DNA from: Xanthomonas sacchari
GTDB taxonomy: Bacteria; Pseudomonadota; Gammaproteobacteria; Xanthomonadales; Xanthomonadaceae
DNA: 64,000 nt
NCBI RefSeq assembly: GCF_024266585.1
Contig: NZ_CP100647.1
Span: 186,001-250,000 of the forward strand
Reading direction: 5' to 3'
In this document: piece after piece, positions 1 to 64,000 of the stretch
How the letters are laid out: each line of letters starts with the position of its first letter
Position numbering within the stretch: position 1 is the stretch's first letter
The notes under the pieces: generated by a model
Told to the model about the DNA's origin: nothing
Database searches by the model: none
What the model saw: only the letters and a program-made list of their open reading frames with translations
Made by a program: the position numbers and the translations under genes

Positions 1-1006
1 GGCGCGGCATGTCCTCGCCGAGGTCGCCGATGGCGTAGCGCCGCATCAGCGCCACCGTCGACTGCGCGGTGCCCACGTGCAGGTCGACCAGCGCATTGGC
101 ATCGCGCAGCAGTTGCCCGTAGTCGCCCGGGAACGCGGCCGCATCGCCGCGGCAGGCGATGGCGCCTTCGGCATGCCGTTGCGCCATCCGCCGCTGTTCG
201 GCCAGCACCGCGCGCAGCTGCGTCTGCATGGTCTGCATGCTGCGCAGCAGGTCGGCGGCCTCGTCGTTGCCCTGCACCGGCACCAGCGCATCGAGCTGGC
301 CGGCGGCGATCGCCGCGGCCACCCGGGTGCCTTCGCGCAGCGGCCGCACCAGGCTCTGGGTGATGCACCAGCCCAGCCAGGCGCTGACCGCCAGCAACAG
401 GCCGCCGCCGAGCAGCAGCATCCAGCGCGCGCGGGCCATGGTGGCCACCGCTTGCGCATAGGAACCGTCGCTGAGCGTGCGCAGGTGCGCGGCATTGCGC
501 TGGATCGCCTGTTGCCATTGCGCCAGCAGCGGCTGCAGCGTGTAAAGGTGCAGGGTCTGCGCATCCAGGTTCTGGTTGTCGGCGGCCAGCGCCAGCACCT
601 GCGACTGGAACGGCTGCACCTGCGCGTAGGCCTTGTCGATGGCCGCGCGCAACTGCGCGCCGGTGCGGTCGGCCGGGTCCAGGCGCAGCGCGAACAGCTT
701 GCGCCGCGCTTGCGCGTAGTCGCGCTGGGCGTCGCCGATGGCGCGCACCACCGCCTGCTTCTCGTCGGGGTTGGTCAGGATGACGTCGTTGAGCAGGCCG
801 ATCTCCAGCCGCGCCTGCGCCGCGACCATGGCGTTGGACAGGCGGATCTTCTCCATCTTGTCCAGGGCGATGTCGTCGAGCTGCTGGCGCGCCAGCGCCA
901 TCGACGCCAGGCTGGCCACGATCAGGGCACCGCAGATCGACAACAGGGCGGCGAAGGCGAAGGTCAGGCGTGGGCCGACCCGGTAGCGGCGAAGGAGGCG
1001 GATCAT
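1..1006 (-). CDS. Methyl-accepting chemotaxis protein, N-terminal part (runs off the window start)
   Basis: The frame is open from an ATG at 1006 to the window edge, giving 335 visible residues. There is a short basic start, a membrane helix at about residues 11-31, a four-helix-bundle type periplasmic sensor region to about 185, a second helix at about 190-212 and a HAMP-like segment after it (RPLREGTRVAAAIAAGQLD). That order is the standard transmembrane chemoreceptor layout. The cytoplasmic methylation and CheA/CheW-contact hairpin would lie beyond the window, so the assignment depends on the N-terminal architecture. No ligand can be named. The 230 nt upstream show no clear flagellar-type promoter. 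Confidence 0.8.
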   Translation of the reverse strand, partial: MIRLLRRYRVGPRLTFAFAALLSICGALIVASLASMALARQQLDDIALDKMEKIRLSNAMVAAQARLEIGLLNDVILTNPDEKQAVVRAIGDAQRDYAQARRKLFALRLDPADRTGAQLRAAIDKAYAQVQPFQSQVLALAADNQNLDAQTLHLYTLQPLLAQWQQAIQRNAAHLRTLSDGSYAQAVATMARARWMLLLGGGLLLAVSAWLGWCITQSLVRPLREGTRVAAAIAAGQLDALVPVQGNDEAADLLRSMQTMQTQLRAVLAEQRRMAQRHAEGAIACRGDAAAFPGDYGQLLRDANALVDLHVGTAQSTVALMRRYAIGDLGEDMPR

Positions 1007-1238
1007 CGGAAGGGCGGCGTAGGGCGGAAGGGTGTGCGCTACGCTGTGCGCCGAAGTTTTCCGAAACGCGACGGCGCGGCGACAACATGCCGAACTGTGA
1101 CGCCGGAACGAGCTCGACCGCGGCACGCTGCGCACCGCCAGCGGTCACTGCGTCGCAGTGTGCCTACGCGATGCGCGGCGGGACGGCGGCGCCCCAGGGC
1201 CAGGGGCGCACCGCGACGCGGTGGCCGCCGCGCTCGCC

Positions 1239-2081
1239 TCAGAGGAAGTCGTGCAGCAGCGCAGCCACCGCCGCCGGTTGTTCCATGTGCAGATGGTGGG
1301 TGCCGGGCAGCGTGTGCACGCGGCCGTCGCGCAGGCACGCGGCGCGCGCCAGGCGCAGCGGTTCGGGCAGGATGTCCTGGGCCGGATCGGCGAACACCAC
1401 CGCGGTCGGGCATTCGATGCCGGCCAGCAGCGCCTGCATCTGCGTCTCGGTCGGGCGGATCGCGGTGGGCAGGGTCAGGCGGCGGTCGCTACGCCACACG
1501 TAACCGCCGTCCACCGCCCGCACGCCGCGCTCCACCAGCAGCCGCGCGGCCGGCTCGCTGAGCTGGTTGGCCAGCATCCGCGCGCGCACCGGCGCGGCCA
1601 GGTCGGGAAACACCCGCAACGGCGTGGCGCTGGCGCGGCGGGTACTGGCCACGCTGTTGCGCAGCCGCTCCACCGCCCCCGCCTCTCGCTCGGCCAGGCC
1701 GCCCAGCATCTCGATCGCCACCAGCTTGTCGATGCGCTGCGGCGCCGCGGCGGCCAGCAGGCTGGCGATGGCCGCCCCCATCGAATGGCCGATCAGCACG
1801 AAGCGGTCCCAGCCCAGCGCATCGGCCGCGTCCAGCACCGGATGCAGGGCGCTGGCCAGCAGGTACTCGGCGCCATCGGGCAAGGCGCTGCTGTGGCCAT
1901 GGCCGGGCAGGTCCAGCATCACCAGGTCCAGGCGCGGCAGGTGCCGGCTCAGCGGCACGAAGCTGGCGGCGTTGTCGAGCCAGCCGTGCAGGGCCAGCGC
2001 TTTCGGCCCATTCGGGTCGCCGCTGCGCAATCCGGCCAGCGCGCCCACCCGCGACGGGCAGGCGAAGGGACGCACGCTCAT
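1239..2081 (-). CDS. Alpha/beta-fold hydrolase
   Basis: A 280-residue cytoplasmic alpha/beta hydrolase. It has the oxyanion-side [10 protein letters not shown] segment, a DLPGHGHS motif, the nucleophile elbow GHSMGAA (Ser as nucleophile), a late FADPAQD segment that could carry the acid, and the probable catalytic His in PGTHHLHME near the C-terminus. The ATG overlaps the hemH stop codon in an ATGA, so the two genes are translationally coupled. Family members include esterases, haloperoxidase-like enzymes and proline iminopeptidase relatives. The substrate cannot be read from sequence. Longer frames through this region are antisense or fused shadows. Confidence 0.85.
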
Positions 2082-3037
2082 GCGGCGCGGGCGGCCAGCT
2101 GCGCCAGCGCGCGCGCGTGCGCCGGGGCGTCGTTGAGACAAGGGATGTAGCGCACCTGCATGCCGCGTTCGGCGCAGGTCTCGACGAAGCCCATCGCCAC
2201 TTCTTCCAGGGTTTCCAGGCAATCGGTGGCGAAGCCGGGACAGATCACGTCCACCTGCTTGACCCCTTGCGCGGCCAGTTCCCACAGCCGTGGTTCGGCA
2301 TACGGGCGCAGCCAGCGCTCGGCGCCGAAACGCGACTGGTAGCCGAGTTCCCACTGCCCGGCCTCCAGCCCCAGGGCGGCGGCGATCGCCTGCGCACTGG
2401 CTTGGCAGCGCTGCGGGTAGGGATCGCCGTTGTCGGCCACGCGCTGCGGCAGGCCGTGGAAGGAGAAGAACAGCCGCTCGCCGCGGCCGTGCTGCGCCCA
2501 GTGCGCGCGCACGCTGTCGGCCACCGCCTCGACCCAGGCCGGATCGGTCGGGTAGTCCTCGATCAGGTGCACCGGCAGCTGCGGATGGCGCGCCTGCCAG
2601 GCCCGCACCACGTCCTCGATCGAGGCGGTGGTGGTGGTCGAATACTGCGGGTACAGCGGCAGCACCACGATCCGGCGCACGCCCGCCTCGCGCAGCGCGT
2701 CCAGGGCCGGCGCCAGCGCCGGCGCGCCGTAGCGCATCGCCCAGACCACGCGGTGCCCGGGCAGGACGCGCTGCATGCCCTCGGCCAGGCGCCGGGTATA
2801 CACCGCCAGCGGCGAGCCGTCCGGCAGCCACACCTGGGCGTACTTCTCCGCCGACTTCGGCGAACGCCGCGGCAGGATCACCCAGTGCAGCAGCGGCCAC
2901 CAGACCAGCCGCGGGATCGCGACCACGCGCTTGTCGCCGAGGAACTCGGCCAGGTAACGGGCGACCGCAGGCGCGGTCGGCGCCTCGGGCGTGCCTAGAT
3001 TCACCACCAGGATGGCGGTCTCGGGTGCGTCTGCCAT
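2078..3037 (-). CDS. hemH: Ferrochelatase
   Basis: A 319-residue ferrochelatase, the last step of haem synthesis, inserting Fe2+ into protoporphyrin IX. The start [20 protein letters not shown] is family-typical, so the ATG at 3037 was chosen over an in-frame ATG 90 nt upstream that would add unrelated sequence. The active-site His is visible in [10 protein letters not shown] (about H194) and the conserved acid in [14 protein letters not shown] (about E275). It shares four bases with the downstream hydrolase gene and probably forms a two-gene transcript. Confidence 0.95.
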
Positions 3038-3204
3038 GCGCGCATTGTGGCAGAGCGCGCGCGCCGCGGCGTGTCGATACGCTCGATCGCGGCGATCGAC
3101 GGCGCCTGCGCACGGCGCCGGCACCACTCATTGCCGATTCATTGCCCTGTGACTAAGTTCGAGCGCTTGCAGTATCTTGCTGCGGACCTACTTCGGAGCC
3201 CGCC

Positions 3205-4104
3205 ATGCCCCTCCTGCCGCGCCTCGCCCTGTTGTTGAGCACTGTGTTGTTCGCTGGCCACGCCGTGGCCGGTCCGGAAGAGGACGAGCGCGCCCGCAAC
3301 GCGCTGCGCGTGCTGACCGACATCCAGAAGATCCCCGAACAGTCCATCCCCGACAAGCTGCTCGACGAGGGCCGCGCCATCGTGGTGATCCCGGACACGC
3401 TCAAGGCCGGCCTGGTGATCGGCGGGCGCCGCGGCCACGGCCTGATGTCGGTCAAGCGCCCGGATGGCACCTGGTCCAACCCGGTGTTCGTCAAGCTCAC
3501 CGGCGGCAGCATCGGCTTCCAGGTCGGCGTGCAGTCCTCCGACGTGGTGCTGGTGTTCCGCAACGACCGCAGCCTGGACAACATCGTCAATGGCAAGTTC
3601 ACCCTCGGCGCCGATGCCGGCGTCGCCGCCGGCCCGGTCGGGCGCAACGCCGCCGCCGCCACCGACGGCCAGCTCAAGGCCGAGATCTGGTCGTGGTCGC
3701 GCGCCCGCGGCCTGTTCGCCGGCGTCGCCCTGGACGGTGCCGCGCTGCAGATCGACGATGCCGCCGACCTCAACGCCTACGGCCCCAACACCACGCCGCG
3801 GATGATCTTCGAGGGCCGCACTCCGAACCGGCCGTCCAACGACATCGTCGCCTTCCGCGACAAGCTCGAGGAAGCCACCTACGCCGCGCGGCAGAGCCGC
3901 GGCACCGACAGCGGCGGCAACCCGGCCCCTGCGCCGGCACCGGCCATGCCGGCGCAGCAGGCCACGCCGGAACCGACCGCCGCGCCCGAGGCCGCCGCCA
4001 GCACCGCGCCCCTGCAGGGCCAGGCGCAGCCGGCGCCGCAGCAGGGCTTCCAGCCGGTGTCCGACGGCGAGATCCGCACCGAGAAGCTCGACGGCGATCG
4101 CTGA
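3205..4104 (+). CDS. SYLF/Ysc84-domain lipid-binding protein, exported
   Basis: A 299-residue protein with a cleavable signal peptide ([22 protein letters not shown]). It is followed by a SYLF (Ysc84) domain of about 190 residues, recognisable by [48 protein letters not shown] and [17 protein letters not shown]. Known SYLF domains bind phosphoinositides in eukaryotes; the bacterial role is poorly defined. The last 80 residues are a Pro/Ala/Gln-rich low-complexity tail. It is monocistronic, transcribed towards the tat operon. Family assignment is firm, function is not. Confidence 0.85.
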
Positions 4105-4229
4105 GCGCCATTCCCAACGCCACCTGTCCCTCTCGCCGTGCAGGCGCGCCTGCATGGCCGGGGAAGGTAACGCCACGCGGCGCGGTGCGTTATCCTGCGG
4201 GTTCCTTACGACTTTTCTGCGAGCGGATC

Positions 4230-4460
4230 ATGGGCAGTCTTAGCATCTGGCACTGGCTGGTCGTGCTGGTGATCGTGCTGCTGGTGTTCGGCACCAAGCG
4301 GCTGACGAGCGGCGCCAAGGATCTGGGCAATGCGGTCAAGGAATTCAAGAAAGGCATGCGCGACGAGGACAAGCCCGCCGGCCAGCTCGGCGACGAGACG
4401 CGCAGCAGCAGCGAGCCGTCCCGCCAGACCCAGGCCGAACGCGACCGCGACGCGCACTGA
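4230..4460 (+). CDS. tatA: Sec-independent translocase subunit TatA
   Basis: A 76-residue protein with one N-terminal membrane helix ([21 protein letters not shown]). The conserved FG hinge is followed by an amphipathic helix ([17 protein letters not shown]) and a charged polar tail, exactly the TatA design. TatA oligomers form the protein-conducting element for folded Tat substrates. It is first in tatABC, 15 nt before tatB. A Tat substrate (opgD, RRDFLK signal) is present elsewhere in the window. Confidence 0.95.
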
Positions 4461-4475
4461 CGGGACACCGCCGGC

Positions 4476-5003
4476 GTGTTCGATATCGGCTTCAGCGAAC
4501 TGCTGGTGATCGCGGTGGTGGCACTGGTGGTGCTCGGCCCCGAGCGCCTGCCCAAGGCGGCGCGCTTCGCCGGGCTGTGGGTGCGCCGCGCCCGCGCGCA
4601 GTGGGACTCGGTGAAGCAGGAACTGGAACGCGAACTGGAAGCCGAGGAACTCAAGCGCAGCCTGCACGACGTGCAGAGTTCGCTGCGCCAGGCCGAGACC
4701 CAGCTGCGCGACGGCGGCCAGGAGCTGCAGCGGCAGACCGAGGCGCTGCGCCGCGAGATCGATCCGAACCCGCCGGTGCCGCCCGCCGACAGCGTGCCGC
4801 CGGCGTCCACCGCCACGACCGACGCCCCGACGGGCCACGCGGCCGACCCGGCCACGCCACTGGCGGCGCCGTCGGCCACGCCGGCCCCGGTCTCCACGGT
4901 GCCGGCCGCCGCACGCGGTGCGGCCGCGCCGCATCCGGCCTCCACTGGCGCGGCCGCGCACAGCGGCCAGCCTCCCGCCAGTGACCCGGAGGCGCCGCGA
5001 TGA
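4476..5003 (+). CDS. tatB: Sec-independent translocase subunit TatB
   Basis: A 175-residue TatB. The GTG start gives MFDIGFSELLVIAVVALVVLGPERLP, a textbook TatB N-terminus with the conserved Glu and the GPERLP hinge. An amphipathic helix and a long charged helix follow. The final 80 residues are a Pro/Ala/Thr-rich low-complexity tail typical of long TatB proteins. TatB pairs with TatC to recognise twin-arginine signal peptides. Its end overlaps the tatC start by four bases. Confidence 0.94.
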   Translation: MFDIGFSELLVIAVVALVVLGPERLPKAARFAGLWVRRARAQWDSVKQELERELEAEELKRSLHDVQSSLRQAETQLRDGGQELQRQTEALRREIDPNPPVPPADSVPPASTATTDAPTGHAADPATPLAAPSATPAPVSTVPAAARGAAAPHPASTGAAAHSGQPPASDPEAPR

Positions 5004-5740
5004 ACGTCGAGGCCGAAAGCAGCCTGATCGAGCACCTGGTCGAACTGCGCGCGCGGCTGATGCGCGCGCTGATCGGCCTGGGCGTGGTGGTGGTGGCGCT
5101 GCTGCCCTTCTCCAAGCGCCTGTATTCCTGGCTGGCCGAGCCGATGCTGGCGCAGTTGCCGGTGGGCCAGAGCGTGATCGCCACGCACCCGGCCGGCGCG
5201 GTCATCGCCCCGCTCAAGCTGGCGTTCTTCCTGGCCCTGTTCGTGTCCGCGCCGTGGCTGCTGTACCAGGCCTGGGCCTTCGTCGCCCCCGGCCTGTACC
5301 AGCGCGAGAAGCGCCTGGCGCTGCCGCTGCTGGCCTCGGCGGTGCTGCTGTTCTATCTCGGCTGCGGCTTCGCCTACTTCCTGGTGCTGCCGGCGGTGTT
5401 CCACTTCCTGACCACGTTCAAGCCGGACGTGATCCAGCTCACCCCCGATGCCGGCGCCTACCTGGACTTCGTGCTGGCGATCTTCTTCGCCTTCGGCGCC
5501 AGCTTCGAACTGCCGGTGGCGCTGGTGATCCTGGCCCTGCTCGGCTGGGTGACCCCGCAGCAGCTGCGCGACGGCCGCGGCTATGCGGTGGTCGGCATCT
5601 TCGTCCTGGCCGCGATCCTGACCCCGCCGGACGTGGTCTCGCAGCTGATGCTGGCGATCCCGATGTGCCTGCTGTACGAACTGGGCATCATCGCCGCGGC
5701 AGCGGTGACCAAGAAGCCGGGAATCGAGGCACGGGAATAG
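5000..5740 (+). CDS. tatC: Sec-independent translocase subunit TatC
   Basis: A 246-residue polytopic inner-membrane protein, six predicted helices. TatC landmarks are SSLIEHLVELRARLMRAL at the N-terminus, the FVAPGLYQREKR loop and FAFGASFELPVAL. It forms the twin-arginine receptor with TatB. Translation is coupled to tatB by an ATGA overlap. The operon ends at a strong hairpin about 70 nt downstream. Confidence 0.96.
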   Translation: MNVEAESSLIEHLVELRARLMRALIGLGVVVVALLPFSKRLYSWLAEPMLAQLPVGQSVIATHPAGAVIAPLKLAFFLALFVSAPWLLYQAWAFVAPGLYQREKRLALPLLASAVLLFYLGCGFAYFLVLPAVFHFLTTFKPDVIQLTPDAGAYLDFVLAIFFAFGASFELPVALVILALLGWVTPQQLRDGRGYAVVGIFVLAAILTPPDVVSQLMLAIPMCLLYELGIIAAAAVTKKPGIEARE

Positions 5741-5808
5741 GGAATCGGAACAGCGGTTCGCTGCATACCCGCCATCACCACGCAGCTTGACGGCAATCTG
5801 CCGCACAC

Positions 5809-5840
5809 AGCAAAAACGGCCCCGAAGGGCCGTTTTTGCT
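5809..5840. terminator. Bidirectional rho-independent terminator between tatC and the membrane-protein gene
   Basis: A perfect 14-bp stem: AGCAAAAACGGCCC at 5809-5822 pairs with GGGCCGTTTTTGCT at 5827-5840 around a CGAA tetraloop. A-tracts and T-tracts on both sides suit termination in both directions. It lies between convergent genes, tatC (+) and the gene at 5883 (-). Confidence 0.9.
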
Positions 5841-5882
5841 GTTGCTGTCGCTCTTACGATTCCCGATTCCCGACTCCCGGCC

Positions 5883-6782
5883 CTACGCCACAAACACGTT
5901 CGACGGCGGCGGCGGCACCGCCGGCGCGGCGTCGCCGGCATGCACGAACATCTGCTTCCAGGCCGCATACACGACCCCGGCCAGGACCGGCATCAGCAGC
6001 GCCATCAGCAGCAATTGCCCGACCAGCGCCGCCACGGCGGTGCCGACCAGGAACTGCAGCACCAGCATCACCACCGTCAGCGCGAAATAGAACGCGAACA
6101 TGGCCAGGAAGGCGAGGACGAAGAACACCAGCATCGCCGGCAGGTTGTGCAGGCAGGCGCGCAGGCCGTGGCCGATCGCGGCGATGCCGTTGCGGCCGTC
6201 GAACATCACCTGCGGCGCGAACAGGAACAGGGTCAGCGCCACCGCCACGAACCCGACCGCCACCAGCATCAGCCACAGCAGGATACGCAGCGCCGGCAGG
6301 GTCGCGACCAGCTGCTCCACCTGCGCCGGATCCGGCTGCGCGCCGGACTGGCCCAGTTCGTTGAGCTTGTTCATCACCGTCGTCAGTTGCATCCATCCTT
6401 CCGGACGGATCACCACGACGGCGAGGATGGACAGCGCCAACAAGGCGATCGCCTGTGGCAGCAATGCAACCAGCAGGTTCAACGTGCGGCCACCCTGCAG
6501 GCCCTGCAGCAGGTGCGCCGGCTCGGCGCTGCGGCCCTGGTCGACCTCGCGCACCGCCCACACCAGCCCGCCGAACAGCAGCGGGCCGGCCAGCCCCATC
6601 AGCAGTTGCGCCAGCATGCCCAGGGTCGGGTTGAGCACCCCCAGGAACAGGGCGATCAGCGCCGTCAGGCCCCAGATCAGCCCGAGCCGGCCCAACGTCC
6701 ACGGCGCCCGTCGCAGCAGCGACATGCCGGCCAACAGCCATTCCGCGCCGGCCGAGGCCGGCAGCTTGCGAATCTCGATCAT
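5883..6782 (-). CDS. BPSS1780-type integral membrane protein
   Basis: A 299-residue polytopic membrane protein starting MIEIRKLPASAGAEWL. Hydrophobic segments occur at about residues 28-50, 60-80, 105-125, 165-190, 208-240 and 245-270, with a Pro-rich C-terminal tail. The motif near the N-terminus (ASAGAEWLLAGMSLLRRAP) matches the uncharacterised family annotated as BPSS1780 membrane proteins. No catalytic motif is visible and no function is proposed. The next gene upstream on the same strand ends 46 nt before this start. Confidence 0.65.
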   Translation of the reverse strand: MIEIRKLPASAGAEWLLAGMSLLRRAPWTLGRLGLIWGLTALIALFLGVLNPTLGMLAQLLMGLAGPLLFGGLVWAVREVDQGRSAEPAHLLQGLQGGRTLNLLVALLPQAIALLALSILAVVVIRPEGWMQLTTVMNKLNELGQSGAQPDPAQVEQLVATLPALRILLWLMLVAVGFVAVALTLFLFAPQVMFDGRNGIAAIGHGLRACLHNLPAMLVFFVLAFLAMFAFYFALTVVMLVLQFLVGTAVAALVGQLLLMALLMPVLAGVVYAAWKQMFVHAGDAAPAVPPPPSNVFVA

Positions 6783-6828
6783 TGCCAATCCGAAGTGGGG
6801 GACGCCGTCAGCGCGGCGACTGCACAGA

Positions 6829-7599
6829 TTATCGCGGTTTTGCCTGGCCGCCGCTGTGCTGCCCACGTGCGTGCTGAACGAAGCGCCGCAGCAGTTTGCG
6901 CGCCAGCGGCGCGGCGCTGACCTCGCGGGCGATGGTACGTGCGCAGCGTCCGGCGCTGCGTAGACAGTCTGCACGCGCCTGCACGTAGCCGCGCATGTGG
7001 TGGGTGGCGAACTCCGGATGGAACTGCAGGCCCCAGGTCGCCTCGCCCCAGCGGAAGGCGTGGCACTGGTCCTGCGCCGAGCGCGCCAGCACCGTGGCGC
7101 CGGCCGGGGCGCGCAGCACCGTCTGCAGATGCGTGGCATGCGCGGGGAAGCGCGCCGGCAGACCGGCGAACAGCGGATCCTCGGCGGCCGGCGGATGCAG
7201 TTCGATGTGCACCGTGCCCGATTCGCGCCCGGCCGGGTTGTAGGCCACCTCCCCGCCCAGCGCGTGCGCCAGCAGCTGGTGGCCGTAGCAGATGCCCAGC
7301 AGCGGCGTGCCCTCTTCGGCGGCTTCGCGCAGCCAGGCCGCCGAGCGCTCGCTCCAGTCGGCCCGGTCGGTGACGAACGCCGCCGAGCCGGTGACGATCA
7401 CCCCGGCGAACTCCGTCCGCGCCGGCAGGGCCGCGCCGGCAGCAACGTTGGCCACCACCGTGTCGCCCTCGGCCAGGCCGGCGGCGACGCGGATCCAGTG
7501 CGGAAAACGCCCGTAGCGCCGCATCGTCGCCACCGGTTCGCCGGTTTCGAGGATCAGGAAGGGCGCAGCACGGCGACGGACGGAAGAAGCCAACGGCAT
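6829..7599 (-). CDS. Class I glutamine amidotransferase (GMP synthase-like)
   Basis: A 256-residue stand-alone class I glutamine amidotransferase domain. The nucleophile Cys is in LLGICYGHQLL (about C104), with the His and Glu of the triad in LQFHPEFA (about H194 and E196). Such free-standing domains, annotated as GMP synthase-related, release ammonia from glutamine or act as gamma-glutamyl hydrolases. The partner or substrate is unknown. It lacks the ATP-pyrophosphatase half of true GuaA. The C-terminal 40 residues are basic and not part of the core fold. Confidence 0.85.
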   Translation of the reverse strand: MPLASSVRRRAAPFLILETGEPVATMRRYGRFPHWIRVAAGLAEGDTVVANVAAGAALPARTEFAGVIVTGSAAFVTDRADWSERSAAWLREAAEEGTPLLGICYGHQLLAHALGGEVAYNPAGRESGTVHIELHPPAAEDPLFAGLPARFPAHATHLQTVLRAPAGATVLARSAQDQCHAFRWGEATWGLQFHPEFATHHMRGYVQARADCLRSAGRCARTIAREVSAAPLARKLLRRFVQHARGQHSGGQAKPR

Positions 7600-7858
7600 G
7601 CCCGGATTCTAGACGGCGGCGCGCGGCTTTTTCCAAGCGCGCATGCTGCCGATGGCATAAGCATATAACTGCGAGCAAGCCATGCAGCGGCGCCCTGTCC
7701 CCGGGCAGGCGGCGCCTGGGAGCGGCGCGGCGGCGGCGAGGTGCCTGCGCGGGCGATCAGCGCGCCGTGTGGCCGCTGCCGGCGTGCCGGCAGCGGCTTC
7801 CCATCCGCTTCAGCGCGGCGCGTGCACGCTCTTCGCCTCTCCCCCGAAGAGGACAGAC

Positions 7859-8665
7859 ATGCGCCGTTCCCTGATTCCGTTGACCTTGGCCGCCCTGCTG
7901 ATCGCCTCCGGCGCGGCGGCAGCGGCCCCGGGTTCCACTCGTCCCGCCGAACCGACCACGCTCACCGTGCTCAGCTCCGGCGGCATCATGGGCGCGATCC
8001 GCGCCATCGCCCCCGGCTACGAGCAGGCCACCGGGGTGAAGCTGCACATCGAAGCGGCTCCGTCGATGGGCGACACGCCGCAGGCCATTCCCAACCGCCT
8101 CGCCCGCCACGAACCGGCGGACGTGCTGCTGATGGTCGGCGCGGCGCTCGACAAGCTCATCGCCGACGGCCAGGCGCGCCAGGCCAGCCGCGTGGACCTG
8201 GGCGAGTCCTACATCGCCATGGCGGTCAAGCAGGGCGCGCCCAAGCCGGACATTTCCACCATGGACGCCTTCCGCAAGACCCTGCTGGACAGCCGCTCGG
8301 TGGCCTATTCCGACAGCGCCAGCGGCGTCTATCTGTCGCGCACGCTGTTCCCGCGGATGCGGCTGGGCGACGGTTTTGCCGCCAAGGCGCGGATGATTCC
8401 CGCCGAGCCGGTCGGCGCGGTGGTCGCGCGCGGCGACGCGCAGTTGGGCTTCCAGCAACTGAGCGAACTCAAGCCGGTCCCGGGCATCGCCATCGTCGGC
8501 CTGATCCCCAAGCAGGCGCAGCAGATGACGCTGTACGCCGGCGCCGTGGCCACGGCCAGCACGCAACCGCAGGCGGCGCAGGCGCTGCTGGATTACCTGG
8601 CGTCGCCCGCCGCCGCCAAGGCCATCGCCGACAGCGGCCTGACACCGCTCGCCGGGAAGCAATAA
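7859..8665 (+). CDS. ModA-like periplasmic substrate-binding protein (orphan)
   Basis: A 268-residue exported protein. The ATG at 7859 follows a good ribosome-binding site (GAAGAGGA) and gives a clean signal peptide (MRRSLIPLTLAALLIASGAAAAA); the frame extends 177 nt upstream, but with no such signal. The mature part begins TTLTVLSSGGIMGAIRAIAP and contains PADVLLMVGAALDKLIADG, VAYSDSASGVYLS and LDYLASPAAAKAIADSGLTP. This is the type II binding fold of molybdate/tungstate-binding ModA relatives. No permease or ATPase gene is adjacent, so it is either a solitary binding protein or one served from elsewhere. The ligand is unproven. Confidence 0.8.
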   Translation: MRRSLIPLTLAALLIASGAAAAAPGSTRPAEPTTLTVLSSGGIMGAIRAIAPGYEQATGVKLHIEAAPSMGDTPQAIPNRLARHEPADVLLMVGAALDKLIADGQARQASRVDLGESYIAMAVKQGAPKPDISTMDAFRKTLLDSRSVAYSDSASGVYLSRTLFPRMRLGDGFAAKARMIPAEPVGAVVARGDAQLGFQQLSELKPVPGIAIVGLIPKQAQQMTLYAGAVATASTQPQAAQALLDYLASPAAAKAIADSGLTPLAGKQ

Positions 8666-8752
8666 CCGCGGTACGGGCCACGGCGCTGCGTCCGGCCCGC
8701 AAACGCGGGGGCACCGCGCCGCATTCCCTCGCCGCGGTTCGGCCAAACGCGC

Positions 8753-8836
8753 CATTGCCGCGTAGCAGCGGCTTCAGCCGCGACGGGGCGTTTCCGGGGA
8801 CGCCTGGTCGCGGCTGAAGCCGCTCCTGCGGCAATG
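8753..8836. repeat. REP-type palindrome, copy 1
   Basis: GCGGCTTCAGCCGCGAC at 8768-8784 is mirrored by GTCGCGGCTGAAGCCGC at 8807-8823 around a loop of about 22 nt. Weaker outer complementarity (CATTGCCG / GCAATG) extends the element to 8753-8836. It is extragenic, between convergent genes. Confidence 0.85.
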
Positions 8837-8926
8837 CGGTCTATCTGATGGGACGTTCCCGCACCTGCGTCGGGCGCGGCAGGCCATCGGACCAGGGACC
8901 GCATGCCGACGCCGCATCCGGCCCGC

Positions 8927-10747
8927 TCACTCCCGCGGCGGCAGCACCGACAGCACTTCCTCGACGGTGGTCAGCCCGGCGGCCACTTTCTCCAGGCCGG
9001 CGCGGCGCAGCGTGCGCACGCCTTCGGCCTGGGCGGCGCGGCTGAAGCCGGCCAGGTCCATGTCGGCGCGGATCAGGGTGCGCAGGCGCGGGGTCACCGG
9101 CAGCAATTCGTACAGGCCGACCCGGCCCAGGTAGCCGGTGCGGCGGCATTCCAGGCAGCCCACCGGGGCATAGGGTTGCAGCACCTCGGGCAAGGCCTCG
9201 CCCGGCTCACGCAACGCGTCCCACTCGTGGGCTTCGAGGGTGTGCGGACGCTTGCAGTGGCCGCACAGGGTGCGCACCAGGCGTTGCGCCAGCACGCCGT
9301 TGAGGGTGGAGGCGACCAGGTAGTGCGGCACGCCCAGGTCGAGCAGGCGGGTGATCGCCGAGGGCGCGTCGTTGGTGTGCAGGGTCGACAGCACCAGGTG
9401 CCCGGTCAGCGAAGCCTGCACCGCCATCTGCGCGGTTTCCAGGTCGCGGATTTCGCCGATCATGATGATGTCCGGGTCCTGCCGCAGCAGCGTGCGCACG
9501 CCGCTGGCGAAGTCCAGGTCGATGTTCGGCTGCACCTGCATCTGGTTGAATTCGGTGGCGATCATCTCGATCGGGTCCTCCACGCTGCACACGTTCACGT
9601 CCGGCGTGGCCAGGCGCTTGAGCGTGGAGTACAGCGTGGTGGTCTTGCCCGACCCGGTGGGACCGGTGACCAGCACGATCCCATGCGGACGTTCCACCAG
9701 CGCGTTCCAGCCGGCCGCTTCCTGCGCGCTGAAACCGAGCTGGTCCACGCTCTTGAACGCGGCGTCGGGGTCGAAGATGCGCATCACGCACTTCTCGCCG
9801 AACGCGGTGGGCATGGTCGACAGGCGCATCTCGGTCTCGCGCCCGCCCGGCGAGCGGGTCTTGATGCGCCCGTCCTGCGGCCGCCGCCGTTCGGCCAGGT
9901 CCATGCGCCCGAGCACCTTGATACGGCTGACGATGGCGGTCATCACCGCCGGCGGCACTTCCAGCACCTTGTGCAGCACGCCGTCGATGCGGAAGCGCAT
10001 GCGCCCGGCCTCGCGCCGCGGCTCCAGGTGGATGTCGCTGGCGCGCTGCTCGTAGGCGTACTGCAGCAGCCAGTCGACGATGTGCACGATGTGCTGGTCG
10101 TCGGCGTTGACGTCGCCGCCGCGGCCCAGTTCCACCAGTTGCTCGAAGCTGGGCAGGCCGCTGCTCTGCTCGGTGCGCCCGTCCCTGGCGCCGCGCACCG
10201 AGCGGGTCACGCCGAAGAACTCCATCGTGTAGCGATGCAGGTCCAGCGGGTTGACCACCACGACCTCGATGCGCCGCCGCGCCAGGTGCTGCACGTCGCC
10301 GAGCCAATCCAGCGCCAGCGGTTCGCTGGTCGCCACCAGCAGGCGCTCGGACTGCAGCGCCAGCGGCAGGATGCGATGGCGCCGCGCGTAGGCGTGCGAG
10401 ACCACACCGGTGACCGCGGCCACGTCGACCCGGGTCGGATCGATGCGCAGGTAGCGCAGGCCGCAGCGCTGCGCCAGCCACTCGGTCAGCCGCTCCAGGC
10501 TCAGTTCGCTGCCCGGCGGGCGGGTCGCGGCGAGCTTCAGGTTGGACAGCAGCACCAGCGGATGCACGTCACTGACGGTGCGCGCGGTCTGCGCCGAGAA
10601 CTGCACGCGGCCACGTTCGGCCGGTGCGACCAGGCCGTCGGCGAGCAGCGCGGCGGCCACGCGTTCGAAGCTCAGGCGGCCCAGCGGCAACGCCACGGCG
10701 GGCTCGGCGGGCAACGACACGGGTGGCGCGGCGGGGCGCGAATCCAT
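8927..10747 (-). CDS. GspE/PulE/PilB-family secretion ATPase (orphan)
   Basis: A 606-residue type II secretion / type IV pilus ATPase. The N-terminal MshEN/GspE-N region spans about residues 25-180. The motor has an RASDIHLEP Asp-box, [10 protein letters not shown], Walker A GPTGSGKT (about 362-369), the [12 protein letters not shown] Walker B and [13 protein letters not shown] His box. A zinc-binding pair of CxxC motifs is in LCGHCK and GCLECR. These hexameric cytoplasmic ATPases drive pseudopilus or pilus assembly. No gsp, xps or pil genes are adjacent, so the machine it serves cannot be told. Confidence 0.9.
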
Positions 10748-10822
10748 GGTCCAGGTCCGGTGCGCGGAAGTCCCCGCGAGTCGGTCGCTATACTAGCGCA
10801 CCCCTCAACCGGCCCCTGCGAG

Positions 10823-11731
<909 letters not shown>

Positions 11732-11736
11732 GCCAA

Positions 11737-11864
11737 GCCCCTCTCCTTCCGGGAGAGAGGTTGGGGTGAGGGTAAGCCGGCACGAACGGCCGGATGCTCC
11801 CGACTCCCCAGGCGCCCGCACCCTCATCCGCCCCTTCGGGGCACCTTCTCCCGCAGGGAGAAGG
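11737..11864. repeat. Composite palindromic repeat, copy 1 (glyQ-glyS gap)
   Basis: Starts with a CCCTCTCC / GGGAGAGAGG hairpin followed by TTGGGGTGAGGGTA. After a variable middle it ends with the reverse-complementary ACCCTCATC, CCCCTTCGGGG and a TTCTCCCG / GGGAGAAGG hairpin. The same arrangement recurs at 14462-14593, beyond the other end of glyS. Confidence 0.85.
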
Positions 11865-11886
11865 CACCGCTAGCAAGGTCTGACAC

Positions 11887-14175
11887 ATGAGCGAACACCT
11901 TCCCCTGCTGATCGAACTGGGCACCGAGGAACTGCCGGTCAAGGCATTGCCGGGCCTGGCCCAGGCGCTGTTCGACGGCGTGATCGCCGGGCTGGAGAAG
12001 CGCGGCATCGCGGTCGAGCGCGGCGACGCCAAGCCGCTGTCCACGCCGCGCCGGCTGGCGGTGCTGCTGCCGGGCGTGGCCGTCGAGCAACCGGAGCAGC
12101 GCGCGGAAGTGCTCGGCCCCTACCTCAACATCGCGCTGGACGCGGACGGCCAGCCGACCAAGGCGCTGCAGGGTTTCGCCGCCAAGGCCGGGATTGACTG
12201 GACCGCGCTGGAGCGCACCAGCGACGCCAAGGGCGAGCGCTTCGTGCACCGCGCGGTGAACCCGGGCGCGCGCACCGCCACGCTGCTGCCGGAGATCCTG
12301 CGCGAGGCGATCGCGGCGATGCCGATTCCCAAGCCGATGCGCTGGGGCGATCACGACTACGGCTTCGCGCGGCCGGTGCAGTGGCTGGTGCTGCTGTTCG
12401 GCAGCGAGGTGGTGCCGATGCCGCTGTTCGGCGTGCAGGCCGGCCGCGACAGCCGCGGCCATCGCTTCCTGCACGATGCGCCGGTGCCGCTGGCGCAGCC
12501 GGGCGACTACGTGGCCGCGCTGCAGGCCGCGCAGGTGCTGGTGGACCCGGACCTGCGCCGGGCGCGCATCGTCGCCGAAGTCGAGCAGGCCGCACGCGAC
12601 GCCGGCGGCAGCGCGCGCATCGCCGAGGACAACCTGGAGCAGGTGGTGAACCTGGTCGAGTGGCCGTCGGCGGTGCTGTGCCAGTTCGAACCGGCGTTCC
12701 TGGCGGTGCCGCAGGAAGCGCTGATCGAGACCATGGAGAGCAACCAGAAGTTCTTCCCGGTGCTCGATGCCGGCGGCAAGCTCACCGAGCATTTCATCGG
12801 CATCGCCAACATCGTCTCGCGCGACGTCGCCGAAGTGGCCAAGGGCTACGAGCGGGTGATCCGCCCGCGCTTCGCCGACGCCAAGTTCTTCTTCGACGAA
12901 GACCTCAAGCAGGGCCTGGAGGCGATGGGTGCCGGCCTGGCCAGCGTCACCTACCAGGCCAAGCTCGGCAGCATCGCCGACAAGGTGCAGCGCGTGGCCG
13001 CGCTGGCCGAGGCGATCGCCGCGCAGGTCGGCGTGGACCCGGCGCAGGCGCGCCGCGCCGCCGAACTGAGCAAGAACGACCTGCAGTCGCGCATGGTCAA
13101 CGAGTTCCCGGAACTGCAGGGCATCGCCGGCCGCCACTACGCGCTCGCCGCGGGCGAACCCAGCGAGATCGCCCTGGCGATCGACGAGGCCTACCAGCCG
13201 CGTTTCGCCGGCGACGACATCGCCCTGTCGCCACTGGGCAAGGTGCTGGCGATCGCCGAACGGTTGGATACGTTGGCCGGTGGGTTCGCCGCCGGGTTGA
13301 AGCCCACCGGCAACAAGGATCCGTTCGCGCTGCGGCGCAATGCGCTGGGGTTGGCGCGGACGGTGATTGAGAGTGGGTTTGATGTGGATCTGCGATGGCT
13401 TGGCTGGTTCGCTAGCTTGCTCGTCCACAATTCAATGACAACCCAGGTTTCGGTCTCGCTTCTGCAGAATATAAACAGCCTGATTGGGCAGACAGAGTCT
13501 GCGGGCATTTTCAAAGGCGACGATCTTTATAAATTGTTCGCTGATCAGAAGGTTAAGGCAGGCCCCACTAGCGCTCTCTTTGATGCAACAGATGCGCTAT
13601 TCGACTTCATCCTCGACCGCCTGCGCGGCTACTACGCCGACAAGGGCGTGCCGGCGACGCAGTTCAATGCGGTGGCCGCGCTGTTCTCGGTCACGGCTGA
13701 AGCCGCTCCTACGAAGGACACGGCGGCGTCCGTAGGAGCGGTTTCAACCGCGACCGCGGCGCTCGGTTCGCTGTACGACTTCGACCGCCGCATCGACGCG
13801 ATCGGCACCTTCGCCGCGTTGCCGGAAGCCGAGGCGCTGGCCGCGGCCAACAAGCGCATCCGCAACATCCTGCGCAAGGCCGAGGGCGAGATTCCGGCGC
13901 AGGTCGATGCGGGCCTGCTGCGCGAGCCGGCCGAGCGCGCGCTGGCCGAGGCGGTGGAAGCGGCGATCGCCGAAACCGACGGCGCGCTGCGCCAACACGA
14001 CTACGTCACCGTGCTGAACTTCCTGGCACGGCTGCGCCCGCAGGTGGATGCGTTCTTCGACGGGGTGATGGTCAACGCCGACGACCCGGCGCTGCGCCGC
14101 AACCGCCTGGCCCTGCTCAAGCGGCTGGGCGATCGCCTGGGCAGCGTCGCCGCGATCGAGCACCTGTCGGCCTAA
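11887..14175 (+). CDS. glyS: Glycyl-tRNA synthetase beta subunit with two in-frame insertions
   Basis: A 762-residue beta subunit (E. coli GlyS is 689). The start [18 protein letters not shown], the core [12 protein letters not shown] and the C-terminal anticodon-binding part ([22 protein letters not shown]) are all intact and in one frame. Two segments exceed the usual family length. About 40 extra residues lie around 13396-13605 in visibly AT-rich DNA. About 25 more at 13688-13755 are the translation of a REP-type palindrome, reading roughly [16 protein letters not shown] and onward. Both sit in the helical C-terminal half. Essential function is presumably retained because no stop or frameshift occurs. 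Comparison with family length is from memory of E. coli GlyS. Confidence 0.95.
13396..13605 (+). other. AT-rich atypical segment inside glyS
   Basis: Across 13441-13560 I count 56 G+C in 120 nt (47%), against roughly 65-70% in neighbouring coding sequence. Codons rare elsewhere in the window occur here (ATA, AAA, TAT, CTT, ACA). It encodes residues from [17 protein letters not shown] to [12 protein letters not shown], which have no clear counterpart in E. coli GlyS. It looks like acquired or replaced sequence. Confidence 0.6.
13688..13755. repeat. REP-type palindrome inside the glyS reading frame, copy 2
   Basis: The left arm GGCTGAAGCCGCTCCTAC (13695-13712) is mirrored by GTAGGAGCGGTTTCAACC (13732-13749). 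The arms extend outwards to 24 nt with three mismatches, around a 19-nt loop. It belongs to the same family as the extragenic copies at 8753, 24142 and 62833, but here it is translated. Confidence 0.88.
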
Positions 14176-14194
14176 GCGCCAGCAGTGTCGAACC

Positions 14195-14225
14195 CGAGAC
14201 GGGCCGCCTGCGCGGCCCGTTCTCG
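14195..14225 (+). terminator. Terminator hairpin after glyS
   Basis: CGAGACGGGCCGC (14195-14207) pairs with GCGGCCCGTTCTCG (14212-14225, one bulged T) around a 4-nt loop, 20 nt after the glyS stop. Only a short T run follows, so termination is likely but not textbook. Confidence 0.7.
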
Positions 14226-14285
14226 TTTGCGGGTGGAGCCTCCTGCGGCACTGCGCGGCGCCATTGGCTTCGGCACACTGCAATG

Positions 14286-14365
14286 CGTCGGGACTGAAGT
14301 CCCTCCCACAGGGTCTCCAGCCGACTCTCCGCAAGCTCACTGTGGGAGCGACTTCAGTCGCGACG
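14286..14365. repeat. REP-type palindrome, copy 3 (variant with CTTCAGTC core)
   Basis: CGTCGGGACTGAAGTCCC (from 14286) is mirrored by a right arm containing GCGACTTCAGTCGCGACG (to 14365). The 25-nt arms carry two mismatches around a 30-nt loop. The core GGAGCGACTTCAGTCGCGAC is a variant of the GGAGCGGCTTCAGCCGCGAC family. Confidence 0.85.
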
Positions 14366-14461
14366 AGCGAACGCCGGCAACCTCCACAGCAAAACAACGA
14401 AGCGCCTGACTAGGTCCGCTCCGCGGTGCGCATACAGCCAACAGTGCAACCCCCTGCTTAA

Positions 14462-14593
14462 GCCCCTCTCCCACCCCGGGAGAGGGGTTGGGGTGAGGGT
14501 ACGGCGCGAAGCGACTCGCGGAGTGTGGGTGCACGAGGCTTCGCCCGTACCCTCATCCGCCCCTTCGGGGCACCTTCTCCCGGTGGGAGAAGG
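14462..14593. repeat. Composite palindromic repeat, copy 2
   Basis: Same order of parts as the copy at 11737-11864: a CCCCTCTCCC / GGGAGAGGGG hairpin, TTGGGGTGAGGGTA, a variable middle, then TACCCTCATC, CCCCTTCGGGG and a TTCTCCCG / GGGAGAAGG hairpin. The two copies bracket glyS. Confidence 0.85.
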
Positions 14594-14705
14594 AACAGCG
14601 CGAGTCCACGCACTACACGCACTAACCCGAGCCTCAACACCCGCAACGCACCGCACACCGCCGCGACGCATCCAATCCCCAATCCCGACTCCCCAATCCC
14701 GGCTT

Positions 14706-16682
14706 CTAATCAAACAACGCCTGGATCGCCGCCAACCCAGCATTGGCGCGCTCCTTCTTGCGCGCCGCGTCGGCCACCGGGTCGGCGCCGTCGCGCTGCA
14801 TCTCCTCGGCCGGGATCTCGTCGAAGAAGCGGCTGGGCTTGAGCCGGATGTGCTCGCCGAACTTGCGGGTGAGCTTGCTGTAGCTCATCCACAGCTGCTC
14901 CTTGGCGCGGGTGATGCCCACATACAGCAGGCGCCGCTCTTCCTGCAGATTGCCTTCTTCCAGGCTGACCTCGTGCGGCAGCACGCCATCCTCGCAGCCG
15001 ACGATGAACACGTAGCGGAACTCCAGGCCCTTGGAGGCGTGCATGGTCATCATCCGCACCTGGTTGCCGCCGTCGTCCTTGTCGTTGCGCGACAGCAGCG
15101 CCAACTGCGCGGCCAGGTCGCCGACGGTGGCGCCGCGCGGGCCGCCTTCGAACCACTTGGCCAACTCCTCCAGGTTGCCGCGGCGGCGCTGGAAACTCGC
15201 TTCGTCCTTGCACTGACTGCGCAGTTCGCGGATCAACCCCGACTGCTCGGCGAGCTGGCGCACCACATCGGCCGAGGACAGCGTGGTCGAGGCCGCGCGC
15301 AGTTCGTGCAGGATGTCGACGAAATCGCTCAGGCCGTTGGCCGCGCGCGGCGGCAACTGCTGCAGCGCGCCCACCGACTCGGCCGCGCGCGACATCGGCA
15401 GGTGCTTGGCCGAGGCCAGTTCGGCCAGCTTGGCCAGCGAGGTCGCGCCGACCTCGCGCTTGGGCGCCTGTACCGCGCGCAGGAACGCCGCGTCGTCGTC
15501 GGGGTTGACCAGCAGGCGCAGCCAGGACAGCACGTCCTTGACCTCCTGCCGCTCCAGGAATGCGGTGCCGCCGGTGATGTGGTACGGCACGCCGGCCATC
15601 TGCAGCGCCTTTTCCAGCGGCCGCGACTGGAAGTTGCCGCGGAACAGGATGCAGAAGTCGCTCCACGGCACCTGCTTGGCGGTGCCCAGGTAGGCGATCT
15701 CGGCGGCGACCTTCTCGGCCTCGTGCTCGCTGTCGCGGCATTCCCACACACGGATGCGCTCGCCGTCGGCCTGGTCGCTCCACAGCGTCTTCAGGTGCTC
15801 GTGCGGGTTATGCGCGATCAAGGCATTGGCCGCGCGCAGCACGCGATTGGAGCAGCGGTAGTTCTGCTCCAGCTTGATGATCTGCAGGGCCGGATAGTCG
15901 CGGCCCATCTGCATCAGGTTTTCCGGATTGGCGCCGCGCCAGGCGTAGATGCTCTGGTCGTCGTCACCCACGCAGGTGAAGTTGCCGCGCGGGCCGGCCA
16001 GCATCTTCAGCAGCCGGTACTGCGCGTCGTTGGTGTCCTGGCTTTCGTCCACCAGCAGGTAGCCGATGCGCTCGCGCCAGGCCATCACGATGTCCTCGTT
16101 TTCCTCCAGCACCTGCACCGGCAGGCGGATCAGGTCGTCGAAGTCCACCGCGTTGAAGGTGCTCAGCCGCGCCTGATAGCGCTCGTACAGGCTGGCCGCT
16201 TCCTGCTCGCGGGTGCTGCGCGCCGCCGCCATCGCCTGTTCCGGCGACAGCCCGGCGTTCTTGGCGCGCGAGATCAGGTTCTTGGCGTCCTCGATGGCGT
16301 CGGGCTTGGCCCCGGGCATCAGGTCCTTGATCTGCGCGGCGGCATCGTCGGCGTCGAAGATCGAGAAGCCGCGCTTCAGGCCCACCGCCGCGTGTTCGAT
16401 CTGCAGGAACTTCAGCCCCAGGGCGTGGAAGGTGCAGATGGTCAGGCCGTCGGCGGCCTCGCTGCGGATGCGCTTGGCCACGCGCTCGCGCATTTCCTTG
16501 GCCGACTTGTTGGTGAAGGTGATCGCGGCGATGCGCTTGGCCGGGTAGCGGCCGCTGGCGATCAGGTGCGCGATCTTTTCCACGATCACGCGGGTCTTGC
16601 CGCTGCCGGCACCGGCCAGCACCAGCAACGGACCCTCGCAATGCAGGACCGCGGCGCGTTGGGGAGGATTGAGACCGTGCAT
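14706..16682 (-). CDS. rep: ATP-dependent DNA helicase Rep
   Basis: A 658-residue superfamily 1 helicase. It starts [30 protein letters not shown], placing Walker A at about residues 22-30. Further motifs are [11 protein letters not shown] (Ia), [11 protein letters not shown] (II), [13 protein letters not shown] (III), [11 protein letters not shown] (IV), [15 protein letters not shown] (V) and [10 protein letters not shown] (VI). Length and motif spacing fit Rep better than UvrD or PcrA. Rep unwinds DNA 3'-5' and clears protein blocks ahead of forks. The ATG at 16682 was chosen; longer frames upstream do not resemble the family. Confidence 0.95.
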
Positions 16683-16814
16683 GAAAACTTCCCTTGGCCG
16701 CGCATTGTACCGGGCGGCGGCCGGCACCGACGCCCCGCCACCGTGCCGGCGCTGAACCGGTTCGCGATCCGGCCGGCGGCCGGGGCGCGCGGCCGCCGCG
16801 TTAGAATCGGCGGC

Positions 16815-17435
16815 ATGGCGAAACTGTATTTCTACTATTCGGCGATGAACGCCGGCAAGACCACCACGCTGCTGCAGTCGGCGCACAACTACCGCGAACG
16901 CGGCATGCGCACGGCGATCCTGACGCCGCGGCTGGACCACCGCGCCGGCAGCGGCGTGGTCGCCTCGCGCATCGGCCTGCGCGCCGACGGCATGCCGTTC
17001 GTCGCCGAGACCGATCTGCTGGCCACCATCGAGGCCGACATCGCCAGCCACGGGCCGTTGCATTGCGTGCTGGTGGACGAGGCCCAGTTCCTCAGCCGCG
17101 CGCAGGTCTGGCAGCTCAGCGAAGTGGTCGACCGGCTGCGCATCCCGGTGCTGTGCTACGGCCTGCGCACCGATTTCCGCGGCGAGCTGTTCGAGGGCAG
17201 CCAGTACCTGCTGGCCTGGGCCGACGAGCTGCAGGAGATCAAGACCATCTGCCACACCGGCAGCAAGGCGACGATGACCGTGCGCGTGGACGAGAACGGC
17301 CATGCGGTGCAGGACGGCCCGCAGGTGGAGATCGGCGGCAACGAGCGCTACGTGTCGGTCAGCCGCCCCGAGTTCAAGAAGATCATGCGCGGCGAAGGCC
17401 GCATCGATCCGCTGCAGATCGCGTTGCCGCTGTAA
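16815..17435 (+). CDS. tdk: Thymidine kinase
   Basis: A 206-residue type II (TK1-like) thymidine kinase of the dNTP salvage pathway. The P-loop is in [14 protein letters not shown] (about residues 8-21), with the [11 protein letters not shown] Walker B-like segment holding the catalytic Glu and the thymidine-binding lasso [13 protein letters not shown]. The four-Cys zinc site is not complete: CHTGSKATM has one Cys and no clear CxxC pair follows. It is divergent from rep. Confidence 0.94.
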
Positions 17436-17599
17436 CCCGGATGCCACCGCCGACGCACCGCACTGGTGCGTCGTACCAGGAGCGATGAGTCGTGGCTGGC
17501 ACGTGCCGCGCAAGCGCGCACGCCTATGCCATCAGTCTATGGAGCGTCCCCAGGCGGCATGCCTAGAATCGCGCCGATCACATTCATGGGAGGGGGAAC

Positions 17600-18364
17600 A
17601 TGCTTTCGTTGAAGAGATTTTTCGCCGGCAGTGGCGCTGCATTGGCCTGTGCCCTGCTGCTCGCCCTGCCCGGCCCCGCCACTGCGGCCCCGGGCGACCA
17701 CACCTTCCAGGACATCCCGGCGCAGGTCCTGACCGACGGCTTCCTCGACGCGCACCTGGACCTGTTCTATCGCCGCGCCGGCATTCGCGCCGACAAGAAG
17801 GGCGAGTACGCCGAGGCCCGGAAGCAGTACCAGTTGGCCGCCCGCTATGCCGACAAGCCGTCGCAGGCGCGGCTGGGCGAGATGTACTGGGAAGGCCAGG
17901 GTGGCGCTGCCGACCATACGATGGGTTTCCTGTGGATGGCGCTGGCCGCCGAGCGCGGCTACGACCAGTTCGGCGCGCGCAAGATGGAGTACTGGAACCA
18001 GCTGACCCCGGACGAGCGCAAGCGCGCGGCCAAGCTCGACAAATCCATGCTCGCCGAGTACGGCGACCAGGTCGCCAAGCCGCGCCAGGAAGCGGTATTG
18101 CGGCGCGAGGCGATGCGCAGCACCGGCGGCCTGCTCGGCCACTCCGGCGCGGCCGGCCCGCTGTCGATCAACGGCCCGCGCGGCGGCAGCATCGATCCGG
18201 AAGTGTTCTACGCCAAGCAGTTCTGGGAGCCGAGCGCGTACTGGAAGCTGCAGGACCAGGTATGGGACGGCCGCACCCCGGGCCGGGTCGACATCGGCGA
18301 TGTCGAGGACATCAGTACGGAAGGCGCGCCGCCACCGCCACCGCAGGAGCCGGCCAAGCACTGA
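17600..18364 (+). CDS. Exported Sel1/TPR-type repeat protein
   Basis: A 254-residue protein with a signal peptide (AALACALLLALPGPATAA). The central region KKGEYAEARKQYQLAARYADKPSQARLGEMYWEGQG followed by GFLWMALAAERGY resembles Sel1-like helical repeats, so a periplasmic scaffold role is plausible. The C-terminal part (FYAKQFWEPSAYWKLQDQVWDG) and Pro-rich end are not recognised. A ribosome-binding site (GGGAGGGGG) lies just ahead of the ATG at 17600. Function is unknown. Confidence 0.7.
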   Translation: MLSLKRFFAGSGAALACALLLALPGPATAAPGDHTFQDIPAQVLTDGFLDAHLDLFYRRAGIRADKKGEYAEARKQYQLAARYADKPSQARLGEMYWEGQGGAADHTMGFLWMALAAERGYDQFGARKMEYWNQLTPDERKRAAKLDKSMLAEYGDQVAKPRQEAVLRREAMRSTGGLLGHSGAAGPLSINGPRGGSIDPEVFYAKQFWEPSAYWKLQDQVWDGRTPGRVDIGDVEDISTEGAPPPPPQEPAKH

Positions 18365-18381
18365 GTGCAGGTCCATCCTCG

Positions 18382-18446
18382 CGTCGGGACTGAAGTCCCT
18401 CCCACAGCGGCCTGTGCGTCCCTGTGGGAGCGGCGTCGGCCGCGAC
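18382..18446. repeat. REP-type palindrome, copy 4
   Basis: CGTCGGGACTGAAGTCCC starting at 18382 faces a degenerate right arm (TGTGGGAGCGGCGTCGGCC, 18423-18441). Same family as the copy at 14286, between convergent genes. Confidence 0.7.
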
Positions 18447-18557
18447 CCGGAAGGCGCACCACACTCGCACGTCCGATTGCGTCGGAAATGAAACACGAGC
18501 GCAACGCTCATCCAACCGAGCGCCCGATGCCGGCCCGGCACCGAGCGCGTTCGCGGC

Positions 18558-20162
18558 TCAGTACAGCTTGCGCTCGGCCGCCGGCGGCGGCGTCCACTGG
18601 TACAGCCAGGTCTCGGTCAGCGGGCGCTCGCCGCTGCGCAGGTACAGGCGGATGTCGATCTGCTCGCTGCCGTCGTCCGGCGGCACCACGTCGAACATCG
18701 CGCGATAGCCGGAAATCTCGTGCAGCGGCCGCGCCGAGACGATTTCGGTGCGGCCGCGGTTGAGCTGCAGCACCACCTCGACCTTGGCGTCCTGCTCCTT
18801 GCCTAGCTTCGCCAGTTCGCCACCGGCGAAATCCACCGCGAAGCGCCACGAGAAATAGTGCCGCTTCTGCCCGACCACGCCGCCCAGGCCGGTGCGGGTG
18901 GCCACGCAGTGCGCCAGCGGCGAGGACGCCGGCGGCTGCGCGCCCCAGTACAGGCGGTAGCCGAACAGCAGCTCCTGGCCCGGCTGCGGCTTGTCCTGCG
19001 GATTCCAGAACGCCACGATGTTGTCGAAGGTCTCGTCGACGGTGGGGATCTCCACCAGTTGCACCGAGCCCTTGCCCCAGCCCTGCTTCGGCTCCACCCA
19101 CAGGCACGGGCGCTTCTCGTAGAACACGCCGTCGTCCTGGTAATGATCGAAGTTGCGGTCGCGCTGCAGCAAGCCGAAGCCGCGCGGGTTCTCGTCGACG
19201 AACATGTTGAAGCGCAGGTGCGGCGGATTGCACAGCGGCCGCCAGATCCACTCGCCGCCACCGGTCCACATCGCCAGGCCGTCGGTGTCGTGGATCTCCG
19301 GGCGCCAGTCCCAATCCATGCGGCGATCGTTCTCGCCGACCTGGTACATGCTGGTGCACGGACCCAGGCCCAGGCGCTCGATGGTCTTGCGCGGATACAG
19401 CGCGCTGTCGATGTCCATCAGCAGCACGTCGCCGTTTGTGATCGCGAAGCGGTAGGCGCCGGCCACGCTGGGCGAATCCAACAGCGCGTACACCACCACC
19501 GTGTCCGAGCCGGCCTTGGGCTGCTCCAGCCAGTAGGCGATGAAGTCCGGGAATTCCTCCGGCCCGCCGGTACCGGTATCGATCGCCAGCCCGCGCGCCG
19601 ACTGCCCGTACTGGCCTTCCTTGCCCACCGCGCGGAAATAGCTGGCGCCGAGGAACGCGGCAAAGTCGCGCTCGGTGTCCTGCTTGGTGTTGAGGCGGAA
19701 GCCGGCGAAGCCCAACTCCTTCGGCAGCGGCTTGCCCTTCAGCCCGCTGCTGCCGTAGTCGAACGCCGCGCTGTCGTAGGCCAGTTCCTGCGCCTGCCCG
19801 TCAACCAGGTCGAACATGTGCACGGGCGTCTTGAAGTACAGGCCCAGGTGGAAGAACTTGGCCTGGAACTTCGGCCCCTGCTCGGCCGCCCACAGCGCGT
19901 GATCCTGGCGGTAGCGGATCGACTGGTACTGGTCCCAGGTCAAACCCTCCACCGGCACCGGCAGCACCCGCTTGTGGCTCTGGTACGGCGCCTCGGCCAT
20001 GGCCCGCGCGTGGCCCTTGAGCCAGGCGTAGTCGAACGGCTGCGGCTTGCCCAGGCGGCGCAGGCCCACCGCGGGGGCGGCCTGGCCGAGCATCGGCATC
20101 GCCGGCAAGCCCATGGCGGCGAACGCGGCGGCGGCGTTCTTGAGGAAATCGCGTCGTTGCAT
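18558..20162 (-). CDS. opgD: Glucan biosynthesis protein D, Tat-exported
   Basis: A 534-residue periplasmic protein of the OpgG/OpgD (MdoG/MdoD) family. The N-terminus MQRRDFLKNAAAAFAAMG is a twin-arginine signal (RRDFLK) with a weakly hydrophobic region, which favours OpgD over the Sec-exported OpgG. Family motifs include DQYQSIRYRQDHALW, FRLNTKQDTERDFAAFLGASYFRAVG and NDRRMDWDWRPEIHDTDGLAMW. Members shape osmoregulated periplasmic glucans; E. coli OpgD is reported as a beta-1,2-glucanase. The gene stands alone, without an opgG or opgH neighbour. Confidence 0.93.
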   Translation of the reverse strand: MQRRDFLKNAAAAFAAMGLPAMPMLGQAAPAVGLRRLGKPQPFDYAWLKGHARAMAEAPYQSHKRVLPVPVEGLTWDQYQSIRYRQDHALWAAEQGPKFQAKFFHLGLYFKTPVHMFDLVDGQAQELAYDSAAFDYGSSGLKGKPLPKELGFAGFRLNTKQDTERDFAAFLGASYFRAVGKEGQYGQSARGLAIDTGTGGPEEFPDFIAYWLEQPKAGSDTVVVYALLDSPSVAGAYRFAITNGDVLLMDIDSALYPRKTIERLGLGPCTSMYQVGENDRRMDWDWRPEIHDTDGLAMWTGGGEWIWRPLCNPPHLRFNMFVDENPRGFGLLQRDRNFDHYQDDGVFYEKRPCLWVEPKQGWGKGSVQLVEIPTVDETFDNIVAFWNPQDKPQPGQELLFGYRLYWGAQPPASSPLAHCVATRTGLGGVVGQKRHYFSWRFAVDFAGGELAKLGKEQDAKVEVVLQLNRGRTEIVSARPLHEISGYRAMFDVVPPDDGSEQIDIRLYLRSGERPLTETWLYQWTPPPAAERKLY

Positions 20163-20528
20163 GGCCGGGATCGAAACGGAAAAGGACGCTCATCATAGAC
20201 AAGCGGCGCCGAAGGCGGCGGTGATGGCGCCCGCGGGTCGCATCCCTGGCACAGACGCGCCGGAGCCGGGCGCACTGGCGCTGGCGACGCAGCTTGCCGA
20301 CCCAGGCATCTCCGCGGCGGCGACGCGCTAGTCGGCAGGTATCGGGGAGTTTCTGGTGACGCGAGAAAGTCCAATGGGGGGAGCGCTTCAGCAAAGGCGC
20401 TACCGGGTGCCCGTCGCGGCTGACGTCGCGCTTGCGGTCGCCACGGCATCGCTTGCCGAGCCGCTGCAAAAACACGTTGTTGGGGAGGTGCACTGCAGGC
20501 GCCGAACCGCCTTTCTCAGGTCCGTCGC
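20163..20528. other. Intergenic region opgD-mutM
   Basis: 366 nt upstream of opgD and downstream of mutM. Short frames exist, but none has a ribosome-binding site or recognisable protein. No repeat or clear terminator was seen. Confidence 0.5.
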
Positions 20529-21341
20529 TCAGCGCTGGCAGTGGCCGCACCAGACGCTGGCGCGCTGGCCGATGCTGGCATGGCGCAACGTGCGCCCGCA
20601 GCGCTTGCAGGCCTCGCCCTCGCGGCCGTAGACCGAGAGTTCCTGCTCGAAGTAGCCCGGTGCCCCGTCCGGGCTGATGAAATCGCGCAGGGTCGTGCCG
20701 CCGCGCTGGATCGCATACCCCAGGATCGCCTTGGCCGCCTCGGCCAGGCGCGCGTAGCGGGCGCGCGAGACTTCGCCGGCCTCGCGCAGCGGACTGATGC
20801 CCGCCTGGAACAGGCTCTCGGCGGCGTAGATGTTGCCCACCCCGACCACGATGCGCTGATCCATCAGGAACGTCTTCACCGGCGCGGTGCGGCCGCGGCT
20901 GAGCCGGAACAGATGATCGCCGTCGAACGCATCCGACAGCGGCTCCGGCCCCAGCTCGGCGAGCAAGGGATGGGTCTGGCCCGGCGCCTGCCACAGCAGA
21001 CAGCCGAACCGGCGCGGATCGTTGAAGCGCAGCACGCGGCCGTCTTCCAGGCTGATGTCGACATGGTCGTGCGCCCGCGGCGGCGTGTCGCCGGGCAGCA
21101 CGCGCAGGCTGCCGGACATGCCCAGGTGCAGCAACGCACTGCCGACCGCGGTATCGAGCAACAGATACTTGGCGCGCCGGCGAATGCCATCGATGCGCTG
21201 CCCCGGCAACTGCGCCGCCACCTCCGGCGGAATCGGCCAGCGCAGATCCGGCCGCCGCAGGATCACCCCATGGATGCGCCGCCCCGACAGATGCGGCTCC
21301 AGGCCACGCCGGGTGGTTTCGACTTCGGGGAGTTCGGGCAT
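20529..21341 (-). CDS. mutM: Formamidopyrimidine-DNA glycosylase
   Basis: A 270-residue Fpg/MutM. It removes 8-oxoguanine and formamidopyrimidines and cleaves the abasic site. The catalytic N-terminal Pro and Glu are present ([18 protein letters not shown]), as are the helix-two-turn-helix region ([15 protein letters not shown]) and the C-terminal zinc finger CxxC-x16-CxxC ([10 protein letters not shown] to CGHC). The gene ends at a complete C-terminus with no truncation. Confidence 0.96.
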
Positions 21342-21476
21342 GGGTTCGTCGAATGTCGCAGGTAGATGGGCAAGCTTAGCCGGCGCAAGGTGCGCTTCCG
21401 CTGAAGCTGGGGATCGCCGAGGGGACCCGCCCGGGCTGCGCGACGAAACGCATAGCGCGCATCGCGCTGGCGGCCC

Positions 21477-21821
21477 TCACTGCGGCGGCGCCGCCAGCTC
21501 CCGCGCGCTGAGGTAGCCGTCGCCGTTGGTGTCCTGCTTGCGGAAGCGGGCGGTCAGGGTGGCGAGGTGCTGTGCGCGTGTGATCGGTGGGCCGCGGCCG
21601 CCGGGCAGTTCGGCCGGGCTGAGCACGCCGTCGTGGTCGAGGTCGCGCGCGTAGAAGGCGTAGCTCATCCAGGCCAGGTATTCGTCCAGGCTGACGCGGC
21701 CGTCGCCGTCGCGATCCATGCGCTGCAGGTAGCTGGCGGTGCTGTCGATCGCCTGCGCCTGGGCGTTGGCGATGCCACCAGCGAGCAGGGCGCAGGCGAT
21801 GCTCAGCATCCGCCACGCCAT
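21477..21821 (-). CDS. Exported protein with three EF-hand loops
   Basis: A 114-residue protein from the ATG at 21821, which gives a neat signal peptide (MAWRMLSIACALLAGGIANAQA). Three 12-residue calcium loops follow: DRDGDGRVSLDE, DLDHDGVLSPAE and DTNGDGYLSARE. An in-frame ATG at 21884 overlaps the stop codon of the desaturase gene in an ATGA and is an alternative, translationally coupled start with a longer basic n-region. Calcium binding in the periplasm is likely; the role is unknown. Confidence 0.75.
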   Translation of the reverse strand: MAWRMLSIACALLAGGIANAQAQAIDSTASYLQRMDRDGDGRVSLDEYLAWMSYAFYARDLDHDGVLSPAELPGGRGPPITRAQHLATLTARFRKQDTNGDGYLSARELAAPPQ

Positions 21822-21880
21822 CAACGACGAACGCCGCGCAAGGCGGCGTTCGTGCGGCGGAGTAAGCGTTGCGCCGCGGC

Positions 21881-23077
21881 TCATGCCAGGGCGTAGCCCT
21901 TCAGTCGCGCTGCGTACGCCTGCAGCGCAGCGATGCCGCTGGCTTCGGCGTCGTGGCACCAGGCCTGCAGGTGCTTGAGGCGTTCGCTGGCGTCATGGGT
22001 GCGCGCTTCCAGCAGGGCCGCCAGGCGCGCGCGGTGCTCGACCAGGGTGCGCATGCGCGGGCGCTGCGCCACCCAGTGCTGCAGCTGCTCGCGGGCGTCG
22101 GGCTTGAGCCAGCGGCCGTCGTCGACCAGACCCTTGCGCAGGCGCCGCGGCAGCAGCTTGCGCAGCTTGGCGCCGGCCTGCGCGGCTTCTTCCTTCAGCG
22201 CCGGCGTGAACACGTTGCGCTGGTAATCGGTCATCGCCTGGAAGCGGTGCGACAACAGCGCGCGCAGGGTGTCGGCGTCGGGCACGGCGATGTTCGGACG
22301 CACGTCCAGGGTCGGCGCTACACGCAGGATCCTGGCCAGGCGCAGGGCGGCCAGCGCGCGGATCGCGATCCAGCCGATGTCCAGCTCCCACCTGCGCATC
22401 GAGAAACGCGCCGAGCTCGGGAAGGCATGGTGGTTGTTGTGCAGCTCTTCGCCGCCGATCCACAGCGCCCACGGCGTGAGATTGGTCGAGGTGTCGGCGG
22501 ACTCGAAGTTGCGGTAGCCCCACCAGTGGCCCAGGCCGTTGATCACGCCGGCGGCCCAGAACGGAATCCACGCCATCTGCAGCGCCCACAAGGCGATGCC
22601 GGGCAGGCCGAACAGCGCGAAGTTGACCGCGAACAACGCCACCGGCCCCAGGTTCGCGTACGGGGTGTACAGGTGCCGCTCGATCCAGTCGTCCGGCGCG
22701 CCCTTGCCGTACTGCTCGATGTCGCCGCGCTGGGTGCGCGCTTCGCGGTACAGCTCCACGCCGCGCCAGAACACGCGGGCGATGCCCTTGGTCTGCGGGC
22801 TGTGCGGATCTTCCTCGGTCTCGACCTTGGCGTGGTGCTTGCGATGGATCGCCACCCACTCCTTGGTGATCATCGAGGTGGTGAACCAGGTCCAGAAGCG
22901 GAAGAAGTGCGCCAGCAGCGGATGGAAATCCACGCCGCGGTGCGCCTGGCTGCGATGCAGGTACAAGGTCACCGCGAAGATGGTGAGCTGGGTGAACAGC
23001 AGCAGCACGGCCAGCATGCCCCACCAGCCGACGCCGAGCAGGCCATTGCCGAGGAAGTCGAGGATCGCGTCGAACAT
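21881..23077 (-). CDS. Acyl-CoA/acyl-lipid delta-9-type fatty-acid desaturase
   Basis: A 398-residue membrane di-iron desaturase. The three histidine boxes are HRSQAH (about 41-46), HRKHH (78-82) and HNNHH (about 214-218), between four hydrophobic spans. The layout matches bacterial stearoyl-CoA desaturase-like enzymes that put a cis double bond into membrane acyl chains. A charged helical C-terminal extension of roughly 150 residues follows the catalytic core. The start at 23077 begins directly with the membrane region; longer upstream frames add no homologous sequence. The EF-hand gene follows without a gap. Confidence 0.88.
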   Translation of the reverse strand: MFDAILDFLGNGLLGVGWWGMLAVLLLFTQLTIFAVTLYLHRSQAHRGVDFHPLLAHFFRFWTWFTTSMITKEWVAIHRKHHAKVETEEDPHSPQTKGIARVFWRGVELYREARTQRGDIEQYGKGAPDDWIERHLYTPYANLGPVALFAVNFALFGLPGIALWALQMAWIPFWAAGVINGLGHWWGYRNFESADTSTNLTPWALWIGGEELHNNHHAFPSSARFSMRRWELDIGWIAIRALAALRLARILRVAPTLDVRPNIAVPDADTLRALLSHRFQAMTDYQRNVFTPALKEEAAQAGAKLRKLLPRRLRKGLVDDGRWLKPDAREQLQHWVAQRPRMRTLVEHRARLAALLEARTHDASERLKHLQAWCHDAEASGIAALQAYAARLKGYALA

Positions 23078-23210
23078 TGCCAGAAGCTCCAGAGCGTAGG
23101 ACGGCGTGGGGGTAACGACATGATGGGGGTTGCGACCGCAAACTTCACCCGGCGCTCGCGTATGGTATTCAGCCGCCAAGCGCTTCCGATCACAGAACGG
23201 TGTCCGTTCC

Positions 23211-24053
23211 ATGTCAGCCGCCTTTCCCCAAGCAACCCCCATGCCAGCGGCCGCGCCGTTGATCGAACTGGACCGCGCCAGCGTCGTCCGCGGCCAGGTG
23301 CGGGTGCTGCACGCGCTGAGCCTGCGCATCGCGCTCGGCCAGCACACCGCCATCCTCGGCCCGAACGGCTGCGGCAAGTCCTCGTTCATCAAGCTCATCA
23401 CCCGCGAGCTGTATCCGCTGGCGCGCGCCGGCGAGGAACCGGCGGTGCGGGTGCTCGGCCAGAGCCGCTGGCAGGTGGACCGGCTGCGCAGCCAACTGGG
23501 CATCGTCACCGGCGACCTCAGCGTCAATCTCGCCGACATGCCCGGGCTGGACGTGGAAAGCGCGGTGTTGTCGGGGTTCTTCGCCAGCTATGTGGTGCCG
23601 CCGCACCGCGAGGTGACCGAGGCGATGCGCGGGCGCGCACGCGAGGCGCTGCAGGCCGCACGCGCGCTGCCGTTGCTGCGGCGTCCGTATGCGGAATTGT
23701 CGGCTGGCGAGACCCGGCGCGTGCTGATCGCGCGCGCCCTGGTCAACCGGCCGCAGGCGCTGCTGCTGGACGAACCCAGCACCGGCCTGGATCTGGTCGC
23801 ACGCGAGCACCTGCTGGCGACGATGCGCGACCTCGCCCGCCAGGGCATCACCCTGGTGCTGGTCACCCACCACATCGAGGAGATCGTGCCCGAGATCGCG
23901 CGGGTGATCCTGCTGCGCGAGGGCCAGGTGTACGCCGACGGCGCGCGCGAGGACCTGCTCGCCGATGCGCCGCTGTCGGCGGTGTTCGGCGGACCGGTGA
24001 GGGTGCAGCGCGACGGCGACAGCTACAGCGCGCGGGTGGTTGCGGATGGCTGA
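23211..24053 (+). CDS. ABC transporter ATP-binding protein (orphan)
   Basis: A 280-residue ABC ATPase: Walker A GPNGCGKSS, the signature YAELSAGETRRVLIARAL, Walker B ALLLDEPSTGLD and the H-loop VLVTHHIEEI. No permease gene is adjacent. The sequence resembles the stand-alone ModF/YlmA-like ATP-binding proteins rather than a specific importer subunit. A second ATG 30 nt into the frame is an alternative start. It is divergent from the desaturase, with 133 nt between the two starts. Confidence 0.82.
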   Translation: MSAAFPQATPMPAAAPLIELDRASVVRGQVRVLHALSLRIALGQHTAILGPNGCGKSSFIKLITRELYPLARAGEEPAVRVLGQSRWQVDRLRSQLGIVTGDLSVNLADMPGLDVESAVLSGFFASYVVPPHREVTEAMRGRAREALQAARALPLLRRPYAELSAGETRRVLIARALVNRPQALLLDEPSTGLDLVAREHLLATMRDLARQGITLVLVTHHIEEIVPEIARVILLREGQVYADGAREDLLADAPLSAVFGGPVRVQRDGDSYSARVVADG

Positions 24054-24141
24054 TCGGGGCAACGCAAGCCGGGTGCCAGCTGCGACTGCGGATGAAATGG
24101 CGGGCTTCCGAGCGCCGGCGCGGTGGCGGCGGGCGCTTTCT

Positions 24142-24207
24142 GTAGGAGCGGCTTCAGCCGCGACAGGCGTTCCCGGTCAAGCCCGTCGCGGCTGAAGCCG
24201 CTCCTAC
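24142..24207. repeat. REP-type palindrome, copy 5 (perfect)
   Basis: Two perfectly complementary 23-nt arms (24142-24164 and 24185-24207) with core GGAGCGGCTTCAGCCGCGAC, a GTAG at the outer end and a 20-nt loop. It lies between convergent genes and may also act as a transcript end. Confidence 0.92.
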
Positions 24208-24235
24208 GCTGCACTCGGCAGCGCGCCAGTGCGCG

Positions 24236-25579
24236 CTACTTGCCGATACAGAAGCTGGAGAAGATCCGCCCGAGCAGGTCGTCGGCGCTGAGCGTGCCGA
24301 CGATCTCGCCAAGCGCGGCATGGGCCAGGCGCAGTTCCTCGGCCGCCAGTTCCAGGCGTTCGTGTTCCAGCTCGGCGGCGGCCGCGTCGACGTGCGTGGC
24401 GGCGCGCTGCAGCGCGTCGACGTGGCGGGCGCGTGCGGAGAACTCGCCGTCGCTGCCCTCGCCGGCCGCGGCGCCGGCGATCGCGCGCAGCTGCGCGTGC
24501 AGCTGCTCCAGGCCGCTGCCGGTGGCGGCGGAGACGTAGACGCGCTCGGCGCTGGCCGCGGGCACCGCGGCGAGCAGATCGCTCTTGTTGTGGATCCACA
24601 GGCGCTGCGGCACGTCGGCGATGGCGTCGGCGATCGCGGCCTGGCCGGCCTCGGCCTGGCGCGCATCGAGCACGATCAGCGCCAGGTCGGCGCGCTGCAG
24701 TTCCTGGCGCGCGCGGCGCATGCCCTCGCGCTCGATCGCGTCGCCGCCTTCGCGCAGGCCGGCGGTGTCGACCAGGGTCAGTTCCACACCATCCAGGCGC
24801 ACGGTCTCGTGCAAGGTGTCGCGGGTGGTGCCGGCGATGTCGGTGACGATGGCGCGGTCGCTGCCGGCCAGCGCGTTGAGCAGGGAACTCTTGCCGGCGT
24901 TCGGCGGGCCGACCAGCACTGCGTGCAGGCCATCGCGCAGGCGCCGGCCGCGTTCGGCGTCGGCACGCAGCTGCGCCAGGTCCGTGCGCGCCTGTGCCAG
25001 GCCAGCGCGCACCTGCGCACCGCCCAGCGTGTCCAGCGCCTCGTCGGCGAAATCGATCGCCGCTTCGACGTGGATGCGCAGGCGGATCAGCTGTTCGGCC
25101 AGGTCGTCGACGCGGCGCGAGAACACTCCGTCCAGCGAGCGACGTGCCGCGCGTGCGGCGCGCAGGTCGCCGGCGGCGATCAGGTCGGCGATCGCCTCGG
25201 CCTGGGCCAGGTCCAGCTTGCGGTTGAGGAAGGCGCGCTCGCTGAACTCGCCCGGGCGCGCCGGCCGCGCGCCCAGTTCGCAGCAGCGCGCCACCAGGTG
25301 CCGCAACAGCACCGGGCTGCCATGCGCCTGCAGTTCCAGCACATCCTCGCCGGTGAAGCTGCGCGGCCCCGGAAACCACAGCGCGATGCCGTCGTCCACG
25401 ACCTCGCCGTGCGCGTCGCGAAAGCGCGCGTAGCGCGCGCTGCGCGGCACCAGTGCGCCCAGCCCCAGGCCCGCGGCGATAGCCGCCGCCGCCGGGCCGG
25501 ACACGCGCACCACGCCGACCCCGCCCGCGCCGGGAGCGGTGGCGATGGCGGCGATGGTGTCGGTGGCGGAAGACGGCAT
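24236..25579 (-). CDS. mnmE: tRNA uridine-5-carboxymethylaminomethyl modification GTPase
   Basis: A 447-residue MnmE. With MnmG it installs cmnm5 on wobble U34 of certain tRNAs. The tetrahydrofolate-binding N-domain starts [28 protein letters not shown]. The G domain has [14 protein letters not shown] (G1), DIAGTTRD (G2), DTAGLRE (G3) and NKSD (G4). The C-terminus ends with the catalytic CIGK motif. The usual neighbour yidC is displaced here by the NodB-caspase gene 31 nt upstream. Confidence 0.97.
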
Positions 25580-25610
25580 GGCGAAGGCGGCAGGTCTGCG
25601 GTGAGGAGGA

Positions 25611-28352
25611 CTACAGCGTCTGCAACTGGCCGCGGACGTAGGCCGCCGACGCGCCGTTGGGTTGCAGCGCCAGGTAGGTCTGGAAGGCGCGCTTGGCCTT
25701 GGCCGCATCGCCCAGCTGGCGGTAGGCGTCGCCCAGGTTGACGTAGGCCACCGCGCGCGAGGGATCGATCTTCAGCGTGTTCTCCAGCCAGCGCACGGAC
25801 TGCGCGTACTTGCCCTGGCGATAGTAGATGAAGCCCAGGTTGTTGGCCGCCAGCGCGAAGTCCGGGCGCAGCTTCAGCGCCTCGGTGAACTGCGCCTCGG
25901 CCTCGTCGTAGCGCTTCTCCTTGTACAGCTGCAGGCCGCGGTCGTTGGCGCGCTGCGCCCGCTGCCGGTCGGACACCGGGCCGGCCGCGGCCGGCACCGC
26001 CAGCGGCCGTTCGCCGCCCTGCAGGTCCTTGACCACCACCGCCGGCTTGGCCGCGGCGGCCGGGGCAGCTGCGCTGCCGCCGCCGGCCTTCGGCGTCGCG
26101 GTCGACGCCGGCGCGGCGGCATCGACGCGATCGTTCATCGCGATCGCCGCCGAGGACAGCTGCTGGGTGCTGGCGGTGAGGAATTCCTCGCCCTCCGGCA
26201 CCTGCAGCACGAACTCGCCGCCCTGCGACCCCGGCAGGCTGCCGAACGCCGGAGTCTGCTGCGAAATGCTCGACACCGCCGGCGCCACGTAGGCGGCCAG
26301 CTCGGTGCCGGTGATCAGGCCGTCGCCGTTGAGATCGGCCTTGCCCGACAGCGCCTGCAACAGCACCCAGGTGAACACCGAATGGCCATTGGGGCCGCTG
26401 TCGGCGACCTGCTGGTCGGCGCCGCCGGCGGTGAGCATCTGCCGGGCGATGCGCCGCGCGTTCTCGCGCAGGTAGGCGCTGGTACCGCCGCCGCGGGTCA
26501 GGCCCAGGCCGCTGTAGCACGCATCCATCACGAACAGCACGTGCTTGGCTTCCAGACTCTCGGCGATGTCCTGGATCTCGGTCATCGGAATCGCGTCGGT
26601 GGCGAACTGCGCCGGGTCCGAGTCGGCGGGCACGATGTAGCCGAGGTCGCGTCCGGAGGCCAGCTTGCGGGTCGCGCCATGGCCGGCGAAGAACACGAAC
26701 ACACGATCGTTCTTGCCCACGCCGCCGTGTGCGAGCCGATCGTGGAAGGCAGCCAGGATGTTGTTGCGGGTGGCCTCCTGGTTCTTCAGCACGATCACCT
26801 GCGACGAGGGGAAACCGAAGCTGCCGGTGAGCGTCTGCGCGATCGCCTGCGCATCGTTGGCCGCGTACTGCAGCTTGGGCCAGTGCGCGTAGTCGTCGAT
26901 GCCGATCACGATGGCCCACGACGTGTCGTAGCCGCTGGTCACCGCCGGTGCGGCGGCGTTGCTGGCCGCGCGCGCGACGCTGAAGTCGCGCCCGTTCCAG
27001 GCGGCGAACTGGTAGCCGTCGGCGCTGAGCCGGTCCAGGATCTGCGGCAACGCCTTGACCGTGCGCGCGTGGATGTCGTGGAACAGCAGGATGCCGCGCT
27101 GCTCGCGGCCGACCTGCTCGAGCACGCGCTGCACGATCGACTCCGGCACCGGATCGGCCCAGTCCAGCGAATCCACGTTCCACATCACCGACTTCAGGCC
27201 GGCCTCGCCGAGGATCTGCATGCCCTCGGCGTTGCGCGCGCCGTAGGGGAAGCGGAACAGCGGCGCGCGCTTGGCGTCGACCGCGCGCAGCATGCGGTCG
27301 GTGTCGAGGATCTGGCTGCGCAGCGCGGCGCCGGTTTCCTTGGACAGCTGCGCATGGGTCAGGCTGTGGTTGCCGACGGTGTAGCCCTGCTCCATCAGGC
27401 TGCGGCTGACGCTGGCCAGCGGCGACAAGTCGACCTTGCCATCCGGCTCGAGCTTGCCCAGGTTGCGGCCGACCTCGAAGAACGTGGCCGGCACGTCGTA
27501 GCGCTTGAGGATGGCGACGATCTCGTCGGTGTATTCGCGGTGCGGGCCGTCGTCGAAACTCAGCACCACGGTCTTCGGCGGCAGGTCGCGGCCGAACACC
27601 TCGCGGTCGCTGTCCTGCATCGACATCGGGTACGGGGTGATCACGCCGTAGTCGCGCAGGATCGCCTCGCGCGTGTACAGCGTGCCCAGGTGGGCGACGT
27701 AGTCCTCCCACTTCTCGCGCTTCTGCACGATCGCGCGGGTGCGGTCGAAGCGGCTGAAGATCGCGGTGATCTCGCGGTTGTAGGTGCGTTCGATCTCGTC
27801 GAGCGCGTCCAGGTCCTCGCCGATGCGCTGGTGCAGCTTGATCGCCGGCAGCGAGGAATCCTTGCCGATGCGGACCTGCCAGTCGGCGAGGAGTTCGCGG
27901 AACGCTAGGCGGTCGGCGTCGTACAGGTCCGGCGCCGATTCGACGTAGTCCAGCAAGCTGCCGACCGCGGCGAAGCGCTGCGGGTCCGGCAGCGCCAGCA
28001 GCGCATCGAACTGCTTGGCCAGCGCCTCGCGGCGCTCCAGGCCCTCGTGGAACAGTTGCTGGCCGACGCTACTGGAGGTCTGGCGGTCGGCCGGCGATTG
28101 TTTGGCCTCGTCGGCCAGCAGCACGATGATCTTGCGCTGCGCCGCCAGCTGCGCCTGCAGGCCCTGCAACAGCGTCGTTGCCTGGGTCTGCAGTGCGGGC
28201 GAGCCGGGAATGGCGATTGCCGACGCGGGCGACGCGGGCTTGGCTGCAGTGGTCTCGCTACCGGTGGGCGGACGCTGGCAGGCGGCCAGCGCCAAGGCAA
28301 GCAGGCCGATCACGGCCACGGACGGCGACAACGGACGACGACGCTTGCGCAT
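25611..28352 (-). CDS. Lipoprotein fusing NodB polysaccharide deacetylase, caspase-like peptidase and TPR domains
   Basis: A 913-residue protein. A lipobox (LALAAC, lipidated Cys about residue 25, followed by Gln) predicts an outer-membrane lipoprotein. Residues 50-220 are helical and unrecognised. A NodB deacetylase domain spans about 255-450: SFDDGP (D267, D268), NHSLTH (H329, H333), RFPYG, and LLFHDIH (H425). A caspase-like C14 peptidase spans about 475-720, with the His in FFAGHG (H558) and Cys in MDACYSG (C612), plus a calcium-type loop [12 protein letters not shown] (673-684). After an Ala-rich linker, TPRs fill 796-913. All key residues for both enzymes are present. Substrates are unknown; action on peptidoglycan or exopolysaccharide coupled to proteolysis is inference. 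The start follows a weak ribosome-binding site. Confidence 0.9.
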
Positions 28353-28418
28353 GACCACGGACTCGCGAGCAAGGCGGTGCGGGGACGCACACGCCGGCGC
28401 CTTCCCCGGCCGCATGCG

Positions 28419-28444
28419 CAACGCCCGCCGGAGGGCGGGCGTTG
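28419..28444. terminator. GC-rich hairpin between yidC and the NodB-caspase gene
   Basis: CAACGCCCGCC (28419-28429) pairs with GGCGGGCGTTG (28434-28444) around a 4-nt loop, just downstream of yidC. No T-tract follows on the minus strand, so it may attenuate, or protect the yidC transcript, rather than fully terminate. Confidence 0.6.
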
Positions 28445-28450
28445 TCGGGT

Positions 28451-30181
28451 TTACTTCTTGGCCTTGGCCGGCGGCTTGCCGCTGCCGCCACCGCCGGCGC
28501 TGGCCGGTTCGCCGTGGCGCTTGGTCATCCACCACTGCTGCAACAGGCCCAGCGATCCGTTGGTGACCCAGTACAGCACCAGACCGGACGGCACGAAGGC
28601 CATCATCACGCCGAACACCAGCGGCATGAACTGCATCATCTTGGCCTGCACCGGATCCATGCCCGGCGACGGGGTCAGCTTCTGCGTCAGCCACATCACC
28701 GCCACGTTGATCACCGGCAGGATGAAGTACGGATCGCGCGCGGTCAGGTCCTGGATCCAGCCGAACCACGGCGCCTGGCGCAGTTCCACCGACTCCACCA
28801 GCACCCAGTACAGCGCGAAGAAGATCGGCATCTGGATCAGCACCGGCAGGCAGCCGCCCATCGGGTTGATCTTCTCCTTCTTGTACAGCTCCATCATCGC
28901 CGTCTGGAACTTCTGCTTGTCGTCGCCGTAGCGCTCCTTGAGCTGCTGGATGCGCGGCTGGAACTTGCGCATCTTGGCCATGCTCTTGTACTGCGCGGCC
29001 GACAGCGGATACAGCACCAGCTTCAGCAGCACCACCAGGCCGACGATCGACCAGCCCCAATTGCCCAGCAGGCTGTGCAGGTGGCTGAGGATCCAGAACA
29101 GGCCCTGGCCGAGCAGCGCCATCAGCGAGAAGCGGCTGTAGTCGACCACGCGGTCGAGGCCGCGCACGTTCTCCTTGGCGATCTGGCTGACCAGCTTCGG
29201 CCCGACCCACAGGCGCGCCTCGGTGCTGGCGCTGGCGCCCGGCGCCACGGTGAAGCCAGGGCCGCGCGCTTCGATCACATGTCGCGGGCCGTCGTTGGAC
29301 AACACGTACACCGCCTGCTGGTCGGCCTGCGGAATCCAGCTGGTGAAGAAATGGTGCTGCAGCAGCGCGATCCAGCCACCGGAGATGGTCTGGTTGAGCG
29401 GGCCGTCTTCCAGGTAGTCCTTGAACGCGCGGCGCTGGTAGCCGTCGGCCGGGCTGAACCAGGTGGCACCGTTGAAGCTGAAGGAATCCGGGTTGGTCAT
29501 GCCGCGGCTGACGATGGTCGGCACCCGGCTCAGCTTGCGGAACACGTAGCCCTGCCACGGCTTGCTGCCATGGTTGACGACCTCGTCGTGCACCTCTATC
29601 GCGTAGTGGCCGCGTTGCAGGGTGTAGACGCGGCGGATGCTGACGCCGTCCGGGCCGTTCCACACGAACGGCACCTGCAGGCTGTCCTGGCCCTTGGCCA
29701 GCACGTAGTTCTTGCCCGGCTCCTCAGGACGGAACCCGCCCGGGCCCGGCGACGGCGAATTGTGCTCGCCAACCCAGCCGCTGGTGGCGGTATACGGATG
29801 CGCCGGGTCCTCGGTCAGCAGCTGCACCGGCGGGCTGCCGGGCTGCTTGGTCTGCGGGAACTGCAGCAGGTCGGCGTCGAACACGCTGCGGCCGTCCAGG
29901 GTCAGACGCAGCACGTCGGTGGTGACGGTGACCCGCGGCGCGGCGCTGGCCGCGGCGGTCTCAGGCGTGCCGCTGGCCGGCGTGGCGCCGGGCACCGAGG
30001 CCTGCGGAACGGCCGGCGCGTGCGTGGCGCCGGCATCGGCGTCCTGCGCCGGCGGCACCGTGGTCGCCGCCGCGACCGTCGCCGCATTGGCGCTGGGCGC
30101 GTGTTCCTTGTTCCACTCCATCCACAGCAGGGCCGCGACCATCAGCCAGGCGAAAATCAGGAAAAGGCGGGTCTGGTTCAT
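28451..30181 (-). CDS. yidC: Membrane protein insertase YidC
   Basis: A 576-residue gram-negative YidC. It has an N-terminal membrane anchor ([18 protein letters not shown]), a large periplasmic beta domain (about 75-350) and the five-helix insertase core. The core includes [20 protein letters not shown] with its conserved groove Arg region nearby, [21 protein letters not shown], and the C-terminal [21 protein letters not shown] low-complexity Ala/Thr/Pro linker separates anchor and beta domain. It begins 18 nt after rnpA ends; the small yidD gene often found here is absent. Confidence 0.97.
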
Positions 30182-30199
30182 CGGACAGGCAAGCTCGGC

Positions 30200-30637
30200 T
30201 CAGCCAGAAAGGGTTTCTGACGTGGAGGTGGGGGAAGAAGGACGATCGGGCGGCGGCATTGTGCCGTCCGCGGCCGGGGCCGGCAATGCGCCGGCGCGGC
30301 GCAGCAGGCGCTCGTAGGCCTGGCGCAGCTGCGCGCCGCTGGCCTGGGCGGCGGCGCTGCGCGCCACCACCACGTAATCGCCGGGCGCCAGCCACGGCAG
30401 CAGCTGCCGCGTGGCCTCGCGCATCACGCGCTTGATGCGGTTGCGCACGACCGCACGCTTGTCGACCTTGCGCGACACCGCCAGACCCAGCCGCGCCGGG
30501 TGCGGCGCACTGTGCCAGTGCAGGCTCATCAGCGGCTCGGAACAGCGGCGCGCGGCATCGAACACGACGCGGTATTCCGCAGACGTGCGAACCCGCGCAG
30601 AGCGAGGAAATCGCCTACGCGGGTCGGGAGGATTCAC
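30200..30637 (-). CDS. rnpA: Ribonuclease P protein component
   Basis: A 145-residue RNase P protein from a GTG at 30637 ([22 protein letters not shown]). The RNR motif region [25 protein letters not shown] is the RNA-binding signature. It assists 5' maturation of tRNA precursors with the RnpB RNA. A TTG at 30679 overlapping the rpmH stop is another possible start and would add 14 residues. The GTG fits family length better. It is co-transcribed with rpmH and yidC. Confidence 0.92.
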
Positions 30638-30675
30638 GGTCCGGATTGCAGGCGCCGCCTGGGGCGGCGAAGCAA

Positions 30676-30816
30676 TCAAGCGCTCAGGCGCTTGCGGCCC
30701 TTGGCGCGGCGGCGGGCCAGGATCTTGCGGCCGTCGGCGGTGGCCATACGGGCACGGAAGCCGTGGTCGCGCTTGCGCTTGAGGTTGCTGGGCTGGAAGG
30801 TGCGCTTGGTGGCCAT
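30676..30816 (-). CDS. rpmH: 50S ribosomal protein L34
   Basis: A 46-residue L34, too short for most ORF callers. It starts [20 protein letters not shown] and ends in the standard [13 protein letters not shown] tail. It is the first gene of the leftward rpmH-rnpA-yidC transcript and begins 262 nt from the dnaA start, the classical arrangement at bacterial origins. Confidence 0.98.
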
Positions 30817-30857
30817 CGGGGCGCTCTGATCTGAATGGGGCGGAAAGAACCGGAAAT

Positions 30858-30885
30858 TCTATAGGACCACTCACGCCGCGGTCAA
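30858..30885 (-). promoter_or_regulatory. Sigma-70 promoter for rpmH-rnpA-yidC
   Basis: On the minus strand TTGACC (30885-30880) and TATAGA (30863-30858) are spaced by 16 nt and lie about 42 nt upstream of the rpmH start. Confidence 0.75.
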
Positions 30886-30926
30886 CTCCCTGTCTCCACC
30901 ACGGCAGAGGCCGGCAGCGCCAGGCC

Positions 30927-30947
30927 TGTGGATGGATCTGTGAATAG
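30927..30947. promoter_or_regulatory. DnaA-box-like sites upstream of dnaA
   Basis: TGTGGATGG (30927-30935) and TGTGAATAG (30939-30947) differ from TGTGNATAA by two and one bases. They could serve dnaA autoregulation; this is inference from position. Confidence 0.45.
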
Positions 30948-31077
30948 CCATGGGAAAACCATTCCCGACCCTGCGCGCCGGTGGTAGTCTGATCCATCCG
31001 CTTTCCTCTCCCACCGGCCGAATGCGCCGCGCCCGAGCGCGCCCTTCATGCCCGGTCTATCGACGAATTTAGATCTG

Positions 31078-32418
31078 ATGGATGCTTGGCCCCGTTGCCT
31101 GGAACGTCTGGAAGCCGAATTTCCAGCCGAGGACGTTCACACTTGGTTGAAACCGCTGCAAGCCGAACAGCGCCATGACAACAGCATGGTGCTGTACGCC
31201 CCGAACGCCTTCATCGTCGAGCAGGTACGCGATCGCTACCTGCCGCGCATCCGCGAGCTGCTGACCTACTTCGCCGGCAGCGGCGAGGTGCTGCTGCAGG
31301 TCGGCTCGCGCCCGCGCGCGCCGGAACCGGCCGCGGCACCCGCCAGCGATCCGGCGGCGGCGCGCACGCCGGCGCCGCCGTTGCTGGAGCCGTTCGCCGG
31401 CAACCTCGATTCGCACTACACCTTCGCCAACTTCGTCGAAGGCCGCAGCAACCAGCTCGGCCTGGCCGCGGCGGTGCAGGCCGCGCAGAAGCCCGGCGAC
31501 CGTGCGCACAACCCGCTGCTGCTGTACGGCGGCACCGGCCTGGGCAAGACCCACCTGATGTTCGCCGCCGGCAATGCCATGCGCGAGCAGAATCCGAACG
31601 CGCGGGTGATGTACCTGCGTTCGGAACAGTTCTTCAGCGCGATGATCCGTGCGCTGCAGGACAAGACCATGGACCAGTTCAAGCGCCAGTTCCAGCAGGT
31701 GGACGCGCTGCTGATCGACGACATCCAGTTCTTCGCCGGCAAGGACCGCACCCAGGAAGAGTTCTTCCACACCTTCAACGCGCTGTTCGACGGCCGCCAG
31801 CAGATCATCCTGACCTGCGACCGTTATCCGCGCGAGGTCGAGGGCCTGGAGCCGCGGCTGAAGTCGCGCCTGGCCTGGGGCCTGTCGGTGGCGATCGACC
31901 CGCCGGATTTCGAGACGCGCGCGGCGATCGTGCTGGCCAAGGCGCGCGAGCGCGGTGCCGAGATCCCCGACGACGTGGCGTTCCTGATCGCCAAGAAGAT
32001 GCGCTCGAACGTGCGCGACCTGGAAGGGGCGCTCAACACGCTGGCGGCGCGCGCCAACTTCACCGGCCGCGCGATCACCACCGAGTTCGCCCAGGAGACC
32101 CTGCGCGACCTGCTGCGCGCCCAGCAGCAGGCGATCGGCATCCCCAACATCCAGAAGACCGTGGCCGATTACTACGGCCTGCAGATCAAGGACCTGCTGT
32201 CCAAGCGGCGCACGCGCTCGCTGGCACGGCCGCGGCAGGTGGCGATGGCGCTGACCAAGGAACTGACCGAACACAGCCTGCCGGAAATCGGCGACGCGTT
32301 CGCCGGGCGCGACCACACCACTGTGCTGCACGCCTGCCGGCAGATCAAGCACCTGATGGAGACCGACGGCAAGCTGCGCGAGGATTGGGACAAGCTGATC
32401 CGCAAGCTCAGCGAGTAG
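31078..32418 (+). CDS. dnaA: Chromosomal replication initiator DnaA
   Basis: A 446-residue DnaA. I chose the ATG at 31078 ([16 protein letters not shown]), the usual xanthomonad start, over one 30 nt earlier; neither has a strong ribosome-binding site. Domain I is followed by a Pro/Ala linker (about 85-115). The AAA+ domain has [10 protein letters not shown] (Walker A), LLIDDIQFF (Walker B) and [13 protein letters not shown]. Domain IV carries the DnaA signature [19 protein letters not shown], which binds DnaA boxes. It opens the origin located just downstream. Confidence 0.97.
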
Positions 32419-32692
32419 TGCGACGGCCGCTGCGGAGGGCGCCGGATAAATCGGTGCATGACTTCGCGACAAATCCGGGAGAAACTGTGGATAACGCGCG
32501 ACGCGGCGGCGACGGCAAAACTATCCACAGGTTTCCCCACCAGTTCCAGGGAAGTAGTACACGGGATTGGGAGCGTTAAAAATTCTTTGTTTTCAGTGGC
32601 TTGAGCTACATTTGCACCGAATTTCGCTCTACCATCACCACCAAGCTTTTGATTTATTCCACATCTTTTAAAGCATAGGGGCACGGAACCAC
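32419..32692. other. Replication origin (oriC), dnaA-dnaN spacer
   Basis: 274 nt without a gene. It holds one perfect DnaA box in reverse sense (TGTGGATAA, 32486-32494) and a near-perfect forward one (CTATCCACA, 32521-32529), facing each other 26 nt apart. An AT-rich stretch follows (about 32576-32680, including TTAAAAATTCTTTGTTTTC) and could be the unwinding element. Position between dnaA and dnaN is the known xanthomonad oriC location. Confidence 0.8.
32486..32529. promoter_or_regulatory. Pair of convergent DnaA boxes in oriC
   Basis: TGTGGATAA at 32486-32494 is the exact complement of TTATCCACA. CTATCCACA at 32521-32529 differs at the first base. Confidence 0.8.
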
Positions 32693-33793
32693 ATGCGTTT
32701 CACACTGCAGCGCGAAGCCTTCCTCAAGCCATTGGCGCAAGTCGTCAATGTGGTCGAACGCCGCCAGACCTTGCCGGTTCTGGCCAACTTCCTGGTGCAG
32801 GTGCACGGCGGCCAGCTGTCGCTGACCGGTACCGACCTGGAAGTGGAAATGGTCTCGCGCATTGCGGTCGACGATGCCCAGGACGGCGAAACCACGATCC
32901 CGGCGCGCAAGCTGTTCGAGATCGTGCGTGCCCTGCCCGACGGCAGCAAGGTCACCGTGTCCCAGTCCGGCGACAAGATCACCGTGCAGGCCGGCCGCAG
33001 CCGCTTCACCCTGGCCACGCTGCCCGCCAACGACTTCCCGTCCGTCGACGAAGTGGAAGCCACCGAGCGCGTGGTGGTGCCGGAAGCCGCATTGAAGGAA
33101 CTGATCGAGCGCACCGCCTTCGCGATGGCGCAGCAGGACGTGCGCTATTACCTCAACGGCCTGCTGTTCGACCTGCGCGACCAGACCTTGCGCTGCGTGG
33201 CCACCGACGGCCATCGCCTGGCGCTGTGCGAGACCGAGTTGGAGAACGCCGGCGGCGCCAAGCGCCAGATCATCGTGCCGCGCAAGGGCGTGACCGAGTT
33301 GCAGCGCCTGCTGGAAGGCGGCGAGCGCGAAGTGGAGCTGGAAGTCGGCCGCGCGCACGTGCGGGTCAAGCGCGACGATGTCACCTTCACCTCCAAGCTG
33401 ATCGACGGCCGCTTCCCCGATTACGAAGCGGTGATCCCGATCGGGGCCGACCGTGAGGTCAAGCTGGATCGCGAAATCCTGCGCGCGGCGCTGCAGCGTG
33501 CGGCGATCCTGTCCAACGAGAAGTACCGCGGCGTGCGCGTGGAAGTCTCCCCGGGCCAGCTGAAGATCAGCGCGCACAACCCGGAGCAGGAAGAAGCGCA
33601 GGAAGAAGTCGAAGCGGACACCAAGGTCAGCGACCTGGCGATCGGCTTCAACGTGAACTACCTGCTCGACGCGCTGTCCGCGCTGCGCGAGGAGTTCGTG
33701 GTGATCCAGTTGCGCGACGCCAACTCCTCCGCCCTCGTTCGCGAAGCCAGCAGCGCCCGCTCGCGCCACGTCGTGATGCCGCTGCGTCTCTGA
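32693..33793 (+). CDS. dnaN: DNA polymerase III beta sliding clamp
   Basis: A 366-residue beta clamp, standard length. It starts MRFTLQREAFLKPLAQVVNVVERRQ and contains TLPVLANFLVQV, ATDGHRLALCE and the C-terminal HVVMPLRL that lines the protein-binding pocket. As a ring dimer it tethers polymerase III. A strong terminator lies 43 nt beyond the stop, separating it from recF. Confidence 0.98.
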   Translation: MRFTLQREAFLKPLAQVVNVVERRQTLPVLANFLVQVHGGQLSLTGTDLEVEMVSRIAVDDAQDGETTIPARKLFEIVRALPDGSKVTVSQSGDKITVQAGRSRFTLATLPANDFPSVDEVEATERVVVPEAALKELIERTAFAMAQQDVRYYLNGLLFDLRDQTLRCVATDGHRLALCETELENAGGAKRQIIVPRKGVTELQRLLEGGEREVELEVGRAHVRVKRDDVTFTSKLIDGRFPDYEAVIPIGADREVKLDREILRAALQRAAILSNEKYRGVRVEVSPGQLKISAHNPEQEEAQEEVEADTKVSDLAIGFNVNYLLDALSALREEFVVIQLRDANSSALVREASSARSRHVVMPLRL

Positions 33794-33806
33794 CATCCTC
33801 GTTTCG

Positions 33807-33822
33807 TGTTCCACGTGGAACA
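33807..33822. promoter_or_regulatory. parS-like centromere site 1
   Basis: TGTTCCACGTGGAACA, a perfect 16-bp palindrome matching the ParB-binding parS sequence known from Pseudomonas. It sits 14 nt after the dnaN stop. ParB loading here would organise origin segregation. Confidence 0.85.
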
Positions 33823-33835
33823 CGCGCGAAAAGCG

Positions 33836-33865
33836 ACCCGGCCTTGTGCCGGGTTTTCTTTTTTT
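33836..33865 (+). terminator. Rho-independent terminator after dnaN
   Basis: ACCCGGC (33836-33842) pairs with GCCGGGT (33848-33854) around a 5-nt loop, followed by TTTCTTTTTTT. Confidence 0.92.
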
Positions 33866-34292
33866 GCCGTGCCAGGAAGCCTGGAAACCGCCGCAGTACG
33901 CAAGTCCATGCCAGCTAGGACGGTTGATGCAGATCCAACAGGCACTGATATGCCGTCGAGGGAAGCCAACCGCGCCCCGCATGGCCGCAGCATCGCCCGC
34001 GAATCGAATGGCATTCGAGGCGCCCGGAGCCTCGCGCTGACGATCGACGGGACGAAGCCGAGACGCAGAGCGCCTTTGCTCCCAGGCGTCCTCTGCTTTC
34101 GCGCACGTCTTCCGCCCGCGTCCGATGGCCCGCCCGGCCGCCTCCGTAGGCATCGCAGCAGGCCACCCAGTGGCTGGGTCCCGAACATGGCTGCCCTACC
34201 AACGCCTGACGGTCGTTTTAGGTATGCTGCCGCCCTGCCCTCAACCCCGATCTGCGTGCGCCCGGTGCGAGCGCCTTCGCCTCTATCCCCGC

Positions 34293-37969
<3,677 letters not shown>

Positions 37970-38047
37970 CCGCGGCGGCGGCCGCCCCGGCGCGTGCCGG
38001 GGCCGGCTGCCCTCCGTGCCTTCCGCCCGCTTCCGCGCAGGACCGCG

Positions 38048-38899
38048 ATGACCGCACCGCCGCCGTTGCCCGCCGCTCCGCTGTCTTTGTCCTCCCCGCA
38101 GGCGCCGACCCGTCCGCGCCGGCCGATCCTCGGTTTCTTCCTCGACGTGCTGCTGGCGGCGGTGGTGCTGCTGGCGGTGAGCGTGCTGTGCGGCCTGGTC
38201 TGGGGCGTGCTGCGCGGCTTCCAGCTGGCCATGCAGCTGAAGGCGCAGGGCATTCCCGCCGATCGCCTCGCCACGCTGGTCGCGCAGCAGGTCGGCCAGC
38301 CCGGGGCGCTGGCGCAACTGCTGATCGCGCTGGTCAGTACCCTGTCCGCGGCGTTGCTGCTGTACTTCCTGCGCCGTCCGGCCAGCGCCGCCGAGCGCCG
38401 TGCCTCGTGGCAGGCCGCGCGCACGCCGTCGACCTGGGGCTGGGTGCTGCTGGTCGCGGTCGGGGTGTTCGTCGGCAGCGCGGCGATCTCCGCGGTGTCG
38501 GCGCAGATCGGCGTCAAGCCGGTGCCGACCAACCTGCCGCTGATGCAGGAGGCGATGGCGCAGATGCCGCTGTTCCTGTGCGTGTTCGCGGTGCTGATCG
38601 CGCCGGCCTACGAGGAACTGCTGTTCCGCCGCGTGCTGTTCGGGCGGCTGTGGGATGCGGGCCGGCCGCGGCTGGGCATGCTGCTCAGCGGCGCCGCTTT
38701 CGCCCTGGTGCACGAGGTGCCCGGGACCACCGGCAACGGCCTGGCCGAGACCGCGCAGCTGTGGCTGGTCTACGGCGGCATGGGCGTCGCGTTCGCCTGG
38801 CTGTACAAGCGCACCGGCACCTTGTGGGCGCCGATCGCCGCGCACGGGCTCAACAATGCCATCGCGGTCGCCGGACTGTACTGGTTTGGCGCAACCTGA
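38048..38899 (+). CDS. CPBP-family (CAAX-type) intramembrane metalloprotease
   Basis: A 283-residue polytopic protein of the CPBP/Abi family. The ATG at 38048 follows a CAGGA site. Diagnostic motifs are present in order: YEELLFRR (EExxxR), FALVHE and HGLNNA, which supply the catalytic Glu and the metal-binding residues. Homologues include prenyl-protein proteases and bacteriocin-immunity proteins. No bacteriocin gene is nearby, so a housekeeping membrane-protease role is only inferred. Confidence 0.85.
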   Translation: MTAPPPLPAAPLSLSSPQAPTRPRRPILGFFLDVLLAAVVLLAVSVLCGLVWGVLRGFQLAMQLKAQGIPADRLATLVAQQVGQPGALAQLLIALVSTLSAALLLYFLRRPASAAERRASWQAARTPSTWGWVLLVAVGVFVGSAAISAVSAQIGVKPVPTNLPLMQEAMAQMPLFLCVFAVLIAPAYEELLFRRVLFGRLWDAGRPRLGMLLSGAAFALVHEVPGTTGNGLAETAQLWLVYGGMGVAFAWLYKRTGTLWAPIAAHGLNNAIAVAGLYWFGAT

Positions 38900-38967
38900 A
38901 GGTTTGTTTGACGAAATGTTAAGACGCGTCACCCCACACTGCGACGCGTGTTAGGAGGGGGGACCGT

Positions 38968-39774
38968 ATGAAGCAAGGGGTACTTGGCGCATCGCTCGCG
39001 ATGCTGCTGGCAGCATGTGCGACGACGACGTCGCCAACCGGGCGCACCCAGGTCGTGGGGGGCATTTCGCAGCAACAACTCGACCAGATGGGCGCGCAGG
39101 CGTTCGCCGAAGCCAAGGCCAAGGAACCGCTGGACACCGATCCCAAGCGCAATGCCTACGTGCGCTGCGTGGTCAACGCGCTGGTCGCGCAGCTGCCCGC
39201 GCAATGGCGCGGCACCGGCTGGGAAACGGCGCTGTTCAACGACAAGGAACCCAACGCGTTCGCCCTGCCCGGCGGCAAGGTCGGGGTCAACAGCGGCATC
39301 TTCAGCGTGGCCAAGAACCAGGACCAGCTCGCCGCCGTGCTCGGCCACGAGATCGGCCACGTCATCTCGCGCCATCACGAAGAACGCATCACCCGCCAGC
39401 TCGGCGCGCAGGCGGGGCTGAGCGTGATCGGCGCCCTGGCCGGCGCACGCTATGGCCAGGGCGCGGCCGACACCATCGGCCAGGTCGGCGGCATGACCGC
39501 GCAGACGCTGTTCCTGCTGCCGGGTTCGCGCCAGCAGGAAACCGAGGCGGACGTGGTCGGCCAGCGCCTGATGGCGCAGGCCGGTTTCGATCCGGCGCAG
39601 GCGGTGGACCTGTGGAAGAACATGATGGCCGCCGGCGGCCAACGTCCGCCGCAATGGCTCTCCACCCACCCCGATCCCAGTGCCCGCATCGGCGAGCTGC
39701 AGCGCGACGTCGCCGCGCTCGAACCGGTGTACGCGCAGGCGCGCAGCGCCGGCAGGACGCCCAAGTGCGGCTGA
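38968..39774 (+). CDS. M48-family metalloprotease lipoprotein
   Basis: A 268-residue lipoprotein (lipobox MLLAAC, lipidated C17). It has the zinc motif HEIGH (GHEIGHVISRHH) and the downstream Glu in QETEADVVGQRLM. The architecture equals the LoiP/YcaL/YggG-type outer-membrane proteases that act in envelope quality control. An AGGAGG site precedes the ATG. It lies between the CPBP protease and a periplasmic TPR protein. Confidence 0.9.
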   Translation: MKQGVLGASLAMLLAACATTTSPTGRTQVVGGISQQQLDQMGAQAFAEAKAKEPLDTDPKRNAYVRCVVNALVAQLPAQWRGTGWETALFNDKEPNAFALPGGKVGVNSGIFSVAKNQDQLAAVLGHEIGHVISRHHEERITRQLGAQAGLSVIGALAGARYGQGAADTIGQVGGMTAQTLFLLPGSRQQETEADVVGQRLMAQAGFDPAQAVDLWKNMMAAGGQRPPQWLSTHPDPSARIGELQRDVAALEPVYAQARSAGRTPKCG

Positions 39775-39933
39775 GCCGGCCGTCGTCCCCGCACCTGTCG
39801 CCGGCACTGTCACAGAAAACGCATCCAAAAACGTTTTCACGGCGTACAGGTTTCTGATAGGTTTGCTGGCTCGGCCGAGGGATGGCCGCTCCGTCTTCCG
39901 TGCCGCTCCGGGCGGTTTCCACCGAGGTGACCC

Positions 39934-41127
39934 ATGAAATTCCGCATCCGCAAGCAAGCGTTGTTGTCCCTGGTGATCGCCTCCGCCCTCGGTGGCGCGG
40001 TGGTGACCGATGCCGCTGCGCAGAGCGATCGCACCGACCACCGCTCCTCGCGCAACGCGAAGAACGAGAAGGCGGCGGTGCTGTTCCCGAATGCCGACCG
40101 CAAGGAGCCCAACGGCAAGCCGTCCTCCAAGGTGGGCAGCAAGCTGCAGAAGCTGATCGACACCTACAACAAGGGCGAGGACTACGCGTCGGTGCGCGCC
40201 CAGGCCGACGAGATCCTGGCCAACGGCGGCGCCAACGACTACGACAAGTCGGTCGCCGCGCAGCTGGCCGCGCAGGCCGCCTACAACCTCGACGACAGCA
40301 AGGCCGCGCAGGCGTACCTGAAGCAGGCGATCCAGCTCAACGGCCTGGACAACAACGGCCACTTCCAGTCGATGCTGATGCTGGCGCAGCTGCAGCTGCA
40401 GGACGACCAGACCGCCGAAGGCCTGGCCACGCTGGACAAGTTCCTCGCCGAATCCAAGTCGACCCGCCCGGAAGACCTGATCCTCAAGGGCCAGGCGCTG
40501 TACCAGGCGCAGCGCTACCAGGAAGCGATCCCGGCGCTGAAGCAGGCGATCGCCGCATCGCCGGATCCGAAGGACAGCTGGAACCAGTTGCTGATGGCGT
40601 CCTACGCCGAAGCCGGCCAGACCGGCGAAGCGGTCAAGGCCGCCGAGGCGCTGGCCGCCAAGTCGCCCAACGACAAGAAGGCCCAGCTCAACCTGGCCAG
40701 CATGTACATGCAGGCCGACCAGATGGACAAGGCCGCGGCGGTGATGGACAAGCTGCGTGCTGCCGGTCAGCTGACCGACGAGAAGGAGTACAAGCAGCTG
40801 TACTCGATCTACGCCAACACCGAGGGCCACGAGAAGGACGTCATCGCGGTCATCAACGAAGGCATGCAGAAGGGCATTCTGAAGCCGGACTACCAGACCT
40901 ACCTGGCGCTGGCGCAGTCGTACTACTACACCGACCAGCTGCCGCAGGCGATCGAGAACTGGCAGAAGGCCGCGCCGCTGTCCAAGGACGGCGAGACCTA
41001 TCTCAACCTGGCCAAGGTGCTGCATTCGGAAGGCCGTGTCGCCGAAGCCAAGCAGGCGGCCCAGCAGGCGCTGGCCAAGGGCGTCAAAAAGCCCGAAGAC
41101 GCGAAGAAGATCATCAACCTGAAGTAG
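39934..41127 (+). CDS. Exported TPR protein upstream of tonB
   Basis: A 397-residue protein with a signal peptide (LLSLVIASALGGAVVTDAAAQ). At least five tetratricopeptide-type repeats follow, for example AYLKQAIQLNGLDNNGHF, ILKGQALYQAQRYQEAIPAL, LNLASMYMQADQMDKAAAVM and YLNLAKVLHSEGRVAEAKQA. It would be a periplasmic scaffold. Its position 152 nt before tonB suggests a link with TonB-dependent transport. That is inference; no TonB-contact motif is visible. Confidence 0.78.
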   Translation: MKFRIRKQALLSLVIASALGGAVVTDAAAQSDRTDHRSSRNAKNEKAAVLFPNADRKEPNGKPSSKVGSKLQKLIDTYNKGEDYASVRAQADEILANGGANDYDKSVAAQLAAQAAYNLDDSKAAQAYLKQAIQLNGLDNNGHFQSMLMLAQLQLQDDQTAEGLATLDKFLAESKSTRPEDLILKGQALYQAQRYQEAIPALKQAIAASPDPKDSWNQLLMASYAEAGQTGEAVKAAEALAAKSPNDKKAQLNLASMYMQADQMDKAAAVMDKLRAAGQLTDEKEYKQLYSIYANTEGHEKDVIAVINEGMQKGILKPDYQTYLALAQSYYYTDQLPQAIENWQKAAPLSKDGETYLNLAKVLHSEGRVAEAKQAAQQALAKGVKKPEDAKKIINLK

Positions 41128-41279
41128 CACGCAAAAAAAGCCCCCGAAGACCAGTGCTGAAAGTAGTGCAGGTAACAGGGATTGGTATAAGCTTGGAGGT
41201 TCCTGCGGTGTCATCACCGCGTGAACTTGGGTTCCGCTCCCCAGCGAAATCCGCCCCCCTTTAATCGAGTCATTGGCGC

Positions 41280-41954
41280 ATGACGGAACAACTGGTCATC
41301 CATCGGCATTACGACAAAGATGACGCCTCCGGCCTCAGCTGGCCGCGCATCATCGGTATTGCCTTCGTAATCGCGCTGCACCTCGCAGCGCTGATGTTGC
41401 TGCTGATTCCGGCCGTGGCGCCCAAGGCGGTCGCGGAGAAGGAACGCAACATCATGGTCACCCTGGTGGACGCACCGCCGCCGCCTCCCCCGCCGCCGCC
41501 GCCGCCGCCGAAGCCGCCGGAGACCCCGCCGCCGCCGGTGAAGAACCTGGCGCCGCCGAAGCCGACCCCGCTGCCGCCGCCGCCGGAAGCCCCGGTGATC
41601 GACGTGCCGGAGCCGCGCCCGAACGACATCGCCACGCCGCCGTCGCCGCCCGCGCCGCCGGCCGCACCGTCCGACATCAGCGCTAGCGTCGATATCTCGT
41701 CGAAGAACATGAACCCGCCGAAGTACCCGCCGGCTGCATTCCGGTCGGGCGCGCAGGGTGAAGTGATCTTGATCATCGATGTCGATGCCAGTGGTAACGT
41801 CACGAACGTTGCCGTCGAGAAATCCAGCCGCAACCGCGACCTGGACCGCGCCGCCATGGAAGCAGCGCGCAAGTGGCGGTTCAATGCCGCTGTCGTCAAT
41901 GGACAGAAGACCGCCGGCCGCGTCCGCGTCCCGGTCAACTTCGCGCTGAACTGA
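41280..41954 (+). CDS. tonB: TonB energy-transducing protein
   Basis: A 224-residue TonB. One membrane helix lies at about residues 23-45 (IIGIAFVIALHLAALMLLLI). A long Pro-rich periplasmic spacer starts with 12 consecutive prolines (residues 66-77). The C-terminal domain spans about 150-224 (PKYPPAAFRSGAQGEVILII, AARKWRFNAAV). It transmits the ExbB-ExbD proton-driven force to outer-membrane receptors; one receptor gene occurs in this window at 55162. It is the first gene of tonB-exbB-exbD-exbD. Confidence 0.96.
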   Translation: MTEQLVIHRHYDKDDASGLSWPRIIGIAFVIALHLAALMLLLIPAVAPKAVAEKERNIMVTLVDAPPPPPPPPPPPPKPPETPPPPVKNLAPPKPTPLPPPPEAPVIDVPEPRPNDIATPPSPPAPPAAPSDISASVDISSKNMNPPKYPPAAFRSGAQGEVILIIDVDASGNVTNVAVEKSSRNRDLDRAAMEAARKWRFNAAVVNGQKTAGRVRVPVNFALN

Positions 41955-42050
41955 TACAAAGGTCCGCGGGCCGGCGCACCGCCGGTCCGCACGGCCTGTC
42001 TACTCTTTGCACCACCCTCATCACCACCACACACAACAAAGGTAAGCGTC

Positions 42051-42815
42051 ATGCTGCAGGAAATTTTCATCGCCGCTGCTGCGGGGGGCAACAACGCATC
42101 GAACGCCCTGTCGCAGATGGGCTTCGAGCACCTGATCACCGAAATGACCTCCAAGCCGGGTGACTTCGCCGTCTCCTGGGTGGTGCTCATCACCCTGATC
42201 ATCATGTCCGCCTCGTCCTGGTACTGGACGATCATCAACATCTTCCGCGCCACCCGCCTGAAGAGCCAGGCCGACCGCGTCACCAGCCTGTTCTGGGACA
42301 CCCCGAACGCGCAGGACGCCATCCGTGCGATGGAAGAGCAGCCGGCCTCCGAGCCGTTCTCGAAGATCGCTCTGGACGCTGCGCAGGCCGCCGCGCACCA
42401 CCAGCGCGCCGAAGCCGGCACCGGCACCGGCCTGGGCGAGAGCCTGAGCCGTTCGGAGTTCGTCGACCGCGCCCTGCGTCAGGCCGTGACCCGCGAAAGC
42501 ACCAAGCTGCAGTCGGGCATGACCCTGCTGGCGACCGTCGGTGCGACCGCGCCGTTCGTCGGTCTGCTCGGTACCGTGTGGGGCATCTACGGCGCCCTGA
42601 TCAAGATCGGTGCCACCGGCTCCGCCTCGATCGACGCCGTGGCCGGCCCGGTGGGTGAAGCGCTGATCATGACCGCGATCGGTCTGTTCGTCGCGATCCC
42701 GGCCGTGTTCGCCTTCAACTTCTTCAGCAAGGTCAACAGCTCGGTGATCGCCAAGTTCGACACCTTCGCGCACGACCTGCACGACTTCTTCGCCACCGGC
42801 TCGCGCGTTCGCTGA
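42051..42815 (+). CDS. exbB: ExbB/TolQ/MotA-family proton channel protein
   Basis: A 254-residue polytopic protein. The first hydrophobic span is around residues 35-55 (WVVLITLIIMSASSWYWTII). The conserved LLATVGATAPFVGLLGTVWGIYGALI and EALIMTAIGLFVAIPAVFAFNFF segments form the pentameric channel. It is 96 nt from tonB and 40 nt before exbD. Confidence 0.95.
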   Translation: MLQEIFIAAAAGGNNASNALSQMGFEHLITEMTSKPGDFAVSWVVLITLIIMSASSWYWTIINIFRATRLKSQADRVTSLFWDTPNAQDAIRAMEEQPASEPFSKIALDAAQAAAHHQRAEAGTGTGLGESLSRSEFVDRALRQAVTRESTKLQSGMTLLATVGATAPFVGLLGTVWGIYGALIKIGATGSASIDAVAGPVGEALIMTAIGLFVAIPAVFAFNFFSKVNSSVIAKFDTFAHDLHDFFATGSRVR

Positions 42816-42855
42816 TCCCGGCTAAGTCGTCCACGCAACGTTAACGGAGCCCGTT

Positions 42856-43281
42856 ATGGCTTTCAGTAGTGGAAACAGCGGCGGCCCCATGGCCGACATC
42901 AACGTCACGCCCCTCGTGGACGTGATGCTGGTGCTGCTGATCATCTTCATCATCACGGCACCGCTGATGTCCCACAAGGTCAAGGTGGATCTGCCCCAAG
43001 CCAACTTGAAGCAGGATCCGGACAAGGACGACAAGCGTTCGAATCCGATCACGCTGGCGGTCAAGGAAGACGGGTCGCTGTACTGGAACGATGAGCCGAT
43101 CTCCAAGGAAACCCTGGAGTCGCGCTTCTCGACCGCTGCACAGCAGACCCCGCAGCCGCCGCTCAACCTGCGTGGCGACCGCACCACCAAGATGCGCACG
43201 ATCAACGAGATCACCAAGATCGCGCAGGGTCAGGGCATGCTGGACGTCGGCTTCGTTGCGACCAAAGAGAAGGGGAACTGA
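42856..43281 (+). CDS. exbD1: Biopolymer transport protein ExbD, first copy
   Basis: A 141-residue ExbD. The signature [21 protein letters not shown] contains the essential membrane Asp. A periplasmic domain follows. It shares [20 protein letters not shown] with the two paralogues downstream. It is part of the tonB operon, three nucleotides before the second copy. Confidence 0.95.
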   Translation: MAFSSGNSGGPMADINVTPLVDVMLVLLIIFIITAPLMSHKVKVDLPQANLKQDPDKDDKRSNPITLAVKEDGSLYWNDEPISKETLESRFSTAAQQTPQPPLNLRGDRTTKMRTINEITKIAQGQGMLDVGFVATKEKGN

Positions 43282-43284
43282 GCC

Positions 43285-43698
43285 ATGGCGTTCAGCTCAG
43301 GAGGCGGCCGTGGTCCCATGGCCGACATCAACGTCACGCCGCTGGTCGACGTGATGCTGGTGCTGTTGATCATCTTCATCGTGACCGCGCCGATCATGAC
43401 CTACCCGATCGACGTGGATCTGCCGCAGCGGGTCATCAACCCGCCGCCGCAGTTGCGCGATCCGCCGCCGCCGATCGATCTGCGGATCGATGCGTCGAAC
43501 CAGGTGTTCTGGAACAACAGCCCGGTGGCGGTGAGTGCGCTCCCGCAGATGATGGAAAACGAAGTCCAGCGCGATCCGACCAACCAGCCGGAACTGCGCA
43601 TCGATGCCAATCCGGATTCCGAGTACGAAGTGATGGCCAAGGTGCTGGCCGCCGCCAAGAACTCGGACATGAAGAAGATCGGCTTCGTGCAGCAATAA
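43285..43698 (+). CDS. exbD2: Biopolymer transport protein ExbD, second copy
   Basis: A 137-residue ExbD paralogue with the same membrane helix ([16 protein letters not shown]) but a distinct periplasmic domain ([20 protein letters not shown]). In X. campestris the second exbD of this operon is dispensable for iron uptake but matters for plant interaction. That is established for that species and only inferred here. The operon ends with a strong terminator 51 nt downstream. Confidence 0.95.
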
Positions 43699-44010
43699 GC
43701 TTCAACGCAATACGCTTTACCGCAACACCTCAGTCATGACGCGACTGCAAACGCCACCGGCAACGGTGGCGTTTTTTTATGCGCGCGTCGGGTGCGGCTG
43801 CATTCGCCCGGTACGCCTGCGGTCGAGCGCGGCGGAGCGACGCGCCGCCCGATGCGCCGGATCCGCGGATGTCCTTCGACCGGGCGGCCCTGCCCGTTCC
43901 CCGCCGCCGCGAGCCTGCGAGCCGACGCCATCCTCGTCGCCGCCCCTCGCGCACCGCCGCGGCACGGGTGTAGGCTGGTGGCGCGACACCACACCCACAG
44001 GAGGCTGGCC
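43699..44010. other. Spacer between exbD2 and the third exbD
   Basis: 312 nt. It contains the operon terminator (43749-43778) and a ribosome-binding site (CAGGAGG, 43998-44004) for the next gene. Nothing else is recognisable. Confidence 0.6.
43749..43778 (+). terminator. Rho-independent terminator of the tonB-exbB-exbD1-exbD2 operon
   Basis: AAACGCCACCG (43749-43759) pairs with CGGTGGCGTTT (43764-43774) around a GCAA loop, continuing into seven Ts. Confidence 0.93.
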
Positions 44011-44418
44011 ATGGCGTTCAGTGCTGCAGGGAATCGGGGACCGCTGGCGGAGATCAATGTCACCCCGCTGGTCGATGTGATGCTGGTGCTGTTGATCATT
44101 TTCATCGTCACCGCACCGATGCTGACGCGGACGATCACCATGGACCTGCCGCAGCACACCACCGCGCCATCGCGGCCGTTGCCGCCGCCCGACCCGATCC
44201 AGCTGCGCCTGGACGCCTCGGGTCAGTTGTTCTGGAACGCCGCGCCGTTGCCCTTGCGCGATCTGCAGCCACGCCTGCAGGAGGCGATGGCGCAGGCCAG
44301 CGACAATCCGCCTGAGTTGCGCATCGATGCCAGCCCGGATGCGGACTACGATGCCATGGCCAAGGTGCTGGCGGCGGCGAAGAACGCCGACGTGCAGCGC
44401 ATCGGCTTCGTGCAGTAA
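44011..44418 (+). CDS. Biopolymer transport protein ExbD, third copy
   Basis: A 135-residue ExbD with the same N-terminus ([19 protein letters not shown], essential Asp conserved). Its periplasmic half resembles the second copy: both have [19 protein letters not shown] and GFVQ at the end. It looks like a duplicate of exbD2. It has its own strong ribosome-binding site and lies beyond the operon terminator, so it is probably expressed separately. Confidence 0.93.
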
Positions 44419-44435
44419 CAGGCGCCCCGCGATGC

Positions 44436-44459
44436 GACGCCATCGTCGCCGATGGCGTC
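44436..44459. terminator. Hairpin between exbD (third copy) and pdxJ
   Basis: GACGCCATCG (44436-44445) pairs perfectly with CGATGGCGTC (44450-44459) around a TCGC loop, between convergent genes. No T-tract follows. Confidence 0.6.
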
Positions 44460-44618
44460 GTGCGCACAGGCACTGCTCGCGTCGCTCCGCTTGGGAGGGC
44501 GCAAGACGCACGTTGATCGGATTGCGCGGATCGCGGCCCCCTCGCGGATCGCGACCGCTGCGCCTGCGAAGAGCGCAGGATTCCCAGGGGAGCGCCAGCC
44601 CCGCGCTGTCGGCTTCGC

Positions 44619-45371
44619 TCAGCGGACGCCGGCCAGCACCGCCAGATACGCCTTCACCGTGGCATCGAGCCCGGCGTACAGGGCTTCGCTGATCAGTGCG
44701 TGGCCGATCGACACTTCCAGCACCTGCGGCACCGTCGCCAGGAACGCGCCGAGATTGGCCTGGGCCAGGTCGTGGCCGGCGTTGACGCCGAGCCCGGCCG
44801 CCTGCGCGCGGCGTGCGGCGGCGGCGAACGGCGCTGCCGCGGCGCTGTCGCCCTGCTCCCACGCGGCGGCATAGGGGCCGGTATAGAGCTCGATGCGGTC
44901 GGCGCCCAGTTCGGCCGCCACCGCCAGGTCGGGATTGTCGGCATCCACGAACAGGCTGACCCGGCAGCCCAGCGCCTTCAGTTCGGCGATCAGCGGGCGC
45001 AGGCGCGCACTGTCGCGGCCGAAGTCGAAGCCGTGGTCGGAGGTCAGTTGGGCGTCGCTGTCCGGGACCAGGGTGGCCTGCGCCGGGCGCGCCTGCGCGC
45101 ACAGGGCGATCAGCCCCGGATAGCCGGGCCGCGGCGGCGCGAACGGGTTGCCCTCGATGTTGAATTCGACGCCGCGCTCGCCGGTCAATGCGGCCAGCGC
45201 CAGCACGTCCTCGGCATGGATGTGGCGCCGGTCCGGGCGCGGGTGCACGGTGATGCCGTGCGCGCCGGCGTCCAGGCAGGCGCGCGCGGCCTCGAGCACG
45301 CTGGGCAGGTCGCCGCCGCGCGAATTGCGCAGCACCGCGATCTTGTTGACGTTGACGCTGAGCTTGGTCAT
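44619..45371 (-). CDS. pdxJ: Pyridoxine 5'-phosphate synthase
   Basis: A 250-residue TIM-barrel enzyme that condenses deoxyxylulose 5-phosphate with aminoacetone phosphate in vitamin B6 synthesis. Landmarks are [29 protein letters not shown] with the catalytic His/Arg region, [10 protein letters not shown] and the phosphate loop [18 protein letters not shown]. PdxJ next to the tonB locus is a known xanthomonad arrangement. A small membrane protein gene precedes it by 12 nt. Confidence 0.96.
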
Positions 45372-45383
45372 CGCCGGCGCCGC

Positions 45384-45650
45384 TTACGGCGCCGCGGCGT
45401 CGTCGCTGGCGGCGGCCGCGGCGCGGCGCGCCTCGGCCTGCTCGCGCAGCCGGCGCAGTTCGGCCGGATCGATCATCGGCATCGCGTCGCGCTGGCTGGC
45501 GTCGCCGATCTTGGCCACGTACCAGCCGCGCGCCCAGGCCAGCAGGAAGGCCAGGGCGGCCAGCAGGCTCACCACCAGCAACCACATGTGCGGCGTCGTG
45601 AACGCCAGAACGAACGCACCCAGCGCGAGCGGCAGAAAGAGCCAGTACAT
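45384..45650 (-). CDS. Small membrane protein upstream of pdxJ
   Basis: An 88-residue protein starting at 45650 after a GGGGAGA site. Two membrane helices lie at about residues 2-20 and 22-42, followed by a charged helix (PAELRRLREQAEARRAAAAA). No family is recognised. It is 12 nt from pdxJ and likely co-transcribed with it. Confidence 0.7.
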   Translation of the reverse strand: MYWLFLPLALGAFVLAFTTPHMWLLVVSLLAALAFLLAWARGWYVAKIGDASQRDAMPMIDPAELRRLREQAEARRAAAAASDDAAAP

Positions 45651-45749
45651 GACGATCTCCCCAAGGATGGCGCAGTGTAGCGCCGGCGGGCGTGCCGGTT
45701 CCACGTGGCGCCGCGCAGTCCGGGTGCAGGGGCGCCACGCCGGCCGCGG

Positions 45750-47222
45750 CTACAGCAGCGGCGAGGTCAGCCGCGCCACCGCCTCCGGCAGCCGGTAGCG
45801 CCACAGCGAGCGCTTGCGGTCGTCGCGCACGCGCACCGCGTTGGCCATCTCGCCCTCCAGCAACTCGGTCAGTTGCCGGGTCAGCCCACGGTCGCGGAAC
45901 AGCGTGGCCACTTCGAAATTGAGCCGGAAACTGCGGTTGTCGAAGTTGGCGCTGCCGACCAGGCACAGATCCTCGTCGGTGACCAGCGCCTTGGTGTGCA
46001 GCATGCGCGGGCCGTACTCGTAGATCTGGACCCCGGCCTGCAGCAGTTCGTCGAAGTACGAGCGCGCGGCCAGCGTCACCAGCCGCGAGTCGCTGCGCTT
46101 GGGCACCAGCAGGCGCACGTCCAGCCCGCCCAGCGCCGCCGAGGTCAGCGCCATGCGCGCGGCCTCGCCAGGCACGAAGTACGGCGTGACCAGCCACACC
46201 CGCCGCTGTGCCTCGTAGATCGCCGCCACCTGCAGCCGGTGGATGCTCTCCCACGACGAATCCGGCCCCGACACCAGCACCTGCGCCTGGATCGTGCCGT
46301 CGGCGCGGCTGGGCATGTCGCTGGGCCAGATCCGCGCCATGTCGAAGGCGTCGCGGCCCTGCCGGGTGGCGTACAGCCAGTCTTCCACGAACACCAGTTG
46401 CAGGCTGCGCACCACATGGCCTTCGCAGCGCAGGTGCAGGTCGCGGTAGGCATCGGCGCGCAGCGCCTCGTTCTCTTCGTCGGTGACGTTGATGCCGCCG
46501 GTGAAGGCGATGCGGCCGTCGATCACCACGATCTTGCGGTGGGTGCGCAGGTTGACCCAGGGCCGCTTGAACTTGAACGGCCGCAGCAACTGGGTGGGAT
46601 GGAACCAGGCCACCTCGGCGCCGGCCTCCAGCAGCGGCCGCAGGAAGCGCTTGCGCACGTGCGAGGAGCCGACCGCGTCCAGCAACAGGCGCACCCGCAC
46701 GCCGGCGCGGGCGCGTTCGACCAGCGCGTCGCGGATGCGCGTGCCGGTGCGGTCGGGATTGAAGATGTAGTACTCCAGGTGCACGTGGTGCTGCGCGGCG
46801 CCGATGTCGCGCACGATCGCCTCGTAGGTGGCCGCGCCGTCGACCAGCCACTGCACGGCGGTGGCCGAACTCGGCGCCAGGCCGGTGGTGGCCTGGGCGA
46901 TCTTGGCCAGCTCCGTGCAGTCGGCGTCCGGCGGGCACACGCTGCTATAGTGCTCCATGCCCGAGCGCGAGCGGCCGCGGCGCAGGCGTTGCCGCTTCAC
47001 CTTCTGCGGGCCCAGCAGGTAGTAGATGATGAAGCCCAGGTAGGGCAAGGCGGCCAGCGACAGCACCCAGCTCAGCGTCGCCGCCGGTTCGCGCTTCTGC
47101 AGCACGATCCAGCCGCTCAGCCACAGGATGTACAGCAGGTAGGCGGCGGTGAGATAGGCGCCGATGTGCGGGATCCCGGTCAGCCGGTCCCAGGTGTTCT
47201 GCAGAGTTGCGATGACGAGCAT
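45750..47222 (-). CDS. cls: Cardiolipin synthase (phospholipase D family)
   Basis: A 490-residue cardiolipin synthase. Two N-terminal membrane helices (about 22-45 and 50-70) anchor it. Two HKD active sites follow: HRKIVVIDGRIAFTGG and HTKALVTDEDLCLVGSANFDNRS. It joins phosphatidylglycerol molecules in the inner membrane. The C-terminal LRRYLP-like end (WRYRLPEAVARLTSPLL) is family-typical. Which of the several Cls isoenzymes it corresponds to is not clear. Confidence 0.93.
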   Translation of the reverse strand: MLVIATLQNTWDRLTGIPHIGAYLTAAYLLYILWLSGWIVLQKREPAATLSWVLSLAALPYLGFIIYYLLGPQKVKRQRLRRGRSRSGMEHYSSVCPPDADCTELAKIAQATTGLAPSSATAVQWLVDGAATYEAIVRDIGAAQHHVHLEYYIFNPDRTGTRIRDALVERARAGVRVRLLLDAVGSSHVRKRFLRPLLEAGAEVAWFHPTQLLRPFKFKRPWVNLRTHRKIVVIDGRIAFTGGINVTDEENEALRADAYRDLHLRCEGHVVRSLQLVFVEDWLYATRQGRDAFDMARIWPSDMPSRADGTIQAQVLVSGPDSSWESIHRLQVAAIYEAQRRVWLVTPYFVPGEAARMALTSAALGGLDVRLLVPKRSDSRLVTLAARSYFDELLQAGVQIYEYGPRMLHTKALVTDEDLCLVGSANFDNRSFRLNFEVATLFRDRGLTRQLTELLEGEMANAVRVRDDRKRSLWRYRLPEAVARLTSPLL

Positions 47223-47604
47223 CGACGGATTCTAGAGGGTGGCGTGGCGATTGCGGCGAACGCGGTGCCGGCCCGGCGTCCGTGACCGGTCGGATCGCCC
47301 GCGCAGTTGCCTAGCGTGCCGACGCGACCCACACCGCCGACCAGCGCAGGAATGCAAAGGGGTATGACACGCGTTGGCGGCAACCGCGTGACGCCAAGGT
47401 GTCGGCGTTCGCGCGCGCCCGTGGCGAGATTCCGATTCGGCAAGCCGCGGCGGCGGTGTGGCTCGGCGCGGCGGGCGGCGGCGCTACCGACGCGTTCGCT
47501 GCCTGCGTCCGCTGCGGCGCCGGCCATGCCGCATGCGTCGGCCTGAAAGATTCAGTGCGGCGGCAGGCGCCGTCGCATCCGCCGAGACGGTCGGCGCGTA
47601 GCCT
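47223..47604. other. Intergenic region cls-radical SAM gene
   Basis: 382 nt between divergent genes, so it must hold both promoters. None is obvious. No repeat or RNA structure was recognised. Confidence 0.5.
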
Positions 47605-48696
47605 ATGCCGATGAGCACTGCCATCAAGGGCCGCGGCGCCGGCAGCCATCTGCCCGGCCGCTTCGAACGCACCGTCAGCCAGGCCGAGGACGACGGCTGG
47701 CATCCCGACGACAGCGAAGAATTCGCCGAACCGCGCCTGCGCACGCAGGTGAGCGAGGAGACCGCGCGCAGCATCATCAGCCGCAACCAGTCGCCGGACG
47801 TGGGTTTCTCGCAGTCGGTGAACCCCTACCGCGGCTGTGAGCACGGCTGCAGCTACTGCTTCGCCCGTCCCAGCCACGCCTATCTGAACCTGTCGCCTGG
47901 GCTGGACTTCGAGACGCGGCTGTTCGCCAAGACCAATGCCCCGGAACTGTTGCGCCGCGAACTGGCCAAGCCGGGCTACGTGCCCAGCCCGATCGCGCTG
48001 GGCATCAACACCGACGCCTACCAGCCGATCGAACGCAAGCTGCAGCTGACCCGGCGCCTGATCGAGGTGTTCGCCGAAACCCGCCACCCGTTCTCGCTGA
48101 TCACCAAGAACGCGCTGGTCGAGCGCGACCTGGACCTGCTGGCGCCGCTGGCCCGCGACAACCTGGTCAGCGTGCACTTCTCGGTGACCTCGCTGGACCC
48201 GCGGCTGTCGGCCCGCCTGGAGCCGCGCGCGTCGGCCCCGCATGCGCGGCTGCGCGCCATGCGCACCCTGCACGAAGCCGGGGTGCCGGTCGGGGTGATG
48301 GTGGCGCCGGTGATCCCCTGGATCAACGACCACGCGCTGGAAGCGGTGCTGGAGGCGGCCCGCGACGCCGGCGCCGAATCGGCCGGCTACGTGCTGCTGC
48401 GCCTGCCGCACGAAGTGGCGCCGCTGTTCCGCGACTGGCTGCAGGCGCACCATCCCGACCGCGCCGCGCACGTGATGAGCACGGTGCAGCAACTGCGCGG
48501 CGGCAAGGACTACGACAGCACCTTCGGCAAGCGCATGCGTGGCGAAGGCGTGTACGCCGACCTGCTGGCGCGGCGCTTCGCGCTGGCGCACAAGCGGCTG
48601 GGCTACGCCGCGTTCTCACGCCGGCAACTGGACTGCAGCCGCTTCGTCAAACCGCTGCCGCCACGACCGCCATCGCCGCAGGGCGAGCTGTTTTGA
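47605..48696 (+). CDS. PA0069-type radical SAM protein
   Basis: A 363-residue radical SAM enzyme. The Fe-S cluster motif is CEHGCSYC (Cx3Cx2C, about residues 78-85), within NPYRGCEHGCSYCFARPSH. The strand ALGINTDAYQPIER and LVSVHFSVTSLD complete a SPL-like partial TIM barrel. This family is annotated as PA0069 radical SAM proteins, distantly related to spore photoproduct lyase. The substrate is unknown. ATG codons occur at 47605 and 47611, and the choice hardly matters. Confidence 0.88.
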   Translation: MPMSTAIKGRGAGSHLPGRFERTVSQAEDDGWHPDDSEEFAEPRLRTQVSEETARSIISRNQSPDVGFSQSVNPYRGCEHGCSYCFARPSHAYLNLSPGLDFETRLFAKTNAPELLRRELAKPGYVPSPIALGINTDAYQPIERKLQLTRRLIEVFAETRHPFSLITKNALVERDLDLLAPLARDNLVSVHFSVTSLDPRLSARLEPRASAPHARLRAMRTLHEAGVPVGVMVAPVIPWINDHALEAVLEAARDAGAESAGYVLLRLPHEVAPLFRDWLQAHHPDRAAHVMSTVQQLRGGKDYDSTFGKRMRGEGVYADLLARRFALAHKRLGYAAFSRRQLDCSRFVKPLPPRPPSPQGELF

Positions 48697-48809
48697 GCGG
48701 GGATTGGGGAGTCGGCACTGGGGAGTCGTAAACGCGGCACGGCGCGCCCGCCGCCATCGCACTCCAACTGTCAGGAACGCCGCTTTGACGATTCCCCATT
48801 CCCCATTCC

Positions 48810-49517
48810 CTACTCCCGGCCGTACAGCGCCTGCGCCGACTGGAACAGGATCCAGCTGGTGGCGATGAACTTGTCGCCGCGTTGCGGGCGGTTGCCGCGG
48901 TGGGTGTGGGTGAAGGCGGTCGGGGCGATCAGCAGGCTGCCGGCGCGTGGGGCGATCTTGCGGCGCTGGAACAGAAACTCGGTCTCGCCTTCCTCGAAAT
49001 CGTCGTTGAGGTACAGGGTCCACAGCAGGTGCCGGTGCAGGGTCTCGGCGCCGGGATCGCGCGGGTACAGTTCGCAGTGCCAGTACGGATAGCCGCCCTC
49101 GCCCGCCTGGTACCACTGCAGGTTGATCGCGCCCGGACGCAGGCAGGTGCGCACCAGGTTGGACAGCGCCGCGTCGTCGAGCAGGGCGAAATCCTCGGCG
49201 CTGAGCCGGTGCGGCTGGCCGTCGGCGCCAGGCACCTGCAGCATCAGCGGCGAGATCAGCGTCTGCGGGTACTTGCGCAGGTAGCCGAGCAGCCCGCCGA
49301 ACACCGCTTGCTGCAATCGCTCCTCCACGTCGCGCCACGGCTCCAGGCCGCTGATGCGCAGGTCGCGGCTGCGCTTGAGCTCGGGAAACACGCCGCTGCC
49401 GACCTCGCCAGGCCGCAACTGGGTGCTGCCGCGCAGGCGCCGCAGGATGACCGCACAGTCCTCACGGGACATGGCGCCCTCGAATACTTCGATGAAATCG
49501 GGATGCGTGTCGGACAT
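48810..49517 (-). CDS. 2-oxoglutarate/Fe(II)-dependent oxygenase family protein
   Basis: A 235-residue double-stranded beta-helix oxygenase. The iron ligands are probably His in YWHCELYPRD (an HxE rather than the common HxD pair) and the distal His in TAFTHTHRGNRP, with the 2-oxoglutarate-binding Arg next to it. The N-terminal MSREDCAVILRRL and FEEGETEFLFQRRKI are family-like. Substrate unknown; hydroxylation of a protein or small molecule is only inferred. Confidence 0.72.
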   Translation of the reverse strand: MSDTHPDFIEVFEGAMSREDCAVILRRLRGSTQLRPGEVGSGVFPELKRSRDLRISGLEPWRDVEERLQQAVFGGLLGYLRKYPQTLISPLMLQVPGADGQPHRLSAEDFALLDDAALSNLVRTCLRPGAINLQWYQAGEGGYPYWHCELYPRDPGAETLHRHLLWTLYLNDDFEEGETEFLFQRRKIAPRAGSLLIAPTAFTHTHRGNRPQRGDKFIATSWILFQSAQALYGRE

Positions 49518-49866
49518 CGCGCGACCTTACCAGCGATTCCGCGCCGCCGCAGCCATGGGCGACGCCGGATGCGACAGCGGGCGTCGCGTCGATGCCAGCG
49601 TGCGCGGGAGGCGATGCATCCGGGCGCGTCGTCGCGGGGGTATTCGTTCGCCCGCCGCGGTCGCGCCCGGCGCGTCCCACGGCGACCATGATCAGGGCCG
49701 CGGCGGCGCGGACGGATTGACCTTGCACAGATCACGGCCCTGCTGGCGGCGGTCTGGAGGGTGCCGGCACGCCCTTTCGGGATCCTCGGCAGAACGCCGC
49801 CACTGGAATCTGCCCTGACCCGCGATCGCGCGTCGACCAGATCGCCCGCGCGGGTGGTGCCGGTGG
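49518..49866. other. Intergenic region downstream of the small membrane gene
   Basis: 349 nt upstream of the oxygenase gene and downstream of the gene at 49867. No gene, repeat or terminator recognised. Confidence 0.5.
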
Positions 49867-50130
49867 CTACGGGGGCGCAGGATTACCGCGGATCGCGATG
49901 CCCAGCAGCACCAGCCACACCGCCAGCGCCAGCAGCGTGGGCAGTTCGAAGCGGCTGGAGTTGTACAGGGTGAAACTGCGGGCGGCGAAGAACAGCAGCG
50001 TCCACAGCGCCAGGTTGATCAGCACGATCCGCCGCCGCCAGCGGTGCCGGGTGAACAGTGCGATGACGGTGGGCATCAGCGCGACCGGGGCGGTGGCGAA
50101 GAAGAACAGCACGACGAGGGTCTGGTTCAT
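49867..50130 (-). CDS. Small membrane protein resembling the Imm superinfection-immunity family
   Basis: An 87-residue protein with three hydrophobic spans (about 4-24, 34-52 and 65-82). The stretch LMPTVIALFTRHRWRRRIVLINLALW resembles the phage T4 Imm-like pattern, a LPTxxAxxRxHRxxxxIxxLNLxLG motif. The typical GWT..GW segment after it is replaced. It is not next to phage genes. Family membership is tentative. Confidence 0.55.
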   Translation of the reverse strand: MNQTLVVLFFFATAPVALMPTVIALFTRHRWRRRIVLINLALWTLLFFAARSFTLYNSSRFELPTLLALAVWLVLLGIAIRGNPAPP

Positions 50131-50460
50131 GGATGTCTCCCGTCCCGAACGGCGTGGTGCGCGCGACGAACCGCTGCGGTTGTCGCCCTCCGTGCCCTCC
50201 GCCGGACGAGCGCTACCCTACCGCAGTCGGCACGCCATGCCATCGGCCCCCGCTGTCGCGACAACAGGGCCTGCCGGGGCGCAGGATCGGCAGGCCGGCG
50301 GCGGACGCGCGACGCTACGCGGCGATCCCGGCCAGGCCCAGCGGAATGCGCGGCGGCAAGTGCCTGCCGCCGCCACCGCAGACGATCAGGCACCGACGCC
50401 CCGCGGCGTCCGCCATCGTCCGTGTGGCGCAACGCACCTGTGGCCGTTGCGCCACCACGC
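50131..50460. other. Intergenic region upstream of the small membrane gene and downstream of fbp
   Basis: 330 nt. It holds two hairpins: CGGCGGCA / TGCCGCCG (50351-50372) and the longer one at 50424-50455. No gene recognised. Confidence 0.5.
50424..50455 (-). terminator. Hairpin directly after fbp
   Basis: GTGGCGCAACG (50424-50434) pairs perfectly with CGTTGCGCCAC (50445-50455) around a 10-nt loop, beginning 5 nt past the fbp stop. There is no T-tract, so it may be an RNA-stabilising or weak terminator structure. Confidence 0.6.
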
Positions 50461-51477
50461 TCAGCCCTGGCGGCTGTCGTGCTCCAGGTGATACCGCACC
50501 GCTTCGGCGACCTCGTTCTTCGAGCCCAGGAACACCGGCACGCGCTGGTGCAGTTGCTCCGGCTGCAGGCCGAGGATGCGTGCGCGGCCGGTGCTGGCGG
50601 CGCCGCCGGCCTGCTCCACCAGCATGCCCATCGGGTTGGCTTCGTACATCAGCCGCAGCTTGCCGGCCTTGCCCGGGTCCTTCTTGTCCCACGGGTAGAT
50701 GAAGATGCCGCCGCGGGTGAGGATGCGGTGCACGTCGGCGACCATGCTGGCGATCCAGCGCATGTTGAAGTTCTTGCCGCGCACGCCTTCGCTGCCGGCG
50801 AGCAGGTCGGCCACGTACTGCTGCATCGGCGCTTCCCAATGGCGCTGGTTGGACATGTTGATCGCGAACTCGGTGGTGTCCTCGGGGATGCGCATGTCGG
50901 CCTGGGTCAGCAGGAAGCTGCCCTCCTCGCGCTCCAGGGTGAAGGCGTGGGTGCCGTGGCCCAGGGTCAGCACCAGCATCGTGCTGGGGCCGTAGATGCA
51001 GTAGCCGGCGGCGACCTGCGCGGTGCCCGGCTGCAGGAAGTGCTCATCGCCGGGCTTGTCGGTGCCCGGCGGCGCGCGCAGCACCGAGAAGATGGTGCCG
51101 ACCGAGACGTTGACGTCGATGTTGGAACTGCCGTCCAGCGGATCGAACAGCAGCAGGAAATCGCCGCTGGGGTACTTGTCGGGCACCGGCTGGCTGTGGT
51201 CCATCTCTTCCGAGGCGCAGGCGGCGAGGTGGCCGCCCCAGGCGTTGGCCTCGAGCAGGATGTCGTTGCTGAGCACGTCCAGCTTCTTCTGCGCCTCGCC
51301 CTGCACGTTGCCGGTGCCGGCATCGCCGAGCACGCCGCCCAGCGCGCCCTTGCTGACCGCGATGGAGATGCGCTTGCAGGCGCGGGACACGATCGTGATG
51401 AGCTGGCGCAGTTCCGGGCCGATACGCCCGGCATGCTGTTCTTCGATCAGGAAGCGGGTCAGCGACGTTCGCGACAT
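50461..51477 (-). CDS. fbp: Class I fructose-1,6-bisphosphatase
   Basis: A 338-residue gluconeogenic phosphatase. The metal site is in [24 protein letters not shown], with the FBPase core [23 protein letters not shown]. It starts [14 protein letters not shown]; an ATG 36 nt upstream would add an unlikely extension. It converts fructose 1,6-bisphosphate to fructose 6-phosphate in the cytoplasm. It is monocistronic with a hairpin immediately downstream. Confidence 0.97.
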
Positions 51478-51596
51478 GGGCAGGACGGCCTTGCGTGAGA
51501 AGGGGACCGCCATTGTCGCGGGTTGCGCCGCGGATTTCGATGCGCCGTGATGCGCGCGCGTCGAAACGCCGCGTAGCGGCCGACGCGCGCGTGCCG

Positions 51597-52082
51597 CTAT
51601 GGCGTGCGCTCGCCGGCTTCGAGGGCGGCGGCGAACTTCGCCATCAGCCGCACCAGATCCGTCACGTCCTGCGGCGCCCAGGAGGCGAAGATCCGCCGGC
51701 CGATGCGCTCGCGCGCCGCATCCAGACGGTCGGTCATGTCCTTGCCCTTGGGGGTGACCGTGGCCTCGCGCAGGCGCCGGTCCTGCGCGTTGCCGCGGCG
51801 CTCGACCAGCTCCATCGCCGCCAGCTTGGCGACCTGGCGGCTGATGGTGGTGTAGTCGCGGCCCAGGCGCTCGGCCAGGTCCACCACCCCGATCGGCCCG
51901 AACCGCTCGATCACCACCAGCAGCCGGAACAGCGCCTGGTCCAGGGTCACGCCGGCTTCTTCCAGCAGCCGCGCGTCGTTGCGCGGGCGGTTCATCACGC
52001 TGGCGATGCCGACCATGGACAGGTGCAGCGACTTCAGTTCGGGCGAAATATGTGTATCTTGCACCTTCTTATCGGTGGGCAT
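51597..52082 (-). CDS. MarR-family transcriptional regulator
   Basis: A 161-residue winged-helix regulator. The ATG at 52082 is preceded by GGAGAGA at proper spacing. The DNA-binding part is [49 protein letters not shown], broken here only by its wing, with N- and C-terminal dimerisation helices. It is divergent from an FAD monooxygenase 50 nt away, the usual arrangement for a repressor and its target. Two palindromic sites in or near the gap are candidate operators. Confidence 0.88.
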
Positions 52083-52113
52083 ATCGTTCTCTCCAGTTGA
52101 GTGCATTTTGCAC
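52052..52113. promoter_or_regulatory. Pair of candidate MarR operators between the divergent genes
   Basis: GTGCATTTTGCAC (52101-52113) is a perfect inverted repeat around TTT. GTGTATCTTGCAC (52052-52064, inside the 5' end of the MarR gene) is the same with one arm mismatch. Their centres are 49 nt apart. Confidence 0.6.
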
Positions 52114-52132
52114 ATTTTTGGAGCCTGCAGCG

Positions 52133-53617
52133 ATGACGATGTCCCCCGAGGTGGTGATCTGCGGTGCCGGCGCGGCCGGTTTGACCCTGGCGATCGAACT
52201 GGCCCGCCGCGGTGTCGCGTTCCGGCTGCTGGAACAGCGCGACCAGCCCTTCCCCGGCTCCCGCGGCAAGGGCATCCAGCCGCGCAGCCAGGAGATGTTC
52301 GAGGACATGGGCCTGATCCACCGACTGTTCGCCGCCGGCGGCCTCTACCCGGTCTTGCGCACCCATCGCGCCGACGGCAGCTGGGTCGACACGGTCGTGG
52401 TGGAAGGCGGTCCCGCCACCCCGGCCGAACCGTACCGCAGCCCGTTGATGGTGCCGCAGTTCCTGACCGAAGCGGTGCTGCGCGCGCGCCTGTCGGAACT
52501 GGGGCACCAGGTGGAGTTCGGCCATGCCTTGCTCGATGTCGCGCAGGACGCCGAGGGCGTCGCCGTGCGCGTGGCCACGCAGGCCGGCGAGCAGACCATC
52601 GCAACGCGCTACCTGATCGGCGCCGACGGCGGCCGCAGTGCGGTGCGCCGCACGCTGGACATCGGCTTTCCCGGCCAGACTCTGGGCGCGCGCGCCGTCG
52701 TCGCCGACATCGTGCTGCACGGGCTGCCGCGCGACGCCTGGCATTCCTTCCACGAGGACGACACGGCGCGGCGCATTTCGCTGTGCCCGCTGATGGGCAC
52801 AGCGCTGTTCCAGCTGCAGGCGCCGGTGCCGCCCGACGACGAGGTGGACCTGTCGGTCGCGGGTCTGGCGGCCATGCTGCGCGCGCGCACCGGCCGCGAG
52901 GACCTTGTGATCGAACGCGTCTGCTGGGCCTCGGTCTACCAGATGAACGCGCGCCTGGCCGATCGCTACCGCGCCGGGCGCGTGTTCCTGGTCGGCGATG
53001 CGGCGCACATCCATCCGCCGACCGGCGGCCAGGGGCTGAACACCAGCGCGCAGGATGCGTACAACCTGGGCTGGAAGCTGGCCGCGGTGCTGCGCGGCGC
53101 GCCGGCCGCCCTGCTCGACACCTACGAAGAAGAGCGGCGGCCGATCGCCGCCGCGATGCTGGGCCTGTCCACGCGGTTGCTCGATCGCGCCCGCCACGGC
53201 GACCAGCGGCGCGGTCGCGAGGTGCAGCAGCTCGACCTGCACTACCGCGATTCGTCGTTGTCGCTGCAGGCCGACGCGGGCGAGCGCAGGATTCAGCCCG
53301 GCGACCGTGCGCCGGACGCGCCCCTGCGCGGTGCGGGCGGGCAGCCGCTGCGGCTGTTCGACGTCCTGCGCGGTACCCACTGGACCCTGCTCGGCTATGT
53401 CGCCGATCGCGCTCTCGCTCCCGCGTGCCGTGACCTGCACGTGCACATCATCGGTCCCGCCGCGGAACTGCGCGATGCGTACGGTCACTTCGCCGACGCC
53501 TACGCACCGCACCCGGGCGAGTGGCTGTTGGTGCGGCCGGACGGCTATGTCGCCGCACGGGTGGCGACCCCGCACCTGGCGGCGCTGATCGGCCATTTCC
53601 AACGGCACGCGGGGTGA
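52133..53617 (+). CDS. FAD-dependent aromatic-type monooxygenase
   Basis: A 494-residue flavoprotein of the phenol/PheA-TetX hydroxylase type. The Rossmann motif is VVICGAGAAGLTLAIELARRG (starting near residue 7). The second FAD motif is RVFLVGDAAHIHPPTGGQGLNTSAQDAYNLGWKLAAVL, and the DG motif [14 protein letters not shown] lies between. A thioredoxin-like C-terminal domain closes the protein. Such enzymes hydroxylate aromatic compounds or inactivate antibiotics. The divergent MarR gene suggests induction by a phenolic ligand; that is inference. Confidence 0.85.
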   Translation: MTMSPEVVICGAGAAGLTLAIELARRGVAFRLLEQRDQPFPGSRGKGIQPRSQEMFEDMGLIHRLFAAGGLYPVLRTHRADGSWVDTVVVEGGPATPAEPYRSPLMVPQFLTEAVLRARLSELGHQVEFGHALLDVAQDAEGVAVRVATQAGEQTIATRYLIGADGGRSAVRRTLDIGFPGQTLGARAVVADIVLHGLPRDAWHSFHEDDTARRISLCPLMGTALFQLQAPVPPDDEVDLSVAGLAAMLRARTGREDLVIERVCWASVYQMNARLADRYRAGRVFLVGDAAHIHPPTGGQGLNTSAQDAYNLGWKLAAVLRGAPAALLDTYEEERRPIAAAMLGLSTRLLDRARHGDQRRGREVQQLDLHYRDSSLSLQADAGERRIQPGDRAPDAPLRGAGGQPLRLFDVLRGTHWTLLGYVADRALAPACRDLHVHIIGPAAELRDAYGHFADAYAPHPGEWLLVRPDGYVAARVATPHLAALIGHFQRHAG

Positions 53618-53740
53618 CCTGCGCTGGCATGCCTGCGCAGGTGGCACGGCATGCCGCGCGGTGCCCCGATCGATCGCGCGCCACACGGCACAGCGCCGCC
53701 TGCGCGATCCAGCCGCCGTCCGCGCCGTCCGCCGGGCATC

Positions 53741-53770
53741 AAAAAACCGGGAGGCTTGCGCGCTCCCGGT
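53741..53770 (-). terminator. Rho-independent terminator of tyrB
   Basis: Read on the minus strand, ACCGGGAG (53770-53763) pairs with CTCCCGGT (53753-53746), then runs into six Ts. It is 58 nt past the tyrB stop. Confidence 0.9.
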
Positions 53771-53827
53771 GCGATGTCCTGGCCGGACCGCATCCAGGCC
53801 GCCAGACGGCGGCCTCGCCTGCGGCAC

Positions 53828-55030
53828 TCAGCCCTTGTGCACGGTGGCCACGGCCTGGGTCACGTAGTCCAGGTTCTTCTGGCTCAGCGCGGCCACGCAG
53901 ATGCGGCCGGTGCCGACCGCGTAGATGCCGAACTCCTCGCGCAGCCGGTCCACCTGCGCCTTGCTCAGGCCCGAGTACGAGAACATGCCGGCCTGCTGCT
54001 GGATGAAGCCGAACTCCGGTGCGCCCAGAGCGGCCAGCTTCTGCACCATGCCGGCGCGCAGGGCGTGGATGCGCTCGCGCATCTCGGTCAGTTCCTGCTC
54101 CCACATCGCGCGCAGTTCCGGGCTGTTGAGCACCCCGGCGACCAGCGCGGCGCCGTGCGTGGACGGGCTGGAGTAGATGGTGCGGATGATGCGCTTGACC
54201 TGCGACTGCACCGCCTTGCTCTCGGCCGCGTTGGCCGAGACCACCGACAGCGCGCCGACGCGCTCGCCGTACAGCGAGAACGACTTGGAGTACGAGCTGG
54301 CGACCACGTAGTTGTCGATGCCGACCTCGGCCAGCAGGCGCACCGCGTAGGCGTCGGCGTCGATGCCCTTGTCGAAGCCCTGGTAGGCGATGTCCACGAA
54401 CGGGAACAGGTTGCGTTCCTTCAGCAGCTCGGCCACGGTGCGCCACTGCGCCTGGCCCAGGTCGGCGCCGGTCGGGTTGTGGCAGCAGGCGTGCAGCAGC
54501 ACCACGCTGCCGGGCGGGAGCGCGCGCAGGTCGGCGAGCATGCCGTCGAAGTTCAGGCCATGGCTGGCCGGATCGAAATAGGTGTAGTCGACCACGTCGA
54601 AGCCGGCGGCGGTGAACACCGCGCGGTGATTCTCCCAGCTCGGGTTGCTGATGGCGATGGTCGAGGTGGACAGCAGCTTCTTCAGCAGGTCCGCGCCCAC
54701 GCGCAGCGCGCCGCTGCCGCCGATGGTCTGCGAGGTGGCCACGCGGCCGGCGGCCAGCAGCGGCGACTCGGCGCCGAACAGCAGTTTCTGCGTGGCCAGG
54801 TCGTAGGCGGGCAGGCCGTCGATCGGCAGGTAACCGCGCGGCTTGGCGTCCTGCGCCAGCTGCTGTTCGATCTGCTGCACGGCGCGCAGCAGCGGGATGC
54901 GGCCGTTTTCGTCGTAGTAGATGCCCACGCCGAGGTTGACCTTGGTCGGGCGGGAGTCGGCGTTGTAGGCCTCGGTCAGGCCCAGGATCGGGTCGCCTGG
55001 GACCTGTTCCACGTTTGCAAAGAAGGACAC
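53828..55030 (-). CDS. tyrB: Aromatic amino acid aminotransferase (class I, PLP)
   Basis: A 400-residue aspartate/aromatic aminotransferase. The GTG at 55030 gives VSFFANVEQVPGDPILGLTEAYNAD, the family start; no ATG lies closer. The PLP lysine is in VVASSYSKSFSLYGERVG, substrate-binding NPTGADL and the FVDIAYQGFDKG strand precede it, and the C-terminal Arg region is YAVGTGRICVAAL. It interconverts aromatic amino acids and Asp with their keto acids. Transcription ends at the terminator just downstream. Confidence 0.94.
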   Translation of the reverse strand: MSFFANVEQVPGDPILGLTEAYNADSRPTKVNLGVGIYYDENGRIPLLRAVQQIEQQLAQDAKPRGYLPIDGLPAYDLATQKLLFGAESPLLAAGRVATSQTIGGSGALRVGADLLKKLLSTSTIAISNPSWENHRAVFTAAGFDVVDYTYFDPASHGLNFDGMLADLRALPPGSVVLLHACCHNPTGADLGQAQWRTVAELLKERNLFPFVDIAYQGFDKGIDADAYAVRLLAEVGIDNYVVASSYSKSFSLYGERVGALSVVSANAAESKAVQSQVKRIIRTIYSSPSTHGAALVAGVLNSPELRAMWEQELTEMRERIHALRAGMVQKLAALGAPEFGFIQQQAGMFSYSGLSKAQVDRLREEFGIYAVGTGRICVAALSQKNLDYVTQAVATVHKG

Positions 55031-55161
55031 GGCGGTACTCGTTCGGTGGCGGTGGGTGGGGGCCGGGGGGACCGGAGCCGGCGCGGTCAAACGCCTCATC
55101 GTAACAAACGCTGTCGCGCTTGGCCGGGTGCGGCCCGGCGCCACATCGGCGATGATGGCGC

Positions 55162-57288
55162 ATGTCTGCTCCCCTGCTCTCCGCCCTGCTCTGCGGGGCC
55201 TGCGCCCTGGCGCTGCCGCCCCTGCTCCGCGCCGCCCCCGCCGATGAACCCGCCACCACCCTGCCGGCGCTGCAGGTCCAGGCCGCCCGCGTCGGCGGCG
55301 TGGCCGATTTCGACCTGCCGGCGTCGCTGACCAGCACCGATCTGGGCGATAGCGACCGCCTCGGCGCGCAGGCGTCCGAGGCCCTGGTCGGGGTGCCCGG
55401 CCTGCTCGCGCGCGACCGCCAGAACTATGCGCAGGACACCCAGCTGTCGATCCGCGGCTTCGGCGCGCGCTCGGCGTTCGGCGTGCGTGGCGTGCGCCTG
55501 CTGCTGGACGGGATCCCGGCGACGATGCCGGACGGCCAGGGCCAGCTGTCCAACTTCAACCTGTTCGGCAGCGAGCGGGTCGAGGTGCTGCGCGGGCCGT
55601 TCTCGGCGCTGTACGGCAACTCCTCCGGCGGCGTGGTGCAGCTGTGGAGCGCCGACGGCCAGCCTGGCGATCCGTGGCGGCTGCGCAGCGCGATCGGCAG
55701 TCACGGCACCGCGGTCCTCAGCGCGCAGGCGCTGGGCCAGCAGGGCGATGTCCACTACAACCTTGCTGCCACCCATTTCAGCACCGACGGCTACCGCGAC
55801 CACAGCCACGCGCAGCGCACCACCTTCAACGCCAAGATCGGCATCGACCTGGCGCCCGGGCGGCGCCTGGACCTGCTGCTCAACGCGCTGGAGGCGCCCG
55901 ATGCGCAGGATCCGCTGGGCCTGAGCCGCGCCCAGGCCGCCGCCGACCCGCGCCAGGCCACCGCCGCGGCCAGCCAGTTCGACACCCGCAAGTCCACCCG
56001 CCAGGTGCAGGCCGGCGCCATCTTCACCCAGCAGGTGGAGCAGCAGACCTGGCGGCTGATGGGCTACGCCGGGCGCCGCGACGTCACCCAATACCTCTCG
56101 GTGCCGGTGGGCGCGCAGAGCAATCCGCTCAACGCCGGCGGCGTGATCGACCTGGACGGCGACTACGGCGGCCTCGACGCGCGCTGGGCCTGGCAGGGCC
56201 AGCTGGGCGGACGCCCGTTCCAGTTCACTGTCGGCGCCAATGCCGACCGCCAGCAACAGCACCGCACCGGCTACGAGAACTTCGTCGGCAGCACGCTCGG
56301 GGTGAAGGGCCGCCTGCGCCGCGACCAGCAGGACCGGGTGGAGAACGTGGACCAGTTCGCCCAGGCCTGGTGGCAGTTCGCCGAGCGCTGGTCGCTGCTG
56401 GCCGGGCTGCGCCACAGCCAGGTGCGCTTCCGTTCGGACGATGCCTACATCGTCGGCCGCAATCCCGACGACAGCGGCCGCACCGACTACGCCGCGACCA
56501 CGCCGGTGGCCGGGCTGGTGTTCCGCGTCGCCGACGACCTGCGGCTCTACGCCTCGGCCGGGCGCGGCTTCGAGACGCCGACCTTCAACGAACTGGGCTA
56601 TCGCCGCGACGGCGGCGCCGGCCTGGCGCTGGACCTGGCCGCGGCGCGCAGCCAGAACCTGGAACTGGGTGCAAAGTGGCGCAACGCCGCCGGCGCCAGC
56701 TGGGACGCGGCGCTGTTCCGCGCCAGCACCGACGACGAACTGGCGGTGGCCAGCAACACCAACGGCCGCAGCACCTACCGCAACATCGGCCGCACCCGCC
56801 GCCAGGGCGCCGAGACCAGCCTGACCCTGCCGCTGGGCGACAGCGCACAACTGCAACTGGCCTACACTTGGCTGCAGGCGACGGTGCGCCAGGCCTACCT
56901 GACCTGCGCCAGCAGCGGCTGCGCCACGCCCACCGCGGTGGTGGCCGCCGGCACGCGCCTGCCCGGCGTGCCGCAGCAGCAACTGTTCGCGCGCTGGCAG
57001 TGGCAGCCGCGCGCCTGGCAGTTCGCGGTGGAAGGCGTGGCCGCCGGCGACACCGTGGTCAACGACCTGGCCAGCGAGGCCGCGCCCGGCTATGCGCTGC
57101 TCAACCTGGAAGCGGCGCGGCGCTGGACCACCGCGCACGGCAGCCTGCGCGCCTTCGCGCGCATCGACAATGCGTTCGACCGCCGCTACATCGGCTCGGT
57201 CATCGTCAACGACGGCAACGGCCGCTACTACGAGCCCGGCCCCGACCGCAGCTACACGGTCGGGTTGCAGTGGGACTTGCCGCACTGA
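55162..57288 (+). CDS. TonB-dependent outer-membrane receptor
   Basis: A 708-residue receptor. A signal peptide (MSAPLLSALLCGACALALPP) precedes a plug domain (about 40-160) with LSIRGFGARSAFGVRGVRLLLDG and RVEVLRGPFSALYGNSSGGVV. A 22-strand barrel follows to the end. The last residues (YTVGLQWDLPH) lack the aromatic C-terminal residue usual for barrels but end in a strand. The TonB box is not clear. The ligand cannot be told; the best-known relatives are siderophore/metal receptors. It is divergent from tyrB. Confidence 0.92.
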   Translation: MSAPLLSALLCGACALALPPLLRAAPADEPATTLPALQVQAARVGGVADFDLPASLTSTDLGDSDRLGAQASEALVGVPGLLARDRQNYAQDTQLSIRGFGARSAFGVRGVRLLLDGIPATMPDGQGQLSNFNLFGSERVEVLRGPFSALYGNSSGGVVQLWSADGQPGDPWRLRSAIGSHGTAVLSAQALGQQGDVHYNLAATHFSTDGYRDHSHAQRTTFNAKIGIDLAPGRRLDLLLNALEAPDAQDPLGLSRAQAAADPRQATAAASQFDTRKSTRQVQAGAIFTQQVEQQTWRLMGYAGRRDVTQYLSVPVGAQSNPLNAGGVIDLDGDYGGLDARWAWQGQLGGRPFQFTVGANADRQQQHRTGYENFVGSTLGVKGRLRRDQQDRVENVDQFAQAWWQFAERWSLLAGLRHSQVRFRSDDAYIVGRNPDDSGRTDYAATTPVAGLVFRVADDLRLYASAGRGFETPTFNELGYRRDGGAGLALDLAAARSQNLELGAKWRNAAGASWDAALFRASTDDELAVASNTNGRSTYRNIGRTRRQGAETSLTLPLGDSAQLQLAYTWLQATVRQAYLTCASSGCATPTAVVAAGTRLPGVPQQQLFARWQWQPRAWQFAVEGVAAGDTVVNDLASEAAPGYALLNLEAARRWTTAHGSLRAFARIDNAFDRRYIGSVIVNDGNGRYYEPGPDRSYTVGLQWDLPH

Positions 57289-57587
57289 GCGGCAAGTCCG
57301 CGCGGGCGGTTCGTTGTAGGGGCTGCATTCGTCCGCGTCACGACCTGCCGCACTCCGCTCTCACCTACAACGCTAGACCCGCTTCGACACACGCGGCTTC
57401 AGCCGGGACTTGCGATACGTGGCTGGGTGCACTGTGGGAGGGACTTCAGTCCCGACGCCTTGCAGGGTCGGGTAGCAGCAAGCGCTGTTCGTCGCGGCTG
57501 CAGGACAGCTAACGCCCAGGGTGTCGGAGATCGGCAGAGACCGCTTGCCGCGCACCAACGCCGGAACCAGCGTGGCGTCGCGCCCCG
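57289..57587. other. Convergent intergenic region with half REP sequences
   Basis: 299 nt after the receptor gene. Two same-orientation REP half-sites occur: GCGGCTTCAGCCGGGAC at 57393-57409 and a TGTGGGAGGGACTTCAGTCC arm at 57433-57457. No gene is recognised. Confidence 0.6.
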
Positions 57588-59483
57588 TTAGTGCGTCCCC
57601 AACTGCAGCCGCCGGTACAGCGTGCTGCGGCTGATGCCCAGCCGGCGCGCGGCCTGCGACACATTGCCGTCGCAGGCATCCAATGCCTGGCGCATGGCGC
57701 CGAGCGCCAGGCTGTCCAGGTCGGCATCGGGCAACGGCATCACCGCGCCGCCGTTGCCGCCCTGCTCCGCCACGCGGATGCCGGGCAGGTAGGCCGGCAG
57801 GGCGTCGGCATCGACCAGCGCATCCGCTTCGCTCAGCGCCACCAGCGTGCGCAGGCAGGCCACCAGTTGGCGCAGGTTGCCCGGCCAGGCGTAGGCGCTC
57901 AGCGTCGCCAGGGCCGCCTCGGTCAGGCGCCTGCCCTGCCCCAGCCGCGCCCACAGCTCGCCGACCAGCGCCCGCCGGTCCGGGTGCGCGCGCAGCGGCG
58001 GCACCTGCACGCAGTGATGGGCGATGCGGTAGTACAGGTCGGGCCGGAAGCGCTGTTCGGCCATCGCCGCGTCCAGGTCGCGGTGGGTGGCGCAGATCAG
58101 CGCGAAATCCAGTTTCACCGGCTTGCCGCCGCCCAGCGGCAGCAGTTCGCGTTCCTGCAGCACGCGCAGCAGCCGCGGTTGCAGGGCCAGCGGCATGTCG
58201 CCGATCTCGTCCAGGAACAGCACGCCGCCGTCGGCCTGGCGCAGCAGGCCCGGGTTGCCGTGCTTGCGCGCGCCGGTGAAGGCGCCGTCCTCGTAGCCGA
58301 ACAGTTCCGCTTCGATCAGCCCTTCCGGCAGCGCCGCGCAGTTGACCGCCACGAACGGGCGCCCGGCGCGCGCGCTGCGCCGGTGCAGTTCGCGCGCGAA
58401 CACTTCCTTGCCGGTGCCGGTCTCGCCCTGCACCAGCACCGGCAGTTGCGCGTCGAGCACGCGGCACGCGCGCTCCAGCGCCAGCTCCTGTGCGGCGTCG
58501 AACAGCGGTGCGTCGGATGCCGCCGCCGCGGAGGAGCGCGACGCGGTGACGGTGATCGGCGCCTGTTGCGGGCGCCGCCGCGGGCGGTCGTCGGCCGGGC
58601 TGTCGATGCGTCCGTGCAGCGCCCGCCCCTGCAGGTCGAACACGCTGCCCTGCTGGCGCAGCCGCGACAGCGGTTCCTCGAACAGCGCTTCGTAGGGCGC
58701 GCGGCCGAGTTCGTGGCGCTCCAGCCCGAACAGGCGCAGCCCGGCCTGGTTGGCCGCCACCAGGCGGCCGTTGCGGAACGCCAGCAGCGCTTCGCGCGCG
58801 GTGCCGAGCAGCGCCGGGTCGTGGTGCACGCGCAGCAGCTCGCAACCGGGAATGCCGTCGTCGAAGTAGCGGTGTTCGATGTTGGCCACCGCCATCCGCG
58901 CCAGCGCCAGCGCATGCATGTGCTGCACGCTGGCGTCGCCGGAGATGTCGAGCACGCCGGCCAGGTGCCCGTACGGATCGAAGATCGGCACCGCCGCGCA
59001 ACTGAGGATCTGGTGCGGGGCGAAGTAGTGTTCGCCGCCGCGCACTTCCACCGAGCGGCTTTCGACGATGGCAGTGCCGATCGCGTTGGTGCCCACCTGG
59101 GTTTCGCTCCAGCACGCGCCGGGCATCAGCGCCACCCTGCCCGCCTTGTCGAGGAAGCGCGGGCTGCCTTCGGCGTCGAGGATCCAGCCGGCCTCGTCGG
59201 TGAGCAGCACGATGCTGCCGGTGGCCGTGGCGTCGCCGGCCAGGCCTTCCAGTTCGGCGCGGGCCAGCCGCCACAGGCGCTCGTGCGCCTCGCGCAGGGC
59301 GCGCAGGCGCGAGGCTTCCAGCGGCTCGATCGCCGGCTTCGCGTCCGCGGCCAGGCCCAGCCGTTGGCAGCGCTGCCACGACTGCAGGATGGTGTCGGGC
59401 ACCTGCCCCACCGGCGCGCCGCCGCGTTCGAAGAACGCGCGGCGGGCCAGGCCGAGTTGATGTTGGGAAGGTTGCTGCGCCAT
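57588..59483 (-). CDS. Sigma-54-dependent AcoR-like transcriptional activator
   Basis: A 631-residue enhancer-binding protein. An N-terminal GAF-type sensor region (about 60-230) precedes a PAS-like stretch. The AAA+ domain has [15 protein letters not shown] (Walker A), the sigma-54 contact loop GAFTGA and [12 protein letters not shown] (Walker B). A Fis-type helix-turn-helix ends the protein ([22 protein letters not shown]). The ATG at 59483 follows GGAGCCGGAC. It is divergent from an aldehyde/alcohol dehydrogenase operon that has a -24/-12 promoter, so it most likely activates that operon. The inducer is unknown; acetoin, ethanol or acetaldehyde are candidates. Confidence 0.9.
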
Positions 59484-59495
59484 GTCCGGCTCCGC

Positions 59496-59512
59496 TGTCG
59501 CAGATTGCGACA
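59496..59512. promoter_or_regulatory. Candidate upstream activator site for the AcoR-like regulator
   Basis: TGTCGCAGATTGCGACA is a perfect 7-bp inverted repeat around GAT, located about 150 nt upstream of the -24/-12 promoter. A related imperfect TGTCGCGGTGCGAC is at 59612-59625. Confidence 0.7.
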
Positions 59513-59653
59513 CCTGTTGATACGGGTGTTCCGATAAACAGCACATCCGTTGGCGCGGTGCAATCGAAAGATGTGATGCGACGCAGCAAAACCGGCAGGG
59601 GTGCGACGGCGTGTCGCGGTGCGACCGCGTGACGCGGCGCAGCACGCAAAACC

Positions 59654-59668
59654 TGGCATCGGACTTGC
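59654..59668 (+). promoter_or_regulatory. Sigma-54 (-24/-12) promoter of the aldehyde/alcohol dehydrogenase operon
   Basis: TGGCATCGGACTTGC matches the consensus TGGCAC-N5-TTGC with one deviation and correct GG/GC spacing. It lies about 58 nt ahead of the aldehyde dehydrogenase start. Confidence 0.88.
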
Positions 59669-59726
59669 GCATATGCCGCTACCGGACGGCCCTGCCCGTC
59701 CTTTCCGACCGTCGAAGGAGAACACG

Positions 59727-61256
<1,530 letters not shown>

Positions 61257-61384
61257 CGCGCGGGGCGGGGCGGCGGCACGCCTGCGGCGTGTCCCCGCCT
61301 GGCCCGCCAACTGATCTGGATCAAGGCAATCCGTCGCCGGTCGCGCGATGGTGACATCACCCGTTTTCTCTCAGGAGCGTTGCA

Positions 61385-62413
61385 ATGGACAAGACGATGA
61401 AAGCCGCCGTGGTACGCGAGTTCGGCAAGCCGCTGGCGATCGAGGAAGTGACGGTGCCGCGGCCCCAGGCCGGCGACATCCTGGTCAAGATCGAGGCCTG
61501 CGGCGTGTGCCACACCGACCTGCATGCGGCCGAAGGCGACTGGCCGGTGAAGCCGAACCCGCCGTTCATTCCCGGCCACGAGGGCGTGGGCCACGTGGTG
61601 GCGGTCGGCGCCGGCGTGGACCACGTGAAGGAGGGCGACCGCGTCGGCATTCCGTGGCTGTACTCGGCCTGCGGCCATTGCGAGCATTGCCTGGGCGGCT
61701 GGGAAACCCTGTGCGAGACGCAGCAGAACACCGGCTACTCGGTCAACGGCGGCTTCGCCGAGTACGCGCTGGCCAACGCCAATTACGTCGGCCATCTGCC
61801 CAAGCACATCGGCTTCGTCGAGGTCGCGCCGATCCTGTGCGCCGGCGTCACCGTGTACAAGGGCCTGAAGGTCACCGACACCAAGCCCGGCAACTGGGTG
61901 GTGATCTCGGGCATCGGCGGCCTCGGCCACATGGCGGTGCAGTACGCCAAGGCGATGGGCATGAACGTGGCCGCGGTGGACGTGGACGACGCCAAGCTGG
62001 CGCTGGCCACGCGCCTGGGCGCGACGGTGACGGTGAATGCGCGCACCACCGACCCGGTGGCGTACCTGAAGAAGGAAATCGGCGGTGCGCACGGCGCGCT
62101 GGTCACCGCGGTCTCGCCGAAGGCGTTCGAGCAGGCCATCGGCATGGTCCGCCGCGGCGGCACCGTCTCGCTCAACGGCCTGCCGCCGGGCCAGTTCCCG
62201 CTGGACATCTTCGGCATGGTGCTCAACGGCGTGACCGTGCGCGGCTCCATCGTCGGCACCCGCCTGGACCTGCAGGAGTCGCTGGAGTTCGCCGAGCAGG
62301 GCAAGGTCGCCGCGACGGTGGCCACCGACACCCTGGACAACATCAACGATGTGTTCGCGCGCATGCATGCCGGCAAGATCGAAGGCCGCATCGTGCTGGA
62401 CATGGCCGCCTGA
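61385..62413 (+). CDS. adhA: Zinc-dependent alcohol dehydrogenase
   Basis: A 342-residue medium-chain alcohol dehydrogenase of the AdhP/AdhA type. The catalytic zinc ligands are in [10 protein letters not shown] and PGHEGVGHV. The structural zinc loop is [15 protein letters not shown]. The nucleotide fold has [13 protein letters not shown]. It oxidises primary alcohols such as ethanol to aldehydes. It is 128 nt after the aldehyde dehydrogenase gene and is followed by a TGATG-coupled DUF779 gene. Confidence 0.93.
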
Positions 62414-62802
62414 TGGACGCGCCCGCTGCCGCGCCGCCGCCGCAGGTGCTGGCGACGTTGCCGGCGCTGCAGCTGATCGCGCGGCTGCGGGCGCGGCACG
62501 GCCCGCTGCTGTTCCATCAGTCCGGCGGCTGCTGCGACGGCTCCTCGCCGATGTGCTACCCGCAGGACGACTTCATCGTCGGCGACCGCGACGTGCTGCT
62601 GGGCGAGATCGGCGAAGCGCCGTTCTACATCAGCCCGTCGCAGTTCGCCTACTGGAAGCACACCCAGCTGATCATCGACGTCGTCCCAGGCCGTGGCGGC
62701 ATGTTCTCGCTGGAGAACGGCGAGGGCGTGCGCTTCCTGGTGCGTTCGCGGTTGTTCGAGGATAGCGAGTACGCCGCGCTGGAGGCGGCGGGGAAGGTGT
62801 AG
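62413..62802 (+). CDS. DUF779 family protein
   Basis: A 129-residue cytoplasmic protein. The start codon overlaps the adhA stop (TGATG). Landmarks are FHQSGGCCDGSSPMCYP, a Cys-rich segment, and FYISPSQFAYWKHTQLIIDVVPGRGGMFSLE. DUF779 proteins habitually accompany aldehyde dehydrogenases of this type. The Cys cluster could bind a metal, but no activity is established. Confidence 0.88.
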   Translation: MDAPAAAPPPQVLATLPALQLIARLRARHGPLLFHQSGGCCDGSSPMCYPQDDFIVGDRDVLLGEIGEAPFYISPSQFAYWKHTQLIIDVVPGRGGMFSLENGEGVRFLVRSRLFEDSEYAALEAAGKV

Positions 62803-62832
62803 TCGCGGACGCAGGTGGCTGCATGCAGCCGC

Positions 62833-62897
62833 AGCAGCGGCTTCAGCCGCGACGGGTGGCCCCGCTGGCGACGCGGTCGCGGCTGAAGCCGCTCCTA
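62833..62897. repeat. REP-type palindrome, copy 6
   Basis: AGCGGCTTCAGCCGCGAC (62836-62853) is perfectly mirrored by GTCGCGGCTGAAGCCGCT (62876-62893) around a 22-nt loop. It lies between convergent genes. Confidence 0.9.
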
Positions 62898-62937
62898 GGG
62901 CAGGGGAGGTGTTTCGCGCAGCGGCGATAGCGTCGCC

Positions 62938-63333
<396 letters not shown>

Positions 63334-63395
63334 CTAACGGCCCCGGCGCTACTGCTGCCGATCCCCCCGCCGCCGTTGCCGCCCGGAGCCTTGCC

Positions 63396-63791
63396 ATGCG
63401 CCCCAGCGACCGCCCCGACCCGCTGCTGTTCAACGCCCATCTGGATCCGTTGCCTAGCGTCCCGCCGCCTCATCGCCGCGGCGCCGCGCCGCGCCCGCAC
63501 GATGCGCCGGACTACCGCCGCTACAGCCTGGCCGACTACCGCCAGCGCCGTGCCCGCCATCGCACGCCGTGGCGCGACCTGTGCCCGGCCTACGCCTTCG
63601 CCCTGCAGACCCATGCCAGCGGCTGGCCGCGCGGGCCGCAGGCCGAGACCGATGGCGAGCTGGCCGCGCACTGGGACCTGGTGCGCGGCGACTCGCGGCT
63701 GGACTGGGATCAGGCGCGGCAGGTGGTCGAGGACGCCTGGCAGGCACTGGACCACTTGCCGGCGCAGGCGACCGGCGCGGAGCCGCACTGA
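63396..63791 (+). CDS. Hypothetical protein coupled to Ku
   Basis: A 131-residue basic hydrophilic protein. The mid-region PDYRRYSLADYRQRRARHRTPW and AYAFALQTHASGWP followed by acidic LVRGDSRLDWDQARQVVEDAWQALDHL resemble conserved xanthomonad proteins of unknown role. Its stop overlaps the Ku start (TGATG), so the two are probably translated together. The ribosome-binding site is CCGGAGCC. Confidence 0.68.
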   Translation: MRPSDRPDPLLFNAHLDPLPSVPPPHRRGAAPRPHDAPDYRRYSLADYRQRRARHRTPWRDLCPAYAFALQTHASGWPRGPQAETDGELAAHWDLVRGDSRLDWDQARQVVEDAWQALDHLPAQATGAEPH

Positions 63792-64000
63792 TGCCGCGCC
63801 CGATCTGGACCGGCACGCTGTCCTTCGGCCTGCTCAACGTGCCGGTGTCGCTGATGTCCGGCGAACGCCGGATCGACCTGCACTTCCGCATGCTCGACGC
63901 GCGCGACAAGCGCCCGATCCGCTTCGAGCGGGTCAATGCCGACACCGGCGAGGAAGTGCCGTGGAAGGACATCGTCAAGGCCTACGAATACAGCAAGGGC
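63791..64000 (+). CDS. ku: Non-homologous end-joining protein Ku, N-terminal part (runs off the window end)
   Basis: 70 residues visible: PRPIWTGTLSFGLLNVPVSLMSGERR and LHFRMLDARDKRPIRFERVN. This is the conserved beta-barrel N-terminus of bacterial Ku, which binds DNA ends and recruits LigD. LigD is often adjacent, beyond the window. The 5' overlap with the hypothetical gene suggests a small operon. Confidence 0.94.
   Translation, partial: MPRPIWTGTLSFGLLNVPVSLMSGERRIDLHFRMLDARDKRPIRFERVNADTGEEVPWKDIVKAYEYSKG

Follow-up and report, generated by a model that had tools for sequence, protein, structure and literature searches.

A single gene in the window (by which we mean the whole 64,000-nucleotide stretch of Xanthomonas sacchari DNA analysed) encodes, on one 913-residue chain, a lipobox, a helical region, a CE4/NodB deacetylase site, a caspase-type site and TPRs, in that order, and is an orthologue of the Xanthomonas-type metacaspase. 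To the reading that this anatomy makes an extracytoplasmic, calcium-responsive Arg/Lys protease joined to a peptidoglycan-type deacetylase, we give about an even chance. The frame runs from 28352 to 25611 on the minus strand with zero internal stops; the preliminary description had placed the three domains on a single chain and had the interval right, to which we add the strand.

Asplund-Samuelsson, Bergman and Larsson (2012; PMC3501461) describe a 'Xanthomonas-type metacaspase' consisting of a deacetylase, a metacaspase and one to three TPRs. They list it for Xanthomonas, Xylella, Stenotrophomonas and two Acidobacteria, note its conserved Cys-His dyad and its place in the trmE operon, and suggest that it is connected with Xanthomonas cell death. 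The window gene has the same domain order, the same dyad (H558/C612), a predicted mass within the range given there (97-100 kDa) and the same adjoining trmE and upstream yidC, and we found no difference between it and the published type. Since fusion, dyad and TrmE neighbour all stand in the 2012 paper, an undescribed architecture is ruled out, and with it the undescribed system that had been proposed for this locus; the window adds one member to a fusion already in print. Whether the fusion should also count as characterised has a divided answer: it has been described, antibody and activity data tie it to cell death, and the open-licence literature yielded no enzyme assay of it. Set against the taxon list of PMC3501461, the additions made here are comparative, namely relatives in Betaproteobacteria that have no canonical lipobox, together with data on caspase conservation, pocket aspartates, an EF-hand-like loop, losses and transfer. 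The features of the gene are as follows.

25611..28352, minus strand: fusion gene, deacetylase-caspase-TPR; 913 aa, 98.7 kDa precursor
28278..28352, minus strand: signal peptide and lipobox, residues 1-25, LAAC at 22-25 with Cys25, read by eye
27588..28217, minus strand: N-terminal helical region, residues 46-255, mean pLDDT 80.9 in the AlphaFold2 model
27003..27587, minus strand: CE4/NodB deacetylase module, residues 256-450, from Pfam, alignment and structure matches; motifs FDDGP at 266, NHSLTH at 328, RFPYG at 367, NVDSLDW at 392 and LLFHD at 422
26193..26924, minus strand: caspase-type peptidase module, residues 477-720, with His558 and Cys612
26478..26504, minus strand: loop following the catalytic Cys, residues 617-625, containing the invariant Arg620, putative self-processing site
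26301..26336, minus strand: EF-hand-like loop, residues 673-684, ligand positions 673, 675, 677 and 684 kept in 39/39 sequences
25614..25967, minus strand: C-terminal TPR domain, residues 796-913, from Pfam and structure matches

Domain architecture, export and the deacetylase module

Pfam matches above the cut-offs in the window protein were to PF01522, PF00656, TPR_1 and TPR_2; Polysacc_deac_1 lies at residues 256-388 (E 5.5e-27), Peptidase_C14 at residues 478-673 (E 3.2e-22), and the repeats gave TPR_2 at E 2.4e-18, with several TPR models matching, some below cut-off. A scan of genome contigs returned 261 relatives; we analysed the best 80, and one of them, from Xanthomonas sp. NCPPB 1128, is 97% identical to the window protein. 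In an alignment of 39 sequences (the window protein and 38 chosen from the 80 fetched loci), one domain order was kept throughout, down to 62% identity, and at E 0.1 deacetylase and TPR models each matched 39/39 and caspase models 38/39, with the His/Cys pair present in all 39. The seven catalytic residues of the preliminary description (D267, D268, H329, H333, H425, H558 and C612) are all where it placed them and invariant in all 39 sequences; both catalytic modules look intact, and its lipobox ahead of them and TPRs behind were likewise confirmed. The linkers are variable, 4 of 26 positions being invariant in 451-476 and 11 of 75 in 721-795. A join of separate genes by sequencing error, frameshift or misassembly is ruled out, as a nearly full-length, stop-free copy at 88-100% identity is present in 16 of the 20 genus genomes, counting the window's own.

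Cys25 is invariant in 15/15 aligned family sequences. A scripted search located a lipobox in 55 of the 59 non-beta loci, the misses being L037, L072, L075 and L074, the last of which is cut by a contig end. The fusion protein looks exported and membrane-anchored, and all its domains should sit in the periplasm or at the surface. Sorting of lipoproteins between membranes is governed by the Lol +2 rule, under which Gln at residue 26 predicts the outer membrane. Among the 20 beta relatives (of 21) whose N-terminus was inspected there was no canonical lipobox and a hydrophobic stretch was present instead, start codons there being uncertain and anchors read by eye; two of them (L091, L107) have a Cys inside this stretch, preceded by Leu. 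Since the N-terminus of another relative, L122, is lipobox-like, the type of anchor has probably switched at least once in the family. The helical region (27588-28217) that follows is a conserved domain to which Pfam assigned no family in the window protein, and scattered weak matches in other members.

The deacetylase module carries a complete set of CE4 catalytic motifs, and its fold is supported by structural matches of the full model. It would act on peptidoglycan-type amino sugars. A xanthan-like substrate, raised in the preliminary description, is disfavoured in view of the close relatives found in Janthinobacterium, Massilia, Polaromonas and Thiobacillus, and we dropped a xanthan-specific role as the main reading. 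Unlike the CE4 peptidoglycan deacetylases SpPgdA, PdaC, Bc1960 and Bd3279, the module is part of a larger chain with a protease and TPRs. A defence-system component was also set aside as the main reading, PADLOC having returned a generic caspase model, a weak TPR match and a weak PDC match.

The caspase module, its pocket and the EF-hand-like loop

Within the fusion, conservation is highest in the caspase module, and no other match to the caspase family was found in the window's genome. Five pairwise comparisons gave dN/dS values below 1 for all domains, the lowest each time being that of the caspase (0.02-0.23); these values are to be read with the caution that high GC probably damps the synonymous rates. 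Asp500 and Asp610, invariant in 39/39 sequences, align with the basic-residue pocket of yeast metacaspase-1, and these two acidic residues suggest that the module cuts after Arg or Lys. By alignment, the His/Cys dyad and the two acidic pocket residues are common to the metacaspases and orthocaspases (C14B; yeast metacaspase-1 4f6o, metacaspase-4, metacaspase-9), which differ from the window protein in that the latter has an export signal and anchor, a fusion to CE4 and an EF-hand-like loop within the module. In two other caspase modules, approximately 44-46% identical to this one (L017, L124), the catalytic Cys sits within DACYGG and a canonical EF loop is absent.

The calcium link suggested in the preliminary description is plausible through residues 673-684, which fit the EF-hand ligand pattern and are invariant across the family at the ligand positions; against it, EF-hand_5 scored 12.6 bits on the window protein, below the Pfam cut-off of 25.9, and an EF-hand Pfam match at E 0.1 was obtained in 18/39 sequences. 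The loop is kept with substitutions in L123 and L125, and in L122 with Gly678 changed. Arg620, in the loop after the catalytic Cys, is not a special processing signal, since an equivalent occurs in 3/4 caspases of other proteins, and we dropped it as a family-specific processing site on that ground. The geometry of pocket and loop is read from sequence alignment, because the full-length model is of low quality in its caspase part (pLDDT below 50 over 611-660 and 670-721). The structural matches listed for the full model cover the deacetylase and TPRs only; one caspase-fold chain, 7a41_B (MALT1), matched the full model in Foldseek (E 3.8e-6), the caspase region being weakly modelled.

Possible modes of action and the cell-death question

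In the reading we favour, export and anchoring would hold every domain in the periplasm or at the surface, where the caspase module would be a calcium-responsive protease cutting after Arg or Lys (through the Asp500/Asp610 pocket and loop 673-684), and the deacetylase would work on peptidoglycan-type amino sugars and so place the chain at the cell wall. A protein substrate or partner would be brought in by the TPRs, and calcium or envelope damage would switch the protease on. Once active, it may process its own chain, with Arg620 and the linkers around 451-476 and 721-795 as candidate sites, so that self-cleavage of the fusion is possible; alternatively, it may cut an envelope protein bound by the TPRs. 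The protease would be the core function and the deacetylase a targeting or effector arm.

The older proposal makes the fusion the executioner of Xanthomonas programmed cell death, activated by stress, maturing from approximately 100 to approximately 55 kDa and killing through its caspase activity. PMC3501461, citing earlier work, reports that in X. campestris pv. glycines caspase and PARP antibodies cross-react with the product of a combined deacetylase-caspase gene, and that mutants deficient in caspase are spared this death; DEVD-cleaving activity has been reported in dying X. campestris cells (PMC4006831); and the genome offers no other caspase-family match than the fusion. However, the assays used DEVD (Asp) substrates, whereas alignment gives the fusion a pocket of the basic-residue type. 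Its predicted location is outside the cytoplasm, and the open-licence literature yielded no targeted deletion of the gene. The acidic, metacaspase-like pocket argues that the reported DEVD activity is not the fusion's own, which is a prediction from alignment, and we consider the executioner role unlikely. The comparison sharpens an old question, in that the bacterial cell-death claim rests on Asp-type substrate assays (PMC4006831) and the candidate is an acidic-pocket caspase predicted to be extracytoplasmic; the beta relatives offer a way to test function without a plant pathogen.

Slightly less doubtful, though still improbable, is that the deacetylase comes first, editing peptidoglycan or another amino-sugar polymer while the helical region caps its cleft and the caspase only uncaps or releases it. 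In its favour, a search of 369 class genomes (E 1e-5) matched the helical region in 3, all of them fusion-bearing, and Bdellovibrio Bd3279, which has a helical N-terminal domain capping its CE4 cleft (PMC4876506), is one of the full model's best structural matches, via the deacetylase module. Conservation peaks in the caspase, however, and not in the deacetylase; Foldseek with the helical region alone gave no confident fold match (best E 0.55), Bd3279 being absent from the 50 matches listed; and the full model (pTM 0.35) established no helical-deacetylase interface. The variable linkers would also suit two independent enzymes on a common anchor and TPR scaffold without mutual regulation, yet the single module order kept in all 39 sequences, down to 62% identity, speaks against this, and we think it as unlikely as the executioner role. 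Returning to the calcium-responsive protease, its most specific form also has low probability: here a calcium-gated extracytoplasmic Arg/Lys protease would control the deacetylase on the same chain, by cleaving that chain or a TPR partner, would be laterally shared between Betaproteobacteria and Xanthomonadaceae, and would leave the caspase-3-like activity of Xanthomonas to some other protein.

Gene neighbourhood, distribution and relatives in Betaproteobacteria

The fusion lies between two conserved neighbours, all three genes being on the minus strand.

24236..25579, minus strand: mnmE (trmE), conserved downstream neighbour, start taken at the ATG of 25579, 31 bp past the fusion stop
28419..28444, minus strand: perfect GC-rich hairpin without a T run in the gap between yidC and the fusion (z -2.1; 4/200 shuffles fold as well)
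28451..30181, minus strand: yidC, conserved upstream neighbour

The hairpin, which a promoter and terminator scan did not call as a terminator, could separate the yidC and fusion transcripts. yidC and mnmE flank the fusion in 51 of the 59 non-beta loci, an arrangement that none of the 21 beta loci shows; the eight non-beta exceptions are contig ends (L038, L040, L074), MAG contigs (L069, L070, L077, L080) and Stenotrophomonas koreensis (L086), in which the fusion follows mnmE by match positions. No neighbour cluster joins more than 5 of the 21 beta loci, and the one that reaches them (18 loci, 5 of them beta) is, judging from its sequence, an ABC-transporter ATPase, a common gene. Because the beta loci have so few common neighbours, gene context does not confirm a role at the wall.

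In the four genomes of the genus without the fusion, yidC adjoins mnmE, and we read this as loss. The gap is approximately 133 bases in L115 and L117, with no match better than E 0.3; in L116 it holds a 22-residue stretch like the fusion C-terminus (64% identical, E 0.001 for that locus alone) and in L118, where it is approximately 1.2 kb, a TPR-like stretch (38%, E 4.5e-5), both of them possible remnants. Across the family, 72 of 395 genomes in 8 of 54 genera had a match (E 1e-60), at least five of which (G124, G219, G266, G327, G375) show stops, splits or a fragment only, which may reflect decay or draft-assembly faults. Evenly drawn samples gave 3 of 369 genomes in the class and, at E 1e-40, 8 of 398 in the phylum, one of these eight (G1015) being the caspase part only and another (G831) being split, with stops; the family, class and phylum counts all include the own genome. 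This sporadic presence, together with the losses, indicates that the fusion is dispensable. None of the best 80 of 261 relatives is titled Acidobacterium, so the Acidobacterial members named in 2012 lie outside this set.

We assigned 21 of the same best 80 to the Betaproteobacteria (Janthinobacterium, Massilia, Polaromonas, Rhodoferax, Undibacterium, Thiobacillus, Hydrogenophilales and unclassified MAGs); their identity to the window protein is 62-66%. Between the window and five beta genomes, mnmE is 49-56% identical and the fusion 62-65%; against a Stenotrophomonas and a second Xanthomonas the two genes differ little, mnmE being 78 and 75% identical and the fusion 75 and 75% (best segment). 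That the fusion is closer to its beta counterparts than mnmE is suggests lateral transfer between Betaproteobacteria and Xanthomonadaceae lineages. In a tree of the 39 sequences a single branch (100/100) separates beta from Xanthomonadaceae members, with MAG loci L077 and L080 falling among the latter. With L122 as outgroup, Undibacterium branched first and the Xanthomonadaceae fell inside the betas (96/91), a topology that would suit transfer from a beta lineage; we do not rely on this direction, because L122 forms a long branch and the composition of the Undibacterium row is unusual.

Four MAG contigs labelled Azonexus or Betaproteobacteria (L077 and L080, with L069 and L070, which are outside the tree) hold a copy at 70-75% identity (best segment) that yidC and mnmE do not flank, reflecting either recent transfer or mis-binning. 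A further copy, 72% identical, is on a contig filed as Bacillus subtilis SK7B5 (L101) and is probably Xanthomonadaceae contamination.
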